Part shown: positions 1 through 64,000 of the stretch, piece by piece
Layout of the letters: each line of letters opens with the position of its first letter
Numbering within the stretch: position 1 is the first letter of the stretch
From: Streptomyces sclerotialus
GTDB lineage: Bacteria; Actinomycetota; Actinomycetes; Streptomycetales; Streptomycetaceae
NCBI RefSeq assembly: GCF_040907265.1
Contig: NZ_JBFOHP010000002.1
Span: forward strand, 6,138,001 to 6,202,000
DNA length: 64,000 nucleotides
Reading direction: 5' to 3'
The notes under the pieces: generated by a model
Seen by the model: only the letters and a program-made list of their open reading frames with translations
Told to the model about the DNA's origin: nothing
Databases searched by the model: none
Position numbers and translations under genes: made by a program

Positions 1-249
1 ACGGGAAACCGGGGCCAGGATTCGCAACAGTACTCCATTCGGACCACCGGAGCGGTGCGCCGCGCCGCCAAGTTTTCGCTGGACAGCGGAGCTGGGTCGC
101 CTTGTCGACCTCTCTACTTCCGGGGCGGTGGGCGAGATTCACCAGAAATGTGGCCTGCTTCACAAAACCGTCAGAAGTGGAACTATCCAGTCCGCCCAAA
201 TGTCCCTTCTGTGTGCAAGACCGATCGAAGCGTCGATCAAGGGCGTGGA

Positions 250-1443
250 ATGGACGACACAACCGATAGGCAGACAAAGAAGACCGGGAAGGAGAAACGG
301 CTCGACCTGAGCGTCCCCCAGGTGGCGGGCAGTGCGCTCGCCGCGGCGGTCGCCGCCTACCTGGCCGGTCGGCTGGGCGTCTACGGAACGGTCATCGGTG
401 CCGGCGTGGTGAGCGTGGTCGCCACCACGGGCGGGTCGATCTTCCAGCACCTCTTCCGCCGCACCGGTGAACAGGTCAAGGAGGCGACGGTCAGCACCCG
501 GCCCAGGCCGCGCCGCCGCCAGGAGCTCGGTCGGAGCACCACCCGGTCCGGTACGCCGACCGGTACGCGGTCCGCGTCCGGTACGCCCCCGGGGAGCCCG
601 GCCGACGCCACGATGGTGCTGCCCACGTTCGGCAGGGACGGCGCGGAGGACGAGATCACGTCCGTCGCGGCGGCCATGGACCGGGCCGCCGAGCGGGGGC
701 CGGCCACGAGCGCCGACGGCGCTTCCGGAGCGGGGGACGCGACACGGGCGCTGCCCGTCCTGTCGGAGGTGGCCACCCGGGCGCTGTGCCCCACCGCACC
801 CGAGGGTGCGGAGGACGAGACCCGTCCGGTACCGCGGCACGACGCGCGTACGGTGGCGCTGCGCACGGCGGAGCCGCCCGCCGGTGCCTCCGTGGCGGAG
901 ACCTCGGCCGAGGAGGCCGGCCGGACCCTCTACGGGACCCGGTGGCGCGGCCGGCGCCGCACCTGGCTCGTCGGGCTCGCGGTCTTCCTGCTCGCGATGG
1001 CCGGGGTCACCGCCTTCGAGCTGGCCACCGGGCACGACGCGGCGGGCGGCAACGGCACGTCGGTCTCCCACCTCTTCCGGTCCGGCGGGGGCGGCGGCAG
1101 CGCCCCGACGACGCCGACGCCGTCGCCGAGCACGTCCACCGGGGACACGGAGCAGGGCGGCGGCGCCTCCGAGTCGCCGACGCCGCAGCCGGACGCCACG
1201 GACGGCGGCACCGGTTCCCCGTCCGGTTCGGACACGGACCAGGACACCGGGACGGGAAGCGGCTCGGACGGCGCGTCCACGACGCCCAGTCCGTCGCCGA
1301 GCGACGGCGACGACTCCTCCGTGGAGCCGACGCCCACGCCGACCGACGGTGCCGACGACGGTGCGGGCGGCGACCAGGACGCGGGGGAGGGGACCGGCAG
1401 CGCCCGGGACGGCGGACAGACCCCGGCCCCCGGCTCCTCCTGA
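250..1443 (+). CDS. Membrane-anchored protein with long Ser/Thr/Pro/Asp-rich tail, unknown function
   Basis: The ATG at 250 is chosen because AAGGG lies just upstream, although the frame is open further 5'. The protein is 397 aa. A hydrophobic Ala/Gly/Val stretch lies at about residues 25-60, followed by a basic linker. A clear transmembrane helix at about 238-259 (TWLVGLAVFLLAMAG) follows an Arg-rich patch. The last ~130 residues are a low-complexity Gly/Ser/Thr/Pro/Asp tail, probably outside the membrane and possibly cell-wall spanning. No catalytic motif is visible. It faces the lactone-oxidase gene convergently. I do not recognise a family; low complexity makes homology weak. Confidence 0.75.
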   Translation: MDDTTDRQTKKTGKEKRLDLSVPQVAGSALAAAVAAYLAGRLGVYGTVIGAGVVSVVATTGGSIFQHLFRRTGEQVKEATVSTRPRPRRRQELGRSTTRSGTPTGTRSASGTPPGSPADATMVLPTFGRDGAEDEITSVAAAMDRAAERGPATSADGASGAGDATRALPVLSEVATRALCPTAPEGAEDETRPVPRHDARTVALRTAEPPAGASVAETSAEEAGRTLYGTRWRGRRRTWLVGLAVFLLAMAGVTAFELATGHDAAGGNGTSVSHLFRSGGGGGSAPTTPTPSPSTSTGDTEQGGGASESPTPQPDATDGGTGSPSGSDTDQDTGTGSGSDGASTTPSPSPSDGDDSSVEPTPTPTDGADDGAGGDQDAGEGTGSARDGGQTPAPGSS

Positions 1444-1451
1444 AGCCGGAC

Positions 1452-1480
1452 GCCGGTCCCGGGGCCCGCCCGGGACCGGC
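1452..1480. terminator. Convergent hairpin terminator
   Basis: An 11-bp perfect stem (GCCGGTCCCGG / CCGGGACCGGC) with a 7-nt loop lies in the 45-bp gap between two convergent genes. There is no T-run, as is common in Streptomyces. Confidence 0.6.
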
Positions 1481-1488
1481 GCCGCGCC

Positions 1489-2808
1489 TCAGTCCCCGAG
1501 TACGCGCCGGAGGTACGGGTTGGCGAACACCCGCTCCGGGTCCAGCCGGTCCCGGAGGGCGGTGAACTCCCCGAAGCGCGGGTACGCCGCCGCCAGGTGT
1601 TCCGCGTCCCGGGTGTGCAGCTTGCCCCAGTGCGGGCGGCCGCCGTGCGCGGTCATGATGCGCTCGGCGGCCGTGAAGTACGCCTCGTGGGGCGTGCCCC
1701 GGTACATGTGCATCGCTATGTAGGCGGTGTCCCGCCCGGAGGCCGTGGAGAGCGGGATGTCGTCGGCGGGTGCGGTGCGCACCTCCACGGGGAAGCTGAT
1801 GCGGAAGCCGGAGCGCTCCACCAGCGCGCGCAGCTCCCGTAGTGCCGCGACCGCCGCTTCCCGGGGGACGGCGTACTCCATCTCCACGAAGCGCACCCGG
1901 CGCGGGCTGGTGAACACCTTGTACGGGATGTCGGTGTACGTACGGGCGGAGAGCGCGCGGCTGGACAGCTTGGCGATGCCGGGGATGGTGGCGGGCAGTG
2001 CCCTGCCGACGGCGCAGGCGACCTGGAAGACGCCGTTGGAGAGCAGCTCGTCGTCGACCCAGCCGCTGACGGTGCCGTTCGGCGCGGCGGGGCCCTGGCT
2101 GCGGTTGTTGCGCTTGGTGTTGCAGTTCCCGGTGTGCGGGAACCAGTAGAACTCGAAGTGCTCGTTCTCCGCGACGAGGGCGTCGAAGTCCTCGGTCACC
2201 CGGTCGAAGGCCATCGGCTCTTCCCGGGCGGTGAGCAGGAACTCCGGTTCGACCGCGAAGGTCAGCTCCGTGAGGACGCCGAGCGCGCCCAGGCCCAGCC
2301 GGGCCGCCGCGAAGACGTCCGCGTTCTCCCGGGCCGAGCAGCGCAGTACGGAGCCGTCGGCGGTGACCAGCTCCAGGCCGACGATCTGGGCGGAGAGCGA
2401 GGCGGAGTCCCGGCCGGTGCCGTGGGTGCCGGTGCTGGTGGCCCCGGCGACCGTCTGCTCCATGATGTCGCCCATGTTGGCCAGCGACAGGCCGTGCCCG
2501 GAGAGCGCCGCGTTCATGTCCTTCAGGGGCGTGCCGGCGGCCACGGTGACGGTGCCGGCGGCGCGGTCCACCTTCCGTATGCCCGTCAGCCGCTCAGGGC
2601 GTATCAGGAGGCCTTCGGTGGCGGCGGCCGGGGTGAAGGAGTGGCCGGTGCCGGCCGCCTTCACGGTGAGCCCGTCGGCGGCCGCCTCCCGTACCGCCGC
2701 CGCCAGCTCCTCCGTGGAGGCCGGTGCCACGCTCCGTACGGGGCGGGCCTCGACGTTCCCCGCCCAGTTACGCCACACGCTCTCCCGCGTCGCTCGAACC
2801 ACTGTCAT
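1489..2808 (-). CDS. D-arabinono-1,4-lactone oxidase family FAD oxidoreductase
   Basis: The protein is 439 aa, the normal length for the aldonolactone/alditol oxidase branch of the VAO flavoprotein family. The N-terminal FAD-binding part has GTGHSF near residues 53-58, whose His is the covalent flavin site in relatives such as Streptomyces alditol oxidase, and GATSTGTHGTG, which binds pyrophosphate. The C-terminal HWGK motif (GGRPHWGKLHT) is the family's substrate/flavin signature. The expected reaction is oxidation of a sugar lactone or polyol with O2, giving H2O2; the substrate cannot be read from sequence. Its start lies inside the 3' end of the upstream MFS gene (41-nt overlap), so the two are probably translationally coupled. 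Confidence 0.88.
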   Translation of the reverse strand: MTVVRATRESVWRNWAGNVEARPVRSVAPASTEELAAAVREAAADGLTVKAAGTGHSFTPAAATEGLLIRPERLTGIRKVDRAAGTVTVAAGTPLKDMNAALSGHGLSLANMGDIMEQTVAGATSTGTHGTGRDSASLSAQIVGLELVTADGSVLRCSARENADVFAAARLGLGALGVLTELTFAVEPEFLLTAREEPMAFDRVTEDFDALVAENEHFEFYWFPHTGNCNTKRNNRSQGPAAPNGTVSGWVDDELLSNGVFQVACAVGRALPATIPGIAKLSSRALSARTYTDIPYKVFTSPRRVRFVEMEYAVPREAAVAALRELRALVERSGFRISFPVEVRTAPADDIPLSTASGRDTAYIAMHMYRGTPHEAYFTAAERIMTAHGGRPHWGKLHTRDAEHLAAAYPRFGEFTALRDRLDPERVFANPYLRRVLGD

Positions 2809-4039
2809 GCGTGCCCAGCCCTCCCGTAACCGGGGGCAGGGGTGCCCCCGCCCGCGTCGGCGCCGGCCGCAGCCGGCGGTATCCGAGGAACGCGACCGCG
2901 GCCGCGAGCGCTCCGGCCACGGCCGGCACGACGTACCCCGTACGGGCCCCGGCCGCGTCCACCACCCAGCCGGCGGCCGACGAGCCGAGCGCCACCCCGA
3001 CCGCGAGCCCGGTGCTCGTCCAGGTCATGCCCTCGGTCAGTTGCGCGCGTGGTACGTGCTGCTCGACCAGGGCCATGGTGGTCACCATCGTGGGTGCGAT
3101 GGTCAGGCCCGCGACGAAGAGCGCCACGGCCAGGAACGGCAGGTTCCCGACCAGTTGGAGCGGGATCATACTCACGGCCATGGCGAGGACACCCAGTACC
3201 CAGCGGCGGGCCGCCGGGCCGGCCGGACGCAGCATCCCGAAGACCGCGCCGGCCAGGCAGGACCCCAGCGCGTAGATCGCCAGGACGAGGCTGGCCGCGC
3301 CCTTGTGGCCCTCCGCCTCCGCGAAGGCCACCGTCACCACGTCGATCGCCCCGAAGATCGCGCCGGTGGCGGTGAAGGTGACCACGAGGACCTGCAGGCC
3401 CCGGGAGCGGAGCGCGGAGCCCTTGGTGTGGTGCTCGCGCGGGTGCGGTACGGGCTCGGTGGCGCGCTGCGCGGTCAGCCAGAACACGCCCGCCGCCAGG
3501 AAGACGGCGGCCAGCAGCGGCCCGGCCTCGGGGAACCACGACGTGGAGAGCCCGATGGCGAGGATCGGCCCGACGATGAAGCAGAACTCGTCGACGATCG
3601 ACTCCCAGGAGTACGCGGCGTGCAGCATCTCGGGGGAGCCGCGGTGCACCTCCGCCCACCGGGAGCGGACCATCGCGCCGACGCTGGGCACACAGCCCGC
3701 GCAGGCCGCGAAGACGAAGAGCGTCCAGTCGGGCCAGCGCTGCTGGGCGGCGACCAGCAGGGCGGCGAGCGCGGCGAGCGCGGCGAGGGTGGCCGGGCGC
3801 AGGACCCGGCGCTGGCCGTGCCGGTCCACCAGCCGGGAGATCTGCGGGCCGAGCACCGCGGCGGACAGCGCGACGGTCGCCGAGAGCGCGCCCGCCAGCC
3901 CGTACCGGCCGGTGAGCTGGGAGACCATCGTGACGATGCCGATGCCGGTCATGGAGAGCGGCATGCGCCCCAGGAACCCGGCGGCGGTGAAGGACTTCGT
4001 GCCGGGCCGGGCGAACAGGGCGCGGTAGGGACTGGGCAA
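2768..4039 (-). CDS. MFS transporter
   Basis: This 423-aa polytopic membrane protein has about 12 hydrophobic segments. The loop after helix 2 reads ...ISRLVDRHGQRRV, matching the D-R-x-G-[RK] loop of major facilitator transporters. It lacks any soluble domain. The family exports drugs or small metabolites by proton antiport; the substrate here is unknown. It is the first gene of a two-gene minus-strand operon with the lactone oxidase and is divergent from the ferrochelatase gene, with a 153-bp shared promoter region (4040-4192). Confidence 0.85.
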   Translation of the reverse strand: MPSPYRALFARPGTKSFTAAGFLGRMPLSMTGIGIVTMVSQLTGRYGLAGALSATVALSAAVLGPQISRLVDRHGQRRVLRPATLAALAALAALLVAAQQRWPDWTLFVFAACAGCVPSVGAMVRSRWAEVHRGSPEMLHAAYSWESIVDEFCFIVGPILAIGLSTSWFPEAGPLLAAVFLAAGVFWLTAQRATEPVPHPREHHTKGSALRSRGLQVLVVTFTATGAIFGAIDVVTVAFAEAEGHKGAASLVLAIYALGSCLAGAVFGMLRPAGPAARRWVLGVLAMAVSMIPLQLVGNLPFLAVALFVAGLTIAPTMVTTMALVEQHVPRAQLTEGMTWTSTGLAVGVALGSSAAGWVVDAAGARTGYVVPAVAGALAAAVAFLGYRRLRPAPTRAGAPLPPVTGGLGTHDSGSSDAGERVA

Positions 4040-4192
4040 GGGGGCGCTCCGCCAGGTGAGGATCCGCGGGGACCGCGGTGAGCCGGGTCAGGACGGCAGT
4101 AAGGAACGTACTGCAGCGATACAGCTTACGGGTGGCACGCGAACGGTGCCTCCGGTTTTCCGGCTGTCAGTGGCGGGTGGGAGGATCGAAAC

Positions 4193-5341
4193 ATGCCCGA
4201 ACAGCCAGTGCCTGCTCCCTACGACGCCCTGCTCCTCCTCTCCTTCGGGGGGCCCGAAGGCCCCGACGACGTGGTCCCGTTCCTGGAGAACGTGACGCGC
4301 GGCCGCGGTATCCCCCGTGAGCGCCTCAAGGAGGTGGGACAGCACTACTTCCTGTTCGGCGGCGTGAGCCCGATCAACGCGCAGAACCGTGAGCTCCTGG
4401 ACGCGCTGCGCAAGGACTTCGCCGAGCACGGCCTGGACCTGCCCGTGTACTGGGGCAACCGCAACTGGGCGCCGTACCTCACCGACACCCTGCGCGAGAT
4501 GGTCCGCGACGGCCGCCGCCGCATCGCCGTGCTGGCCACCAGCGCGTACGCCTCGTACTCGGGCTGCCGCCAGTACCGCGAGAACCTGGCCGACGCGCTC
4601 GCCGCCCTGGAGGCCGAGGGGCTGGAGGTGCCGCAGGTCGACAAGTTGCGGCACTACTTCAACCACCCCGGCTTCGTCCGCCCCATGGTCGACGGTGTCC
4701 TCGCCTCCCTCGCCGAGCTGCCCGAGGACGTCCGCGCGGGCGCCCACATCGCCTTCACCACGCACTCCATCCCCACCGCCGCCGCCGACACCTCGGGACG
4801 CCCCGAGGAGCACACCGAGGACGGCGAGGGCGGCGCGTACGTCGCCCAGCACCTGGACGTGGCCGAGGTGATCGCCGAGGCGGTCCGGGAGGAGACCGGC
4901 GTCGCCCATCCCTGGCAGCTCGTCTACCAGTCCCGCAGCGGCGCCCCGCACATCCCCTGGCTGGAGCCCGACATCTGCGACCACCTGGAGACACTGCACA
5001 CCCAGGGCGTCCCGGCCGTCGTGATGGCCCCCATCGGCTTCGTCTCGGACCACATGGAGGTCAAGTACGACCTCGACACGGAGGCCACCGCCAAGGCCGC
5101 CGAGCTGGGCCTGCCGGTCGCCCGCTCCGCCACCGTCGGTGCCGACCCGCGGTTCGCCGCGGCCGTCCGCGACCTGCTCCTGGAGCGCGCGGCGGCCGAG
5201 CGCGGCCGCTCCCCGGAGCGCTGCGCGCTGGGCGCCCTGGGGCCGAGCCACGACCTCTGCCCGGTCGGCTGCTGCCCCGCCCGCAGCCCCCGGCCCGCCG
5301 CGGCGGGTGCCGACCGGACCGGCGCGCCGGCGGGAGCCTAG
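4193..5341 (+). CDS. cpfC: Coproporphyrin III ferrochelatase
   Basis: This 382-aa protein inserts Fe2+ into coproporphyrin III in the actinobacterial coproporphyrin-dependent heme pathway (older name hemH). The N-terminus has the family motif [14 protein letters not shown], and the active-site region has TTHSIP with the metal-binding His. The C-terminus carries a Cys cluster ([18 protein letters not shown]) which, with SGCRQY in the middle, fits the [2Fe-2S] cluster of actinobacterial ferrochelatases. GGGAGGATCG precedes the ATG. The inositol-phosphatase gene follows after 50 bp and may be cotranscribed. It is not near other heme genes; the hemC in this window is 52 kb away. Confidence 0.95.
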
Positions 5342-5391
5342 GGGCTCGGCAGCCCCCTGAGAGCCACCTCTTCGTACGAACAAGGAGCACC

Positions 5392-6222
5392 GTGTCCGAT
5401 CCCCTGAAGGACGCCCCGCTGCACAGCGGTGAACTGAAGGACGAACTTCTCTCGCTGGCTCTGGAGGCCGCCCGCCGGGCCGGTGAGCTGCTGCGCGACG
5501 GCCGCCCCGCCGACCTCGGGGTCGCCGCCACGAAGAGCAGCCCCATCGACGTCGTCACCGAGATGGACATCGCCTCCGAGAAGCTGATCACCGGCTTCCT
5601 CTCCGAGCGCCGCCCCGAGGACGGTTTCCTGGGGGAGGAGGGCGCCAGCTCCGAGGGTTCCAGCGGGGTGCGCTGGGTGATCGACCCGATCGACGGCACC
5701 GTCAACTACCTCTACGGGCTGCCTTCGTGGGCGGTGTCCATCGCCGCCGAGAAGGACGGCGAGACGGTCGTCGGGGTGGTCGCCGCACCGATGCGCGGCG
5801 AGACCTGCCACGCCGTCCTCGGCGGCGGCGCCTTCCTGAACAACGCGCCGGTCCGGGTGCGGCCCGCGCCGCCGCTCTCCCAGGCGCTGGTCGGCACCGG
5901 CTTCGGCTACGTGGCCGAGCGGCGCGCCGCGCAGGCGGCCGTGCTGGGCTCACTGATCCCGCAGGTGCGCGACATACGGCGGGGCGGCTCGGCCGCGATC
6001 GACCTGTGCGACGTGGCCTGCGGCCGGCTGGACGCCTACTACGAGCGCGGGCTGAACCCGTGGGACTTCGCGGCGGGCGAGCTGATCGCCCGTGAGGCCG
6101 GCGCGCGTACCGGCGGCCGCCCCGGCGCCCCGGTGTCCCACGAGCTCACCGTCGCCGCGTCCCCGGCCGTCTTCGAGGCGCTGCAGCCGCTGCTGGAGGA
6201 CCTGGGCGCCTGGCACGACTGA
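5392..6222 (+). CDS. Inositol monophosphatase family phosphatase (SuhB-like)
   Basis: This 276-aa protein has the complete Mg2+-dependent phosphatase signature: GEEGA, WVIDPIDGTVNY (metal-binding Asp residues) and the C-terminal WDFAAGELIAREAG. It belongs to the FIG superfamily acting on inositol-1-phosphate or related phosphomonoesters (histidinol phosphate, sugar phosphates). The GTG start at 5392 is preceded by AAGGAG at the right distance. A strong hairpin follows at 6291-6330. In actinomycetes such enzymes feed inositol for mycothiol and phosphatidylinositol, but the exact substrate is not decided by sequence. Confidence 0.92.
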   Translation: MSDPLKDAPLHSGELKDELLSLALEAARRAGELLRDGRPADLGVAATKSSPIDVVTEMDIASEKLITGFLSERRPEDGFLGEEGASSEGSSGVRWVIDPIDGTVNYLYGLPSWAVSIAAEKDGETVVGVVAAPMRGETCHAVLGGGAFLNNAPVRVRPAPPLSQALVGTGFGYVAERRAAQAAVLGSLIPQVRDIRRGGSAAIDLCDVACGRLDAYYERGLNPWDFAAGELIAREAGARTGGRPGAPVSHELTVAASPAVFEALQPLLEDLGAWHD

Positions 6223-6290
6223 CCGGGGCCCGGGCAGGCCTGCGGGTCCGCGTACGCGCCGTACGGCCCGTGTACGCGTCCGGACACGAC

Positions 6291-6330
6291 GAAGCGCCCC
6301 GGCACCGTCCCCTCGGTGCCGGGGCGCTTC
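6291..6330. terminator. Strong bidirectional hairpin terminator
   Basis: A 16-bp perfect stem (GAAGCGCCCCGGCACC and its complement) with an 8-nt loop lies between the convergent inositol-phosphatase gene and the small minus-strand gene. Confidence 0.85.
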
Positions 6331-6347
6331 CTCGCGCGTGTGCGGGG

Positions 6348-6521
6348 TCAGGCGCTGGGCGCGCCGACCTCCACACCGTGCTCGGAGGCCAGTCGCTGCA
6401 GGTCCTCCAGCTCGGCCTGCTCGACGTCGGCGAGGAAGTCGTCGCCGGTTTCGCGGGCCCGGTCCAGGTCGGCTTCGGTGTTCTTTATGCGCTGCAGAAT
6501 GCCTGCGGTGAACGCGTCCAT
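6348..6521 (-). CDS. Conserved small acidic helical protein, 57 aa
   Basis: The ORF starts MDAFTAGILQ and ends GVEVGAPSA; the start at 6521 is backed by a GAGGGGG ribosome site on the minus strand. It is almost entirely charged and helical (RIKNTEADLDRARETGDDF), suggesting a short coiled coil with no membrane segment. It lies divergent from cutR. I cannot name a family. Such small proteins beside cutRS occur in other Streptomyces, so it is probably real rather than a spurious ORF. Confidence 0.7.
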   Translation of the reverse strand: MDAFTAGILQRIKNTEADLDRARETGDDFLADVEQAELEDLQRLASEHGVEVGAPSA

Positions 6522-6781
6522 GGTGCGCCCCCTCGTCGTGGGTCGGTGGCACGGGGGTGTGCCGACGGGTGTGGGCCCCTCGTCCACGGGGGTGTGGCAG
6601 AGGGAGATCACGGCGTGGTCCCTGCGGGCTGCCGTCCGGTCGCGGGTACGGCGTCGTGCAGGGCGTGATCGCGAGTGTGCAATCGTCCTCCCCATGCCGA
6701 ACCTCACGGAAACCTCAAGGAGGCGGTGAATCGCTGCCAATCGGGTAGCCGCAGTCCCGCCATGTGCCTCCGCACCTCCGC

Positions 6782-6799
6782 TTACAGCCGGTTTACGGC
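6782..6799 (+). promoter_or_regulatory. Direct repeat TTACRGC with 11-nt period upstream of cutR
   Basis: TTACAGC (6782-6788) and TTACGGC (6793-6799) repeat exactly one helical turn apart, about 80 nt before cutR. OmpR-family regulators such as CutR usually bind this kind of tandem site. The regulatory role is inferred. The 354-bp gap 6522-6875 otherwise holds the two divergent promoters and no ORF I support. Confidence 0.35.
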
Positions 6800-6875
6800 T
6801 TCTCGGGGCAGGATGGATGTGCTCGAAAAATCGTGTGTGCCCTGCTCGACGGGGCCGTGAGGAAGGACTAGCGAC

Positions 6876-7529
6876 GTGCGTGTACTCGTCGTCGAGGACG
6901 AGCAGCTGCTCGCCGATGCGGTGGCCACCGGACTGCGCCGGGAGGCCATGGCGGTCGACGTGGTGTACGACGGCGCGGCCGCGCTGGAGCGCATCGCGGT
7001 CAACGACTACGACGTCGTCGTGCTGGACCGCGACCTGCCGCTGGTCCACGGCGACGACGTCTGCCGCAAGATCGTCGAGCTGGGCATGCCCACCCGCGTC
7101 CTGATGCTGACCGCCTCCGGCGACGTCAGCGACCGTGTCGAGGGCCTGGAGATCGGCGCCGACGACTACCTCCCCAAGCCCTTCGCCTTCACCGAGCTGA
7201 CCGCCCGCGTACGGGCCCTCGGGCGCCGTACGACCGTGGCGCTGCCGCCGGTCCTGGAGCGGGCCGGCATCAAGCTCGACCCGAACCGCCGCGAGGTCTT
7301 CCGCGACGGCAAGGAGGTCCAGCTCGCGCCGAAGGAGTTCGCGGTGCTGGAGGTCCTGATGCGCAGCGAGGGCACGGTCGTCTCGGCCGAGCAGCTGCTG
7401 GAGAAGGCGTGGGACGAGAACACCGACCCGTTCACGAACGTGGTCCGGGTGACCGTCATGACGCTGCGCCGCAAGCTGGGCGAGCCCGCGGTGATCGTGA
7501 CCGTACCGGGCTCCGGTTACCGGATCTGA
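6876..7529 (+). CDS. cutR: Two-component response regulator CutR, OmpR family
   Basis: This 217-aa protein has a receiver domain (residues 1-115; phospho-acceptor Asp51 in VVVLDRDLP, conserved Lys in YLPKPF) and an OmpR/PhoB winged-helix DNA-binding domain (about 125-217, ending VTVPGSGYRI). The sequence is almost identical to what I recall of Streptomyces CutR (SCO5862 in S. coelicolor). The GTG start follows GAGGAAGGAC. The cutS start lies 5 nt after the stop, so both are one operon. CutRS was first linked to copper metabolism and later to extracytoplasmic protein folding and redox state. Confidence 0.95.
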   Translation: MRVLVVEDEQLLADAVATGLRREAMAVDVVYDGAAALERIAVNDYDVVVLDRDLPLVHGDDVCRKIVELGMPTRVLMLTASGDVSDRVEGLEIGADDYLPKPFAFTELTARVRALGRRTTVALPPVLERAGIKLDPNRREVFRDGKEVQLAPKEFAVLEVLMRSEGTVVSAEQLLEKAWDENTDPFTNVVRVTVMTLRRKLGEPAVIVTVPGSGYRI

Positions 7530-7534
7530 GCAGC

Positions 7535-8782
7535 ATGGCCTCGACACCCGCGGCGCCTCAGTCGCCGCCCGCACCGCCCAAGCCCACCTGGGACCCGAAG
7601 CCGCCGGTCCGCCCGTTCCCCTGGCTGCGCCCGACCATCCGCATACGGCTCACCCTGTTGTACGGCGGGATGTTCCTGATGGCGGGCATCGTGCTGCTGG
7701 CCATCATCTACATGCTGGCGGCCAACGCCCTCCAGGACGGCAACCAGCTGCCTTTCAAGATCATCGGTTCGGACTTCCGGATCGTCACCGACCGCTGCCC
7801 CGGCGCGGCCACCAACAACGTCGACGAGCTGAACTCGGCCATCAACACCTGCATCTCGCAGCAGCGCGCGGTGGCCCTGAACAACCTCCTGAACCGCTCC
7901 CTGATGGCGCTGGTCGGCCTGACCGTCGTCGCGTTCGCCTTCGGGTACGCGATGGCGGGCCGTGTCCTGTCGCCGCTGGGCCGCATCACGCGGACCGCGC
8001 AGCGGGTGGCCGGCTCCGACCTGCACCGGCGCATCGAGCTGGGCGGTCCGGACGACGAGCTCAAGGAGCTCGCCGACACGTTCGACGAGATGCTGGACCG
8101 GCTGGACCGCGCGTTCGAGTCGCAGCGGCGCTTCGTGGCCAACGCCTCGCACGAGCTGCGTACGCCGCTGGCGATCAACCGCACGCTCCTCGAAGTGCAG
8201 CTCGCCGACCCGGACGCCTCGCCGGAGCTGTCCCAGCTGGGCAAGACCCTGCTGGCGACCAACGAGCGCAGCGAACAGCTCGTCGAGGGCCTGCTGCTGC
8301 TCGCGCGCAGCGAGAACAAGATCGTGGACCGGAGACCGGTCGATCTCGCCGAGGTGGCCTCGCAGGCCATCGAGCAGTCCCGGGGCGAGGCCCAGGCCAA
8401 GGGCGTGGAGCTGCGCGGCGTACGCAAGCAGGTCTTCGTACAGGGCAACGGCGTCCTCCTGGAGCGCATCGCGCTGAACCTCGTACAGAACGCCGTGCGG
8501 TACAACGTGCCCGAGGAAGGCTTCGTGGAGGTGACCACCGAGGCGCAGCCCGGGTGGGCGGTGCTGGTGGTCTCCAACACGGGACCGGTGGTCCCCGCCT
8601 ATGAGGTGGAGAACATCTTCGAGCCGTTCCGGCGGCTGCGTACGGAGCGCACGGGCAGCGACAAGGGGGTGGGCCTCGGCCTGTCCATCGTGCGGTCCGT
8701 CGTCCGGGCGCACGACGGCACGATCACGGCCGTGCCGCGGGAGGGCGGAGGCCTGGACATGCGCGTGGTGCTGCCGGTGTGA
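7535..8782 (+). CDS. cutS: Sensor histidine kinase CutS
   Basis: This 415-aa kinase has a proline-rich N-terminus, TM1 at about 38-65, an extracytoplasmic loop of ~50 residues, TM2 at about 118-140, HAMP, HisKA with ANASHELRTPL, and HATPase_c with N-box NLVQNAV and GVGLGLSIV. The small outer loop holds exactly two cysteines (Cys88 and Cys106), which fits reports that CutS monitors disulfide formation outside the cell. The ATG at 7535 is chosen because it directly follows cutR; a longer frame reaches back into cutR but has no ribosome site. Confidence 0.94.
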   Translation: MASTPAAPQSPPAPPKPTWDPKPPVRPFPWLRPTIRIRLTLLYGGMFLMAGIVLLAIIYMLAANALQDGNQLPFKIIGSDFRIVTDRCPGAATNNVDELNSAINTCISQQRAVALNNLLNRSLMALVGLTVVAFAFGYAMAGRVLSPLGRITRTAQRVAGSDLHRRIELGGPDDELKELADTFDEMLDRLDRAFESQRRFVANASHELRTPLAINRTLLEVQLADPDASPELSQLGKTLLATNERSEQLVEGLLLLARSENKIVDRRPVDLAEVASQAIEQSRGEAQAKGVELRGVRKQVFVQGNGVLLERIALNLVQNAVRYNVPEEGFVEVTTEAQPGWAVLVVSNTGPVVPAYEVENIFEPFRRLRTERTGSDKGVGLGLSIVRSVVRAHDGTITAVPREGGGLDMRVVLPV

Positions 8783-9221
8783 GAGTTCCGGCCACCGCTT
8801 CCGCGGGTCCGGCTTGACGCGGCCAGGGGCGGCCGGTCATCCTTCGCCCCGAGTTCGCTTTGCGCGGAATTCGACCGGTCCGTTCGTTGGTCCGGACGTG
8901 TGTGATCGCTCACAGGCGCGAATTCCGGGCCGTCTACTCTCCGTGATCGTCAGGACCCTCGGAAGGCCGGGAAAATCCGGGTTTCCCGGGGGTCCGATCA
9001 CGGGAAGTACACGTGATGGCAAGCGCGAGGTGCGACTTTAGGACCGTGTACGGTCCTATCGCCATCCAATCCGATCACCTCTTCAGGGGTGCGGTTGGGT
9101 GTCGATTGAGTAACAGACCTTGATGTGAGGCAAAATCTCCGCCTCAGGTCGGGCACAAGTCCGGCCTCTCACGCGTTACGAGCGCTGAGACACCGCAGAC
9201 ACCCAGAGGGGGAGAGCGACC
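8783..9221. other. 439-bp intergenic region cutS to DUF4193 gene
   Basis: No ORF I can support. It contains TGTGT-N6-TCACA at 8899-8914, one base off the CRP consensus TGTGA-N6-TCACA, a near-repeat GCGGAATTC / GCGCGAATTC around it, and a loose promoter-like pair TTGAGT (9106) and CAAAAT (9131) with 19-nt spacing ahead of the DUF4193 gene. Streptomyces have a Crp protein, so the site is possible but a single imperfect match is weak. Confidence 0.35.
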
Positions 9222-9524
9222 ATGGCTACGGATTACGACACACCACGCAAGACCGATGACGACCTCAACGAGGACAGCATCGAAGAGCTGAAGTCGCGGC
9301 GGAACGACAAGTCCGCCTCGGCCGTCGACGTCGACGAGTTCGAGCAGGCCGAAGGCCTGGAGCTGCCCGGCGCCGACCTGTCCAACGAAGAGCTCGCCGT
9401 ACGGGTCCTGCCCAAGCAGCAGGACGAGTTCACCTGCATGAGCTGCTTCCTGGTCCACCACCGCAGCCAGCTGGCGGCGGAGGACAAGAACGGTCAGCCC
9501 ATCTGCCGCGACTGCGCGGCCTGA
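9222..9524 (+). CDS. DUF4193 zinc-ribbon protein
   Basis: This 100-aa acidic protein has a C-terminal treble-clef-like pattern, CMSC and CRDC, about 24 residues apart, likely binding one Zn2+. The N-terminal ~60 residues are Asp/Glu rich. It matches the actinobacterial DUF4193 family (Rv2699c in M. tuberculosis), found next to dut in many actinobacteria. The function is unknown; the layout resembles small RNA-polymerase-binding or nucleic-acid-binding zinc proteins, but that is inference. A GGGGGAGAG ribosome site lies 7 nt upstream. Confidence 0.92.
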   Translation: MATDYDTPRKTDDDLNEDSIEELKSRRNDKSASAVDVDEFEQAEGLELPGADLSNEELAVRVLPKQQDEFTCMSCFLVHHRSQLAAEDKNGQPICRDCAA

Positions 9525-9635
9525 GGGCGGGCCGAGACCGTGGCGCGTACGGCCCCGCGAGGGAGACCGGTGGTCTCCCGGGCAGACGCCGCACAGAGCT
9601 GCGGTCACCGGGACGACAGCGTGAGGTGAAGCTCA

Positions 9636-10535
9636 GTGAAACCGTTCCGTAGAGGCAAGCAGGGTGAGACCGGTCCGGCGGCCGGCGCACGAACACGCGA
9701 GGAAACCGCGCCCGTGCCCGCCGACCAGGCCGCCCTCCCCGCGGAGCGGGGCACCGAAGCGCTGAGGGAGCGTGGCCGTGCGGCCACGCTCGCGGCCAGA
9801 ACGGTCGACGGCGCGCGCAAGCGCGGCGTCACGGTGCGGTCGGGTCTCTCCTGGACCGCCGACCGGATCATCGACGCCGCCCCGCGGATCCCGGTCCGTG
9901 ACCTGGCCACGCTGCGCCGCCAGTTCCCCGGCCTGACCCCCGAGGAGCTGGCCGACAAGCTCGTCGCGGGGGCGACGAGGGGCACCGCGACCGTCGGTGC
10001 CGGAGTGGGCGCCGCGGCCATGATGCCGGTACCGCCCGCGATGCCGGCCGAGCTGGCCGCCGAGGTCGTCGGCGTCGCCACGGTCGAGATCAAGCTCATC
10101 GCCGAGCTGCACGAGGTGTACGGCCTGCGTCCGCAGGGCGGCCTCAGAGCCCGTGGCCTGGCGTACGTCCAGGCCTGGACGGAGGAGCGCGGCGTCGACG
10201 TCGCCAGACCCGCCACGCTGAACCTCGCGCTCGGCGGCCAGATGAAGCGCGAGCTGCGCCAGCAGATCATGAAGCGCATGATGCGGAACCTGCCGAGCAT
10301 GACGCCGTTCATGGTGGGCGCCGCGGTCGGCGCGTTCATGAACCGCCGGGACACCGCGAAGCTGGCCGGCAAGGTGCGCCAGGACCTGCGGCGCCGTCAG
10401 ATCCCCTGGGACGCGCTCCCGGACCCGCCCCCGGCCCCCGCCCGCAAGCGGCTCAACGGCCGCGCCCGGCCCGGCCTCACGGGCCGCCGGGAGCCAGGCC
10501 TCACCGGCCGCCAGGAGCCCGGCCGGGACGACTGA
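9636..10535 (+). CDS. Conserved hypothetical protein with Ala/Gly-rich hydrophobic core
   Basis: This 299-aa protein starts at GTG 9636 after GAGGTGA. The N-terminal 70 residues and C-terminal 40 residues are basic and low-complexity. The middle (about 118-170) has a glycine/alanine-rich hydrophobic stretch, VGAGVGAAAMMPVPPAMPAE, followed by a helical region with ELAAEVVGVATVEIKLIAEL. This resembles EcsC-like membrane-associated proteins, but I cannot confirm it. It lies between the DUF4193 and DUF3093 genes in the conserved dut block. The tail holds a repeated GLTGR-type segment. Confidence 0.75.
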   Translation: MKPFRRGKQGETGPAAGARTREETAPVPADQAALPAERGTEALRERGRAATLAARTVDGARKRGVTVRSGLSWTADRIIDAAPRIPVRDLATLRRQFPGLTPEELADKLVAGATRGTATVGAGVGAAAMMPVPPAMPAELAAEVVGVATVEIKLIAELHEVYGLRPQGGLRARGLAYVQAWTEERGVDVARPATLNLALGGQMKRELRQQIMKRMMRNLPSMTPFMVGAAVGAFMNRRDTAKLAGKVRQDLRRRQIPWDALPDPPPAPARKRLNGRARPGLTGRREPGLTGRQEPGRDD

Positions 10536-10567
10536 CCCCGGCCCCGCAGCTCCCCCTCGTACCGCCC

Positions 10568-11011
10568 TCAGGCCCGGATCGCCGCCAGGGCCGCCGACAG
10601 CTCCTCCGGATGCCGTGTCGACAGGTAGACGTACGGCGTCGGGTCCGCCGGATCGGTCACCTCGACCCGCACTGCCGTCGGGATGTAGCTCCGCATCACC
10701 ATGAACGCGCGGGTGTCGGCCTTGTACGTACGCCACGCCCGCGCCCCCTCGGCGTCCAGGACGTGCGCCTCGCCCAGTGCCTCGGCCGGGATCTTCGCGT
10801 TCCCCGCGATCAGCGACCCGGCCACGACCCGGATGCGCGCGGAACCGTACGAGCTCACCGCGACCGCGGCCAGCGCCGCTCCGCCGATCAGCCCGCCGAG
10901 CATCGGGAGCGTCCCGAGCGGCAGCAGCATCAGGGCGCAGGCGACGCCGACGGCGGCGGCGATCACCCACCAGGAGCGGGGAGCGGTGAGACGTTCTTCG
11001 TACGACTGCAT
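10568..11011 (-). CDS. DUF3093 membrane protein
   Basis: This 147-aa protein has two adjacent N-terminal transmembrane helices (about 13-50: WWVIAAAVGVACALMLLPLG then an Ala/Gly-rich helix) followed by a ~95-residue soluble domain ending ELSAALAAIRA. It fits the actinobacterial DUF3093 family (Rv2698), encoded opposite dut as here. The function is unknown. The start at 11011 is the Met directly before SYEERLTAPRSWW, the usual family N-terminus. It is divergent from the thioesterase gene with only 58 bp between starts. Confidence 0.88.
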   Translation of the reverse strand: MQSYEERLTAPRSWWVIAAAVGVACALMLLPLGTLPMLGGLIGGAALAAVAVSSYGSARIRVVAGSLIAGNAKIPAEALGEAHVLDAEGARAWRTYKADTRAFMVMRSYIPTAVRVEVTDPADPTPYVYLSTRHPEELSAALAAIRA

Positions 11012-11055
11012 GGCTCCAGCTTGGCACGTGCGCGCGCGTGCTCCGCGCGCGCGGG

Positions 11056-11061
11056 TAGGGT
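11056..11061 (+). promoter_or_regulatory. -10 element TAGGGT for a likely leaderless transcript
   Basis: A TANNNT hexamer ends 8 nt before the GTG at 11070 and no good Shine-Dalgarno is present. This is the standard geometry of leaderless actinobacterial mRNAs. Confidence 0.45.
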
Positions 11062-11069
11062 CTCCACCT

Positions 11070-11654
11070 GTGAGTGGAGACAGAACATCGCTGACGCCGC
11101 CCGCGGACGCCACCGCGCCGGTGCGGCACCCCGGAGCGCCGGCGCCCGGCGAGCTGCTCGGCGCGCACTACGACCGGTGCTTCGGATGCGGAGGGGAGCA
11201 GCCGCACGGCCTGCATCTGGAGGCGCGGGCCGGCGAGGGCGTGCGGGTCAGCGCGGAGTTCACCGTCAAGGAGGCCCATCAGGGCGCTCCGGGCCTCGCG
11301 CACGGCGGTGTGCTCGCCACGGCCCTGGACGAGACGCTCGGCTCGCTCAACTGGCTCCTGCAGGCGATCGCGGTGACCGGCCGCCTGGAGACCGACTTCC
11401 TGCGGCCGGTACCGGTCGGCACGGTCCTGTACCTGGACGCCGAGGTCACCGCGGTGCACGGACGGAAGATCTACTCGCGCGCCGAAGGCCGGATCGGCGG
11501 CCCCGAGGGTCCCGTGGCGGTCCGCGCCGAGGCGGTCTTCATCGAGGTGAAGGTCGAGCACTTCATCGACAACGGCCGGCCGGAGGAGATCCGCGCCGCG
11601 ATGGCCGACCCCGACCAGGTACGCCGCGCCCGCGCATTCGAGGTGAACCCGTGA
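11070..11654 (+). CDS. PaaI-family hotdog-fold thioesterase
   Basis: This 194-aa protein carries a hotdog-fold core with HGGVLATALDETLG, the helix and loop holding the thioesterase catalytic region, and downstream TGRLETDFLRPVPVG and HGRKIYSRAEGR. The N-terminus has CFGCG, often seen in actinobacterial members. It likely hydrolyses an acyl-CoA; the substrate is unknown. Its stop overlaps the dut start (GTGA), so it is cotranslated with dut. The start GTG 11070 is supported by the leaderless promoter geometry. Confidence 0.85.
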   Translation: MSGDRTSLTPPADATAPVRHPGAPAPGELLGAHYDRCFGCGGEQPHGLHLEARAGEGVRVSAEFTVKEAHQGAPGLAHGGVLATALDETLGSLNWLLQAIAVTGRLETDFLRPVPVGTVLYLDAEVTAVHGRKIYSRAEGRIGGPEGPVAVRAEAVFIEVKVEHFIDNGRPEEIRAAMADPDQVRRARAFEVNP

Positions 11655-12202
11655 CCCGTCAGGCAGACGTGGCCCATCAGGCAGAGCCGGTACGGACTCC
11701 GGTGGACGTACAGATCCGGCGGGTCGATCCGGAGGTTCCGCTGCCCGCATACGGGCACCCGGGCGACGCGGGGGCCGACCTCGTCACCACCGAGGCGGCC
11801 GAACTGGCCCCGGGGGAGCGCACGGTGCTGCCCACGGGGATGGCCATCGCGCTGCCCGAGGGGTACGCCGCGTTCGTGCACCCGCGGTCGGGCCTCGCCG
11901 CCCGCTGCGGTGTGGCGCTCGTGAATGCCCCCGGGACGGTGGATGCCGGGTACCGTGGGGAGATCAAGGTGATCGTGGTCAATCTGGACCCGCGCGAGAC
12001 CGTGCGGTTCGAGAGGTTCGACCGGATCGCCCAACTGGTCGTCCAGCAGGTCGAGAAGGTGCGCTTCCACGAGGTGGCGGAGCTTCCCGGCTCGGCGCGG
12101 GCCGAGGGGGGATTCGGGTCCACCGGCGGTCATGCGGCGGTGGGCGGCCCCACGGGCGGGAATGGATACGCATCGGTCGGTGCCGACCGGGAAGGACAGT
12201 GA
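11651..12202 (+). CDS. dut: dUTP diphosphatase
   Basis: This protein (183 aa from GTG 11651) hydrolyses dUTP to dUMP and PPi, keeping uracil out of DNA and feeding dTMP synthesis. All five trimeric dUTPase motifs are present in order: AGADL, PRSGLAAR, GTVDAGYRGEI, RFDRIAQLV and RAEGGFGSTG. About 20 N-terminal residues and the C-terminal Gly-rich tail are longer than the core, so a start slightly downstream is possible, but the GTGA overlap with the thioesterase favours 11651. The DUF3710 gene begins 1 nt after the stop. Confidence 0.95.
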   Translation: MTRQADVAHQAEPVRTPVDVQIRRVDPEVPLPAYGHPGDAGADLVTTEAAELAPGERTVLPTGMAIALPEGYAAFVHPRSGLAARCGVALVNAPGTVDAGYRGEIKVIVVNLDPRETVRFERFDRIAQLVVQQVEKVRFHEVAELPGSARAEGGFGSTGGHAAVGGPTGGNGYASVGADREGQ

Positions 12203-12203
12203 C

Positions 12204-12968
12204 GTGTTCGGACGTCGCAAGAAGAACGAGGCTCCAGACGACGCGGTCGAGGCGGTCGATCCTGCCGAGGAGGCGACGTCGGACGAGTCCGCCGAGGACG
12301 AGGAGAGCTACGGCGTGAGCCTCCCGCCGGCCCCGCGCCCCGACGGCCCCTGGGACATCTCCGAGGTCGGCAATCCGGGCGAGGGCCGGGTGGACCTGGG
12401 CGGCCTCTTCGTGCCGGGCGTGGAGGGCATGGAGCTGCGGGTGGAGGTCGCCGGTGACGCGATCGTCGCCGCGACCATCGTGCTGCAGGACAGCGCCGTG
12501 CAGCTGCAGGCGTTCGCGGCGCCGAAGAACGAGGGCATCTGGGGCGAGGTCCGCGCGGAGATCGCCTCCGGCATCACCCAGCAGGGCGGGGTCATCGACG
12601 AGGTCGACGGTCCGCTGGGCTGGGAGCTGCGCGCCCAGGTGCCGGTCCAGCTGCCGGACGGGACCAACGGCGTGCAGGTCGTACGCTTCGTCGGCGTGGA
12701 CGGCCCGCGCTGGTTCCTGCGCGGCGTGATCTCGGGCCAGGGCGCGGTGCAGCCGCAGGCCGCCGGGCTGCTGGAGCAGATCTTCCGGGACACGGTCGTG
12801 GTGCGCGGCGAGGGCCCGATGGCGCCCCGCGACCCGATCGTCCTCAAGCTCCCCGACGACGCGCAGATGGTGCCCGAGGGCGTCCAGCAGGACGACGCCT
12901 CGCAGTCCCGCTTCGGCGGCGGCGTGGAGCGCCTGGAGCGCGGCCCGGAGATCACCGAGATCCGCTGA
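12204..12968 (+). CDS. DUF3710 family protein
   Basis: This 254-aa protein (GTG start after GAAGGAC) begins VFGRRKKNE and has a strongly acidic linker (about 12-40) followed by a globular domain with many beta strands. It matches DUF3710 (Rv2696c), conserved beside dut across actinobacteria. There are no membrane segments and no catalytic motif that I can name. The constant linkage to dut suggests a role in nucleotide or DNA metabolism, but only from context. Confidence 0.9.
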   Translation: MFGRRKKNEAPDDAVEAVDPAEEATSDESAEDEESYGVSLPPAPRPDGPWDISEVGNPGEGRVDLGGLFVPGVEGMELRVEVAGDAIVAATIVLQDSAVQLQAFAAPKNEGIWGEVRAEIASGITQQGGVIDEVDGPLGWELRAQVPVQLPDGTNGVQVVRFVGVDGPRWFLRGVISGQGAVQPQAAGLLEQIFRDTVVVRGEGPMAPRDPIVLKLPDDAQMVPEGVQQDDASQSRFGGGVERLERGPEITEIR

Positions 12969-13276
12969 CCGCGTCCGTACGCATCCCTGCGGCCCGCGAC
13001 GCCCCGTACGGCAGGGGCGGCGCGGGCCGCGCGATGCCGTACCGTTTCGCCCCTCGCTCCCCCTATAGGGGTGCATTGAGGTCCCCTTCTCAACACAGTA
13101 GTGGGCGGTACCGACACCGCGGCACCGACAACCCCGCCGCCCGAGCGGCCCGTCAGGGTCGCGTCAAAACCGGCCCGCCCGCTCCCCCTATGCGGCCTTC
13201 GTCCCGTTCCCGCTCGGTAAGGTCGGCAGCGGAAACGGCCCGGTCATGGGCAGCTCACAGGTAAGACAATGGGGCC
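12969..13276. other. 308-bp region upstream of kdpD with repeated 12-mer
   Basis: CGCTCCCCCTAT occurs twice (13055-13066 and 13180-13191). The first copy overlaps a perfect 12-bp palindrome CCCCTATAGGGG (13060-13071). No ORF is supported. These may be binding sites for the KdpE-type regulator encoded downstream. Confidence 0.4.
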
Positions 13277-15823
13277 ATGGGACGCGGCAAGCTTCGCATC
13301 TATCTCGGCGCGGCACCGGGCGTCGGCAAGACGTACGCGATGCTCTCCGAGGCGCACCGGCGCCTGGAGCGCGGCACGGACGTCGTCGTCGCGTTCGTCG
13401 AGCACTACGACCGGCCGCGTACGGAGGTGCTGCTGCACGGTCTGGAGGAGCTCGGGCGCCGGGAGCTGAGCCACCGGGGCACGGTGTTCACCGAGATGGA
13501 CGTGGACGCGGTGCTGGCCCGGGCGCCCGCCGTCGCGCTGGTCGACGAGCTGGCCCACACCAACGTCCCCGGCTCCCGTAACGCCAAGCGCTGGCAGGAC
13601 ATCGAAGAGCTGCTCGAAGCCGGCATCGACGTGATCTCCACCGTCAACATCCAGCACCTGGAATCACTCGGTGACGTGGTGGAGTCGATAACGGGCGTCC
13701 GGCAGCGCGAGACCGTCCCCGACGAGGTGGTCCGCCGCGCCGACCAGATCGAGCTGGTCGACATGTCGCCCCAGGCGCTGCGCCGCCGCATGGCGCACGG
13801 CAACGTGTACGCCTCGGACAAGGTCGACGCCGCGCTGTCCAACTACTTCCGGCCCGGCAACCTCACCGCGCTGCGTGAGCTGGCGCTGCTGTGGGTGGCC
13901 GACCGGGTCGACGAGTACCTCCAGCAGTACCGTGCCGAGCACTCCATCCGCTCCACCTGGCAGGCACGGGAACGCATCGTCGTCGGCCTCACCGGCGGCC
14001 CCGAGGGCAAGACCCTGCTGCGCCGTGCCGCGCGGATGGCCGCCAAGGGCTCCGGCAGCGAGGTGCTGGCCGTCTACATCGCGCGCAGCGACGGACTGAC
14101 CGGCGCCTCGCCCAAGGAGCTGGCCGTACAGCGCACCCTGGTCGAGGACCTGGGCGGCAGCTTCCACCACGTCATCGGCGACGACGTCCCGAGCGCCCTG
14201 CTGGAGTTCGCGCGCGGGGTGAACGCCACCCAGATCGTGCTGGGCTCCAGCCGCCGCAAGGCCTGGCAGTACGTCTTCGGGCCGGGCGTCGGCGCCACCG
14301 TCGCCCGCGACTCGGGTCCCGACCTGGACGTCCACATCGTCACCCACGACGAGGTCGCCAAGGGGCGCGGCCTGCCGGGGACGCGCGGCGCCCGGCTCAG
14401 CCGCTCCCGGGTGCTGGCCGGCTGGCTCACCGGCGTACTCGGCCCGGTCCTGCTCACGCTGCTGCTGTACAACCTGGAGAACGGCCCGGGGCTCGCCAAC
14501 GACGTGCTGCTCTTCCTGTTCCTGACCGTGGCGGCCGCGCTGCTCGGCGGGCTGCTCGCCGCGCTCGCCGCCGCCGCGGTCGGCTCGGTCCTGCTGAACT
14601 TCTACTTCACACCGCCCACCCACAGCATCACCATCGCCGACCCCGAGAACATCGTCGCCATCGCGATCTTCTTCGCGGTGGGGGTGGCCGTCGCCTCGGT
14701 GGTGGACCTCGCGGCCCGCCGTACGCACCAGGCGGCCCGGCTGCGTGCCGAGGCGGAGATCCTGTCCTTCCTGGCCGGCAGCGTGCTGCGCGGCGAGACC
14801 ACGCTGGACGCCCTGCTGGAGCGGGTACGCGAGACCTTCGCCATGGACGCCGTCGCCCTCCTCGAACGCGCGAGCGACGTCGAGCCCTGGACCTGCGCGG
14901 GCAGCGTCGGCGAGGGCACGGCACCGCGCCGCCCCGAGGACGCGGATGTGGACATGCCCGTCAACGAGCACATGACCCTCGCCCTCACCGGCCGCAAGCT
15001 GCCCGCCGAGGACCGCCGGGTGCTCGGCGCCTTCGCCGCCCAGGCCGCCGTCGTCCTGGACCGCCAGCGGCTGGTCGGCGAGGCCGAGCGGGCCCGCGAG
15101 CTGGCCGAGGGCAACCGCATCCGCACGGCCCTGCTCGCCGCCGTCAGCCACGACCTGCGCACCCCCCTCGCCGGCATCAAGGCCGCCGTCACCTCGCTCC
15201 GCTCCGACGACGTGGCCTGGTCCGACGAGGACGAGGCCGAGCTGCTGGCGGGCATCGAGGACGGCGCCGACCGGCTGGACCACCTGGTGGGCAACCTCCT
15301 GGACATGTCCCGGCTGCAGACCGGCACGGTCACCCCGCTGATCCGCGACACCGACCTGGACGAGGTCGTCCCGATGGCGCTCGGCGGCGTCCCCGAAGGC
15401 AGCGTCTGCCTGGACATCCCCGAGGAGCTGCCCATCGTCGCCGTCGACCCCGGCCTGCTGGAGCGGTGCGTCGCCAACCTCGTCGAGAACGCCGTGAAGT
15501 ACAGCCCGGACGGCGCACGTGTCACGGTCGCCGCCAGCGCGCTCGGCGAGCGCGTCGAGGTGCGCATCGTGGACCGCGGCCCCGGTGTCCCCGACCCCGC
15601 CAAGGACCGGATCTTCGAGCCGTTCCAGCGGTACGGGGACGCCCCGCGCGGCGCCGGCGTCGGCCTCGGCCTCGCGGTCTCCCGCGGCTTCGCGGAAGCC
15701 ATGGGCGGCACCCTCGCCGCCGAGGACACCCCGGGAGGCGGTCTGACCATGGTCCTGACCCTGCGCGCCGCGCCCGGCCACCCGCCGGTCAGCTCCGGCC
15801 TCCCCGCCCGGGCGACGACATGA
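13277..15823 (+). CDS. kdpD: KdpD-like sensor histidine kinase
   Basis: This 848-aa protein has full KdpD architecture: KdpD N-terminal domain (1-210) with Walker A GAAPGVGKTYAML and Walker B VALVDELAHTN, a universal-stress-like domain (about 230-355), four transmembrane helices of DUF4118 (about 375-490), a GAF-like segment, HisKA with AVSHDLRTPL (His625), and HATPase_c with GVGLGLAVS. The family senses K+ limitation and osmotic stress and activates kdpFABC. No kdpFABC genes lie here, so it is an orphan pair acting at a distance, as in S. coelicolor. kdpE follows directly. Confidence 0.93.
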   Translation: MGRGKLRIYLGAAPGVGKTYAMLSEAHRRLERGTDVVVAFVEHYDRPRTEVLLHGLEELGRRELSHRGTVFTEMDVDAVLARAPAVALVDELAHTNVPGSRNAKRWQDIEELLEAGIDVISTVNIQHLESLGDVVESITGVRQRETVPDEVVRRADQIELVDMSPQALRRRMAHGNVYASDKVDAALSNYFRPGNLTALRELALLWVADRVDEYLQQYRAEHSIRSTWQARERIVVGLTGGPEGKTLLRRAARMAAKGSGSEVLAVYIARSDGLTGASPKELAVQRTLVEDLGGSFHHVIGDDVPSALLEFARGVNATQIVLGSSRRKAWQYVFGPGVGATVARDSGPDLDVHIVTHDEVAKGRGLPGTRGARLSRSRVLAGWLTGVLGPVLLTLLLYNLENGPGLANDVLLFLFLTVAAALLGGLLAALAAAAVGSVLLNFYFTPPTHSITIADPENIVAIAIFFAVGVAVASVVDLAARRTHQAARLRAEAEILSFLAGSVLRGETTLDALLERVRETFAMDAVALLERASDVEPWTCAGSVGEGTAPRRPEDADVDMPVNEHMTLALTGRKLPAEDRRVLGAFAAQAAVVLDRQRLVGEAERARELAEGNRIRTALLAAVSHDLRTPLAGIKAAVTSLRSDDVAWSDEDEAELLAGIEDGADRLDHLVGNLLDMSRLQTGTVTPLIRDTDLDEVVPMALGGVPEGSVCLDIPEELPIVAVDPGLLERCVANLVENAVKYSPDGARVTVAASALGERVEVRIVDRGPGVPDPAKDRIFEPFQRYGDAPRGAGVGLGLAVSRGFAEAMGGTLAAEDTPGGGLTMVLTLRAAPGHPPVSSGLPARATT

Positions 15824-15888
15824 CCGCGCCCCCTCCCCGTACACCGACTGCGGCGGCCGACCGGCCGTCCGCGGGAAAGGCAGGCCCG

Positions 15889-16572
15889 ATGAACCGGGTG
15901 CTCGTGGTCGACGACGAGCCGCAGATCGTCCGCGCCCTCGTGATCAACCTCAAGGCGCGCAAGTACGAGGTGGACGCCGCGCCCGACGGCGCCACCGCGC
16001 TCCGGCTCGCCGCCGCCCGCCACCCCGACGTGGTCGTCCTGGACCTCGGCCTGCCCGACATGGACGGCGTGGACGTGATCAAGGGCCTGCGCGGCTGGAC
16101 CCGGGTGCCGATCCTGGTGCTCTCCGCCCGGCAGACCTCCGACGAGAAGGTCGAGGCGCTGGACGCGGGCGCCGACGACTACGTCACCAAGCCCTTCGGC
16201 ATGGACGAGCTGCTGGCCCGGCTGCGCGCCGCCGTGCGCCGCGCCGAGCCCACCGGGCCGGCCGACGCCGCCGTCCTGGTCGAGACCGAGGGCTTCACCG
16301 TGGATCTCGCCGCCAAGAAGGTCAACCGCGGCGGCCGCGACGTCCGGCTCACCCCCACCGAGTGGCACCTGCTGGAGGTCCTGGTCCGCAACACGGGCCG
16401 CCTGGTCAGCCAGAAGCAGCTGCTCCAGGAGGTCTGGGGCCCCTCGTACGGCACGGAATCCAACTATCTGCGGGTCTACATGGCCCAGCTGCGGCGCAAG
16501 CTGGAGGCCGATCCGTCGCATCCGCGGCACTTCGTCACCGAACCGGGCATGGGCTACCGCTTCGAACAGTGA
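15889..16572 (+). CDS. kdpE: KdpE-like response regulator
   Basis: This 227-aa OmpR-family regulator has a receiver with phospho-acceptor Asp52 (VVVLDLGLPDMDG) and Lys in YVTKPFG, then a winged-helix domain with RLTPTEWHLLEVL and ending EPGMGYRFEQ. The start at 15889 is chosen for GGAAAGG upstream and because MNRVLVVDDE is the normal N-terminus. An in-frame ATG at 15820 overlaps the kdpD stop (ATGA) and would add 23 Pro/Ala-rich residues; it is a real alternative. It is coupled to kdpD. Confidence 0.93.
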   Translation: MNRVLVVDDEPQIVRALVINLKARKYEVDAAPDGATALRLAAARHPDVVVLDLGLPDMDGVDVIKGLRGWTRVPILVLSARQTSDEKVEALDAGADDYVTKPFGMDELLARLRAAVRRAEPTGPADAAVLVETEGFTVDLAAKKVNRGGRDVRLTPTEWHLLEVLVRNTGRLVSQKQLLQEVWGPSYGTESNYLRVYMAQLRRKLEADPSHPRHFVTEPGMGYRFEQ

Positions 16573-16639
16573 TCCGGAATCTGCCCTGGTGGGCCCGCTT
16601 CCCGGGCTCGGGCCCGTGATCCGGCCGGGAGGCGGCCGG

Positions 16640-16645
16640 TACGCT
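16640..16645 (+). promoter_or_regulatory. -10 element TACGCT for a likely leaderless transcript
   Basis: TACGCT (TANNNT) ends 6 nt before the ATG at 16652, with no Shine-Dalgarno between. This suggests a promoter separate from kdpDE. Confidence 0.4.
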
Positions 16646-16651
16646 GGCTGT

Positions 16652-17050
16652 ATGAGTGCTGGGACCCGTTCCGAGAAGCCGGCCGGACGCTTCCGCCGGA
16701 TGCTCGACAGGCTGTCCTCCTCGGAGGAGGAGCTGCAGTCCGCCGAGCTGCAGCAGGACGCGCAGGACGCGGGCTGTACGCGGATCTGCGACTGCGACGA
16801 CCGCCAGATCGTGAAGGTCACGGGCACGCTGCGGCACGTCACGCTGCGTCCCCGGGCCGGGGTGCCGGCGCTGGAGGCCGAGCTGTTCGACGGCTCGGCG
16901 GCGCTGGACGTGGTCTGGCTGGGCCGCCGCGCCATCACCGGCATAGAACCGGGCCGTAAGCTCATCGCCTCCGGCCGGATCTCCATGAGCCACGGACGCC
17001 GGGTGCTGTTCAATCCGAAGTACGAACTCCGACCGCTCGGACAGGAGTAG
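16652..17050 (+). CDS. OB-fold nucleic-acid-binding domain protein
   Basis: This 132-aa protein has an N-terminal helical region (FRRMLDRLSSSEEEL) then an OB-fold of the tRNA-anticodon/RecG-wedge type (about 50-128) with VKVTGTLRHVTLRPR, DVVWLGRR and ASGRISMSHGRRVLFNPKYE. It corresponds to Rv2694c in the conserved actinobacterial block. The function is unknown; nucleic-acid binding is inferred from the fold. The DUF3159 gene starts 3 nt after its stop, so they are one operon. Confidence 0.88.
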   Translation: MSAGTRSEKPAGRFRRMLDRLSSSEEELQSAELQQDAQDAGCTRICDCDDRQIVKVTGTLRHVTLRPRAGVPALEAELFDGSAALDVVWLGRRAITGIEPGRKLIASGRISMSHGRRVLFNPKYELRPLGQE

Positions 17051-17053
17051 CCG

Positions 17054-17821
17054 GTGACGTCGTTCGAGAAGACGACCACGAGCAACGAGGACCAGCCCGC
17101 GGGCGAAGCGGCGGCGCCGCCCGGCCGTCGCCGGGGAGCGCACGCGCCCGGCAAGGAATCCGCCGAGAAGGCCCTCCTGGAGGCGTTCGGCGGGTTCTGG
17201 GGCATGGTGGACACCACCGTGCCCGGCCTGGTCTTCGTCCTCATCTACACGATCAAGCGGGACATCCACACCGCCGCGATCGTGGCCCTCGGCCTCACGG
17301 TCGTCCTCGCGCTGGTCCGGCTGGCGCGCAGGCAGACGCTCAAGCACGCCTTCAGCGGCGTCTTCGGCGTGGCCTTCGGCGCGGTCTTCGCGATGATGTC
17401 GGGCGACGCCAAGAACTTCTACCTGCCCGGTATGCTCTACACGCTGGGCCTCGCGGTCGTCTACATCCTCTCGGCTGTCTTCCGGTACCCGCTCATCGGC
17501 GTCCTGCTCGGCCCGATCCTGCGCGAGAACCTCTCCTGGCGCACCCGCAACCCCGGCCGCTTCACGGCGTACACCAAGTCCACCTGGGCCTGGGGCATCA
17601 TCCTGCTCGCCAAGTCCGCGATCCTCTTCCCGCTGTACTGGTGGGGCGACGCGACGCAGCTCGGCTGGGTCAAGGTCGCGCTCGGCATCCCCCCGTTCCT
17701 GCTCTGCGTCTACCTCACCTGGATCTTCCTCGCGAAGGCCCCGGCCCCGATCGACGTGATCGCGGAGCTGGAGGAGAAGGAGAAGGCCGAGGCCGCCGGG
17801 GCCGATGCGCCCAGCGCCTGA
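17054..17821 (+). CDS. DUF3159 integral membrane protein
   Basis: This 255-aa protein has a charged N-terminus, then KALLEAFGGFWGMVDTTVPG and about five to six transmembrane helices, with a conserved NLSWRTRNPGRFTAY loop, and an acidic C-terminal tail. It matches DUF3159 (Rv2693c) and lies next to the two TrkA genes as in mycobacteria. Its role is unknown; linkage to RCK-type regulators suggests ion transport or membrane physiology. GTG start. Confidence 0.9.
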   Translation: MTSFEKTTTSNEDQPAGEAAAPPGRRRGAHAPGKESAEKALLEAFGGFWGMVDTTVPGLVFVLIYTIKRDIHTAAIVALGLTVVLALVRLARRQTLKHAFSGVFGVAFGAVFAMMSGDAKNFYLPGMLYTLGLAVVYILSAVFRYPLIGVLLGPILRENLSWRTRNPGRFTAYTKSTWAWGIILLAKSAILFPLYWWGDATQLGWVKVALGIPPFLLCVYLTWIFLAKAPAPIDVIAELEEKEKAEAAGADAPSA

Positions 17822-17830
17822 GCAACCCGC

Positions 17831-17875
17831 GTACGACGAGGGCCCGGGACCACGACGGTCCCGGGCCCTTCGTAC
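17831..17875. terminator. Bidirectional terminator between convergent operons
   Basis: There is a perfect inner stem GGGCCCGGGACC / GGTCCCGGGCCC with a short loop, extended by outer arms GTACGA / TCGTAC. It lies in the 67-bp gap between the DUF3159 and TrkA genes. Confidence 0.85.
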
Positions 17876-17888
17876 GTCGGCGCGCCGC

Positions 17889-18560
17889 CTACTCCGTAGG
17901 CCTCCGCATCGACAGCAGGTCCTCCAGCTGCTCCTCCCGCGCCTGCGCCGCGACGAACAGCAGCTCGTCGCCGGCCTCCAGCGCGTCCTCCTTGTTCGGC
18001 GTGAGCACCCGCGTCCCGCGGATGATCGTCACCAGCGAGGTGTCCTCGGGCCACTCCACGTCGCCCACCTGGGTGCCCGCCAGCGCCGCCTCCGGGGGCA
18101 GCGTCAGCTCGACGAGGTTGGCGTCGCCGTGGCTGAAGCGCAGCAGCCGTACGAGGTCGCCGACGCTCACCGCCTCCTCGACCAGCGCGGACATCAGGCG
18201 CGGCGTGGAGACCGCCACGTCGACGCCCCAGGCCTCGTTGAAGAGCCACTCGTTCTTGGGGTTGTTGACGCGGGCGACCACCCGCGGCACCCCGTACTCG
18301 GTCTTGGCCAGCAGCGAGACGACGAGGTTGACCTTGTCGTCACCGGTCGCCGCGATGACGACGTTGCACCGCTGCAGCGCCGCCTCGTCCAGCGAGGTGA
18401 TCTCGCACGCGTCGGCCAGCAGCCACTCGGCCTGCGGCACCCGCTCCACCGAGATCGCCGTCGGCGCCTTGTCGATGAGCAGGATCTCGTGGCCGTTCTC
18501 CAGGAGCTCGCCCGCGATGGAACGTCCCACGGCTCCCGCACCAGCGATCGCGACCCTCAT
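17889..18560 (-). CDS. TrkA-type potassium uptake regulator (second of pair)
   Basis: This 223-aa protein has a TrkA-N Rossmann domain with GAGAVG at 7-12 and DKAPTAI after strand 2, then a TrkA-C domain (about 140-215). TrkA/RCK proteins bind NAD(H) or nucleotides and gate potassium transporters. It overlaps the upstream TrkA gene by 4 nt (ATGA), so both are made together, like the CeoB/CeoC pair of mycobacteria (Rv2691-Rv2692). No Trk/Ktr membrane subunit is adjacent; the membrane partner may be the KimA-like permease or a distant gene. Confidence 0.92.
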   Translation of the reverse strand: MRVAIAGAGAVGRSIAGELLENGHEILLIDKAPTAISVERVPQAEWLLADACEITSLDEAALQRCNVVIAATGDDKVNLVVSLLAKTEYGVPRVVARVNNPKNEWLFNEAWGVDVAVSTPRLMSALVEEAVSVGDLVRLLRFSHGDANLVELTLPPEAALAGTQVGDVEWPEDTSLVTIIRGTRVLTPNKEDALEAGDELLFVAAQAREEQLEDLLSMRRPTE

Positions 18561-19225
18561 GCGCCTGCCTCCTCGGGCCCCTCGGCGAACGCCGCCTCGA
18601 CCTTCTCCACCTCGTCGGTGCGCATCATCACGTGCACCAGATCGCCTTCCTGCAGGACGGTCTGCGAGGTCGGCAGTATCGCCTCACCCAGCCGGGTGAG
18701 GAACGCGACCCGTACGCCGGTCTCCTCCTGGAGGCGGCTGACCTTGTGGCCGACCCAGGACGCGTCGATGTGCACCTCGGCGAGCTGCACACCGCCGCTG
18801 GGATCCCGCCACAGCGGCTCGGCGCCCGAGGGCAGCAGCCGGCGCAGCATCTGGTCCGCCGTCCAGCGGACGGTCGCCACGGTCGGGATGCCCAGGCGCT
18901 GGTAGACCTCGGCGCGGCGCGGGTCGTAGATGCGGGCCGCGACGTTCTCCACGCCGAACATCTCGCGGGCCACCCGGGCGGCGATGATGTTGGAGTTGTC
19001 GCCGCTGCTGACCGCGGCGAACGCACCGGCCTCCTCGATGCCCGCCTCGCGCAGCGTGTCCTGGTCGAAGCCGACGCCGGTCACCCGGCGGCCGCCGAAG
19101 GAGGAGCCCAGCCGCCGGAAGGCGGTGGGGTCCTGGTCGACCACGGCGATCGTGTGGCCCTGGTTCTCCAGGGTCTGTGCGAGCGCGGATCCCACGCGCC
19201 CGCAGCCCATGATGACGATGTGCAT
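18557..19225 (-). CDS. TrkA-type potassium uptake regulator (first of pair)
   Basis: This 222-aa protein has a Rossmann domain with MGCGRVGSALAQTLE at the N-terminus, VDQDPTAFRRLG next, and a TrkA-C domain from about 135. The start is set at ATG 19225 because MHIVIMGCGRVG is the standard N-terminus. It is the first gene of the two-gene trkA operon. The two proteins are only distantly similar to each other, so they probably form a heteromeric RCK ring. Confidence 0.92.
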   Translation of the reverse strand: MHIVIMGCGRVGSALAQTLENQGHTIAVVDQDPTAFRRLGSSFGGRRVTGVGFDQDTLREAGIEEAGAFAAVSSGDNSNIIAARVAREMFGVENVAARIYDPRRAEVYQRLGIPTVATVRWTADQMLRRLLPSGAEPLWRDPSGGVQLAEVHIDASWVGHKVSRLQEETGVRVAFLTRLGEAILPTSQTVLQEGDLVHVMMRTDEVEKVEAAFAEGPEEAGA

Positions 19226-19451
19226 CGTCCCGCTTACCCCGCACTCCTCGTAGGCCCGCTGGCCTGCCTCAACACCCTGCTCACAACTTTCTTTCCGGCG
19301 TACCGGCCCGTCCGGGGCACCCGGCCCCGGCAACGCCCGGTCACGAGCTTATGCGGCAACGGGGAAGTTGCCCCCGCTGATGTGCGACACCACCGTAACC
19401 GGCAGGCCGGACGTACGGACTGCTGCCCTTCCCGGACGTGCCGGCCCCTGT

Positions 19452-20111
19452 TCAGCGGGGCCCGCCCGGGCTGCCGGCCCGGCCCAGCCGGGTGCCCGCC
19501 GGGAAGAAGAAGCGCGCGGGGGAGACGGTGACCGTGCAGCGGGGCTCCGGGCGCTTCAGTTCCGGCAGCCGGCCGGTCCACTCCAGGACGCCGATCCGGC
19601 CGGTTCCCAGGCGGCCGGCGAGCCGCCCGCCGAGGTAGGTCCGGTCCTCGCCGATCCGCCCGAAGGCGTTGCCGGGCAGGTACGGCACGGGGAGGCGCCC
19701 CCTGACGGGCGGAGCCACGCGGAGGGCCGCGAGCGTCCCGGTGTCGTCGGCGATGCGTACGGTTCCCTCGTCCCAGGTGAAGCGGGCCATCTCCTTCGGG
19801 ATGCCCCACAGCAGGCGGCCGCCGCGCAGGGATGCCGCCGAGTCCACCCAGATGCGGTGGCAGTACACGCCCACCCGCCGGCCGCGCCGGGCCGGGGAGC
19901 CGACCGCGAGCTCGTCGTACCGCAGCGTCCCCTCCTCGTACCGCACGAGCAGCACGGCGAGCGCGTGCCGGCTGCCGAGGGGCGCGAGGTCGGCGGGGAG
20001 CGGCAGCGCCTCGCGCGCGGTGAAGAGGGAGAGCCACAGGGTGCCGCGGGCCCGCCAGGGCGGCGCGGGATGGCCGGGCCTTTGGTCCGAAGCGCCGGTG
20101 CGGTCGGTCAT
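19452..20111 (-). CDS. Acetoacetate decarboxylase-like family protein
   Basis: This 219-aa protein has the acetoacetate-decarboxylase fold signature: VYCHRIWVDS, RLLWGIPKEMARF and the C-terminal PARFFFPAGTRLG. The Schiff-base Lys of the family is present in GIPKEMA, but the next residue, Lys in clostridial enzyme (PKK), is Glu here. The chemistry may therefore differ from acetoacetate decarboxylation. It is divergent from the RCK channel gene across 67 bp that holds a perfect palindrome. The 226 bp between this gene and trkA show no ORF. Confidence 0.75.
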   Translation of the reverse strand: MTDRTGASDQRPGHPAPPWRARGTLWLSLFTAREALPLPADLAPLGSRHALAVLLVRYEEGTLRYDELAVGSPARRGRRVGVYCHRIWVDSAASLRGGRLLWGIPKEMARFTWDEGTVRIADDTGTLAALRVAPPVRGRLPVPYLPGNAFGRIGEDRTYLGGRLAGRLGTGRIGVLEWTGRLPELKRPEPRCTVTVSPARFFFPAGTRLGRAGSPGGPR

Positions 20112-20156
20112 CGCGAACTCCTTCCGTCAGGGCGGAACGGGCTGACTTGATGATCT

Positions 20157-20177
20157 TCGAACAGGCATCCTGTTCGA
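20157..20177. promoter_or_regulatory. Perfect 21-bp palindrome at the start of the RCK-channel gene
   Basis: TCGAACAGG-CAT-CCTGTTCGA has 9-bp perfect arms and a 3-bp centre, ending 1 nt before GTG 20179 and 45 bp from the divergent start at 20111. It is a strong candidate operator. The outer TCGAAC/GTTCGA halves look like a LexA box but are 9 apart rather than 4. Confidence 0.6.
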
Positions 20178-20178
20178 C

Positions 20179-22254
20179 GTGTCCTCACTGTCACCCGTGC
20201 CACAGCAGTCCGAACCGAACCCGCCGGCGCCGCACATGGTGGTGTGCGGCGACGACTCACTGGCCCACCGGCTCGCCGTCGAACTCCGCGAGGTCTACCG
20301 CCGGCGGGTCACCCTCGTCGTACCCTCCGTACGCGACCCGCACGGCCCCCGCGTCCCCGAACCGGCGCGCGGCGGGCTCGGCCGGGCGAGCGCGCTCTTC
20401 GGACGGGTGACCGCGGCCGTGGGCCGTACGGGCACGGCGGACGGCGGGAGACCCGCCGACGGTACGGGCGGGCCGGACGTTCCGGAGGACACCGGGCCGC
20501 TCCACGTACTGCAGGCGCCGGAGCCCGACGACGAGACGCTCACCGAAGCCGGGGTGGAGGAGGCCGGTGCGCTGGCCCTCGTCTACGACGACGACGAGAC
20601 CAACATCCACGCCGCGCTGCGCGCCCGCCGCATGAACCCCCGGCTCCGGCTGGTCATCCGCCTCTACAACCGCCGCCTCGGACAGCACCTGGAGGAGCTG
20701 CTGGACCAGGCGGCCGCCGTGGTCTGGTCCGACACCTCCGACATCGACGCCTCCACCACCGTCCTCTCCGACGCCGACACGGTCGCGCCCGCGCTCACCG
20801 CCACCGCCGTGGCCGGCACCTCCAAGGTCATCGAGGTCGACGGACTGCTGCTGCGCGCAGTGGAGCACACCCCGGGCGCGGCGGCGTCGCCGCGCGCCGA
20901 CCGCAGCCTGGCCACCCTCGCCCTGCTCTCCCCCTCCGCCTCGGACGAGGAGGCCCAGGAGGGCGGGCCCGCACCGGCCCCGCCCCCGCCGGGCCGGCAC
21001 CGGCACGGCGGCCGCCACGGCCACCGGCACCAGGCCGAGGACGACGGGCCCACGCTGCTGCCGGACGACGCCGCGGCCGCGGCGGCCACCGGCCGGGCCA
21101 CGGTCGCGCTGGAGACCGTCTCCTACCGCGGCCGCAGGCCACCCGCGCGCCGCCTCAACGGCCGCGGCGCCCCGCTCGGCTCGCTGTTCTCGCCGCGGCT
21201 GCGCTGGGCCGTCGCCGGCCTGGTCGCCACCGTGCTGACCCTGGCCGTCCTCTCCATGCTGCTCACCGGGGAGCAGCCGATGCATGCCGTCTACCTCTCC
21301 CTCCTCGACCTCTTCGCGATCAACGAACCCGCGCTCGACGACCCCATGGCCCGCAAGGTGCTGCAACTGCTGTCCGGCGTCACCGGCCTGCTCCTGCTGC
21401 CGGTCCTGGTCGCCGCGGCCCTCGAAGCGCTCGGCACCTTCCGCAACGCCGCCTCGCTGCGCCGCCCGCCGCGCGGCCTCTCCGGGCACGTCGTCCTCCT
21501 CGGCCTCGGCAAGGTTGGCACCCGCGTCCTGTCCCGGCTGCGCGAGATGGGCGTCCCGGTCGTCTGCGTGGAGGAGGACCCCGAGGCACGGGGCATCCCG
21601 CTGGCCCGCCGGCTGCGGGTGCCGACCGTCCTGGGCGACGCCACCGAGGACGGCGTGCTGGAGGCGGCCGGTATCGCCCGCGCCCGTACCCTCCTCGCCC
21701 TGACCAGCGAGGACAGTACGAACCTGGAGGCGTCGCTGTACGCCAGGTCGGTCAAGCCGCAGCTGCGCGTGACGCTGCGCCTCTTCGACGACCGGTTCGC
21801 CACCGCCGTCTACCGCACCCTGCGCGCCGCCCACCCCACGGCCGTCACCCGCAGCCGCAGCGTCTCGTTCCTGGCGGCGCCCGCCTTCGCCGGCGCCATG
21901 ATGGGCCGCCAGATACTCGGCGCCATCCCCGTCGAACGCCGGCTGCTGCTCGTCGCGCATGTGGACGTACGCGGCCAGGCCGAGCTGGTGGGCCGCAAGC
22001 CCGAGGACGTGTTCCGGGCCGGCCGGCTGCGCGTGGTGGCCGTGAACAGCGGCGCGTCCCCCGACCCGGCCGAGGACCCGGAGGCCGGGCCGGCCCACGG
22101 CGGCCAGGACTGGGAGCCCGCCCGGCTGCTCCGCGACCTGCCGCCCGGCTACGTCCTGCGGCCCCAGGACCGCGTGGTCATCGCCGCCACCCGCGAGGGG
22201 CTGGGGGAGCTGCTGGGGCGCCGGCCGTACCCCGCCGGGCACCCGCCGGAGTGA
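20179..22254 (+). CDS. Double-RCK channel-like protein (CASTOR/POLLUX-like)
   Basis: This 691-aa protein has two Rossmann/RCK halves around a small membrane domain. The N-terminal half (1-330) begins MVVCGDDSLAHRLA, a degenerate nucleotide site, and contains a His/Arg/Asp-rich linker. Two hydrophobic helices lie at about 340-360 and 400-420 with a re-entrant-like segment between (MHAVYLSLLDLFAINEP) but no TVGYG filter. The C-terminal half has an intact GLGKVGTRVLSRL and EEDPEA. This layout fits ion channels with paired RCK domains. The start may be GTG 20179 or ATG 20236; the palindrome abuts the former. Confidence 0.8.
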   Translation: MSSLSPVPQQSEPNPPAPHMVVCGDDSLAHRLAVELREVYRRRVTLVVPSVRDPHGPRVPEPARGGLGRASALFGRVTAAVGRTGTADGGRPADGTGGPDVPEDTGPLHVLQAPEPDDETLTEAGVEEAGALALVYDDDETNIHAALRARRMNPRLRLVIRLYNRRLGQHLEELLDQAAAVVWSDTSDIDASTTVLSDADTVAPALTATAVAGTSKVIEVDGLLLRAVEHTPGAAASPRADRSLATLALLSPSASDEEAQEGGPAPAPPPPGRHRHGGRHGHRHQAEDDGPTLLPDDAAAAAATGRATVALETVSYRGRRPPARRLNGRGAPLGSLFSPRLRWAVAGLVATVLTLAVLSMLLTGEQPMHAVYLSLLDLFAINEPALDDPMARKVLQLLSGVTGLLLLPVLVAAALEALGTFRNAASLRRPPRGLSGHVVLLGLGKVGTRVLSRLREMGVPVVCVEEDPEARGIPLARRLRVPTVLGDATEDGVLEAAGIARARTLLALTSEDSTNLEASLYARSVKPQLRVTLRLFDDRFATAVYRTLRAAHPTAVTRSRSVSFLAAPAFAGAMMGRQILGAIPVERRLLLVAHVDVRGQAELVGRKPEDVFRAGRLRVVAVNSGASPDPAEDPEAGPAHGGQDWEPARLLRDLPPGYVLRPQDRVVIAATREGLGELLGRRPYPAGHPPE

Positions 22255-22362
22255 ACCGGAGAGAGGCAGAGAGGACCGAAGAGAGCCAGAGAGGTCCGGA
22301 GAGAGCCGGAGAAGACCGAAGAGAGCCGGAGAAAACCGAAGAGAGCCGGAGAGGACCGGAGG
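22255..22362 (+). repeat. Five 20-bp purine-rich tandem repeats plus a partial sixth
   Basis: Units begin at 22255, 22275, 22295, 22315 and 22335, with a truncated unit at 22355. The consensus is ACCGAAGAGAGCCGGAGAGG, and each unit is itself two related 10-mers. The array begins immediately after the RCK-channel stop codon. No spacer sequences, so it is not CRISPR. Confidence 0.9.
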
Positions 22363-22365
22363 CAA

Positions 22366-22418
22366 TCTGCCGGGATCCGGCAGGATTGATACCGTCCTGC
22401 TGTCCGGGAATCGGCAAT
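22366..22418. promoter_or_regulatory. Two palindromic operator-like sites upstream of PucR
   Basis: Site A at 22368-22382 is TGCCGGGATCCGGCA and site B at 22404-22418 is CCGGGAATCGGCAAT. Their centres are 34 bp apart. Both are close matches to the perfect palindrome ATTGCCGGGAACCGGCAAT found downstream of the same gene at 23674-23692, suggesting autoregulation by the PucR protein. Confidence 0.55.
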
Positions 22419-22478
22419 CAAAGCCCCGGAGGCGGCCCACGGGGGGCCGGAACGAGCAGCGGCAGGGAGCACGAACAC

Positions 22479-23585
22479 GTGGAGCGCGGCGCAGCGGAAC
22501 CGCACGGCCTCGGCAGGTACGCCGACCTCCTCGGCGAGGTGTCGCGGACCGGGCGGCTGCCCCGCCGCGAGGAGCTGGACGCCCTGCGTGAGCTGGGGGA
22601 ACAGGCCGCCGAGGACGGCGTGGGTCTGCGCGAGCTGATCGGCCGCTACCTGGCGGAGACCCGCAGGCTGTGGGGCACGCTGCCCGGCGTGGCGCGGGCC
22701 GCCGGGGCCGTCGAGCGGGCCCGTACGGGCGACGCGCTGCTCGCGGCCGTCGAGGCGGCGGTCGCCGCGCTCGGCGAGGGCCATGAGCGGGCGCAGCGCC
22801 TCGCGGTCCGGCAGGAGGAGGCAGCCCGCCGCGAATTCGTCGACGACCTGCTCTACGGGCGCAGCGACCTGGGCCGCCTCGCCGAACGGGCCGAGCGCTT
22901 CGGGCTGCGGCTGGCGGGGGAGCACGCGGTGGCCGTCGCCGAGGGCCCGGAGCGCTTCGACGACCTGCACCCGGTGGCCCGGCGCGTGGAGCGCGAGCTG
23001 CTCGGCCGCTTCGGCGACCGGGACGTGCTGGTCGCCACCAAGGACGGGCGGCTGGTGTGCGTGGCGCCGGGCGGCCGGGACGGCGCCCTGGACGCCTTCG
23101 CGACGTACGCGCGTACCGAAGGCCCCGGCGGGCGCGCCGCGCAGCGGGTCGCGCTCGGCCGGCCGCACGCCGGCGCAGGCGGCGTGGTCACCTCGTACGA
23201 AGAGGCACTGGGCGCACTGGAGCTCGCGGTCCAGCTGGAGCTGGCAGACCCCGTGCTGTACGCGGCCGACCTGCTGGTCTTCCCCGTCCTGCTGCGGGAC
23301 CGGGCCGCCATGGCCGACCTCGTGCGCAGCGTGCTGGGGCCGCTGACCGAGGGGCGCGGCGGCGCGCGGCCGCTGCTGGAGACGATCTGGGCCTGCGCGG
23401 CGACGGCGTACGTCAACGCCGAGGCGGCCCGCCGGCTCCAGGTCAGCGTGCGCACCCTCTCCTACCGGCTGGCCCGCATCAAGGAGCTGACCGGCTACGA
23501 CCCGGCCGACGGACTGCAGCGCTACACGCTGGAGACGGCGGCGATGGGCGCGCGCGTACTGGGCTGGCCGGACCGGCCGCTGTGA
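22479..23585 (+). CDS. PucR-family transcriptional regulator (CdaR/PucR helix-turn-helix)
   Basis: This 368-aa protein from GTG 22479 (GGGAG 9 nt upstream) has a long helical N-terminal part, a GGDEF-like central domain (about 140-280, HAGAGGVVTSYEEALGALEL), and the C-terminal PucR helix-turn-helix: AEAARRLQVSVRTLSYRLAR, followed by TGYDPADG. PucR proteins regulate purine, amino-acid or other catabolic genes in response to a ligand. The neighbours do not reveal the pathway. Palindromes on both sides may be its own sites. Confidence 0.88.
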   Translation: MERGAAEPHGLGRYADLLGEVSRTGRLPRREELDALRELGEQAAEDGVGLRELIGRYLAETRRLWGTLPGVARAAGAVERARTGDALLAAVEAAVAALGEGHERAQRLAVRQEEAARREFVDDLLYGRSDLGRLAERAERFGLRLAGEHAVAVAEGPERFDDLHPVARRVERELLGRFGDRDVLVATKDGRLVCVAPGGRDGALDAFATYARTEGPGGRAAQRVALGRPHAGAGGVVTSYEEALGALELAVQLELADPVLYAADLLVFPVLLRDRAAMADLVRSVLGPLTEGRGGARPLLETIWACAATAYVNAEAARRLQVSVRTLSYRLARIKELTGYDPADGLQRYTLETAAMGARVLGWPDRPL

Positions 23586-24034
23586 ATCCCCGGGCCGTCC
23601 GGTCCGTGTCGGCTCCCCACGCGCCGTCCGGCAGGGCAAGCGCAGGCCGGTACGCCATCAAAAACGCGTAAAGATTGCCGGGAACCGGCAATGTGCCGAG
23701 GCCGTGGCGAATGCCACGATCGGGGCGCACCGGCGGGTGTACGGCGGGCGGCGCGGCGTCAGGGGTCCGCGCGCCCCGCAGCGGATCGGATGTCGGCACC
23801 CTCCACGGGGGTGAGGGTGCGGACACCCCGCTCGGGGCAGGCAGTTCCGCCTTTCGAGGGGTGCGGAAAAGGTCCGTACGCGGCTGGATCGAGCCGTGGG
23901 AACAACGGATTCCGTACCCCCGGAGGGGCCCGTGAGAGCCGTGCGGACCAGTCGGGCGGTGTCCTCCGGCAGCCGCATTACCCCCTCGGGTGGCGGGTGG
24001 GCGGCGGCCTTGACGAAGGCTTAGCATCCTCTGC
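23586..24034. other. 449-bp intergenic region PucR to KimA-like permease
   Basis: No ORF supported. It contains the perfect palindrome at 23674-23692 and a TANNNT hexamer, TAGCAT (24022-24027), 7 nt before the GTG of the permease, which would give a leaderless mRNA. I see no structured 5' leader that would fit a c-di-AMP riboswitch. Confidence 0.5.
23674..23692. promoter_or_regulatory. Perfect palindrome ATTGCCGG-GAA-CCGGCAAT
   Basis: It has 8-bp perfect arms and a 3-bp centre, 89 bp after the PucR stop. It is the best copy of a motif also seen twice before the PucR start. It may serve the PucR gene or the downstream permease. Confidence 0.6.
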
Positions 24035-26086
24035 GTGTCCAAACTGACCGACGTGCCCAAACGCATCTTGATCGGGCGCGCACTGCGCAGCGACAAGCTG
24101 GGAGAGACCCTTCTCCCGAAGCGCATCGCACTCCCCGTCTTCGCCTCCGACCCGCTCTCCTCCGTGGCGTACGCGCCCGGGGAGGTGCTGCTCGTCCTGT
24201 CCGTGGCAGGCGTGTCCGCGTACCACTTCAGCCCGTGGATCGCGCTCGCCGTCGTGGTGCTGATGTTCACGGTCGTGGCGTCGTACCGGCAGAACGTGCA
24301 CGCGTACCCGAGCGGCGGCGGCGACTACGAGGTGGCCAACACCAACCTCGGCCCCAAGGCGGGGCTCACCGTGGCCAGTGCGCTGTTGGTCGACTACGTC
24401 CTCACCGTCGCCGTCTCCATCTCCTCCGGAGTGGAGAACCTGGGGTCGGCGATCCCCTTCGTGGTCGAGCACAAGACGCTCTGCGCCATCACGATGATCG
24501 TCCTGCTGACCCTGATGAACCTGCGTGGTGTGAAGGAGTCCGGCAAGCTCTTCGCCATCCCGACGTACATCTTCGTCGTCGGCGTCTTCGCCATGATCAT
24601 CTGGGGCGCCTTCCGCGGCGTGATCCTCGGCGACTCCATGAAGGCCCCCACCGCCGACTACACCATCCACGCCGAGCAGGGCGGCCTCGCGGGCTTCGCG
24701 CTGGTCTTCCTCCTGCTGCGCGCGTTCTCCTCCGGCTGTGCGGCGCTCACCGGCGTCGAGGCGATCTCCAACGGCGTGCCCGCCTTCCGCAAGCCGAAGT
24801 CGCGGAACGCCGCCACGACGCTGGCGCTCATGGGCGGCCTGGCCGTCACCATGTTCTGCGGCATCATCGTGCTGGCCATGGTCACCGGCGTGAAGATGGC
24901 CGAGAAGCCCGCCACCGACCTGCTGCACAACGGACACCCGGTCGGCTCCGGCTACACCCAGAACCCGGTGATCTCGCAGGTCGCGGCCGCCGTCTTCGGC
25001 GACGGCACGCTGCCCTTCATCATCCTGGCCGCCGCCACCGCACTGGTCCTCTTCCTCGCCGCGAACACCGCCTACAACGGCTTCCCGCTGCTCGGCTCGA
25101 TCCTCGCGCAGGACCGCTACCTGCCGCGCCAGCTGCACACCCGCGGCGACCGGCTCGCGTTCTCCAACGGCATCGTGCTGCTCGCCGGCGCCGCGGTGAT
25201 ACTCGTCTACATCTACGGTGCCGACTCCACGCGCCTGATCCAGCTCTACATCGTGGGCGTCTTCGTCTCCTTCACGCTCAGCCAGATCGGCATGGTCCGG
25301 CACTGGAACCGCCACCTGACCACGGAGAAGGAGCCGGCCAAGCGCCGCCGGATGCACCGCTCCCGCGCGATCAACGCGTTCGGCGCCACCTTCACCGGCC
25401 TCGTCCTGGTCGTCGTCCTGGTGACGAAGTTCAGCCACGGCGCCTGGGTCGCCCTGCTCGGCATGGTCATCTTCTACGTGACGATGACCGCGATCCGTAA
25501 GCACTACGACCGGGTCGCCGAGGAGATCGCCGCGGCCGACTCGCCCGACGACGAGGTCGCCCGCCCCTCCCGCGTGCACTCCATCGTCCTGGTCTCCAAG
25601 GTCCACAAGCCGACCCTGCGTGCCCTGAACTACGCCAAGCTGATGCGCTCCGACTCCCTCGAAGCGGTCAGTGTGGACGTCGACCAGGCCGAGACCAGGG
25701 CGCTGCGCGAGGAGTGGGAGCGCCGCGGCATCGAGGTCCCGCTGAAGGTCCTGGCCTCCCCCTACCGGGAGATCACCCGCCCCTTCATCGAGTACGTGAA
25801 GTCGCTGCGCAAGGAGAGCCCGCGCGACGCGGTCTCCGTCTTCATCCCGGAGTACGTCGTCGGCCACTGGTACGAGCATCTGCTGCACAACCAGTCCGCG
25901 CTGCGCCTGAAGGGCCGGCTGCTCTTCACCCCGGGCGTGATGGTCACCTCCGTCCCCTGGCAGCTGGACTCCTCCGAGGCCGCCAAGGTCCGCGCCCGCA
26001 AGCGCGCCGAGTGGAACGCGCCCGGCTCGGTCCGCCGCGGCCCGGTCGCCCAGCCGAAGAAGGAGAAGGCGGCCACGAAGAAGTAG
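24035..26086 (+). CDS. KimA-like APC-family permease (probable potassium importer)
   Basis: This 683-aa protein has about 12 transmembrane helices of the APC superfamily (KRIALPVFASDPLSSVAYAP at the start; SGGGDYEVANTNLGP in loop 2) and a soluble C-terminal domain of ~190 residues from about 490. The N-terminal pattern (rILIGRpLrs..., LSSVAYAP) and domain layout match Bacillus KimA, a K+/H+ symporter with a cytosolic domain that binds c-di-AMP. Potassium transport is inferred from that family and from nearby trkA, RCK and kdpDE genes. The TrmA-like gene follows after 105 bp. Confidence 0.8.
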   Translation: MSKLTDVPKRILIGRALRSDKLGETLLPKRIALPVFASDPLSSVAYAPGEVLLVLSVAGVSAYHFSPWIALAVVVLMFTVVASYRQNVHAYPSGGGDYEVANTNLGPKAGLTVASALLVDYVLTVAVSISSGVENLGSAIPFVVEHKTLCAITMIVLLTLMNLRGVKESGKLFAIPTYIFVVGVFAMIIWGAFRGVILGDSMKAPTADYTIHAEQGGLAGFALVFLLLRAFSSGCAALTGVEAISNGVPAFRKPKSRNAATTLALMGGLAVTMFCGIIVLAMVTGVKMAEKPATDLLHNGHPVGSGYTQNPVISQVAAAVFGDGTLPFIILAAATALVLFLAANTAYNGFPLLGSILAQDRYLPRQLHTRGDRLAFSNGIVLLAGAAVILVYIYGADSTRLIQLYIVGVFVSFTLSQIGMVRHWNRHLTTEKEPAKRRRMHRSRAINAFGATFTGLVLVVVLVTKFSHGAWVALLGMVIFYVTMTAIRKHYDRVAEEIAAADSPDDEVARPSRVHSIVLVSKVHKPTLRALNYAKLMRSDSLEAVSVDVDQAETRALREEWERRGIEVPLKVLASPYREITRPFIEYVKSLRKESPRDAVSVFIPEYVVGHWYEHLLHNQSALRLKGRLLFTPGVMVTSVPWQLDSSEAAKVRARKRAEWNAPGSVRRGPVAQPKKEKAATKK

Positions 26087-26191
26087 GGAGCACGCTCCCC
26101 GGTGGTCATGAGGGGGGTACGGCGGGCCGTAGACTAGAAGGCTGTTGTCCGCCGCACCCCCCTTCCGCACTTTCTCTGGAGCTCGCTCGCC

Positions 26192-27541
26192 ATGCCGCAA
26201 GAACCGAAGAACCCGCAGGCCGGCACCGAGCGGAAGTCCCTGGTCGGCGAGGAGTACGAGGTCGAGGTCGGCCCCGTGGCGCACGGCGGCCACTGCATCG
26301 CCCGCACGGACGAGGGCCAGGTCCTCTTCGTACGCCACGCCCTCCCCGGCGAGCGCGTGATCGCCAAGGTCACCGACGGCGAGGAAGGCGCCCGCTTCCT
26401 CCGCACCGACGCGGTACGGATCCTGTCCGCCTCCAAGGACCGCGTCGAGGCCCCCTGCCCCTTCTCCGGCCCCGGCCGCTGCGGCGGCTGCGACTGGCAG
26501 CACGCCAAGCCGGGCGCCCAGCGCCGCCTCAAGGGCGAGGTCATCGCCGAACAGCTCCAGCGCCTCGCGGGCCTCACCCCCGAGGAGGCCGGCTGGGACG
26601 GCACGGTCGTACCGGCCCCCGGCGACAAGGTCCCCGCCGGCGAGGTCCCGTCCTGGCGCACCCGCGTCCAGTACGCCATCGACGCCGAGGGCCGCGCGGG
26701 CCTCCGCAAGCACCGCTCCCACGAGGTCCAGCCCATCGACCGCTGCCTGATCGCCGCCCCCGGCGTCTCGGAACTCGGCATCGAGAAGCGCGAGTGGCCG
26801 GGGATCGCCACCGTCGAGGCCATCGCCGCCACCGGCTCGAACGACCGCCAGGTCATCCTCACCCCGAAGCCCGGCGGCCGCCTCCCCCTCGTCGAACTCG
26901 ACAAGCCGGTCTCGGTCATGCGCGTCGGCGAGAAGGACAAGGGCGTCCACCGCGTCCACGGCCGCCCCTTCGTCCGCGAACGCGCCGCCGACCGCACCTG
27001 GCGCGTCGGCAACGGCGGCTTCTGGCAGGTCCACCCGCAGGCCGCCGACCTCCTCGTCGAAGCGGTCATGCGCGGCCTGATGCCCAAGAAGGGCGACATG
27101 GCCCTGGACCTCTACTGCGGCGTCGGCCTCTTCGCGGGCGCGCTGGCCGACCGCGTCGGCGACAAGGGCGCCGTCCTCGGCATCGAGTCCGGCAAGCGCG
27201 CGGTGGAGGACGCCCGCCACAACCTCGCCGACGACGACCGCGTCCGCATCGAACACGGCAAGGTCGACCAGATCCTCCCCCGTACCGGCATCACCGACGT
27301 CGACCTCGTCGTCCTCGACCCGCCCCGCGCCGGCGCCGGCCGCAAGACCGTCGACCACCTCGCCTCCCTCACCCCCCGCCGCATCGCCTACGTCGCCTGC
27401 GACCCGGCCGCCCTGGCCCGCGACCTCTCCTACTTCGCCGCGGCCGGCTACGTCCCGAAGCGCCTCCAGGCCTTCGACCTGTTCCCGATGACGCACCATG
27501 TGGAGTGCGTGGCGATTCTGGAGCGGGCGAAGCGGGGATGA
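26192..27541 (+). CDS. TrmA/RumA-family RNA 5-methyluridine methyltransferase
   Basis: This 449-aa protein has an N-terminal TRAM domain (about 17-75, with GPVAHGGHCIAR), a Fe-S cluster motif CPFSGPGRCGGCDWQH plus a later Cys in IDRCLI, an SAM-binding domain with LDLYCGVGLFAGAL and DPPRAGAG, and catalytic VACDPAALARDL. It methylates uridine C5 in tRNA or 23S rRNA. The last ~12 codons (MTHHVECVAIL...) are duplicated at 33008-33066, so the extreme C-terminus (ERAKRG) may have been replaced when the island inserted. Start ATG 26192. Confidence 0.93.
   Translation: MPQEPKNPQAGTERKSLVGEEYEVEVGPVAHGGHCIARTDEGQVLFVRHALPGERVIAKVTDGEEGARFLRTDAVRILSASKDRVEAPCPFSGPGRCGGCDWQHAKPGAQRRLKGEVIAEQLQRLAGLTPEEAGWDGTVVPAPGDKVPAGEVPSWRTRVQYAIDAEGRAGLRKHRSHEVQPIDRCLIAAPGVSELGIEKREWPGIATVEAIAATGSNDRQVILTPKPGGRLPLVELDKPVSVMRVGEKDKGVHRVHGRPFVRERAADRTWRVGNGGFWQVHPQAADLLVEAVMRGLMPKKGDMALDLYCGVGLFAGALADRVGDKGAVLGIESGKRAVEDARHNLADDDRVRIEHGKVDQILPRTGITDVDLVVLDPPRAGAGRKTVDHLASLTPRRIAYVACDPAALARDLSYFAAAGYVPKRLQAFDLFPMTHHVECVAILERAKRG
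27486..27521 (+). repeat. Left 36-bp direct repeat at the island border
   Basis: This lies in the 3' end of the RNA methyltransferase gene and matches 33008-33043 at 35 of 36 positions (only C/T at the eleventh base differs). Similarity stops abruptly on both sides. The position fits an attL-like site of an element that integrates in a gene's 3' end. Confidence 0.85.
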
Positions 27542-27882
27542 CCTGCGTTTTCTTTGAAATGTTCGGGTCCGACCGGGGCGCTTGACCTGTTTCCCGAAGT
27601 GCACCGCGTGGGGCCTCTCGCAGGCTTCCGCTGCGCGTCTCATCTGCGGCTTCGCGCTGCGGTGCGCGGATGAGAAGCGCTGTGCCGCGACCTCGTGAGG
27701 GACGAAAAGCCACGTACGAAGAGCCGAGCCGTCCGTACAGTCCCCCATCACACCCACTGCCCCACTGCTCGAGTCGATCGGCCGTCACCGCCGAATCACG
27801 GACGGTAGGGTTGAGAGACGATCGCAGCAGACACGGTGATTTCCGCAAGACACGAGCACGAGGGGGAGGGCGACGAGAGGAC
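27542..27882. other. 341-bp leader region of the island
   Basis: No ORF supported. It is less GC-rich at the left edge (TTTTCTTTGAAATGTTC) and carries a TAGGGT -10-like hexamer about 75 nt before the DUF262 start. This is probably the promoter of the three-gene operon. Confidence 0.4.
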
Positions 27883-29148
27883 ATGGTGGCGCTGGAGGAG
27901 AGTCAGGGGCGTACGCGGGGCCAACGGTCGGTCTTCGAGCGGTATCAGGATGCGGCGGCCGACGCAGGGGAGCTTGATTCCTCTCTGTTCTCCGTGGAGG
28001 TCACCGCTGACGGTCGGCCGACCGACATCGAGCGTGAGGAGGCCGAGGAGGAGGTGATCGAGCAGATCACCTCTCCCTTCGATCCCGAGCACATCGACAT
28101 CGACACCCGGACGACGACTGTCGATCTGCTGCTGTCCCGGCTGCGCAACGAGATGATCGACCTCGCCCCGGACTTCCAGCGCAAGGCGGGCATCTGGACC
28201 GATGGCAAGCAGAGCCGTCTCATCGAGTCACTGCTGCTGCGCATCCCCATCCCGTCTTTCTACGCCGCCGAAAAAAAGGACGGCAGTTGGGCCATCGTCG
28301 ACGGTATCCAGCGCCTCACGTCCATCGCCCGATTCTTGGAGCCGCAGACGGTCGGCGCCGATCCACTGCAGCTGACGGGCCTGGAGTACCTGCGTAACTT
28401 CGATGAGGCTGGCTTCGCGGACCTCTCCGGGAAGCTCCAGATCAGACTGCGTGAGACGGAGGTCGTCGTTCACGTCATCCGACGTGGCACACCCGAGCCG
28501 GTGATGTTCAACGTCTTCGCGCGCATCAACACCGGAGGCGAACCCCTGACCCGGCAGGAGATTCGGCACGCGCTCATCCCGGGACGGGCCCGCACGCTCC
28601 TCGCGGAGCTCGCAGAGACCAAGGAGTTCCAGCAGGCCACCGGTTACAGCGTCGTCGGCGACCGGATGGCCGACCGGGAGATGGTCCTCCGCTTCCTGGC
28701 TTTCCGGATGACTTCCCTCCATGCATACAAGCCCGGTGACTTCGACGCGTTCCTCGCCGAGGCGATGCACCAAGTGAACCGTCTCGACAGCGCGGACGAG
28801 GACCGGCTGCGGACCGAGTTCGTCACGGCGATGCTCGCGGCCAGGGAGATTTTCGGTCCCCACGCCTTCCGGAAGTACCGCCGAAACCAACAGCGCAAGT
28901 CACCCATCAACAAAGCGCTCTTCGAGGCGGTCGCCGTCAATCTCGCGAGCCTCGGCGACAACGATCGTGAGGCGCTGCGGCAGGCCGACGTCCTCGACGC
29001 CTTCGCGGAGCTCATGGAGGACGCGGAGTTCGAGCGTGCCATCTCTGTGGGCACTGGAGACGCCAGGAAGGTGCGCAAGCGGTTCGACGCCGTCAGGGAA
29101 CTGTTCGAGAATGCGCTCAGCGAGGCACGGAGAGACACCGAGCAGTGA
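27883..29148 (+). CDS. DUF262 domain protein (ParB/sulfiredoxin-like fold; GmrS-related)
   Basis: This 421-aa protein has an acidic N-terminal 70 residues, then the DUF262 core: PDFQRKAGIWTDGKQSRLIE, LRIPIPSFY, and the signature VDGIQRLTS (Asp140-Gly-Ile-Gln-Arg144), then RINTGGEPLTRQEIRHAL. In GmrSD type IV restriction and related systems this domain binds and hydrolyses NTP and controls a nuclease. No HNH (DUF1524) domain is fused here, so the effector must be separate. Codons for AEKKD give a run of seven A (28271-28277), a possible slippage site. Its stop overlaps the ATPase start (GTGA). Confidence 0.88.
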   Translation: MVALEESQGRTRGQRSVFERYQDAAADAGELDSSLFSVEVTADGRPTDIEREEAEEEVIEQITSPFDPEHIDIDTRTTTVDLLLSRLRNEMIDLAPDFQRKAGIWTDGKQSRLIESLLLRIPIPSFYAAEKKDGSWAIVDGIQRLTSIARFLEPQTVGADPLQLTGLEYLRNFDEAGFADLSGKLQIRLRETEVVVHVIRRGTPEPVMFNVFARINTGGEPLTRQEIRHALIPGRARTLLAELAETKEFQQATGYSVVGDRMADREMVLRFLAFRMTSLHAYKPGDFDAFLAEAMHQVNRLDSADEDRLRTEFVTAMLAAREIFGPHAFRKYRRNQQRKSPINKALFEAVAVNLASLGDNDREALRQADVLDAFAELMEDAEFERAISVGTGDARKVRKRFDAVRELFENALSEARRDTEQ

Positions 29149-30293
29149 TCAATCACATCAAGCTGATCAACTTCAAGGCGTTCCGGCGTCTGGAACTTCC
29201 CCTCGGCCCGCTGACCCTCCTCACCGGTCTCAATTCCTCGGGCAAGAGCAGCGTTCTGCAGGCACTGGGGTTGCTGCGGCAGTCGTACGAGACCCAGATG
29301 CTCATCCGGACCAAACGCGCCGGAGGCGGGTTGCTGCTCAACGGCGATCTCGTGGACCTGGGCACCGCGCAAGACGTCCTGCACGAAGACTTCGGCCCCG
29401 TGGAAGAACTCCCCGCCGTCGACGAGCCGCTCGTCGGCTTCGTCATCGAGGAGGACGGCGAGCAACGCACGTGGGCCGCCGCATACGACATTCGTCATCC
29501 GGACCGGGACGTCATGCCCCTGGCGGAGAGGTCGGTCCGCTCGCATCTGGCCGAGCAGCCGTTTCAGTACCTGCACGCCGACCGCATCACCCCGGCGGTG
29601 ACCTACCCGCGCTCCCACCAGATCGCCATCGCGCGCGGGTTCCTCGGCGTGCGAGGCGAGCACACCGTCAACTACCTACGCCACCACACGGAGCAGGACG
29701 TGCCCACGGAAGTGCCGGACGGTCCGCTCCGGCATCGCGGTGCCACGTCTCCCCAGCTCCTGGACCAGACGATCGCCTGGATGCAGGAGCTGTGTCCGGG
29801 GGTCAACATTGAGACAGACCCCGTCGAAGGCACCGACTCGGTCCGTCTCTCCTACGGCTTCGGCGGCACCGCCGGCATCAACGCCACCCGCCGCCGCCGG
29901 CCCACCCACGTGGGCTTCGGTCTGACCTATGCGCTGCCCATCGTCGTCGCCTGCCTCACCGCGACGCCCGAGAGCCTGATTCTGCTGGAGAACCCTGAGG
30001 CCCACTTGCACCCGAGGGGGCAGAGCAGGATGGCCGCTTTGCTCTCCGCGGCCGCCGCCACCGGTGCCCAGCTGATCGTCGAGACGCACAGCGACCACGT
30101 GCTGAACGGCGTCCGCGTCGCCGTGAAACGCGGCGCTCTTCAGCCGCATGACGCAGTCGTGCACTACTTCCGTGGCAATGGGGCGGGCACCGAGGTCGTC
30201 ACCCCCCGCATCGACAGGGACGGCATGCTCGAACAATGGCCAGAGGGCTTCTTCGACGAGTGGGAGAACTCGCTCGACCAGCTGCTGGACTGA
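29145..30293 (+). CDS. AAA ATPase with DUF3696 tail (SMC/OLD-like)
   Basis: This 382-aa ABC-type ATPase has Walker A GLNSSGKSS at 28-36, right after the INFKAFRRLELPLGPLTLL N-terminus typical of RecF/OLD-like proteins, then Walker B LILLENPEAHLHP at about 279-291 and the H-loop ETHSDHVLNGVR at about 313. The last ~50 residues fit DUF3696. Such ATPases pair with nucleases or toxins in phage defence. No TOPRIM nuclease domain is fused. GTG start overlaps the DUF262 stop by 4 nt. Confidence 0.9.
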   Translation: MINHIKLINFKAFRRLELPLGPLTLLTGLNSSGKSSVLQALGLLRQSYETQMLIRTKRAGGGLLLNGDLVDLGTAQDVLHEDFGPVEELPAVDEPLVGFVIEEDGEQRTWAAAYDIRHPDRDVMPLAERSVRSHLAEQPFQYLHADRITPAVTYPRSHQIAIARGFLGVRGEHTVNYLRHHTEQDVPTEVPDGPLRHRGATSPQLLDQTIAWMQELCPGVNIETDPVEGTDSVRLSYGFGGTAGINATRRRRPTHVGFGLTYALPIVVACLTATPESLILLENPEAHLHPRGQSRMAALLSAAAATGAQLIVETHSDHVLNGVRVAVKRGALQPHDAVVHYFRGNGAGTEVVTPRIDRDGMLEQWPEGFFDEWENSLDQLLD

Positions 30294-30320
30294 CGGCACG
30301 GGACGACACAGGGGGAAAGA

Positions 30321-31247
30321 GTGCCACTGCTGTTTCTGAATGAGAAGTCTTGGGGGACGGCCTCCGACCCGGCACAGGCCGAGCGGGCCATGGCTGACTT
30401 CGTGGCCGTCGTGCGTGCCGCCGCAGCTGCGGGAGGCACGGCCCTCGTGAGCGAGGTGGACGTCAAGGCACTGGACATCGCCGATGGTTATCCCGTCAAC
30501 AAGTGGATCGGCGCCAGTCCGCGAAACCGCGCCCTCTGGCAGCGCCTCCGGGCCTTACAGGGCCGCTCGCCTGTGCGGAGCGTCTTCCCCGCGGAGGACG
30601 CCGCCGACCATCTGGAATACCGTCACAACGGCGAGGTCGTCCACGGCCTGGGCGCCGCGCACTTCATGGACGGCATCGCCGTCAGCCTTCCGGTGGCTCG
30701 GCAGTGGCAGGCCGACAGCGTCACCCTGGAGCGCAGCGAACTCACCGAAGACGACGACGGCACGCTGGAAATGCGGCACGATACCGTCGACGTCCGGCAT
30801 CTGTCCGCCGAGCCGCATCTCGACGTGCATCTGGACTGGATCCGGGTGGCGCGCCGGAAGGGCGTCACCACCGGCTCGAGGATCTGGGACAGCTGCGCCG
30901 ATCTCTATCCGCACCTCACGTTCCTGCCGCGGGTCGAGGGCCAGCTCAGAGGCCTGAACCCGCAGTGGGTGGTACCCGTACGGCGGGCTCTGGAGCGTCT
31001 GGAGGAAGCCGTCGCCGCGTGGGACCCGGTGAGCGTGGCCGAGCCCGAGTGGCGGACCAAGGTGAGCCCGGAGGGCGAGACCCGTAAGCGCGTGTGCCGT
31101 TTCACCGATCTGGACGGGGAAACGCGCACCTTTGACCTGCACGCCCGATTCACCCCGGGTGTCGGCCGCATCCACTTCCGCCTGGTCCCGGAGGAGCGGA
31201 CGATCCGCCTCGCCCACATCGGCAGTAAGATCCGGCCGGAGGTTTAG
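30321..31247 (+). CDS. Unrecognised 308-aa protein, third gene of the DUF262/ATPase operon
   Basis: GTG start after GGGGGAAAGA, 27 nt downstream of the ATPase. I recognise no family. The N-terminus (LLFLNEKSWGT) begins with a short beta strand and a helical region. The middle has VVHGLGAAHFMDGIAVSLP. The C-terminus (TFDLHARFTPGVGRIHF...RTIRLAHIGSKI) is a beta-rich pattern that recalls RelE/HigB-type toxins with a final 'IG-x-K/H-I/L' strand. The protein is soluble and balanced in charge. Position as the last gene of a sensor/ATPase operon suggests the effector, but this is inference. Confidence 0.75.
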   Translation: MPLLFLNEKSWGTASDPAQAERAMADFVAVVRAAAAAGGTALVSEVDVKALDIADGYPVNKWIGASPRNRALWQRLRALQGRSPVRSVFPAEDAADHLEYRHNGEVVHGLGAAHFMDGIAVSLPVARQWQADSVTLERSELTEDDDGTLEMRHDTVDVRHLSAEPHLDVHLDWIRVARRKGVTTGSRIWDSCADLYPHLTFLPRVEGQLRGLNPQWVVPVRRALERLEEAVAAWDPVSVAEPEWRTKVSPEGETRKRVCRFTDLDGETRTFDLHARFTPGVGRIHFRLVPEERTIRLAHIGSKIRPEV

Positions 31248-31566
31248 GTTCTGTCTAAACAGGGGGCCCTGTCCTTCCGGCACCCTGGCCTTGGGTGCTG
31301 GCAACGGCTTGGGAATCGGCGGAGCTTCCGGCACCTGTATCTGCTTCCCCTTCACCGGTCCAACGATGCGCTGACCTTTTCTTTCCCTTATGAAGAACTG
31401 GTGCCGGCCCGGGCGCCGGCTTCGCGCTGGCGCAAGGGCAGTGCACCCTGGTCCTGTCCGGCCGGCACTCAACCTCTCTTCATCGGAAGACCTCGGCTCC
31501 TGCCCTGTGATCGTCGGGCGCACCCCGATTACCCTCAACTGCGAAAAGCCACTTCAGGAGCGGGTG
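31248..31566. other. 319-bp gap inside the island
   Basis: No ORF supported. It begins GTTCTGTCTAAACAG just after the third gene, contains a pyrimidine-rich stretch (CTTTTCTTTCCCTTATG) and, at 31519-31550, a sequence ending ACCCTCAACTGCGAAAAGCC that is imperfectly repeated at 32848-32882 on the other side of the next gene. Confidence 0.4.
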
Positions 31567-32823
31567 ATGAACAACGAGGTTCAACTGATCAGTGATGGTG
31601 ATGGACTGGCGGTCATCGGGAATGCGACGGATGTCGAACGCTTCCTCGCCTCTGAGGGACTGCCGTCGAAAGACCTCGGACTGCAACGGCTCAAGTCCGT
31701 CGTCGGTACCGGGGCTGTAGTCGGGCAGGAAGGTGCGGTGATTGCCGCCGACTCCGGTCGCTGGGTGAAGTTGACTTCCGAGTCGGCACAGCTCGTCAGG
31801 AAGTACGGGCTGAGGGAAAGCTCGAAGACGGGTCTCAGCACAGGTGTGGTGAGAAGGCACAACGGTCAGATCAGGGGATTCGTCGAATTCGTGAAGGGTC
31901 CCCGATCGCTTCTGACCAACCCGGCGATTGTTGCTGGTGCTGCTCGGATCATGGCGCAGGTTGCGATGCAACAGACCATGGATGAGATCACCGACTATCT
32001 CGCCACGATCGACGAGAAGGTCGATGACGTGCTGCGTGCCCAGAAGGATGCTGTGTTGGCCCGCATGACCGGAGGGGGTTTCGTCATCGAGGAGGCCATG
32101 ACCATCCGAGAGAAGAGAGGCAGGGTCGACGAGGTTACGTGGTCGAAGGTGCAGGCCGCGCCGGCGACGATCGCAGAAACGCAGGCGTACGCATTGCGAC
32201 AACTCGACGCACTCGCGGAGAAGATCGAGCGAAAGACCAAGGTCGGTGATCTCGCCACGACGGCCAAGGGCGCTGAGTCCGCGGTTCGGGAGTGGCTGGC
32301 TGTTCTGGCTCGCTGCTTCCAACTGCAGGACGCGATCGCCGTGCTCGAACTCGATCGGGTGCTGGACGCGTCTCCGGAGGAGCTGGATGGGCATCGCCTC
32401 GGATTGAAGGCCGCCCGGTTGGACCGGCTGGAACACATATCGCGGAGAACCGAGCGTCTGGTGGCCTGTATGAATGCGGCTGCCGGCACGGCCAACGCGA
32501 AGGTGCTGCTGCACCCGACCAAGTCCCCGGCCGTAGTCCAGTCGAGCAACCATGTCGCGACCGGCATCGATGACTTCCACGGGCGGCTCGGCATCGAGTC
32601 TGGTCGCCATTCACCGGAGGCGAGACGATGGGGGGAAGCGGCCGCGGAGGCGAGGGACAAGGCGCTCAAGACAGGAGCAAAGGGCGTCGATGCCGCCAGA
32701 AGCCTCGGCAACGAGACCCTCGACAGGGCCAGCTCGGTAAAGGGCAAGCTCTCCAGCGCGCTCGCCGAGCGAGCGCGCCGTCGGCGCGGGACGGAAAAGG
32801 AACACGACGACGAGGAAGGCTGA
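31567..32823 (+). CDS. Unrecognised 418-aa helical protein, accessory
   Basis: ATG 31567 follows AGGAGCGGGTG. The protein starts MNNEVQLISDGDGLAVIG and is mostly helical: a Gly/Ala-rich hydrophobic stretch at about 118-138 (PAIVAGAARIMAQVAMQQ), a coiled-coil-like segment IDEKVDDVLRAQKDAVLARM, and a long helical C-terminal half ending in a basic/acidic tail RRRRGTEKEHDDEEG. I have seen similar uncharacterised proteins in other actinobacteria, but no function is known to me. GC content (36/60 in a counted line) is clearly lower than in core genes, consistent with transfer. It is not coupled to the DUF262 operon. Confidence 0.75.
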   Translation: MNNEVQLISDGDGLAVIGNATDVERFLASEGLPSKDLGLQRLKSVVGTGAVVGQEGAVIAADSGRWVKLTSESAQLVRKYGLRESSKTGLSTGVVRRHNGQIRGFVEFVKGPRSLLTNPAIVAGAARIMAQVAMQQTMDEITDYLATIDEKVDDVLRAQKDAVLARMTGGGFVIEEAMTIREKRGRVDEVTWSKVQAAPATIAETQAYALRQLDALAEKIERKTKVGDLATTAKGAESAVREWLAVLARCFQLQDAIAVLELDRVLDASPEELDGHRLGLKAARLDRLEHISRRTERLVACMNAAAGTANAKVLLHPTKSPAVVQSSNHVATGIDDFHGRLGIESGRHSPEARRWGEAAAEARDKALKTGAKGVDAARSLGNETLDRASSVKGKLSSALAERARRRRGTEKEHDDEEG

Positions 32824-32847
32824 GTGAGCGCCGACCGGCCGCAAGGT

Positions 32848-32882
32848 GCGCAGCCCGACTACACCCTCAACTGCAAAGCGCC
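32848..32882 (+). repeat. Imperfect repeat flanking the 418-aa gene
   Basis: GTGCGCAGCCCGACTACACCCTCAACTGC... resembles 31519-31550 upstream of the gene; the shared exact core is ACCCTCAACTGC. It could mark a gene cassette boundary or be chance. Confidence 0.35.
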
Positions 32883-33007
32883 GAAGAACCTCGCTGGTTC
32901 GGCTTGGCAAGAGCGCTGTCCTGGCTGGTCGTGACGCTTGTTCGAGGCGACCGACAGAGCCGAGGCGCCCTGCGGATATGTTGTCTCCCGCTCCTTGTGA
33001 TGTATTT

Positions 33008-33066
33008 CGATGACGCATCATGTGGAGTGCGTGGCGATTCTGGTGCCGGAGGGGAAGCAAGGCTGA
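33008..33066 (+). pseudogene. Displaced 3' end of the RNA methyltransferase gene (right 36-bp repeat)
   Basis: Positions 33008-33043 repeat 27486-27521 (35/36). The fragment is still in frame from ATG 33010 to TGA 33066 and encodes MTHHVECVAILVPEGKQG, while the intact gene ends MTHHVECVAILERAKRG. So this is a second, separate gene end, as expected if an element integrated within the 36-bp core and split the original terminus off. The 350-bp gap 32824-33175 holds nothing else I can support. Confidence 0.8.
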
Positions 33067-33175
33067 GCTCGCAGGCACGCGCTCGGCGTGCACGGCCGAT
33101 TTTGTGGCACGTCCGTGACAGGAGGTGTGGCTTCCACCACGGTCGGCGGCGGGCGGTCGTTGGTGAGGCGACAGG

Positions 33176-34065
33176 ATGCGTACCAGCATCCCCCCGCGCC
33201 CTGCCCGTCGTTCTCGCGAGTGCCCTGCTTCTGGCCGGGTGCGGAATCGAGACCGCCGGTGCGCCGGGTGACGGTCCGCGGCAGGCCGGCGCGGCCGGCG
33301 GCCCGGACGTCCCCCGGCGACCCCGCCGACCTGGCGAAGGACGGCGTCCGGATCACCGGCATGAGCGGCGGTGGAGAAGCCCGCGAGGCGGGGACGTCCG
33401 TGGTCTCCGCCGAGTTCGAGGTCACCAACCCCGAGGTCGAGCCCTTCACGTGCACGGTCGACTTCGCGCTGCTGGCCGAGTCCGGAGTGGTGCTGGGCAA
33501 TGCGCAGCAGACGGTGCGCTCCGTGCGCCCCAGCCGGACCGTACGGCGTACCGTCCGCATCGACACCGGGCCGCCGGATGCGTCCGATCGGGTACGCGTG
33601 CGGATCGAGCAGGTCAGGCGCGTCCCCTCGGCCGAGGTGCCGGCCGAGGCGGGGACCTGTCCGCCGTCCGGGGTACGGATCACGGCCGACGACGGCGAAG
33701 CGGCCATGGGGCTCCGGGTCGTAGGGCTGCGCCTGGAGAACTGCGGGACGCGACCGTACCGCCTCGACGGCTCCCCGGAGCTCGCCCTGCTCGACGAGGA
33801 GAGGGACCCGGCCCCCGGCGGCGGTATCGCCACCGTGACCGGCATCGACGCCCCGCCCCGGCCGGTGAGCCTGTAGCCGGGCGAGGCAGCCTCCGCCGGC
33901 CTGATGTGGCGCAACACCACCGGCGCCGGCGTCGCCGTGAACGTTCCGTACGTCAGGGTCAGGGTTGAGGTCGGCGCCCCGCCCGTGACGGTGACGCCGG
34001 AGCTCGACCTCGGCCCCACGGGAGTGCTCGGCGTCCGGCCGTGGGCGAAGGTGCCGTCGTCCTGA
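33176..34065 (+). pseudogene. Broken DUF4232 lipoprotein gene
   Basis: From ATG 33176 the frame is lost at a run of six C (33190-33195). Dropping one C gives a normal lipoprotein signal, MRTSIPRALPVVLASALLLAG then Cys. A second +1 shift fits a run of five C (33311-33315), after which the body (SPGDPADLAKDGVRITG... through LRLENCGTRPYRLDG) is open. A TAG at 33874-33876 then interrupts SL*PGEAASAGLMWRNTT; CAG to TAG would explain it. The frame continues to the family's typical ELDLGPTGVLGVRPW and TGA 34065. Total length minus two bases is a multiple of three. Confidence 0.85.
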
Positions 34066-34109
34066 AGCGGAAGCTGCGTCGCCTTCCTCTCATCGGCGAC
34101 ACTGGCCCC

Positions 34110-35738
34110 ATGGACTCCCCGACCTCCGACGATTCCTTCGCTGCCGGCTCGCAGGGCGGGGCGCCCTCGCTCGGGCAGGTGCTAGGAGCCGGGGGCATGG
34201 AGATCGTCGAGGTGGTGCACGCGCCGCAGGGGCTGGCGGTGCCGGTGCGCGGGGTCGGGGTGTTCGATGCCGGGGAGACCTTGGAGGCATCGGGGCAGAT
34301 CCTCGTCGCGGTGGGGGTGGACACCTCGTCGGCGGATGCGCCTGGGGTGTTGCGGGACGCGGACCGGGCCGGGGCTGCCGCGCTGGTGATGCGGCGGGGT
34401 GCGGGCGGGGTGTCGGAGCGGCTGCTCGCGGAGGCCGGTGAGTGCGGGACCGCCCTGCTCGCGCGGGCGGCGTGGATCGAGTGGGGGGAGCTGATAGGGC
34501 TGCTGCGGGCGGCGCTCAGCCGGAGCGGGGCGCGGTCGGAGGCGGCCGTCGACGTGGCGCTCGGGGATCTGCCGGGGCTCGCCGTGGCGCTTGCGGCGCT
34601 GGTCGGCGGGGCGATCACCATTGAGGACCCGGACTCGAACGTGCTCGCTTATTCGCCTACCGCTGACACTGCCGATCCCTTGCGGCGGCTGACGATTCTG
34701 GGGCGGCGGGTGCCCCGGTGGCGGGTGGCGGAGCTGGCCGAGAGCGGGTTTCTGAGTACCTTGTGGGCCACGCCGGACGTGGTGCACCGGCCTGCCGACG
34801 GGCGGTTTCCTGAGCGGCTCGCCATCGCCGTGCGGGCCGGGGACGAGATCCTGGGGTCGTTGTGGGCCGCTGCCGACGGCGATCCGCTGCCGGAGCGGGC
34901 CCGGGACGCGCTGCGGGCCGCGGCGGTCACCGCCGTCCCGCATCTGCTGCACCACCGGCTGCGGTCCAGGTCCGCCGCGTCCCGCCGCAAGCAGGCGGTA
35001 CGTGCCCTTCTCGAAGGGCGGCAGCCGGACGTGCCGGCCTCGGCCGCGGCCCTGGAGGTCGAACCGCAGGTCGCCTGCGCCGTCCTCACCGTCACGGCCG
35101 CGGCTCCGGTGCCCGCCCCCGACGTACTCGACCGCGCCCTGCACCTCGCGTCCCTGCGCGCCGCCGTGCACCACACCCCGGCCTTCGGCCACCGCGAGGG
35201 CGACCGGCTCGACGTACTCCTCACCGACCCGGCGCCCGGTGCGGCCCACCGCTTCGGGGCCGAGCTGGCCACCGTGCTGCGCGGCAGCGGCGTACGGCCG
35301 CTGGTCGCCGTCGGGCCCGTCGGCGCGGGGCTGGGGGAGGCGGCCGGGTCCCGGGCCGAGGCGGCTCTCGTGCTGCGCGTCCTGCGGGAGCGGGGCGCGC
35401 CCGAGGTCGCCTCCGCGACGGACGTGCGGTACGCGCTGGACGCCCTGCGGGTGGTCGACGCGGTGGCCGCGCTCAGTCCGTCGGCGACGGACGCGGTGCG
35501 TGAGCTGCTCGCGTACGAGGCGGAGCACGGGACGGATCTGCCGCGGACCGTCGCCGTGCACCTCGCGTTCTTCGGGGATGCGGCCGCTACCGCGCGGCGG
35601 CTGGGGATCCACCCCAATACGTTGCGTTACCGGCTGCGGCGGGTGCGGGAGCTGTTCGGGCTGGACCTGGAGGATCCGGATGTGCGGCTGCTGACCGAGC
35701 TGGGGCTGCGGAGGGCCGGGTTGATTCCGCCGGGCTGA
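34110..35738 (+). CDS. PucR-family regulator with N-terminal PucR domain
   Basis: This 542-aa protein has an N-terminal purine-catabolism-type domain (about 20-140: VPVRGVGVFDAGETLEASGQ), a central GGDEF-like region, and the C-terminal helix-turn-helix AATARRLGIHPNTLRYRLRR with FGLDLEDPDVR. The Met at 34110 is chosen because upstream residues overlap the pseudogene's end. It is followed by a PLP-dependent decarboxylase and an amino-acid permease, which it probably controls. The intergenic region 35739-36050 contains three copies of GGCCGTTGTGYG. Confidence 0.9.
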   Translation: MDSPTSDDSFAAGSQGGAPSLGQVLGAGGMEIVEVVHAPQGLAVPVRGVGVFDAGETLEASGQILVAVGVDTSSADAPGVLRDADRAGAAALVMRRGAGGVSERLLAEAGECGTALLARAAWIEWGELIGLLRAALSRSGARSEAAVDVALGDLPGLAVALAALVGGAITIEDPDSNVLAYSPTADTADPLRRLTILGRRVPRWRVAELAESGFLSTLWATPDVVHRPADGRFPERLAIAVRAGDEILGSLWAAADGDPLPERARDALRAAAVTAVPHLLHHRLRSRSAASRRKQAVRALLEGRQPDVPASAAALEVEPQVACAVLTVTAAAPVPAPDVLDRALHLASLRAAVHHTPAFGHREGDRLDVLLTDPAPGAAHRFGAELATVLRGSGVRPLVAVGPVGAGLGEAAGSRAEAALVLRVLRERGAPEVASATDVRYALDALRVVDAVAALSPSATDAVRELLAYEAEHGTDLPRTVAVHLAFFGDAAATARRLGIHPNTLRYRLRRVRELFGLDLEDPDVRLLTELGLRRAGLIPPG

Positions 35739-35808
35739 ACGAGGCCAGGAAGCGGTTCGGCCCGGATCGATTCCGCCGGGGTGAGGGGCGGTCGGGGTCC
35801 GTTGGGCG

Positions 35809-35905
35809 GGCCGTTGTGTGGGCCGTTGTGCGGGGACACCAGGCGGCCGTCCGGTTGTTGTGTTCCTGCACCACGGAGACCGGGCCGCCGCCCGGCCGTT
35901 GTGCG
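35809..35905 (+). repeat. Three GGCCGTTGTGYG repeats before the decarboxylase gene
   Basis: Exact 10-mer GGCCGTTGTG at 35809, 35821 (tandem, 12-nt period) and 35894; a degenerate copy lies near 35844. They sit in the 312-bp gap between PucR and the decarboxylase gene and may be its binding sites. No ORF is supported in this gap. Confidence 0.6.
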
Positions 35906-36050
35906 CTCCGACAGTGACCGGGGACATGACTTCGTGCTCCGGCACGCAGACACCGCCTTGCGTCGGACTGCACAGTGACGAGGACGAGGTCGGCTTCCGA
36001 CTCTCCGCCCGGTCCCTCCCCCTTCCCCCGTACAGAAGGCAGGCCCCCTC

Positions 36051-37397
36051 ATGGCTCTTGATTCCGTCGCCCGCAGGGAAGCGGCCGTGCGCGCCGCCGT
36101 CGAGCAGGGGCTCGTCGGCCCGGACGCGCCCGTGCTCGGGCTGCTCGACGTGGACGGTGTCCGGGCTACGGTGCGGGAGCTGCGGGAGGCGTTCGCCGGC
36201 GAGGGTGCCGGGCCCGTGCTGCACACCTTCGCCGTGAAGGCGGCCTCGCTGGTGCCGGTACTGGCGCTGCTGAACGAGGAGGGGGTGGGCGCCGAGGTGG
36301 CCAGCCCCGGGGAGCTGGAGCTGGCGCGTGCGGCGGGGGTGCCCGCCGAGCGGATCGTCTTCGACTCGCCGGCCAAGACGGCCGGTGAACTGCGGGACGC
36401 GCTCACGCACGGCATCGCGGTGAACGCCGACAACGCGCAGGAGCTGGCCCGGATCGACGCGCTCGTCGCCGAGGCGGCCGGGCCGGTGCTCTCGCCGGTC
36501 GGGATTCGGGTGAACCCGCAGGTCGGAACCGGTTCCATCGGGGCGATGAGCACGGCGACGGCCACCTCGAAGTTCGGCGTCGCGCTGCGGGACGAGGGCG
36601 CGGAGCAGTGGATACTCGACGCCTTCCGTGCCCGTCCGTGGCTGACCCGGCTGCACACGCACACCGGCTCGCAGGGCGTGCCGCTGGAGCTGATGGCCGA
36701 GGGCGTACGGGTGGTGTACGAACTGGCCGAGAAGATCAACGCGCAGGCGGGGCGGCAGCAGATCGACACGCTCGACATCGGCGGCGGCCTGCCCGTGAAC
36801 TTCGCGTCGGAGGAGGTCACGCCGTCCTTCGCCGAGTACGCGGCGCTGCTGCGGGAGACCGTGCCGGGGCTGTTCGACGGGCGGTACGCGCTGGTGACGG
36901 AGTTCGGCCGCGCGCTGCTGGCCAAGCAGGGGCTGATCGCCGCGCACGTGGAGTACACCAAGACCTCCGGTGGCCGGCGGATCGCCGTCACGCACGCCGG
37001 TGCGCAGGTGGCGACCCGTACGGTCTTCGTGCCCGAGTCCTGGCCGCTGCGGGTCGGCGCCTTCGACGCGCAGGGCCGCCCCAAGACGGCGCCCGGCCTG
37101 GTGCAGGACGTGGCGGGGCCGTGCTGCTTCGCGGGGGACCTGGTGGCCCGCGGGCGGGAGCTGCCGGAGCTGGCGCCGGGTGATCTGGTCGCGCTGTACG
37201 ACACGGGGGCCTACTACTTCTCGACCCACTTCCACTACAACAGCCTGCCGCGCCCGGCCGTCGTCGGGTATGTCGTGGACGATTCGGGCAGGGTGACGTT
37301 CGCGCAGGTCAGGCCTGCGCAGACGGTGGCGGAGGTGCTGGCGGAGAGCGGCGCCGGGCAGGCCGCGGCGCTCACCGGGCTGCGCGCGGCGCAGTAG
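36051..37397 (+). CDS. PLP-dependent decarboxylase, alanine-racemase fold (LysA-like)
   Basis: This 448-aa type III PLP enzyme has the Schiff-base Lys in HTFAVKAASLVPVL, HTHTGSQG for the PLP-stacking His, DIGGGLPVNF for phosphate binding, and VQDVAGPCCFAGDL where diaminopimelate decarboxylases carry the catalytic Cys and Asp. It belongs to the DAP/ornithine/arginine decarboxylase family but is a paralog outside lysine operons. Together with PucR and the permease it looks like a catabolic unit for an amino acid (perhaps a D- or diamino acid); the substrate is unknown. Confidence 0.88.
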   Translation: MALDSVARREAAVRAAVEQGLVGPDAPVLGLLDVDGVRATVRELREAFAGEGAGPVLHTFAVKAASLVPVLALLNEEGVGAEVASPGELELARAAGVPAERIVFDSPAKTAGELRDALTHGIAVNADNAQELARIDALVAEAAGPVLSPVGIRVNPQVGTGSIGAMSTATATSKFGVALRDEGAEQWILDAFRARPWLTRLHTHTGSQGVPLELMAEGVRVVYELAEKINAQAGRQQIDTLDIGGGLPVNFASEEVTPSFAEYAALLRETVPGLFDGRYALVTEFGRALLAKQGLIAAHVEYTKTSGGRRIAVTHAGAQVATRTVFVPESWPLRVGAFDAQGRPKTAPGLVQDVAGPCCFAGDLVARGRELPELAPGDLVALYDTGAYYFSTHFHYNSLPRPAVVGYVVDDSGRVTFAQVRPAQTVAEVLAESGAGQAAALTGLRAAQ

Positions 37398-37598
37398 CGG
37401 CGCGGTAGCCGACCGGTAGCTACCCGCCAGTTAATAGTTGCCTGAGCTAACGGTTTAGGGTGGCCCGGACACCCTATGGACAAACCGGCCCTGCCTACCG
37501 GCGCCGGCCCACTTCAACAGGTACGCCGTGCTGTATGCGCGCGACCCGCGCACGCTCCGGGAGGGCGGTGTGCGGCGTACCGCTATGCACGGAGAACC

Positions 37599-39071
37599 AT
37601 GGAGCACACAGCAGAAGCCGAGCGGACGGCACCGCCCACGCCGGCTGCTTCCGGGGCCACCCCGGCTTCCGGGACCGCCGCGGCCTCCGGCGCCCCGGTC
37701 CGCGAGGGCGGCTACGCCGCGGGCCTGCGCAACCGCCAGGTCCAGATGATCGCGGTCGGCGGCGCCATCGGCACCGGCCTCTTCCTCGGCGCCGGCGAGC
37801 GGCTGCACGCGGCGGGCCCGATCCTGGTCGTGGTCTTCGCGATCACCGGCCTGTTCGCCTTCTTCATCGCCCGCGCCATGGGCGAGCTCGTCATGCACCG
37901 CCCGACCTCCGGCTCGTTCGTCTCGTACTCCCGGGAGTTCCTGGGCGAGAAGGCGGCGTACACGGCCGGCTGGGTCTACTTCCTGCACTGGGTGTGCAGT
38001 GGCATCGCGGAGATCACCGCGGTCGCCATGTACCTCCAGTACTGGGGCGCCTTCCGCGGCATCCCCCAGTGGACGCTCGCGCTCTTCGCGCTGCTCGTGG
38101 TGCTCGCCGCCAACCTCATCTCGGTGCGCTGGTTCGGCGAGTTCGAGTTCTGGTTCGCGATCATCAAGGTCGCCGCGATCCTCGCGTTCCTCGCCATCGG
38201 CTGCTGGCTGCTGGCCAGCCGGCACCCCGTCGACGGCCACAGCACCGGCCCGCAGCTGATCGCCGACAACGGCGGCATGATGCCCAACGGCCTGCTCGCC
38301 TCCGTGGTGCTGATCCAGGGCGTGGTCTTCGCGTACGCCGCGATCGAGATGGTCGGCATCGCGGCCGGTGAGACCGAGAACCCGCGCAAGGTCATCCCGC
38401 GCGCCATCAACTCCGTCTCCTGGCGCATCGTCGTCTTCTACGTCGGTACCGTGCTGCTGCTCGTCCTGCTGCTGCCCTGGAGCGCGTACAAGGCGGGGGA
38501 GTCCCCGTTCGTCACGCTCCTCGGCAAGCTGGGCGTGCCCGGCGTCAGCGGGGTGATGAACTTCGTGATCCTCACGGCGGCGCTGTCGAGCTGCAACTCG
38601 GGCCTGTACTCGACGGGCCGCGTGCTGCGGTCGATGGGGCTCGCGGGGTCGGCGCCGAAGTTCACCACGCTGATGAACAAGCGCGGCGTGCCGTACGGCG
38701 GCATCCTGCTGACCGCGTCCTGCTACATCCTCGGCATCGTCCTCAACTACGTCGTGCCGGAGCGGGCGTTCTCCATCGTCCTGAACTTCTCGGCGATCAC
38801 GATGATCGGCACCTGGGTGATGATCATGATCTGCCAGATGGTGCTGCGCCGCCGGGCCGCACGCGGCGAGGTCGAGCAGCCCGCCTTCCGGCTGCCGGGC
38901 GCGCCCTTCACCTCCTGGCTGACCCTCGCCTTCCTGGCCGCCGTCGTGGTCCTGATGTGCGTGGACGGCGGAGACGCCGCGTGGTCGGTGGCCTGCGTGC
39001 CGCTGATCGCGGCCGCGCTGGTCGGCGGCTGGTACCTGGTACGCGGCAGGGTCGCGAACAACGACCGCTGA
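37599..39071 (+). CDS. APC-family amino acid permease
   Basis: This 490-aa transporter has about 12 transmembrane helices. The amino-acid transporter (AAT) signature is present: VGGAIGTGLFLGAGERLHAAGP in helix 1, HRPTSGSFVSYSREF after helix 2, and AAGETENPRKVIPRAINS in the middle loop. It resembles Streptomyces AnsP/CycA-type transporters. The start at 37599 is picked for GGAGAACC upstream. The long upstream gap (37398-37598) has a TAGGGT hexamer at 37456. It is downstream of the decarboxylase in the same direction, so both are likely for one substrate. Confidence 0.88.
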   Translation: MEHTAEAERTAPPTPAASGATPASGTAAASGAPVREGGYAAGLRNRQVQMIAVGGAIGTGLFLGAGERLHAAGPILVVVFAITGLFAFFIARAMGELVMHRPTSGSFVSYSREFLGEKAAYTAGWVYFLHWVCSGIAEITAVAMYLQYWGAFRGIPQWTLALFALLVVLAANLISVRWFGEFEFWFAIIKVAAILAFLAIGCWLLASRHPVDGHSTGPQLIADNGGMMPNGLLASVVLIQGVVFAYAAIEMVGIAAGETENPRKVIPRAINSVSWRIVVFYVGTVLLLVLLLPWSAYKAGESPFVTLLGKLGVPGVSGVMNFVILTAALSSCNSGLYSTGRVLRSMGLAGSAPKFTTLMNKRGVPYGGILLTASCYILGIVLNYVVPERAFSIVLNFSAITMIGTWVMIMICQMVLRRRAARGEVEQPAFRLPGAPFTSWLTLAFLAAVVVLMCVDGGDAAWSVACVPLIAAALVGGWYLVRGRVANNDR

Positions 39072-39362
39072 CGGTGGGCCTGGTCGGCCCGCAGCGACCG
39101 ACCGGGCCGCCGCGGCGCGGCAACGCGCGCCGGTCACGCTGGGGGCGGGCGGCGGGCCCAGCGCCCGGGGCGGGCCGGACCGGGCTCCGCGCAGCGCTGT
39201 CCCGCGCCCCCGTGGCGCCACGGGGGCCGGGTGGAAAGTGCCTCGCGCCCAAGCTCCGCTCCACGCGAGTGACGCGACTCAGGAGTCACGGAGCAGGCCG
39301 GCGGGCCCCTTCGCACACCGTACGGCCCTGCTCCCGGTGCCGCTTGCCGGTGCCGTTGACCG
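39072..39362. other. 291-bp gap before the glycosyltransferase
   Basis: Very GC-rich, no ORF supported. CGGTGCCG-type repeats just before the glycosyltransferase start blur the ribosome site. Nothing else seen. Confidence 0.4.
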
Positions 39363-40796
39363 GTGCCGGGCGGGCCGTCGACTCCGTCGACTCCGTCGAC
39401 GAGCGGCGGCAGACGCCGACGCGAACCGGTGCTGGCCGCTCATCAGCACCGGTCCGCGACCGTTCTGCTCGGCATCGTCGTCATGCTGGCGGCGGCCGCG
39501 TGGGCCGGCCACCACGCGCTCAGCGCGTTCGCCATCGCCCACGACGGCGCGCTGGCCAGCCGCCTCACGGTCGTCTGGATCGCACTGTTCCTGATCTTCC
39601 TGCTGCAGACGTTCATGTACCACCTCGAACGCCCGCGGAAGCTCACGTCCCGCCTCACCCGGCAGCTCGAAGCGCTGCACGTGGCCATCCTCGTCCCCGT
39701 CTACAACGAGGACCCCGGCTACCTCCGCCTCGGCCTCGCGTCCTTCCTCCGCCAGACCCGCCTGCCGGACTCCGTCCACATCGTCGACGACGGTTCCACC
39801 AGCGGCGACTACGCCGAGGTACGGGCCTGGTGGGAGCGGGCCGCGCGGCAGGCCGGCGTCACCACCACCTGGCAGCGCGTCCCCAACGGCGGCAAGCGGC
39901 ACGCCCAGGCCCACGCCGTACGGGTCAGCCCCGAGGCCGACGTCTACGTCACCTGCGACAGCGACAGCTGCTTCGCGCCCAACGCACTGGAGCAGGCACT
40001 CGTACCGTTCTCCCGGCCACGGGTGCAGTCCGTCGCGGGCATCGTCATCGCGACCAACAACCGGGCCAACTGGCTGGTGCGCATCACTGACCTGTGGTTC
40101 GTGGTCTGCCAGCTCGTCGACCGCTCCGGCCAGTCCGCGGTCGGCGCCGTCATGGTCAACTCCGGTCCGCTGGCCGCGTACCGCGCCGGCATCATCCGCG
40201 ACAACCTCGACGGCTACCTCAACGAGACGTTCATGGGCCGCCCCGTGAACTTCTCCGACGACTCCATGCTGACCCTGTACGCGCAGGAGCGCGGCCTCAC
40301 GGTCCAGCAGCCCTCCGCCATCTGCTTCACCGCCATGCCGGAGAAGTGGTCCCACTTCAACCGCATGTACCTGCGGTGGATGCGCGGCTCCACGATCCGC
40401 TCCGTCTGGCGGATGCGGTACCTCTCCCCGGCGCGGCCCGCGTTCTGGCTGCACACCATGCGGTGGATCCAGATGGTGCTCACCCAGATGGTCACCGTGT
40501 GGATGCTGGTCGTCGAACCGCTCGTGTACCGCAACATGCCGCCGGCGACCATGCTGGTCGTGCCGTTCCTCATCGGCTGGGCGCAGGGGCTGCGGTACCT
40601 GAGCATCATCCGCTCCGACGAACGCATCCGCTCCCGGCTGGTCACCTGGCTGGCGATGCCGGGCGCGATCGTCCTCGCCTGGACCCTGCTGCGCTGGCTC
40701 CGCTGGTACGGCATCGCCACCTGCGCGAAGACGGGGTGGGGGACGCGGCAGAACGGCGCGGAGGTCTCCCTCACGAGCGGCCCGACGACCGCCTGA
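39363..40796 (+). CDS. Processive family-2 glycosyltransferase (hyaluronan/chitin-synthase-like)
   Basis: This 477-aa membrane protein has two N-terminal transmembrane helices (about 31-52 and 68-87), a GT-A catalytic domain with VAILVPVYNEDPG, DDGST, CDSDSC (the metal-binding DxD) and FSDDSMLT (catalytic Asp region), and three to four C-terminal helices. The usual QxxRW polymer-synthase motif appears as RMYLRWMRGS, with the R-W kept but Gln changed. It probably makes a secreted polysaccharide. A 9-bp triplication, GTCGACTCC, encodes the PST repeats at the N-terminus. The GTG start is uncertain; a start nearer residue 27 is possible. Confidence 0.82.
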   Translation: MPGGPSTPSTPSTSGGRRRREPVLAAHQHRSATVLLGIVVMLAAAAWAGHHALSAFAIAHDGALASRLTVVWIALFLIFLLQTFMYHLERPRKLTSRLTRQLEALHVAILVPVYNEDPGYLRLGLASFLRQTRLPDSVHIVDDGSTSGDYAEVRAWWERAARQAGVTTTWQRVPNGGKRHAQAHAVRVSPEADVYVTCDSDSCFAPNALEQALVPFSRPRVQSVAGIVIATNNRANWLVRITDLWFVVCQLVDRSGQSAVGAVMVNSGPLAAYRAGIIRDNLDGYLNETFMGRPVNFSDDSMLTLYAQERGLTVQQPSAICFTAMPEKWSHFNRMYLRWMRGSTIRSVWRMRYLSPARPAFWLHTMRWIQMVLTQMVTVWMLVVEPLVYRNMPPATMLVVPFLIGWAQGLRYLSIIRSDERIRSRLVTWLAMPGAIVLAWTLLRWLRWYGIATCAKTGWGTRQNGAEVSLTSGPTTA

Positions 40797-40987
40797 CGGC
40801 CGGTCCGACGACCGTGGCGCCGGGCCAGGAGGAGCTGGACGAGTTGCCGGCACGGCTGTGCGGCCGCGTGGGCCGGTGGCGTGAACGGCGCGTTAGTGGC
40901 TTGTTAGTGGTGCATCAGTGGGACTCGGCAAGGTGGATGGTGCGGGACCGAAGACCGCACGCACCGATCCGACGAGGAGATGGCCCC

Positions 40988-41716
40988 ATGTCGTACCACA
41001 CCAGCCTTCGCCGCGGCCGCAAGGCCGCCACCGCCACGCTGGTCGCCGCCGCCGCGGCGATCGCGCTCACCGCCTGCGACTCCGGGACCGGTGCCGCGGG
41101 TGCCGGGTCCTCCGGTGCCGAATCCGGCTCGGCGTCGTCGGCCGGCCCGTCGTCCAGCGGCTCCTCCGCCGCGCCCGAGGGCGGCAGCACCGGTGGGCAG
41201 GACGCCGCGCAGGGGGACTCGCAGGCCTCGTCCGGCAAGACCGAGGCGACCGTCGCCCGTACCGCCTCCGCGCGTACCGCCGCCTCCGCGTCCGCCGACA
41301 GTTCGTCCGACCGCTGCACGGCCTCCGAGCTGGGGCTGCGCCTGGGGCGCGCCGATGTCGGCGCGGGCAACATCCACACCCCGCTGGTGTTCACCAACAA
41401 CGGCAAGAGCTCCTGCACGCTCAAGGGGTTCCCCGGCGTCTCGCTGATCCAGCGCGACGGCCAGATGATCGGCAAGCCCGCCACCCGCGAGGGCGCCATG
41501 GGCAAGGCCGTCACCCTGAAGCCGGGCGGCAGCGCGTACGCCGTGCTGCACACCATCCAGGACGGGCTGAAGGACGAGCCGTGCTGGAAGAGCCCGTACC
41601 TCCTCCAGACCTACCCGCCCGGGTCCACGGAGGCGATGACCCTCCGCACCGACGAACTGCGGGTCTGCGGTGGTGAGTTCAGCGTGACGGCGTTGGAGCC
41701 GGGCACCGGCCTGTGA
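40988..41716 (+). CDS. DUF4232 lipoprotein
   Basis: This 242-aa secreted lipoprotein has a basic N-terminus, hydrophobic core and lipobox LTAC (Cys about 35), a Ser/Gly/Ala-rich linker (36-105), and a DUF4232 domain with two Cys pairs: RCTASELGLRLG, SSCTLKGFPGVSL, PCWKSPYLLQ and RVCGGEFSVTAL. GAGGAGA precedes the ATG. The function is unknown; the domain is common on Streptomyces surfaces. It is the intact relative of the pseudogene at 33176. Its 3' end overlaps the convergent AraC gene by 38 nt. Confidence 0.9.
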   Translation: MSYHTSLRRGRKAATATLVAAAAAIALTACDSGTGAAGAGSSGAESGSASSAGPSSSGSSAAPEGGSTGGQDAAQGDSQASSGKTEATVARTASARTAASASADSSSDRCTASELGLRLGRADVGAGNIHTPLVFTNNGKSSCTLKGFPGVSLIQRDGQMIGKPATREGAMGKAVTLKPGGSAYAVLHTIQDGLKDEPCWKSPYLLQTYPPGSTEAMTLRTDELRVCGGEFSVTALEPGTGL

Positions 41717-42530
41717 CGGGCGCCGGGCTCCGGCCCGTGAAGCGTCCCGGCGGAACGCCGAGGATGCGCGTGAAGTGCCGGGTGAGATGCGGCTGGTCGT
41801 GGAAGCCGGCGGCGGCAGCCGCGTCCCGAGGGGCCATGCCGTCCAGCAGCAGCCGCCGGGCGAGGTCGACGCGGCGCGCGGTGAGGTACTGGTGCGGGCT
41901 GATCGCGAACTCGCGGCTGAACGCCCGTACCAGGTGCGCCGGATGGGCGTGCAGCAGGCCGGACGCCTCCTTGAGGGTCAGCCCTTCGGACAGCCGCGCG
42001 TCGAGCAGGTCCCGCAGCTGCCGGGCGAGACCGGGAGCCGCGGCCGGTGCGGCCGGTCCGCCCCGCCGCCGCAGGTGCCGCCGCAGCCGCTCGGCGACGA
42101 ACACGAGCCGGCTCTCGGACTCCAGCTCCTCGCCGGGCAGGACGAGGGCGTCGTGCAGCCGGTGGATCCGGTGGCGCAGCGCGGCGTCCTCCAGTACGGG
42201 CGAGTCGACCGCGAGCCCGATGTACTCCTCGCCGAGCCCCGCCGCCTCCGGTTCGAGGTAGAGCACGCGCTTGCGGAAGCCCTCCGGGGTGGCGGGTGAG
42301 CCGTTGTGCGGCACGTGCGGGGGCAGCAGCGTGACCCCGGTGCGCAGGGCACCGTGCTCGTGCCCGTCCAGGTCGTACCGCACCATGCCGTCGTCCAGGA
42401 TGAGCAGCGTCCACGCGCCGTGCGTGTGCAGGGGATAGGCGTGGCCGGTCAGATGTGCGTGGTAGACCTCGGCGATGCCGGTCACCGCCGGGCGCCAGGC
42501 CCTGACCTCTGGAGGAATACGGCGGACCAT
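41679..42530 (-). CDS. AraC-family transcriptional regulator
   Basis: This 283-aa protein has an N-terminal cupin sensor (HAHLTGHAYPLHTHGAWTLL, then LLPPHVPHNGSP) and two C-terminal helix-turn-helices (about 180-265) with LTLKEASGLLHAHPAHLVRAFSREFAISPHQ split as the usual AraC pair and DAAAAAGFHDQPHLTRHF. It is divergent from the DUF2000 gene with 50 bp between starts, a common pairing, so it likely controls that gene. Start ATG 42530. Confidence 0.9.
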   Translation of the reverse strand: MVRRIPPEVRAWRPAVTGIAEVYHAHLTGHAYPLHTHGAWTLLILDDGMVRYDLDGHEHGALRTGVTLLPPHVPHNGSPATPEGFRKRVLYLEPEAAGLGEEYIGLAVDSPVLEDAALRHRIHRLHDALVLPGEELESESRLVFVAERLRRHLRRRGGPAAPAAAPGLARQLRDLLDARLSEGLTLKEASGLLHAHPAHLVRAFSREFAISPHQYLTARRVDLARRLLLDGMAPRDAAAAAGFHDQPHLTRHFTRILGVPPGRFTGRSPAPVTGRCPAPTPSR

Positions 42531-42580
42531 GCAAAGAACGTACAAGACCGGGCCGGGGCCGGTCCGGAAGGATCCACGAT

Positions 42581-43057
42581 ATGGAATCCCCGAACACCGC
42601 CCCGAACACCGCACCGCACACCGCGTCTCCGGACGCGTCCGCACCCGTCCGCTTCGACACCAAGATCGCCGTCCTGCTCCGTGCGGACCTGGAGACCTGG
42701 CAGCGGCTGAACGTCACCGCCTTCCTCGTCAGCGGCATCGGTACGGAGATTCCCGACGTGATCGGGGAGCCGTACGAGGACGCCGACGGCAACGACTACC
42801 TGCGGATGTTCCGCCAGCCCGTGCTGGTCTTCGAGGGGACGAAGGAGACGCTGACCGCCGCGCACGGCCGTGCGCTGAGCCGGGGCGTCGCCCTCTCGGT
42901 GTTCACCTCGGACCTCTTCGCGACCGGTAACGACCGGGACAACCGGGCCGCGGTGCGGGCGGTCGGCCAGGACGCGCTCGACCTCGTGGGCATCGCGGTG
43001 TACGGCCCGAAGAACGCCGTCGACAAGATCGTCAAGGGCGCGCGCATGCACGGGTGA
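42581..43057 (+). CDS. DUF2000 family protein
   Basis: This 158-aa protein has a variable N-terminal 22 residues and the DUF2000 core: FDTKIAVLLRADLETWQRLN, FLVSGIG, YLRMFRQPVLVFEG, ALSVFTSDLFATGND and DLVGIAVYGPKNAVDKI. The fold resembles peptidyl-tRNA hydrolase-II-like proteins. The function is unknown; the family is often next to AraC regulators as here. GGAAGGATC precedes the ATG. Confidence 0.9.
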   Translation: MESPNTAPNTAPHTASPDASAPVRFDTKIAVLLRADLETWQRLNVTAFLVSGIGTEIPDVIGEPYEDADGNDYLRMFRQPVLVFEGTKETLTAAHGRALSRGVALSVFTSDLFATGNDRDNRAAVRAVGQDALDLVGIAVYGPKNAVDKIVKGARMHG

Positions 43058-43102
43058 GGCGGCGGCCGTACTGTTCCCATGACGGCCCCGTACCCACCGC
43101 TG

Positions 43103-43873
43103 CTACGGAACCGGCAGCGTGCCGCCGATGCGCAGGGTCAGGTCGCGGGCGGTACGGGCGACCTGCTCGGCGATGCCCGTCCGCTGGTCCGCCGGTACCT
43201 CGGCGGCGGGGTACGTGACGGCCACCCCGGCGACCGGGTGCGCGCTGTGGTCCAGCACCGGCGCGGCGACCGAGGAGAATCCCGGGGTGACCTCGCCCTC
43301 CTCCGTGGCGTAGCCGCGGCGCCGCACCTCCACCAGCAGGTGGCGGAGCGCGGAGAGCGAGCCGGGACCGTGCCCGTGGCGGACCACGAAGGCGGACGGG
43401 TCCGGGAAGAGCGCGCGTACCTGGGCGTGCGGCAGCCGCGCCAGCATGGCCCGGCCGCTCGCCGTCAGGTGCGCGGGCAGCCGCACGCCGACCTCCGTCA
43501 CCAGCGGCGCCCGGCCCGGCGCCCGCTCCTCGATGACGTAGATGACCTCCCGGCCGTGCAGCACCGCGAGGTGCGCGCTGTGCCCCGTCCGGTCGACCAG
43601 GGCGGTGAGGGGCGCCCGGGCCAGCCGCTGGAAGGGCGCCTGACGGCTGTAGCCGGAGGCCAGCTCGAAGGCGCTGACGCCCAGGCCGTACCGCCGTTCG
43701 TCCGCCAGGTGCACCACGAAGCCGTCCTGGGCGAGGGTGTCGAGCAGGTGGTACGTCGTCGAACGGGGCAGTCCCACGTCGCGGCTGATCGCGGCCGCGG
43801 GGACCGGCCCGAGCTGGCCGGCGAGATACCGCAGGATCGCCAGGACCTGGGCGGCTGCGGGAACGATTGCCAT
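43103..43873 (-). CDS. IclR-family regulator, upstream of hutH
   Basis: This 256-aa protein has an N-terminal winged HTH (AAISRDVGLPRSTTYHLLDTL split across residues 26-48) and a C-terminal effector-binding GAF-like domain with [20 protein letters not shown] and TPGFSSVAAPVLD. It is divergent from hutH, sharing a 255-bp promoter region with the palindrome GTCTGG-GATA-CCAGAC, so it is the likely local regulator of histidine use. It is clearly paralogous to the IclR protein at 49039. The start at 43873 is the Met before AIVPAAAQVLAIL. Confidence 0.88.
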   Translation of the reverse strand: MAIVPAAAQVLAILRYLAGQLGPVPAAAISRDVGLPRSTTYHLLDTLAQDGFVVHLADERRYGLGVSAFELASGYSRQAPFQRLARAPLTALVDRTGHSAHLAVLHGREVIYVIEERAPGRAPLVTEVGVRLPAHLTASGRAMLARLPHAQVRALFPDPSAFVVRHGHGPGSLSALRHLLVEVRRRGYATEEGEVTPGFSSVAAPVLDHSAHPVAGVAVTYPAAEVPADQRTGIAEQVARTARDLTLRIGGTLPVP

Positions 43874-44057
43874 GCGATTGAGGTTAACCGGCGTCGGGGT
43901 GCGGTCCGGCGGCCTCGTGCGGCCGCCGGCTTCCGCCGTGGGGGTGCGGGAAGGCGGCCTCGTGCCGCGCCGTCGTGGTTGCTCGCGCAGTTCCCCGCGG
44001 CCCCTGACGGGGCGCTCCCCGAAGGGCGTCACCAAGGCGGCCACACCCCTCGCAAAC

Positions 44058-44073
44058 GTCTGGGATACCAGAC
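44058..44073. promoter_or_regulatory. Palindrome GTCTGG-GATA-CCAGAC in the IclR/hutH divergent promoter
   Basis: 6-bp perfect arms with a 4-bp centre, 56 nt upstream of hutH. A plausible operator for the IclR or HutC-type regulators of this cluster. Confidence 0.5.
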
Positions 44074-44128
44074 ACAATGCTCCTGTGGAGCCTGGAACAG
44101 CGGGTCTGACCTGGTGCTTCATTGAGGC

Positions 44129-45670
44129 ATGTCACCAGTAGTTGTCATTGATGTCGGCGCACTTTCCGCCGGCGACGTCGTGGCCGTCGCGCGCCACGAC
44201 GCCCCCGTCACGCTCTCCCCCGCAGCCCAGGAGGAGATCACCCGCAGCCGCAAGGTCATCGAGGCCCTGGCCGACGACGTCACCCCGCACTACGGCGTCT
44301 CCACCGGCTTCGGCGCCCTCGCCACCCGCCACATCCCCACCGAACTCCGTGCTCAGCTCCAGCGCAGCCTGGTCCGCTCGCACGCCGCGGGCTCCGGCCC
44401 CGAGGTCGAGCGCGAGGTGGTACGCGCGCTCATGCTGCTGCGCCTGTCCACCCTCGCCACCGGCCGTACCGGTGTCCGCCTGGAGACCGCCGAGGCGTAC
44501 GCCGCGCTGCTCAACGCCGGCATCACCCCGGTCGTCCGCGAGTACGGTTCGCTCGGCTGCTCCGGCGACCTCGCCCCGCTCGCCCACTGCGCGCTCGCCG
44601 TCATGGGTGAGGGCGAGGTCCGCGACGCCGACGGCGAGCTGCGCCCGGCCGCCGAGGCGCTCGCCGCCGCCGGCATCGCGCCGGTCACCCTGCACGAGAA
44701 GGAGGGCCTGGCCCTCATCAACGGCACCGACGGGATGCTCGGCACCCTCGTCCTGGCCGCCCACGACCTGCGTCGCCTGCTCGCCACCGCGGACATCAGC
44801 GCCGCCATGAGCGTCGAGGGCCAGCTCGGCACGGACGCGGTCTTCGCCGCCGACCTCCAGGCCCTGCGCCCGCACCCCGGCCAGGCCGACAGCGCCGCGA
44901 ACCTGCGCGCCGTCCTCGCCGACTCCGCGATCGTCGCCAGCCACCGCGGCCCGGAGTGCACCCGCGTCCAGGACGCGTACTCGCTCCGCTGCTCGCCCCA
45001 GGTGCACGGCACCGCGCGGGACACCCTCGGCCACGCCGAGCTGGTGGCCTCCCGCGAGCTGGCCGCCGCCGTCGACAACCCCGTCGTCACCCTCGACGGC
45101 CGCGTCGAGTCCAACGGCAACTTCCACGGCGCCCCCGTCGCCGCCGTCCTGGACTTCCTCGCGATCTCCGTCGCGGACGTCGCCTCGATAGCGGAGCGCC
45201 GTACGGACCGCTTCCTGGACGTGGCCCGCAACCACGGCCTCAACGCGTTCCTCGCCGACGACCCCGGCGTCGACTCCGGCCACATGATCGCCCAGTACAC
45301 CCAGGCCGCCATCGTGTCCGAGCTCAAGCGGCTCGCGGCGCCCGCCTCCGTGGACTCCATCCCGTCCTCCGCCATGCAGGAGGACCACGTCTCCATGGGC
45401 TGGGCCGCGGCCCGCAAGCTGCGCAAGGCCCTCGACGGCCTCACCCGCGTGCTCGCGATCGAGCTCCTCACCGCGGCCCGCGCCCTGGACCTCCGCGCCC
45501 CGCTCACCCCGGCCCCCGCCACCGCCGCGGTCGTCGCCGGTCTGCGCGCCGACGTGCAGGGCCCCGGCACCGACCGCTACCTCGCCCCCGAGATCGAGGC
45601 GGCCGTGCAGTACGTGGCCTCGGGCGAGGCCCTGCGCGCTGCCGAGTCGGTCGCCGGCCGGCTCCGCTGA
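44129..45670 (+). CDS. hutH: Histidine ammonia-lyase
   Basis: This 513-aa enzyme converts L-histidine to trans-urocanate and ammonia, the first step of histidine catabolism. The MIO cofactor forms from GCSGDLAPL (Cys144-Ser145-Gly146); actinobacterial enzymes use Cys-Ser-Gly where Pseudomonas has Ala-Ser-Gly. Other family motifs are [15 protein letters not shown] with the catalytic Tyr, [18 protein letters not shown] and [13 protein letters not shown]. hutU follows 35 nt later, giving a hutHU operon. Confidence 0.96.
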
Positions 45671-45705
45671 CACCCGGCCACTCCACACTCCGAAAGGACA
45701 ACACC

Positions 45706-47370
45706 ATGACAGGTCCCCGCCCCGTCCGTGCCGCCCGCGGCACCGACCTCTCCGCTCTCGGCTGGCAGCAGGAGGCCGCCCTGCGGATGCTGCAGAACAA
45801 TCTGGATCCGGAGGTGGCCGAGCATCCGGACAAGCTGGTGGTCTACGGCGGGACCGGTAAGGCGGCGCGGGACTGGCGCTCGTTCGATGCGATGGTGCGT
45901 ACGCTGCGGTCGCTGAAGCAGGACGAGACGATGCTGGTGCAGTCGGGCCGTCCGGTGGGTGTGATGCAGACCCATGAGTGGGCGCCGCGGGTGCTGATCG
46001 CCAACTCCAACCTGGTGGGGGACTGGGCGAACTGGGAGGAGTTCCGGCGGCTGGAGCAGCTGGGGCTGACGATGTACGGGCAGATGACGGCCGGTTCGTG
46101 GATCTACATCGGTACCCAGGGCATTCTGCAGGGCACGTACGAGACGTTCGCGGCGGTGGCGGCGAAGAAGTTCGGCGGCACCCTGGCGGGCACGATCACG
46201 CTGACGGCGGGGCTGGGCGGGATGGGCGGTGCCCAGCCGCTGGCGGTGACGATGAACGACGGCGTGGCGATCTGTATCGACTGCGATCCGCGGGCGATCG
46301 AGCGGCGGATCGAGCACCGGTACCTGGATGTGAAGGCCGACGATCTGGCGCAGGCGCTGCAGCTGGCCACCGAGGCCCGCGATGCGCGCAAGCCGCTGTC
46401 GATCGGGCTGCTGGGCAATGCGGCGGAGCTGCTGCCGCGGATGCTGGCCGAGGGCGCGCCGATCGACATCGTCACCGACCAGACCTCCGCGCACGATCCG
46501 CTGTCCTACCTGCCGGTGGGCGTGGCGTTCGAGGACATGGCGGAGGCGGCGGCGAAGGATCCGGCCGGGTTCACCATCCGTGCCCGGGAGTCCATGGCCC
46601 GGCACGTGGAGGCGATGGTGGGCTTCATGGACGCGGGGGCGGAGGTCTTCGACTACGGCAACTCCATCCGGGGCGAGGCGCAGCTCGCCGGGTACGACCG
46701 CGCGTTTGCCTTCCCCGGTTTCGTGCCGGCCTATATCCGGCCGTTGTTCTGTGAGGGTAAGGGGCCCTTCCGGTGGGCGGCGCTGTCGGGTGATCCGAAG
46801 GACATCGCCGCCACGGACAAGGCGATCCTGGAGTTGTTCCCGGAGAACGAGTCGCTGGCCCGGTGGATCAAGATGGCCGGGGAGCGGGTGCACTTCCAGG
46901 GGCTGCCGGCGCGGATCTGCTGGCTGGGGTACGGGGAGCGGGACAAGGCCGGTGAGCGGTTCAACGAGATGGTGGCGTCCGGTGAGCTGCGGGCGCCGCT
47001 GGCCATCGGCCGGGACCATCTGGACTGCGGTTCGGTGGCCTCGCCCTACCGGGAGACCGAGGCCATGCTCGACGGCTCCGACGCCATCGCGGACTGGCCC
47101 CTCCTCAACGCCATGGTCAACGTCGCCTCCGGTGCGTCCTGGGTGTCGTTGCACCACGGTGGCGGGGTCGGCATGGGGCGGTCGATCCATGCGGGTCAGG
47201 TGTCCGTCGCCGACGGCACCAAGCTCGCGGGCGAGAAGATCCGCCGGGTGCTGACGAACGACCCCGGTATGGGGGTCATCCGGCACGTCGACGCCGGATA
47301 CGACATCGCCGACACGGTTGCCGACGAGCGGGGCGTGCGTATCCCGATGCGCGAGGCTCCCTCCGCGTAA
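45706..47370 (+). CDS. hutU: Urocanate hydratase
   Basis: This 554-aa enzyme hydrates urocanate to imidazolonepropionate using tightly bound NAD+ as electrophile. Signature elements: [26 protein letters not shown] region, [12 protein letters not shown], and [16 protein letters not shown] with the active-site Cys. AAAGGA lies 8 nt before the ATG. The next enzyme, HutI (imidazolonepropionase), is not in this window. A strong hairpin follows. Confidence 0.96.
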
Positions 47371-47383
47371 CCGTTCCCCGTCG

Positions 47384-47419
47384 GGAAAGGCCGCCGCCGA
47401 TGACGTCGGCGGCCTTTCC
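47384..47419. terminator. Bidirectional terminator after hutU
   Basis: A 13-bp perfect stem (GGAAAGGCCGCCG / CGGCGGCCTTTCC) with TTT on both arms lies between convergent hutU and the permease gene. Confidence 0.88.
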
Positions 47420-47437
47420 CTTCACGTCCGGGGCCCG

Positions 47438-48853
47438 TCAGGCCCCGGCGTTCTCCCGGGCCTCGGCTGGCGCGTTCTCCGCGGCGGCCGGTGCGGCGGA
47501 ACGAGGACGGACCCAGAGGAAATGAACCACCGACAGCAGAGCCAGCCACACGGCCCCGACGATCAGCGCGATTCGGGTGCTCGCGGAAAAGGCGAGCAGC
47601 ACCAGCACGGCTGCCATGAACACCATGGCGACGATCTGCCCGTACGGCCAGAACGGGACCTTGTAGGCGAGTCCGGCCACTTCCTCCCGGGACATCTTCC
47701 GGCGTGCCGCGTACTGCGTGGCCAGAATCATCAGCCATACCCAGACGGTGGCGAAGGTGGCTATCGAGGAGATGATGAGGAAGACGCGGTCGGGTATCAG
47801 GTAGTTCAGCACCACGCCGAGCAGCAGCGAACCGATCATGATGCCGACGGTCAGGGTCGGCACGCCGTTGCGCGAGAGCCGGCGCATGACCGACGGGGCC
47901 TGGCGGCGCTCGGCCATGCCGTACATGACGCGGCCCGCGGCGAAGATGTCGCTGTTGATGGCGGAGAGCGCGGCGGCCACCACGACGACGTTCAGGACGG
48001 CGGCGGCGGACTTGATGCCGAGCCCGGCGAAGATCTGCACGAACGGGCTGGCGTCCGAGCCGATCTCCTGCCACGGGTTCAGCGACATGATGACGGCGAG
48101 GGTCAGTACGTAGAACAGCACGATGCGCAGCGGGATGGAATTCACCGCGCTGGGGATCGTCTTCTCCGGATTCTCGGCCTCGCCCGCCGTGACGCCGATG
48201 ATCTCGGTGCCGCCGAAGGCGAACATCACGACCGCGAAGGACAGGACGAATCCCTGGACGCCGTGCGCGAAGAATCCGCCGTTGTCCCAGAGGTTGGACA
48301 CTCCGACATGCGTCCCACCGCCGCCGATGCCCAGGACGAGAAGGGCGAGACCGGCCACGATCATCGCGCAGATGGCCACGATCTTCACGAGCGAGAGCCA
48401 GAATTCCAGCTCGCCGAAGACCTTCACGGGGAAGAGGTTCAGAATGCCGATGACGCCGATCGCGGCGAGCAGCCAGATCCAGCGCGGTACGTCGGGGAAC
48501 CAGAATCCCATGTAGACGCCGAGCGCGGTGATGTCGGCGATACAGACGATGACCATTTCGAAGGCGAAGGTCCAGCCGGTCGTGAAGCCCGCCAGCCGCC
48601 CCAGGTGCCGGGTCGCGTACTCGCCGAAGGAGCCGGCGGTGGGGTGGTTCACCGCCATCTCGCCGAGGGAGCGCAGGACGAGGAAGACGGCCCCGCCGCC
48701 GATCAGGTAGGCCAGCAGCACCGCGGGGCCGCCGGCCTGGATGGCTTCCGAGGAGCCGTAGAAGAGCCCGGTGCCGATGGCCGACCCGAGGGCGATGAAT
48801 CGGATGTGCCGGGACCTCAGCCCTCGCTGCAAGGTCGTTTTTTCGGTGCTCAC
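47438..48853 (-). CDS. AAT-type amino acid permease, probable hut permease
   Basis: This 471-aa transporter has about 12 membrane helices and the AAT signatures [20 protein letters not shown] and [20 protein letters not shown]. It fits the AroP/LysP/ProY group that includes HutT histidine permeases. Location within a hut cluster makes histidine or urocanate the likely substrate. The start is GTG 48853 after GAGAGGG. Upstream, 48962-48983 holds TGTATA repeats that may bind the divergent IclR regulator. Confidence 0.88.
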
Positions 48854-48961
48854 AAGATGCCCTCTCCTTCGGGAACAGCACGCCCGTCCCTGGCGTGCGA
48901 CATGGGCCGTTGCCTGGCGGGAGCGGCTGTCGTCGCGTCTCACTTGACCACAGGCGCCGCA

Positions 48962-48985
48962 TGTATATGCCTGTATAGACAGGAC
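48962..48985. promoter_or_regulatory. TGTATA direct repeat and CCTGT-ATAG-ACAGG palindrome
   Basis: TGTATA at 48962 and 48972 repeats with a 10-nt period; the second copy sits in the palindrome CCTGTATAGACAGG (48970-48983). The gap between the permease and the IclR gene is 185 bp. The half TGTCTATACA resembles HutC/GntR-type operators. Confidence 0.5.
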
Positions 48986-49038
48986 CGTCAAGAGTCGATC
49001 CGGGGAGTGGGCGGGGCCGCGGGGCAGGGGGCGCGGCG

Positions 49039-49854
49039 ATGAGGGAGCCCGGTACGGCGGCAGCCGCCTCCAGCACCTCGCCGGCCGTCGGCCGCGCGCT
49101 GGACATCCTCACCCACCTCGCCGGCCGCTCCGGCCCCGTACGCGTCGCGACGCTCGCCCGCGACCTCGGCATCCCGCGCTCGTCGGCGTACCACATCCTC
49201 ACCGTGCTGGCCGGGCGCGGCTTCGTCACCTACCTCCCGCACGAGCAGGCCTACGGGCTGGGCGTCGCCGCCTTCGAGATCGGCTCCGCCTACCTCCGGC
49301 ACGAACCGCTCGAACGGCTGGCCCGCCCGATCCTGCGCACCCTCGCGACCCGCCTCGCCCAGCCGGTCCACCTCGGGGTGCTGCACGGCGCGGAGACCGT
49401 GTACCTGCTCAAGGAGCAGCCCGCGGAGGGACGGCCGGGCGCCGCCGCGGTCCCGCTGGTCACCGAGGTCGGCGTCCGGCTCCCGGCGCACCTCACGGCC
49501 AGCGGCCGGGCGCTCCTCGCCCACGTCGGCGAGGCCCAGCTCAAGGCGCTCTTCCCGCGCCCCGGCGATCTCATCACCCGTACCGGCAAGGGCCCCCGGT
49601 CGCTGGGCGAACTGCGCGACCTGCTGGCCAGGGACCGGGCGCGCGGCTGGTCGGAGGAGACCGAGCTGATCTCGGCGGGCTTCCGGTCGGTCGGGGTGGC
49701 GGCGTTCGACCACCACGGGCGGCCCGTCGCGGCCCTCAGCAGCACCTGGTACCGCCACCACCGGCCGCGCGACGAGGCGTACGTACGCGACCTGCTGCGC
49801 AAGGGCGCGGCCCGGCTGACGCACGCGGTCTCGGGACGCGCGCCCGCCCCGTAG
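49039..49854 (+). CDS. IclR-family regulator, second paralog of the hut cluster
   Basis: This 271-aa protein has a winged HTH ([35 protein letters not shown]) and an effector domain with [20 protein letters not shown], a stretch nearly identical to the IclR protein at 43103. It is divergent from the permease gene and so probably regulates it. The two paralogs bracket the hutH-hutU-permease block, suggesting duplication of an ancestral regulator. Confidence 0.9.
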
Positions 49855-49885
49855 GACGCCCCGTAGGACGGCCCGCAGAACGGGC

Positions 49886-50650
49886 TCAGCGGTTGTCGAA
49901 GGTGCCCTGGAGCCGGTAGCGGGAGCCCGGGTGCAGCAGCCGCGCGATGCTCACCAGCGCGTCGCCCGACCAGGTGCGGCGGTGGATCAGCAGGCACGGC
50001 TCGGACTCGGGCACGCCGAGGACCGCGCACTCCTCCGCCGACGGCAGCACCGCCTCCACCACGTGCTCGCCCTTGCCCAGCGGCGCCACCTCAGACAGGA
50101 ACGTGAAGGGGGTACGCCGGGTGAAGTCCTGTTCCAGATAGCCGGGCGCGAAGTCCGGATGGACGTACCGGTCCTCCAGCTGGATCGCCACGTCGTCCTC
50201 GAAGTGCACCACCCGGGACCGGAAGACCCGGCGCCCGGCGCCCGGCCCGAACTGCGCGCCGACCTCCGCGTCGGCGGTCTCCGCGCGTACGTACAGCACC
50301 TCGGCGCGGTACCGGTGCCCGCGATGGCGCACCTCGTCGGCGATGTTGTGCACCTCCACCAGCGCCGAACTGCCCTTGTGCAGCGCCACGAAGCTGCCCA
50401 CGCCCATCACCCGGCGGATCAGGCCCTGGGCGGCCAGCTCCCGCAGCGCGCGGTTCACCGTCATCCGGGACAGCCCCAGCGACGCGACGAACTGGCTCTC
50501 CGACGGGAGCGCGTCCCCCTCCCGCCACCGCCCGCTCATGATCTGCTCGGTCACGAGGTCCTTCACGCGCTGGTACGCGGGCACGGAACGGGACGCCTGC
50601 TCGTGGTACCGCCGCGCGAGGTCGGCCACCTCACCGGCCAAGCCGTTCAC
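49886..50650 (-). CDS. hutC: HutC-type GntR regulator (UTRA domain)
   Basis: This 254-aa protein has an N-terminal GntR winged HTH (PAYQRVKDLVTEQIMSGRW, LPSESQFVASLGLSRMTVNR) and a C-terminal UTRA effector domain (about 95-245) with VVHFEDDVAIQLEDRYVHP. In proteobacteria HutC represses hut genes and responds to urocanate. It is divergent from hutG, which supports the same role here. GTG 50650 is chosen for GAGGGA upstream; GTG 50662 is an alternative adding four residues. Confidence 0.9.
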   Translation of the reverse strand: MNGLAGEVADLARRYHEQASRSVPAYQRVKDLVTEQIMSGRWREGDALPSESQFVASLGLSRMTVNRALRELAAQGLIRRVMGVGSFVALHKGSSALVEVHNIADEVRHRGHRYRAEVLYVRAETADAEVGAQFGPGAGRRVFRSRVVHFEDDVAIQLEDRYVHPDFAPGYLEQDFTRRTPFTFLSEVAPLGKGEHVVEAVLPSAEECAVLGVPESEPCLLIHRRTWSGDALVSIARLLHPGSRYRLQGTFDNR

Positions 50651-50714
50651 CGTCCCTCGCACTCGTGGTCACACGCTCCTCGCGGGTGACGCGGGCACCG
50701 GAATCCTAGTGGGT

Positions 50715-50726
50715 CTCGGATCCGAG
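50715..50726. promoter_or_regulatory. Palindrome CTCGGATCCGAG between hutC and hutG
   Basis: A perfect 12-bp palindrome, 65 bp from the hutC start and 78 bp from the hutG start. Possible HutC operator, but it differs from the other palindromes in the cluster. Confidence 0.35.
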
Positions 50727-50803
50727 GAACCGGGCCGCCCGTACTGGTCCGCCGGCCGGTACGCGGGTGTGATGGCGGCGGAACACCGAGGAGCTGAGGA
50801 ACC

Positions 50804-51886
50804 GTGACGAGCACCGTGCAGCAGGCCGCCCGCGCCATCGACCCGGACCCGGGCCGGGGCCCCGGCACCGGACCCGACCCGGGCACGCACCCGGAGCCGG
50901 CGGTGGACGCCGCCGCCGAACCGTGGACCGGCCGCGACGACGGCCCCGGCACCGAGCACCTGCGCTGGCACCACGCGGTGACGCCGTACCCGGCCACCGG
51001 CCAGGCCGGGGACCGGCACCGGAGCGCGGCCGGCGACCGGGACGCCGCCTTCGTGGGCTTCCGCAGCGACGAGGGCGTACGCCGCAACAAGGGTCGGCCG
51101 GGCGCGGCCGACGGCCCCGGAGCGCTGCGCCGCGCGCTCGCCCCGATGGCGCTGCAGACGCCGCTGCGCGCGCTCGACGCCGGGGACGTCGAGGTACGCG
51201 ACGGCGACCTGGAGGCCGGGCAGCGCCGCCTGGGCCGCGCCGTCGCCGCCCTCCTCGACCGCGGCCGCCCGGTGGCCGTGCTGGGCGGCGGCCACGAGCT
51301 CGCGTACGGCAGCTACCTCGGACTGGCGGGCAGCCGTGCGCTGCGCGACGGCGCCCGCCTCGGCGTGCTCAACCTCGACGCCCACTTCGACCTGCGCGAC
51401 GACGTCCGGCCCAGCTCCGGCACGCCGTTCCTGCAGATGGCGGCGGACGAGGAGGCCAGGGGCCGGGAGCTGAACTACTGGGTGCTCGGGGTGAGCGCGC
51501 CGAGCAACACCGAGCGGCTGTACCGCACCGCCGACCGGCTCGGCGTGCGCTACCTCCCCGACACCGGCTGCGGCCTGCTGAGCATGCACCGCGTCGACGC
51601 CTTCGTGGACGACTTCCTCGCGAGCTGCGACCTGGTGCACCTCAGCATCGACCTGGACGTCCTGCCCGCGGCCGTGGCACCGGGCGTCAGCGCCCCCGCC
51701 GCGTACGGGGTCCCGCTGGAGGTGGTGGAACACGTCTGCGCCAAGGTCGCCACGAGCGGGCAGCTGGCCGTCTGCGACGTCGCCGAGCTCAACCCGGACC
51801 TGGACACCGACCACCGCACGGCCCGCACCGGCGCCCGCCTGGTCCACCGCGTCCTGACCGGAGCCGCCGGCGTCCGTCAGGCGTGA
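50804..51886 (+). CDS. hutG: Formimidoylglutamase (arginase family)
   Basis: This 360-aa Mn2+ enzyme hydrolyses N-formimidoyl-L-glutamate to glutamate and formamide, the last step of the HutG route. Metal ligands are all present: GGGHELAYG, NLDAHFDLRDD and SIDLDVLPAAVAPGVSAP. An N-terminal ~45-residue Pro/Gly/Asp-rich extension precedes the catalytic domain. GTG start at 50804 after GAGGAAC. Its 3' end overlaps the convergent histidine kinase gene by 10 nt. Confidence 0.93.
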   Translation: MTSTVQQAARAIDPDPGRGPGTGPDPGTHPEPAVDAAAEPWTGRDDGPGTEHLRWHHAVTPYPATGQAGDRHRSAAGDRDAAFVGFRSDEGVRRNKGRPGAADGPGALRRALAPMALQTPLRALDAGDVEVRDGDLEAGQRRLGRAVAALLDRGRPVAVLGGGHELAYGSYLGLAGSRALRDGARLGVLNLDAHFDLRDDVRPSSGTPFLQMAADEEARGRELNYWVLGVSAPSNTERLYRTADRLGVRYLPDTGCGLLSMHRVDAFVDDFLASCDLVHLSIDLDVLPAAVAPGVSAPAAYGVPLEVVEHVCAKVATSGQLAVCDVAELNPDLDTDHRTARTGARLVHRVLTGAAGVRQA

Positions 51887-52941
51887 GGACCGCCGGCCGG
51901 GTCCGCACCGCGGCTCCCGTCGCCGGCCGGTGCCCGGGGGAGCCGCAGCCGGAAACACGCACCGCCGCCCGGAACCGGTTCGTACCAGGCGTCGCCGCGG
52001 TTCGCCCGGGCCAGGCTGCGTACCACCCACAGGCCGAGCCCCGTGCCCTCGCTCTGCCGCTCGGTGCCCGGTGCCCGGCTGAACCGCTTGAACAGGTGCG
52101 GTACGAAATCCTCCGGTACCCCGTCACCGTGGTCGCGCACCGACACCCTCAGCCACTGACGGTCCTTGGCCGCCGCCCGGACCTCGATCGGCGGCCGGCC
52201 GTAGGCGAAGGCGTTCTCCAGGATGTTGGCGAGCATCTCCGCGAAGGCGGCCCGGTCCACCTGCGCGACCAGGTCGGCCGGGCACGTCAGCCGCACCTCG
52301 TCGGCCCGCTCGACGATGTCACCCAGGCGTTCGACCAGGAACGGCAGCACGGGAATCCTCTCGGGCGCCGCGTGCGGCCCGGCGGCATCGAGCCGCGCGG
52401 CGGTGAGCAGCTTGCGCACCAGGTTCTGGAGGTGGGCGGTGCGCTCGGCGATCCGTTCCACCGCCTCGTCCCGCTTCTTGTCCGGGAGCACGGCCCGGGT
52501 GTCGCGGAGCAGGTCGACGAGGACGGCGATCGTGGCCAGCGGGTTGTGCAGCTGGTGCGCCGCCACCGCCACGATGACGTTCTGCCGCTCCAGCGCCGCC
52601 TTCAGCGCACGTTCGGTCTGCCGCCTGCGGGTGATGTCGCGCAGCGCCGCGACGTAGAGCTTGCGGTCCTCCAGGAGCGCGGTGGTGACCCGCATCTCCA
52701 CCACCCGGGTACCGCCTTCCGGCAGCATCAGGTCGATGGTCGTCTCTCCGGTGACGAGCGGGAAGCCGAAGTCGGAGCCGACCAGCCGGTCGGCCGGGCG
52801 GCGGAACAGCTCCTCGGCCGCCGGGTTGCAGAGCACCACCCGGCCGTCCTCGTCGACCGCGAGGATGCCGTCCGCCGCCACCGCGACGACCACCTGATGG
52901 AGGTGGTCGTCATCGGCACCGGGGCGGCCGCTGTCAGCCAT
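51877..52941 (-). CDS. PAS-domain sensor histidine kinase, third gene of the kai operon
   Basis: This 354-aa soluble kinase has a PAS domain (about 14-120, VVAVAADGILAVDEDGRVVL), a HisKA helix pair with AHQLHNPLATI (phospho-His followed by the conserved Pro) and HATPase_c with ENAFAYG and GTGLGLWVV. There is no membrane segment. Its start overlaps the kaiC-like stop by 8 nt, so its output is tied to KaiC production. The cognate regulator is probably the NarL-type protein divergently encoded at 54954. Unlike cyanobacterial SasA it has no KaiB-like N-domain. Confidence 0.9.
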   Translation of the reverse strand: MADSGRPGADDDHLHQVVVAVAADGILAVDEDGRVVLCNPAAEELFRRPADRLVGSDFGFPLVTGETTIDLMLPEGGTRVVEMRVTTALLEDRKLYVAALRDITRRRQTERALKAALERQNVIVAVAAHQLHNPLATIAVLVDLLRDTRAVLPDKKRDEAVERIAERTAHLQNLVRKLLTAARLDAAGPHAAPERIPVLPFLVERLGDIVERADEVRLTCPADLVAQVDRAAFAEMLANILENAFAYGRPPIEVRAAAKDRQWLRVSVRDHGDGVPEDFVPHLFKRFSRAPGTERQSEGTGLGLWVVRSLARANRGDAWYEPVPGGGACFRLRLPRAPAGDGSRGADPAGGPHA

Positions 52942-54475
52942 CGGCGTCCGCCGGCGGTGCGGGCGGGGAGCTGTCGCTCCGGCCAGCCGTGTCGGCGGCG
53001 ACCAGCGGGGCGCCGTACCCGGCCAGTACGGAGGAGACCCCGACCAGCGGCGCGCCGATGTGCATGCCGGCGGCGTCGATGGTCACTTCGCGTACGTGGT
53101 GGTCGTGGGGCGAGCCACGGGTCTGGAGGACCGCGACGGCCCGCTTCGTCCGGCCCGGCGACTCCACGTAGCGCAGCAGGATCGTGGTGTCGGTGAGGCT
53201 GACGATCTGGGTGCTGATGGACGCCGTCTGCCAGGGGACGCGGTCGGCGGGCAGCGTGGTGAGCAAGGTGGTGATCCGGCGCGGCCGCAGCACACCTCCC
53301 AGCGCGATCACGAAGTCCAGCAGCGCCCGCGCGGTGGTGATGCGCTCCAGCGCGGAGAGGTTGTCGATGACCAGGCGGGTGGGGCGGAACTCCTCGACCG
53401 ACCGGCGGAGCAGGATGAAGTGGTCCTCCAGCGAAGAGGTCTCCGGATACTCGGACACCGCCCGCAGCAGCCCCGAGGCCTCCAGCGCCGGCAGGTCCAG
53501 CCCCCATCCCGAGGCGTTGCGGACCAGCTGCTGCCGCGTCTCGTCGAAGGTGTACAGCAGACAGCGTTCGCCGACCTCGGTAGCGGCCACCGCGAACCGC
53601 AGGGCGGCCAGCGTCTTGCCCACCCCCGTCGGCCCGGTGAGGAGGACGACCGCGTCGCGGTAGACCCCGCCGCCGCACATCGAGTCCAGCTCGGGGACGC
53701 CCAGGGAGATCCGGTCGTGGATCACCGGGCCCTCGTGCGGGGCGAGGAACGCCAGGGGGATGACGACGATGCCGTCCTGCGGATCGATGGTGAACAGCCA
53801 TTCGCCGGTGCGGTGCGGGCAGCCACGGAGCTTGACGATCTCGACGGTCCGGCGCCGCCGCTCCTGGTACAGCGTGTTGCGCAGGACGATGACGTTGTGG
53901 AGGACGAACTCCTCCACGGCATGCCGGGAGATGCCGCCGTACTCCGACTCCCGCTCGGCAGTGATCACGGAGGTCACGCCGAGCGCCTCCAGCAGGACGG
54001 CGATGCGGAACAGTTCGTGCCGGACGGTCCCCGGGTCGGGAAAGCGCATGAACACCGCACCGAGCGAGTCCAGCGCCACCCGCTTGGCGCCGGCCGCGCG
54101 CACCGCGTGACTGATCCGCGCAGCCAGCGCCCCGAAGTCGAAGGCGCCCACGGTCAGCACCTCGTCGTCGCTCACGGCGGACGCGTCGACGAACACCCAC
54201 TTCCCCGCCGCCTCCCACTCCGTGAGGGGGAACCCGAGCGAGGCGGCGTTGCGGCGGATGTCCGCCGACGGCTCCTCGAAGGAGACGAAGACCGCCGGTT
54301 CGTCGTGGAACTGGAGCCCGCGCGCCAGGAACTCCAGCGCGAACAGCGTCTTCCCGCTGCCGGCCGTGCCGGTGACCAGGGTGCTCCGGCCCGCGGGCAA
54401 GCCGCCCAGTGCGACATGGTCGAATCCGTTGATGGCCGTGGGGACACGTCGGAGAGATTCCCTGCCGGTCGTCAT
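52934..54475 (-). CDS. kaiC: KaiC-like double RecA ATPase
   Basis: This 513-aa protein has two KaiC domains. CI has Walker A GTAGSGKT at 36-43 and catalytic Glu67-Glu68 (SFEEPS). CII has GPTGVGKT at 281-288 and Asp311-Glu312 where cyanobacterial KaiC has Glu-Glu. The C-terminal domain ends LTDTTILLRYVE and TRGSPHD like cyanobacterial KaiC. By eye the phosphorylation residues T426/S431/T432 of Synechococcus align with Ile420, Val425 and Ser426. So the fold is complete but the clock phosphosites are mostly lost. Start overlaps the kaiB stop (ATGA). Confidence 0.93.
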   Translation of the reverse strand: MTTGRESLRRVPTAINGFDHVALGGLPAGRSTLVTGTAGSGKTLFALEFLARGLQFHDEPAVFVSFEEPSADIRRNAASLGFPLTEWEAAGKWVFVDASAVSDDEVLTVGAFDFGALAARISHAVRAAGAKRVALDSLGAVFMRFPDPGTVRHELFRIAVLLEALGVTSVITAERESEYGGISRHAVEEFVLHNVIVLRNTLYQERRRRTVEIVKLRGCPHRTGEWLFTIDPQDGIVVIPLAFLAPHEGPVIHDRISLGVPELDSMCGGGVYRDAVVLLTGPTGVGKTLAALRFAVAATEVGERCLLYTFDETRQQLVRNASGWGLDLPALEASGLLRAVSEYPETSSLEDHFILLRRSVEEFRPTRLVIDNLSALERITTARALLDFVIALGGVLRPRRITTLLTTLPADRVPWQTASISTQIVSLTDTTILLRYVESPGRTKRAVAVLQTRGSPHDHHVREVTIDAAGMHIGAPLVGVSSVLAGYGAPLVAADTAGRSDSSPPAPPADADG

Positions 54476-54774
54476 GGCTGCACCTCTGTCAAGAATTCGT
54501 GCGGGCCGGGCAGGCCCAGGGCAGCGGCGGCGCGGCGGTGGTCGGACAGGTCGCCGATCACCCGCCGCTTCGGCGGCGGGGCCAGCCGGATCACCGTCGG
54601 TGTGGCCAGGACGCGTCCCTCCTCGGCCAGTTCCGGACGTTCGACGGCATCGACGATCTGCAATTCGTACGCTCCGTGCAGTAGCCCGTCGCACAAGCGC
54701 CGCAGATTCGACACCGCCTCCTCGGAGCGCGGCGTCCGTCCGGCGACATAGAGAGTGAACGAGTACGTGGTCAT
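54472..54774 (-). CDS. kaiB: KaiB-like protein
   Basis: This 100-aa thioredoxin-like protein matches cyanobacterial KaiB along its length: FTLYVAGRTPRSEEAV, LQIVDAVERPELAEE, ATPTVIRLAPPPKRRVIGDL. In cyanobacteria KaiB binds KaiC-CI and counteracts its phosphorylation. It is the first gene of the kaiB-kaiC-kinase operon, with 4-nt overlap to kaiC. No kaiA is present. Start ATG 54774 is divergent from the response regulator, with 179 bp between. Confidence 0.94.
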   Translation of the reverse strand: MTTYSFTLYVAGRTPRSEEAVSNLRRLCDGLLHGAYELQIVDAVERPELAEEGRVLATPTVIRLAPPPKRRVIGDLSDHRRAAAALGLPGPHEFLTEVQP

Positions 54775-54953
54775 ATGGGACGTCCTCCCGATCCCCCGCC
54801 GCCCGTCGTGCCCTACTGTCCTCCGTGCGCCGTCCCGCTGCCAGAGCGGAAGCCGGTCCTCGCGTGCGTCCGGTCCGGCGGGGCGGGCACTCGTGAAGCC
54901 GCGCGTGACGAGAGGGGGGACCAGGCCCCTCACGCGACAGCCGGAAGGACGGG

Positions 54954-55625
54954 GTGGCCACGATGATCAAGGTATTGGTGGTCGAGGACCAGCGGGCGCT
55001 CGCGGACGCCCTGGAACTGGCCATCGGCTCCCAGCCGGACCTGGAGTGCGTGGGCGCGGTCGGCACGGTCGAGGCCGCGCTGCCGCTCGCCGCCGCGGGG
55101 GCCGACACCGTCCTGATGGATGTTCACCTGCCCGGCATCAACGGCATCGAAGGCACCGCCGCGCTCAAGGCGGCCCACCCGGAGGCCAGGGTGCTGATCC
55201 TCACCGCCGACCCCGACCCCGCGGTGCTGGCGGCCGCCACCGCGGCCGGCGCCGCCGGCTTCCTGTCCAAGGACAGCCGGCTCCCCGACATCCTGGCCGC
55301 GCTGCGCGCCCCGGCCGGCGGGCCGCTGCTCGTCGAGGGCACCGCCCTCGTCGCGCTGCTCGGCCCGGCAGGCGGCGGCCGGGAGACGCGCGGGCCGGTG
55401 CCCCCCGTCCGCCTGACGGCCCGTGAGCTCCAGGTACTGCGGCTGCTGGGGGACGGCCTGGGGCCACAGGCGATCGCGGAGCGCCTGGTCATCAGCCGGC
55501 ACACGGCCCGCGGACACGTGAAGAAGGTCCTGATGAAACTGGGCGCGCACAGTCAACTGGAGGCGGTCGTCGCGGCGACCCGGACCGGACTACTGCCCGC
55601 CGACCCGGAGAACCACCCCATTTGA
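54954..55625 (+). CDS. NarL/FixJ-family response regulator
   Basis: This 223-aa protein has a receiver domain (phospho-acceptor Asp56 in VLMDVHLPG, ILTADPDP, Lys in LSKDSRLP) and a LuxR-type HTH at the C-terminus: LTARELQVLRLLGDGL, ISRHTARGHVKKVL. GTG 54954 is favoured by GGAAGG 7 nt upstream; ATG 54963 is also possible. Divergent from kaiB, it is the natural partner of the kai-operon kinase. Confidence 0.9.
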   Translation: MATMIKVLVVEDQRALADALELAIGSQPDLECVGAVGTVEAALPLAAAGADTVLMDVHLPGINGIEGTAALKAAHPEARVLILTADPDPAVLAAATAAGAAGFLSKDSRLPDILAALRAPAGGPLLVEGTALVALLGPAGGGRETRGPVPPVRLTARELQVLRLLGDGLGPQAIAERLVISRHTARGHVKKVLMKLGAHSQLEAVVAATRTGLLPADPENHPI

Positions 55626-55734
55626 GGGGGCACGGTCGGACCGTTTGCGGGCTCCTCACCTGCCGGTCCTGCGTCTACCGTCGGACGCAGGCATACGGCA
55701 CGCGTGAGCCGGGGGGGGAGAGGGAGCCGAGCCG

Positions 55735-56433
55735 ATGGCTGACCATCAACGATTCTTGGGTGAGGTGTCGCGGTTCGCGGCCCTCCTCGCGACCCGGCCT
55801 CCCGTCGGCGTCGCGCTCCAGAACCTGGCCGGGCGGTCCGCCGCGGCGCTCGCGGTGCGCAGCACCGGTGTCTCCCTCGTCCGCGACGGCCGGCTGCGGC
55901 CCGTCGCCGCACTGGACCGGATGGCCGCCGAGCTGGCCGCGGTGCAGGTGGAGCAGCCCGGGCCGTGCAGCGAAGCGCTGCGCACCGTACGGCCGGTCAT
56001 CAGCACCGACCTGGAACGGGACGTCATGCGCTGGCCCGGTTACGGCGAGCGGGCCCTCGGTCTCGGCCTGGCCGCGACCGCCAGTGTCCCGCTGCACATG
56101 GACGGACACCCACTGGGCACGCTGGACCTCTACCACACCGCACAGCGGCCCTGGCCCCCTGAGGACCTCGACGCCGTACGCGTGCTGACCGACATGGCCG
56201 TCACCTACCTCGCCCAGGCCGAGGAGCTGAACCGGCACCGCACCACGGTGAGCCAGCTGGAGCACGCGCTGGAGAGCCGCGTCGTCATCGAACAGGCCAA
56301 GGGCATGCTCGCTGCCGAGCGCCGGATCTCACCCGCCGAGGCGTTCGAATGCATGCGCCGGTACGCCCGCAACCGCGGCATCAAGCTGCGCGGCACGGCC
56401 GAGGCGGTGGTGACCGAGGGACTGCGGCCCTGA
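55735..56433 (+). CDS. GAF-ANTAR putative RNA-binding antiterminator
   Basis: This 232-aa protein has a GAF sensor domain (about 20-160, SVPLHMDGHPLGTLDLYH) and a C-terminal ANTAR domain (about 170-228): ESRVVIEQAKGMLAAERRIS and AFECMRRYARNRGIKLR. ANTAR proteins bind paired RNA hairpins and prevent transcription termination. It follows the response regulator after 110 bp in the same direction and may be part of the kai-linked sensory group. Target RNAs unknown. Confidence 0.9.
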   Translation: MADHQRFLGEVSRFAALLATRPPVGVALQNLAGRSAAALAVRSTGVSLVRDGRLRPVAALDRMAAELAAVQVEQPGPCSEALRTVRPVISTDLERDVMRWPGYGERALGLGLAATASVPLHMDGHPLGTLDLYHTAQRPWPPEDLDAVRVLTDMAVTYLAQAEELNRHRTTVSQLEHALESRVVIEQAKGMLAAERRISPAEAFECMRRYARNRGIKLRGTAEAVVTEGLRP

Positions 56434-56451
56434 CACGGGCGGGACGGCGCT

Positions 56452-56485
56452 CCCGCCTCAGTGCGGGACCCGCCTCAGTGCGGGA
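56452..56485 (+). repeat. 17-bp perfect tandem duplication at the hemC stop
   Basis: CCCGCCTCAGTGCGGGA occurs at 56452-56468 and immediately again at 56469-56485. The second copy contains the hemC stop codon and last two codons. A recent slippage duplication. Confidence 0.85.
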
Positions 56486-57410
56486 TGCCGTCGATCAGTT
56501 CCCGGGCGCCCTGGCGGAGGAGGGCGACGGCGACGGACGTGCCGAGGGTGGCCGGGTCCAGCCGGCCCGCCCACTCGTGCGCGTTGAGGACGGTCTTGCC
56601 GTCGGGGGTGAACACGCAGGCCCGCAGCGACAGGTCGCCGCCGCGCTCGGCCCTGGCGTACCCGGCGATCGGGGAGTTGCAGTGCCCCTGGAGGACGTGC
56701 AGGAACATGCGTTCGGCTTGGGTCTCGCGGTAGGTGTCCGGGTGGCCGAGCCCGGAGACGGCGTCGACGGTCGTGGTGTCGTCCTCGCGGCACTGCAGGG
56801 CGAGCACGCCGGCGCCGATCGGCGGGCACATCGTCTCGACGGACAGGACTTCGGTGATGACGTCGGGGCGCCCGATGCGGTGCAGCCCGGAGACCGCGAG
56901 GAGCAGCGCGTCGGCCTCCCCGGCGTGCAGTTTCTCCATCCGCCGGTTGGCGTTGCCGCGCATCGGGACCGTCTCCAGATGCGGGTGCGAGGCGGCGAGC
57001 TGCGCCCGGCGGCGTACGGAGGAGGTGCCGATGCGGGTGCCGGCGGGCAGCTGGTCGAGGGTGAGCCCGCCGGGGTGGACGAGGGCGTCCCGCACGTCGT
57101 CCCGCTCCAGGAAAGCGGCGAACGTCGTACCGGCGGGCAGCGGCCGGTCGGCCGGGATGTCCTTGACGCAGTGCACCGCGACGTCGGCCTCGCCCGAAAG
57201 AAGGGCGGCGTCGACCTCCTTGGTGAACGCGCCCTTGCCCTCCACCTGTGAGAGATCACCCATCCAGCGGTCACCGGTGGTCGTGACCGGGACGACCTCG
57301 GTGGCCACACCCGGGTGCAGCGCGGCCAGTTCGGCACGGACGCGCTCGACCTGGGCCAGGGCCATGGGGGAGGAGCGGGAGACGATACGGATCAGCTCAG
57401 GGGCGGACAT
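56475..57410 (-). CDS. hemC: Hydroxymethylbilane synthase paralog
   Basis: This 311-aa enzyme joins four porphobilinogen units into hydroxymethylbilane. It has [22 protein letters not shown] (active-site Asp region), [21 protein letters not shown], and Cys244 in [11 protein letters not shown] for the dipyrromethane cofactor. Normal length. Streptomyces normally has hemC next to hemA and hemB; here it stands alone, so this is probably a second copy. Convergent with the ANTAR gene. Confidence 0.92.
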
Positions 57411-57624
57411 GGGGCCACGATAGACCCGCCGGACCACTCCGCACGTGCGGTACCGCCCGCCCCGTCCGGCCCGTGCGCCCGCACTCGTCACGCGAAACTT
57501 CGAAGATATCGTCATTCCGCTCGGACCCGCCCGACCCGGCCCTCCTTCTCGGCGGGTCTTTCTGCCGGCTGATAGGACGCCTCTCAAGAGAGCCGGCGGC
57601 TCGACGGGAAGGCGATGATCTCCC

Positions 57625-58356
57625 ATGCACATGGCCAGGACTGCGACCACCGCCCTTTCATCTGTCCTCGCACTGATAATGCCTGCCGCGATCGCCTTCG
57701 AGGGAATGGGGGATATGCGCCCCGGTGAGGCCGGGACGCGAACGGAAGAAGCCGCGGTGCACGCCGGGAAAACCCGGCAGGACACCGCACGGGCGGGCCG
57801 TCGGGCGCCCGCCACGCCCTGCCGGAAGGCCCGGGTCTCCCCGGCGGCGCTGGAGGGGCAGGTCGCCACCTTCGTCGCGGCAGGGCTGACGGAGCAGCGG
57901 TACGAGGCCGCGGCGCGGGCCTCCCGGGCCAGCTCGGAGGCCAGATCGGCGGCGCTCGAACGGCGGCGCGCCGAATTGCGCGCCGAGCGGCGCGAAGCGG
58001 CCAGGCGGCAGCTGACGGCGGCAGGGCCGGCCGGCTGGATCCGGGCCTGTCTGCGGGTCACCGGATCACCGGGACACTGGTACGGGGGATTGTGGACGAT
58101 CGCCCGCAGGGAATCCGGCTTCAACCCCAGCGCCTTCAACGGATGGGACGCCAACGCGGCGGCCGGCGAGCCTTCCCGGGGACTTTTCCAGACGACCTGG
58201 CCGACATTCCGGACGCACCATCAGCCCGGTACCGCATGGGACATCAACGACCCGGTGGCGAACTGCGCGGCGGCGGTGAATTACATCAAGGCCCAGTACG
58301 GCGACATCTCCCGCGTACAGCAGGCCGATGCGGGCAGCCCGCCGCAGGGCTATTAG
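57625..58356 (+). CDS. Secreted lysozyme/transglycosylase-like protein
   Basis: This 243-aa protein has an N-terminal signal peptide ([19 protein letters not shown]), a charged helical linker with many Ala/Arg/Glu residues (about 60-130), and a C-terminal SLT-like domain: [19 protein letters not shown] with the putative catalytic Glu, and [14 protein letters not shown]. It likely cleaves peptidoglycan. Two in-frame ATGs, 57625 and 57631, are equally plausible starts. Direct repeats GGCCGGAAAA(A)GACGG follow the stop (58368-58418). Confidence 0.85.
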
Positions 58357-58431
58357 GCCGCAAGACCGGCCGGAAAAAGACGGACCGGCCCAAAATACGG
58401 TGCGGCCGGAAAAGACGGTGCGGCGGCAGGA

Positions 58432-58887
58432 TCAGTCGCCCGGCTCCGTGAGCCGCCGCAGCAGCGTGCCCGCTTCGAGGACGCGCCGCACGTCCTCCGG
58501 AGGCAGCGTGCCGAGACGCCCGGCGAGCGCCTCGGCCTCACTGTGCGCCACGTCGTTCAGCGCCCGGACCCCCTCCTCGGTGACGACCACGCGTGCCGCG
58601 CGCCCGTCGGTCGGGTCCGGCTCCCGGCGTACCAGCCCGGCCGACTCCAGGCTCGCCACCGCGGCGGTGGCCGTCGGCTGCGAGCACGGGATCCGGTCGG
58701 CCAGTACGCCGATGCGGGAGGGGCCGAGCTGGGTCAGCAGGGCGAGGACGATGAGCTGGGTGGGCGGGATGCGGCGGTCAGGGACGGCCCTGCCCAGGCT
58801 GCGCAGCAGCCGGTGCAGGGTCACGACCAGCTCCAGGGCGGCTTCCTCGCCGACCGCGCTCAGCGCTGTCTCCTCGCCGACCGCCAC
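58432..58887 (-). CDS. MarR-family transcriptional regulator
   Basis: This 151-aa winged-helix protein has LTQLGPSRIGVLADRIPCSQ, PTATAAVASLESAGLVRREP and DPTDGRAARVVVTEEG, the MarR wing. GTG start. It is upstream of, and codirectional with, no obvious partner: the minus-strand asnB gene begins 1.9 kb upstream. The ligand is unknown. Confidence 0.88.
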   Translation of the reverse strand: MAVGEETALSAVGEEAALELVVTLHRLLRSLGRAVPDRRIPPTQLIVLALLTQLGPSRIGVLADRIPCSQPTATAAVASLESAGLVRREPDPTDGRAARVVVTEEGVRALNDVAHSEAEALAGRLGTLPPEDVRRVLEAGTLLRRLTEPGD

Positions 58888-58932
58888 GCCACCGTCCGCC
58901 TATCTCTCGTCCATCGAACTGCCTCGATCAGG

Positions 58933-60774
58933 TCAAGAGAGTGTAATGGCCGGGGAGTACATGTCCATCCAGAGGGCCAGGTCCAGGGTGCGTTCGAGGC
59001 CGCGCCGGGAGGCCTGGGTGATCTGCGGGACGTCGACCTCGACGGCGCGCTGCAGCCAGTCCCGGCTGACCAGGTCGAACACGGGATGCGAGGGCTTGGC
59101 GAGCAGGTCCTTGAGGTGCCCCTGGAGCGCGACGGCGTACTTCGGGTCCTGCGTGGAGGGGTACGGGCTCTTCACCCGGTCGTACACCGACTTCGGCAGG
59201 ACGTCGGCGGTGGCCTCGCGCAGCAGGCTCTTCTCCCGGCCGTCGAACGACTTCAGGCTCCACGGGGTGTTGTAGACGTACTCCACGAGCCGGTGGTCGC
59301 AGAACGGCACCCGGACCTCCAGGCCGACGGCCATGCTCGCCCGGTCCTTGCGGTCCAGCAGGACCCGGACGAAGCGGGTGAGGTGCAGGTAGCAGATCTT
59401 GCGCATGCGGTACTCGAAGTCGCTCTCGCCGTCGAGCCGCCGGACGTCCTTGACGGCCGTGTCGTAGCTGTCCTGGATGTAGCTGCCCAGGTCCATGGCC
59501 TTGGTGACGTGGTCGGTGAGGATGTTGCCGTCGTCACCGAAGTGCTCGGCGAACTGCACGAGCCAGGGGAAGGTGTCCGCCTCGCGCGCCTTGGGGTCGA
59601 AGAACTGCTTGTACCCGCCGAAGACCTCGTCCGCCGACTCGCCGGACAGGGCCACCGTCGAGTGCTCGCGGATGGCCTTGAACAGCAGGTACAGCGAGGC
59701 GTCCATGTCGCCCAGGCCCATCGGCATGTCCCGGGCCCGGATCATCTTGGAGCGCACCTCGGGGTCGGCGAGCTGGTCCGAGTTCAGGACGATGTCCTGG
59801 TGCTCGGTCCTCGAGGCACGTGCCACGTCGTGCACGAAGGGGGTGTCCGGGGTGTCGCGCAGCGCGTCCGGGGTGAAGTTCTCGGTCTGGCCGACGAAGT
59901 CGACGGCGAAGCTGCGGACCGTCTTGTCCTCGGCGGCCAGCTGCTGCGCGGCCAGCGCGGTCATCGCGGAGGAGTCCAGGCCGCCGGAGAGCAGGGTGCA
60001 GCGCGGTACGTCGGCGACGAGCTGGCGGCGCACGATGTCGTCCAGCAGCGTGCGCACGTGCGCGATCGAGGTCTCCTGGTCGTCGGTGTGCTCCCGGGTC
60101 TCCAGCTGCCAGTACACGCGGGTGCGCAGGCCGTTGCGGGTCAGCGTGACGACGGTGCCGGGCTCGACCTCGCGCATGCCCTCGTACACGGCGTGGCCGG
60201 GCGTCTTGACGAAGGCGAACAGCTCGCGCAGCCCGTCCAGCGTCACGGTGGGGGTGACCTGGGGGTTGGCGAGGATGGCCTTGGGCTCGGAGCCGAAGAG
60301 CACGCCGTCGTCGGTGGGGTGGTAGTAGAAGGGCTTGATGCCCATCCGGTCGCGGATCATCACGAGCTTCTGCTCGCGGCTGTCCCAGATGGCGAAGGCG
60401 TACATGCCGTTGAGGCGTTCGGCGACGGCCTCGCCCCACTCCAGGTAGCCGTGGAGCACGACCTCGGTGTCGGAGTCGGTGACGAAGCGGTGGCCGCGCG
60501 AGGCCAGCTCCTTGCGCAGCTCGGAGAAGTTGTACGCCTCTCCTGAGTAGACCATCGCGACCGGGCCGTCGGGGGTGTCGACGCTCATCGGCTGGCGGCC
60601 GCCCGGCAGGTCGATGATGGCGAGCCGGCGGTGGCCGAGGGCCGCCGGGCCCTGGACCCAGGTACCGGCGTCGTCCGGGCCCCGGCAGGACATGGTCTCG
60701 GTCATCGCGTCGACGGTGGCCTGTTCGGTCCGCAGGTCACGCTGGTAGGCGACCCATCCGGCGATTCCGCACAT
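58933..60774 (-). CDS. asnB: Asparagine synthase (glutamine-hydrolysing)
   Basis: This 613-aa enzyme makes Asn from Asp, Gln and ATP. The N-terminal glutaminase domain begins with Cys2 (MCGIAGWVAY) and has SCRGPDD and YNFSELR. The synthetase domain has the ATP-binding SGGLDSSAMTALA and SGESADEVFGGYKQF. GGAGGAGC precedes the ATG. Its 317-bp upstream region holds an 11-bp direct repeat (60863-60888). In Streptomyces AsnB-type enzymes may act in nitrogen metabolism or on other amide acceptors. Confidence 0.94.
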   Translation of the reverse strand: MCGIAGWVAYQRDLRTEQATVDAMTETMSCRGPDDAGTWVQGPAALGHRRLAIIDLPGGRQPMSVDTPDGPVAMVYSGEAYNFSELRKELASRGHRFVTDSDTEVVLHGYLEWGEAVAERLNGMYAFAIWDSREQKLVMIRDRMGIKPFYYHPTDDGVLFGSEPKAILANPQVTPTVTLDGLRELFAFVKTPGHAVYEGMREVEPGTVVTLTRNGLRTRVYWQLETREHTDDQETSIAHVRTLLDDIVRRQLVADVPRCTLLSGGLDSSAMTALAAQQLAAEDKTVRSFAVDFVGQTENFTPDALRDTPDTPFVHDVARASRTEHQDIVLNSDQLADPEVRSKMIRARDMPMGLGDMDASLYLLFKAIREHSTVALSGESADEVFGGYKQFFDPKAREADTFPWLVQFAEHFGDDGNILTDHVTKAMDLGSYIQDSYDTAVKDVRRLDGESDFEYRMRKICYLHLTRFVRVLLDRKDRASMAVGLEVRVPFCDHRLVEYVYNTPWSLKSFDGREKSLLREATADVLPKSVYDRVKSPYPSTQDPKYAVALQGHLKDLLAKPSHPVFDLVSRDWLQRAVEVDVPQITQASRRGLERTLDLALWMDMYSPAITLS

Positions 60775-60862
60775 GCTGCTCCTCCGAATCCGACCCTGGG
60801 CCGGTGCGTCGGGGGGCGGCCGGAAACCGGCAGGGGTCACCGGCCGGACACCCAGGGTCATG

Positions 60863-60888
60863 TGTATCGAGCACCTATGTATCGAGCA
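60863..60888 (-). promoter_or_regulatory. Direct repeat TGTATCGAGCA upstream of asnB
   Basis: The 11-mer occurs at 60863-60873 and 60878-60888, a 15-nt period, about 90-115 bp upstream of the asnB start. Candidate operator. The rest of the 317-bp gap (60775-61091) contains the terminator at 61029 and no ORF. Confidence 0.55.
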
Positions 60889-61028
60889 TGTGACGTGCGG
60901 ATGTCATCCGTCAACAGGGCCCGGCGGGCCGGACCTGGCCGATCGGGCGGGAGGTATAGGGGACGCCAAGTGCCGGTATACGAGAGGCCTTTGGGTGGTC
61001 ATGGGCGTGCCATGTCGCGCACCGTGAC

Positions 61029-61066
61029 GACGAGGGCGGGGTGCCCCGTGGCACCCCGCCCTCGTC
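61029..61066. terminator. Terminator after the ferredoxin reductase gene
   Basis: A 17-bp perfect stem (GACGAGGGCGGGGTGCC and complement) with CCGT loop lies 25 bp beyond the end of the minus-strand reductase gene. Confidence 0.9.
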
Positions 61067-61091
61067 CGTCCTGCCCCGGTGGGGCGGAGGC

Positions 61092-62258
61092 TCAGCTCGC
61101 GACCGGCTGGGCCGCACGCATCAGCTCGCGGCGCTGCTTCATGAACGGGCGCGGCCGGTTCAGCGCGAGGACGGCGGTGGTGCGCCCGTCGCGCTCGTAG
61201 GCGGCCAGGAAGCTGCGGTCCTCGGGGGAGCCCTCCACGATCCGCACGGTGTCGGTGGGCAGCCGCCGCCCGGCGAACTGGATCCGCACGCCGTACTGGT
61301 CGGACCAGAAGTACGGGACCGCGCGGTGCGCCATGAGGGTGGCGCCCGCGAGCAGGTTGTGCACGGCGACGGCGGCCTGTTCGGTCGCGCTGGTCCAGTG
61401 CTCGGTACGGGAGCCGCCGGCCCGGGCCACGTCGCCGACCGCGACGACGTGGGGGAGCGCGGTCACGCATCCGGCGTCGCAGACCACCCCGTCGGCCACG
61501 GCGATGCCCGACCCGGCGAGCCAGTCGGTGTTCGGGCGGACGCCGATGCCGACCACGACCGTGTCGGCGGGCAGCAGCCGCCCGTCGGCCAGCTCGACCC
61601 CGGTGACCCGGCCGCCCGGCTCGCCCCGCAGTGCGGCCACGCCCGTACCGGTGACCAGCGCCACCCCGTGATCACCGTGCAGAGCGGCGCAGACGCCGGC
61701 CATCTCCTCGCCGAGCTGCGGCAGCAGCGGGAGCGGCGCGGCCTCGACGACCGTGACGTCATGGCCGAGCGCGGCACAGGAGGAGGCGACCTCGGCGCCG
61801 ATGAACCCGCCGCCGATCACCACGACCCGGCCAGGGCCGCCGGCCAGGTCGGCGCGGAGCGCCTGCGCGTCGTCGAGGGTGCGCAGGGTGTGCACCCCGG
61901 ACAGTTCGGGTCCGGGCAGCCGGCGCGGGGTGGCGCCGGTGGCGATGACCACCCCGTCCGTGGCGAGGGCCCGGCCGCCTGCCAGCCGTACCGTCCGGCC
62001 TTCGTCGTCGAGCCCGGCGGCACGGGTCCCCAGCACCCACTCGGCGTCCAGCTCGGCGATTTCCTCGGCGTCCGCGAGGGCCAGCTGCTCCTGCCCGGTC
62101 TCGCCCTTCAGGAAGTCCTTGGACAGCGGCGGCCGGTCGTACGGGCGGTGGTGCTCGTCCCCTACGATCACGAGGCGGCCCTGGAACCCCTGGGAGCGGA
62201 GCGCCCGCGCGGCGTACAGTCCGGCCAGCGAAGCTCCGACGACGGTGACCGTCCTCAT
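61092..62258 (-). CDS. FAD-dependent ferredoxin reductase
   Basis: This 388-aa flavoprotein has FAD-binding VVGASLAGLYAARAL at 5-19, DRPPLSKDFL typical of oxygenase-coupled ferredoxin reductases, NAD(P)H-binding VVVIGGGFIGAEVA at about 143, and VAVGDVARAGG at about 265. It passes electrons from NAD(P)H to a Rieske ferredoxin. The start overlaps the ferredoxin stop (ATGA), so the two proteins are made as a pair. The oxygenase they serve is not in this window. Confidence 0.92.
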   Translation of the reverse strand: MRTVTVVGASLAGLYAARALRSQGFQGRLVIVGDEHHRPYDRPPLSKDFLKGETGQEQLALADAEEIAELDAEWVLGTRAAGLDDEGRTVRLAGGRALATDGVVIATGATPRRLPGPELSGVHTLRTLDDAQALRADLAGGPGRVVVIGGGFIGAEVASSCAALGHDVTVVEAAPLPLLPQLGEEMAGVCAALHGDHGVALVTGTGVAALRGEPGGRVTGVELADGRLLPADTVVVGIGVRPNTDWLAGSGIAVADGVVCDAGCVTALPHVVAVGDVARAGGSRTEHWTSATEQAAVAVHNLLAGATLMAHRAVPYFWSDQYGVRIQFAGRRLPTDTVRIVEGSPEDRSFLAAYERDGRTTAVLALNRPRPFMKQRRELMRAAQPVAS

Positions 62259-62575
62259 GCGGCGGTGCCTTCCTCGGCGGCGTGGTGGACGTAGATCATG
62301 CCGTCCTCCACGGTGACGGGGTGGGTGCGGACGGCCCGCCGGGCGGGCAGGCAGGTCGGCATGCCGGTGCGCAGGTCGAAGGACGCGGCGTGCAGCGGGC
62401 ATTCGACCAGGCAGCCCTCCAGCCAGCCGTCGGCGAGGGAGGCGTCCTGGTGGGTGCAGGTGTCGTCGATGGCGTAGATCTCGCCGTCGGCGTTGAAGAC
62501 GGCGATCGGAGGTGCGGTGTCGATGCGTACGGACTCGCCTGCGGGCAGGTCGGTGAGGTGGCAGACGGGAATCAC
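62255..62575 (-). CDS. Rieske [2Fe-2S] ferredoxin
   Basis: This 106-aa protein carries the Rieske cluster motif CTHQDASLADGWLEG then CPLHAASFD (Cys-x-His and Cys-x2-His ligands). It begins with IPVCHLTDLPAGES, the normal family N-terminus. GTG start after GAGGGG. It is the soluble electron carrier for a ring-hydroxylating or demethylating oxygenase. It is divergent from the IclR gene, with two operator-like palindromes between. Confidence 0.93.
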   Translation of the reverse strand: MIPVCHLTDLPAGESVRIDTAPPIAVFNADGEIYAIDDTCTHQDASLADGWLEGCLVECPLHAASFDLRTGMPTCLPARRAVRTHPVTVEDGMIYVHHAAEEGTAA

Positions 62576-62609
62576 GGGGCACCCCTCATTACTGTTCGGT
62601 ATAGTTGAG

Positions 62610-62644
62610 TTCCGCGATGCGCACGGCGAAGCGCTCTGCGCAAC
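62610..62644. promoter_or_regulatory. Pair of IclR-like operator sites, Rieske/IclR divergent region
   Basis: Site 1 is TTCCGC-GAT-GCGCAC (62610-62624) and site 2 is GCGC-TCT-GCGCAAC (62631-62644). Both follow a GCGC-N3-GCGCAA pattern and their centres are 19 bp apart. The same arrangement is found before mscR. Confidence 0.6.
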
Positions 62645-62727
62645 AGAATCCAAGCCGGGAGCTTGCGCGTCAAGCGCCTCCCTTCAGATGCCGGCCCGCA
62701 TCGGGTCGCGCCAGGTGGTGAGATCGG

Positions 62728-63543
62728 ATGACGGACAAGGCGAAGGGCACTCCGGAGGCCAGCTCAGCGGAGAAATCGGCCCGCGGGGCGGGGAGTTCGG
62801 TGCAGTCGGTGGACCGCGCGGTCACCGTGCTGGAGATCCTCGCCCGGCACGGCGAGGCGGGGGTGACCGAGGTCGCCGACGAGCTCGGCGTCCACAAGTC
62901 GACGGCCTTCCGGCTGCTCGGCGTGCTGGAGAACCGCGGCCTGGTCTCCCAGGAGCAGGAGCGCGGCAAGTACTACCTCGGCGCCGGGGTGCTGCGGCTG
63001 GCCGGTGCCGCCGCGGTGCGCCTGGACATCTCGCAGGAGGGCGCGCCGATGTGCCGGCAGCTCGCCGAGGAGCTGGGCGAGACGGCCAACATCGCGGTCC
63101 TCGACAACGGCGCCGCGGTCAACATCATGCAGGCCCGCGGCCCGGCCTCGGTCACCGCGCAGAACTGGCTCGGCCGCCGTACCCCGCTGCACGCCACCTC
63201 CAGCGGCAAGGCGCTGCTGGCGTTCCAGCCGGGCCCGGTGCAGGACGCGGCGCTCGCCCGTAAGCTGCCGCGGCTGACCGAGCGGACCATCACCTCCGTC
63301 GCCGAGCTGCGTGCCCAGCTGGCCGAGGTGGTGCGTAACGGTTTCGCCGTGGCGATCGAGGAACTGGAGCTGGGGCTGCACGCGGTCGCGGCACCCGTGC
63401 GCGCGCACGACGGCCAGGTCATCGGCGCGATCAGCGTCTCGGCGCCCGCCTACCGGCTGGAGCCCGAGCGTATCCCGGAGGTCGCCAAGCGCACGGTCGA
63501 GGCGGCCCAGGAACTCTCCCGCCGGATGGGGTACGGGAGTTGA
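62728..63543 (+). CDS. IclR-family regulator of the Rieske/mscR genes
   Basis: This 271-aa protein has an N-terminal winged HTH (VQSVDRAVTVLEILARHGEA, ADELGVHKSTAFRLLGVL) and an effector domain (about 105-268) with LHATSSGKALLAF and APVRAHDGQVIGAISVSAP. It lies between the Rieske operon and mscR and near both operator pairs, so it most likely controls both. The inducer is unknown. Confidence 0.9.
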   Translation: MTDKAKGTPEASSAEKSARGAGSSVQSVDRAVTVLEILARHGEAGVTEVADELGVHKSTAFRLLGVLENRGLVSQEQERGKYYLGAGVLRLAGAAAVRLDISQEGAPMCRQLAEELGETANIAVLDNGAAVNIMQARGPASVTAQNWLGRRTPLHATSSGKALLAFQPGPVQDAALARKLPRLTERTITSVAELRAQLAEVVRNGFAVAIEELELGLHAVAAPVRAHDGQVIGAISVSAPAYRLEPERIPEVAKRTVEAAQELSRRMGYGS

Positions 63544-63583
63544 GCGCCGCCGGGTAGGCGGTTCGACCGTACGCAGGGACGTT

Positions 63584-63612
63584 GCGGGGCCGGTGTCCAC
63601 CGGCCCCGCTTT
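63584..63612. terminator. Terminator after the IclR gene
   Basis: A 12-bp perfect stem GCGGGGCCGGTG / CACCGGCCCCGC followed by TTT. Confidence 0.85.
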
Positions 63613-63694
63613 CGTGTGCGCCGACCGTACCGGCCCTTTTACCAAGGGTTAACTCGTACCCCTTGACGGCGCCGTGGGGCGTTCCCAGTATGTC

Positions 63695-63727
63695 TCCCAT
63701 CGCGCAACGAGTCGTGCAGTGCGCAAC
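63695..63727. promoter_or_regulatory. Pair of IclR-like operator sites before mscR
   Basis: Site 3 is TCCC-ATC-GCGCAAC (63695-63708; left half poor) and site 4 is GTGC-AGT-GCGCAAC (63714-63727). Centres are 19 bp apart, as in the Rieske/IclR region. Site 4 ends 16 nt before the mscR ATG. Confidence 0.55.
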
Positions 63728-63743
63728 ACTGAGGGGTAGGGGC

Positions 63744-64000
63744 ATGCCACACGAAGTCCGTGCTGTGGTCGCGACGAAAAAGGGTGCACCGGTCGAGGTG
63801 CAGCCGATTCTGGTACCGGACCCCGGCCCGGGGGAAGCACTCGTCTCCGTCCAGGCCTGCGGGGTCTGCCACACGGATCTGCACTACCGGGAAGGCGCCG
63901 TCGACGACGGCTTCCCCTTCCTGCTCGGACACGAGGCGGCCGGGGTGGTCGAGGAGGTGGGGCCCGGCGTCACCGACCTCGTCCCCGGTGACTACGTGGT
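63744..64000 (+). CDS. mscR: S-(hydroxymethyl)mycothiol dehydrogenase (partial, runs off the window)
   Basis: The first 85 codons are present. The sequence [20 protein letters not shown], then [14 protein letters not shown] (catalytic zinc Cys and His) and [14 protein letters not shown] identify a zinc alcohol dehydrogenase of the mycothiol-dependent formaldehyde dehydrogenase group. It oxidises S-hydroxymethylmycothiol formed from formaldehyde. GAGGGGTAGGGGC precedes the ATG. Confidence 0.85.

Follow-up and report, generated by a model that had tools for sequence, protein, structure and literature searches.

Three genes on the forward strand of the window, a 64,000-nucleotide stretch of an 8.28-Mb genome, form a compact operon. 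They are adjacent and co-directional in the order A-B-C: the first two overlap at a GTGA that contains the GTG start of the second, and the third, also opening with GTG, begins 27 nt downstream of the second gene's end. Coordinates and spacing are exactly those given in a first-pass annotation of this DNA, which had described three tightly packed genes. Its reading of gene 1 as a DUF262 protein with a DGIQR motif but no HNH domain, and of gene 2 as an ATPase with DUF3696, is borne out, the families by Pfam. The genes, named here for the profiles they match, and their main features are as follows.

27883..29148, + strand: NsnA, 421 aa, DUF262 protein (GmrSD_N, ParB/Srx-like) without HNH/DUF1524 (PADLOC E 7.2e-136; PF03235 E 1.2e-20)
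28300..28314, + strand: DGIQR nucleotide-binding motif of DUF262, NsnA residues 140-144
29145..30293, + strand: NsnB, 382 aa, OLD/PtuA-type ABC ATPase with a DUF3696 tail (PADLOC E 2e-116; Pfam AAA_21/AAA_15/DUF3696)
29226..29249, + strand: Walker A of NsnB, GLNSSGKS, residues 28-35
29988..30014, + strand: Walker B region of NsnB, ENPEAHLHP, residues 282-290
30141..30284, + strand: DUF3696 stretch of NsnB, residues 333-380 (PF12476 E 7.5e-14)
30321..31247, + strand: NsnC, 308 aa, two-domain third protein (PADLOC PDLC03879 E 3.5e-104, residues 2-304)
30900..31244, + strand: C-terminal domain of NsnC (residues 194-308), predicted to be RelE/YoeB/ParE-like, in which E251, H274, R283, H285 and K303 are conserved

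At the sequence level, the DUF262 motif of NsnA and the ATPase motifs of NsnB are intact. The D, G, Q and R of DGIQR are invariant in all 17 aligned NsnA sequences, as are the ATPase motif residues in all 20 aligned NsnB sequences.

Identity as a named defence system

Each of the three proteins matches a named profile in PADLOC-DB at the E-value listed above: NsnA matches PDLC03877 over profile positions 12-383 of 385 (residues 38-413, numbered in a reading that starts one codon upstream), NsnB matches PDLC03878 over 1-343 of 345, and NsnC matches PDLC03879 over 3-303 of 305. NsnC additionally matches two more NsnC profiles, at E 1e-37 and 4e-30. Nsn is, we take it, the gene symbol of Menshen, the system of Millman et al. 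2022. Because all three proteins match the NsnA, NsnB and NsnC profiles, the operon is not undescribed, and it is almost certainly the Menshen (NsnABC) anti-phage defence system and not a new one. Its proteins, gene order and lengths are the same as in Menshen, and nothing tested distinguishes the two. We know of no activity test of Menshen in Streptomyces.

The first-pass annotation had proposed a candidate undescribed three-part system, and here it fails. What it observed is true, but the defence system was already named (Menshen, 2022). It had also called the third protein unplaceable, which holds for Pfam and NCBIfam, where gene 3 has no family above cut-off, and does not hold for the PADLOC defence library, where the protein matches NsnC. 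The lack of an NCBIfam or specific Pfam name for that protein speaks for a new system; against it, all three proteins fit the set already named in PADLOC at E <= 4e-104, which leaves novelty a near-negligible chance. One false "new system" is thereby struck from the list.

Other DUF262 systems share parts of this architecture. The first gene of PD-T4-2 also encodes a DUF262 protein, and NsnA matches PD-T4-2_A at E 5e-41, but the NsnA profile (7e-136) scores 312 bits higher. A review credits PD-T4-2 with a HEPN domain, whereas the six proteins of the window that were scanned (24035-32820) showed no HEPN family at E <= 1. GmrSD, BrxU and SspE have in common with NsnA a DUF262 domain with a DG(Q/I)QR motif, but carry a DUF1524 nuclease domain that NsnA lacks. 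GmrSD-type restriction was rejected on the same ground, with no DUF1524 HNH family in NsnA at E <= 1.

Conservation of the operon across genomes

The three genes travel together. The order NsnA-NsnB-NsnC is kept in 13 (11 from Streptomyces and two from Pseudomonas relatives) of 14 NsnC-bearing loci from genome contigs; one of the 13, L009, has NsnC split over two frames, and the fourteenth, L015, holds only a 57-residue piece of NsnC. Both were left out of alignment A1. The named relatives with NsnC at 64-89% identity are Streptomyces, and on that ground the window is assigned to this genus. NsnC profile matches at E <= 0.001 occur in 39 of 295 same-genus genomes versus none of 14 control genomes, and strong matches (E <= 1.2e-71) in 20 of the 295, the window's own included. 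NsnB adjoins NsnC in all 20 strong-match genomes, and the end of NsnA is visible within the short fetched locus in 19. The A-B-C linkage is far beyond chance, and the third protein is tied to DUF262 and DUF3696 genes elsewhere, as the earlier reading required.

The NsnB profile has low specificity, matching all 14 control genomes, and DUF262 is present in eight of them. Since both are common in controls, it is full-length scores, NsnC and gene order that carry the case. Among the weaker-match genomes (19 of the 39), 10 loci were cut out and the proteins of four scanned. One of these four, L052, carries a divergent form of Menshen (NsnA E 1.7e-121, NsnB 4.7e-102, NsnC PDLC03914 8.2e-120), and the other three hold the HEC-07-like proteins taken up below. 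L036 and L037 gave partial NsnC matches.

Viral contigs carry similar operons. In a set of 20 viral contigs found through NsnB, some of them near-duplicates, a gene of 294-336 aa follows NsnB in 18; L063 has a 252-aa gene at this place, and L065 ends there. A tagged NsnA lies upstream in 17 of the 20, while two loci start at NsnB and none is shown in L057. PADLOC called NsnC in all 10 third proteins submitted, out of the 18.

Some Streptomyces loci hold one gene more. Upstream of NsnA, six of the 11 Streptomyces relatives (L002, L003, L004, L010, L011 and L012) encode a protein of 381-406 aa (292 aa in L012), ending 43-137 nt before NsnA, and pairwise identity among the six proteins is 49-81%. 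L006 and L009 retain remnants of the gene; the window, L005, L007, L008, L013 and L014 gave no match. The L002 copy matched no Pfam or PADLOC family. This candidate fourth gene may belong to Streptomyces Menshen.

NsnC and the proposed mechanism

NsnC has a variable half and a conserved half. Its N-terminal half varies strongly among relatives, and five C-terminal positions (the E, H, R, H and K listed above) are kept across very divergent ones. The predicted fold of residues ~194-308 is RelE/YoeB-like. Structure matches of both NsnC models have YoeB-type structures leading the best rows, one top row being titled YoeB/ParE, and the C-terminal domain very probably adopts a RelE-like (BECR) fold. 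Given this predicted fold and the five conserved positions, we lean slightly towards NsnC being an RNase effector.

The same domain appears in another setting. In three of the HEC-07-like proteins, those scanned with PADLOC (L046, L049 and L051), the last ~150 residues match the C-terminal domain of NsnC, with the same conserved residues, but the N-terminal part differs from that of NsnC. In the one neighbourhood scanned, that of L046, the HEC-07-like gene lies beside an SMC/LmuB-like ATPase and not beside NsnB.

A closely similar operon has been published under another name. In that paper (mBio 2025, PMC11980606), ptuXYZ was presented as "novel", with 17 operons and the same three-part architecture: a DUF262 protein without DUF1524/HNH, a PtuA-like ATPase, and a two-domain third protein whose C-terminal domain is YoeB-like (BECR). 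All three traits recur here, the last as a predicted model. For ptuXYZ, a PIN-like N-terminal domain is also described in gene 3. The paper is absent from the 36 articles since 2022 in which the word Menshen was found, and therefore seems not to use that name. Two published names, Menshen and ptuXYZ, are tied here to one architecture. The first-pass idea that the third protein is the effector gains support from structure prediction: with its predicted RelE/YoeB-like C-terminal domain and conserved residue set, NsnC is the most likely effector, and PMC11980606 already puts the RNase-effector reading in print for PtuZ. A further publication on Menshen (Li et al., NAR 2025, gkaf357) may well give the domain reading of NsnC too. 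The claim in its testable form is that the Menshen effector would be the RelE/YoeB-like end of NsnC, with the residues named.

How such an effector might be controlled is suggested by relatives of the other two proteins. DUF262 domains couple nucleotide hydrolysis to nuclease control, according to a review, and OLD-type ABC ATPases sense phage and switch on effectors, as in PARIS. From these relatives we infer a model in which NsnA, as the nucleotide-binding DUF262 protein, and NsnB, as a probably dimeric OLD/PtuA-type ABC ATPase, would form a sensor that keeps NsnC inactive. The fast-varying N-terminal half of NsnC would couple it to this sensor or to a phage trigger. Upon infection, NTP binding or hydrolysis would release or activate the C-terminal domain, which would cut RNA and stop phage growth, probably at a cost to the cell. 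We moderately favour this mechanism as a whole.

Three other assignments of the effector were weighed. The most serious, though unlikely, has NsnA as a nuclease that destroys phage DNA (ParB/Srx-type, as proposed for PtuX) and NsnC as merely a regulator or sensor. DUF262 proteins are linked to restriction of modified DNA in that review, PtuX is described as a putative nuclease in PMC11980606, and the highly variable N-terminal half of NsnC is as expected of a sensor. However, apart from GmrSD_N itself, NsnA matched no nuclease family in Pfam at E <= 1, HNH/DUF1524 included; the cutter in GmrSD, BrxU and SspE is, by the same review, the DUF1524 domain absent here; and NsnC retains an active-site-like residue set.

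The RelE-like domain could instead work as ParE does, with gyrase or some other molecule than RNA as its target. ParE toxins do appear among the VIA-align rows (6x0a, 8c24, 6xrw, 8c26), and the fold is common to ParE (PMC11980606), but in both models the highest-ranking rows are headed by YoeB-type structures, and an RNase would be the better match for the conserved E, H, R and basic residues, which makes this option improbable. Less probable by far is NsnB as an OLD nuclease with a Toprim domain as effector. A review does assign Menshen a predicted OLD nuclease, in its text a PF20469 Toprim, yet Menshen is missing from the visible part of its PF20469 table row. A Toprim domain is no part of the profile definition of Menshen applied here. 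The 10 Pfam families reported at E <= 1 for this NsnB include no Toprim, and the protein ends 64 residues past its ETHSDH motif; on these two findings a Toprim effector in NsnB was set aside as very unlikely.

A repeat-bounded site at a methyltransferase gene

The Menshen operon of the window sits between two copies of the end of a core gene.

26192..27541, + strand: TRAM-domain RNA (uracil-5-) methyltransferase gene, a core gene upstream of the module, its 3' end repeated beyond the module
27486..27527, + strand: 42-nt direct repeat, left copy, inside the methyltransferase 3' end
31567..32823, + strand: passenger gene for a 418-aa protein of unknown family, lying between the repeats, with no relative in the 13 other Menshen loci
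33008..33049, + strand: 42-nt direct repeat, right copy, 93% identical, extending in frame with the methyltransferase as far as a stop codon

The copies lie 5.5 kb apart, and the clear genes between them are those of Menshen and the 418-aa gene. The methyltransferase gene was found in all 61 genus genomes searched. Downstream of it, DNA similarity to the window stops between ~25 bases before and 55 bases after the gene end in all 20 relatives compared, and the following 12-14 kb gave no further match longer than 250 bases at E <= 1e-30. Searches downstream of the methyltransferase in these relatives at E <= 1e-20 recovered none of 14 other genes of the window.

Repeated 3' ends are widespread in the genus. 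A shorter second copy lies downstream in four of the 20 relatives (L083, L086, L088 and L095). Between the two copies, L088 carries a type I restriction-modification set and IetA/IetS; the proteins scanned in L083 and L086 were not defence-like (a fatty acid desaturase and a Gln_amidase-fold protein). A degenerate 3'-end pattern, counted whichever gene each copy belongs to, occurs one or more times in 178 of 199 genomes and two or more times in 94, of which 69 have all copies on one strand; read backwards as a control, the pattern gave zero matches.

Four of the 20 Menshen genomes (the window's, G241, G166 and G162) have Menshen flanked by the methyltransferase and a further copy. With the window's genome excluded, it is found at most 50 kb downstream in four of 19. 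Assuming uniform placement, the probability of this by chance is 3e-6 to 8e-6, although that null is rough and takes no account of common descent or of interrupted contigs. Among 11 genomes checked, one (G171) has tyrosine or serine recombinase families between two copies. Since such a recombinase is usually missing between the repeats, the inserts may be mobilised in trans; the repeat-bounded insert is at most a candidate mobile element.

Taken jointly, these observations suggest a tentative picture, possible but doubtful as a whole. Menshen would be carried by a small insert, bounded by repeats, at a Streptomyces-wide integration hotspot at the methyltransferase 3' end, where differing defence modules sit in each genome and inserts are perhaps mobilised in trans. 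The RelE-like domain of NsnC would be a module that two or more ATPase-based defence systems have in common (Menshen and SMC-like/HEC-07), and Streptomyces Menshen would perhaps include a fourth, unnamed gene. Such a hotspot would be a place to seek more Streptomyces defence modules.

In G069, Menshen lies 15 kb downstream of the methyltransferase and no copy was found. G119 has Menshen and a copy on the same contig, and the remaining Menshen-bearing genomes have it elsewhere or on other contigs. Its neighbours elsewhere include DISARM DrmA (L002), a Druantia-like helicase (L011) and Wadjet JetC (L012).

Repeats of the methyltransferase 3' end

In the window, a 42-nt direct repeat of the 3' end of the methyltransferase gene brackets the Menshen operon together with one further gene. 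The latter encodes a protein to which no family was assigned, and which has a very weak PHROG match and no other.

Repeat copies and passenger gene in the window
27486-27527: 42-nt direct repeat, copy at the methyltransferase 3' end
31567-32823: 418-aa protein, between the repeats
33008-33049: 42-nt direct repeat, second copy

Across the genus, the methyltransferase 3' end is present in at least two copies in 94 of 199 genomes. Tyrosine or serine recombinase families were absent between the copies in 10 of the 11 genomes checked. In a relative cut out downstream of the methyltransferase gene (L088, 1260-12717), copies of the site lie 11.4 kb apart and enclose a type I restriction-modification set plus IetA/IetS.

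The same methyltransferase gene also stands just upstream of Menshen in S. pseudogriseolus (L009), where NsnC (5995-6919) is broken up over two frames. Another Streptomyces locus, L008, carries Menshen between 90-nt direct repeats (1163-1252 and 7317-7406, 96% identical); this repeat differs from that of the window, and its left copy lies inside an upstream gene.

Genes preceding NsnA

Six of 11 Streptomyces relatives encode an uncharacterised protein family 43-137 nt upstream of NsnA, with sizes of 381-406 aa and a 292-aa form in L012. Its gene is possibly a fourth Menshen gene.

Pre-NsnA genes in Streptomyces relatives
L002 2282-3496
L003 2281-3498
L004 2274-3419
L010 121-1341
L011 2349-3554
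L012 2628-3506

Remnants of the gene persist in L006 and L009, and the family was not found in the window. Viral contigs L060-L062, L064, L071, L073 and L075 encode a longer NsnA frame (637-658 aa), broken into two frames in L062, preceded by a gene of 372-387 aa whose start, we presume, resembles a cytosine-5 DNA methyltransferase.

The NsnC-type domain in HEC-07-like proteins

At three further loci of the genus (L046, 26-4506; L049; L051), the RelE-like C-terminal domain of NsnC is fused to a HEC-07-like protein, and such a locus may constitute an unnamed defence module. The L046 fusion adjoins an SMC/LmuB-like ATPase, with McrBC genes farther along.
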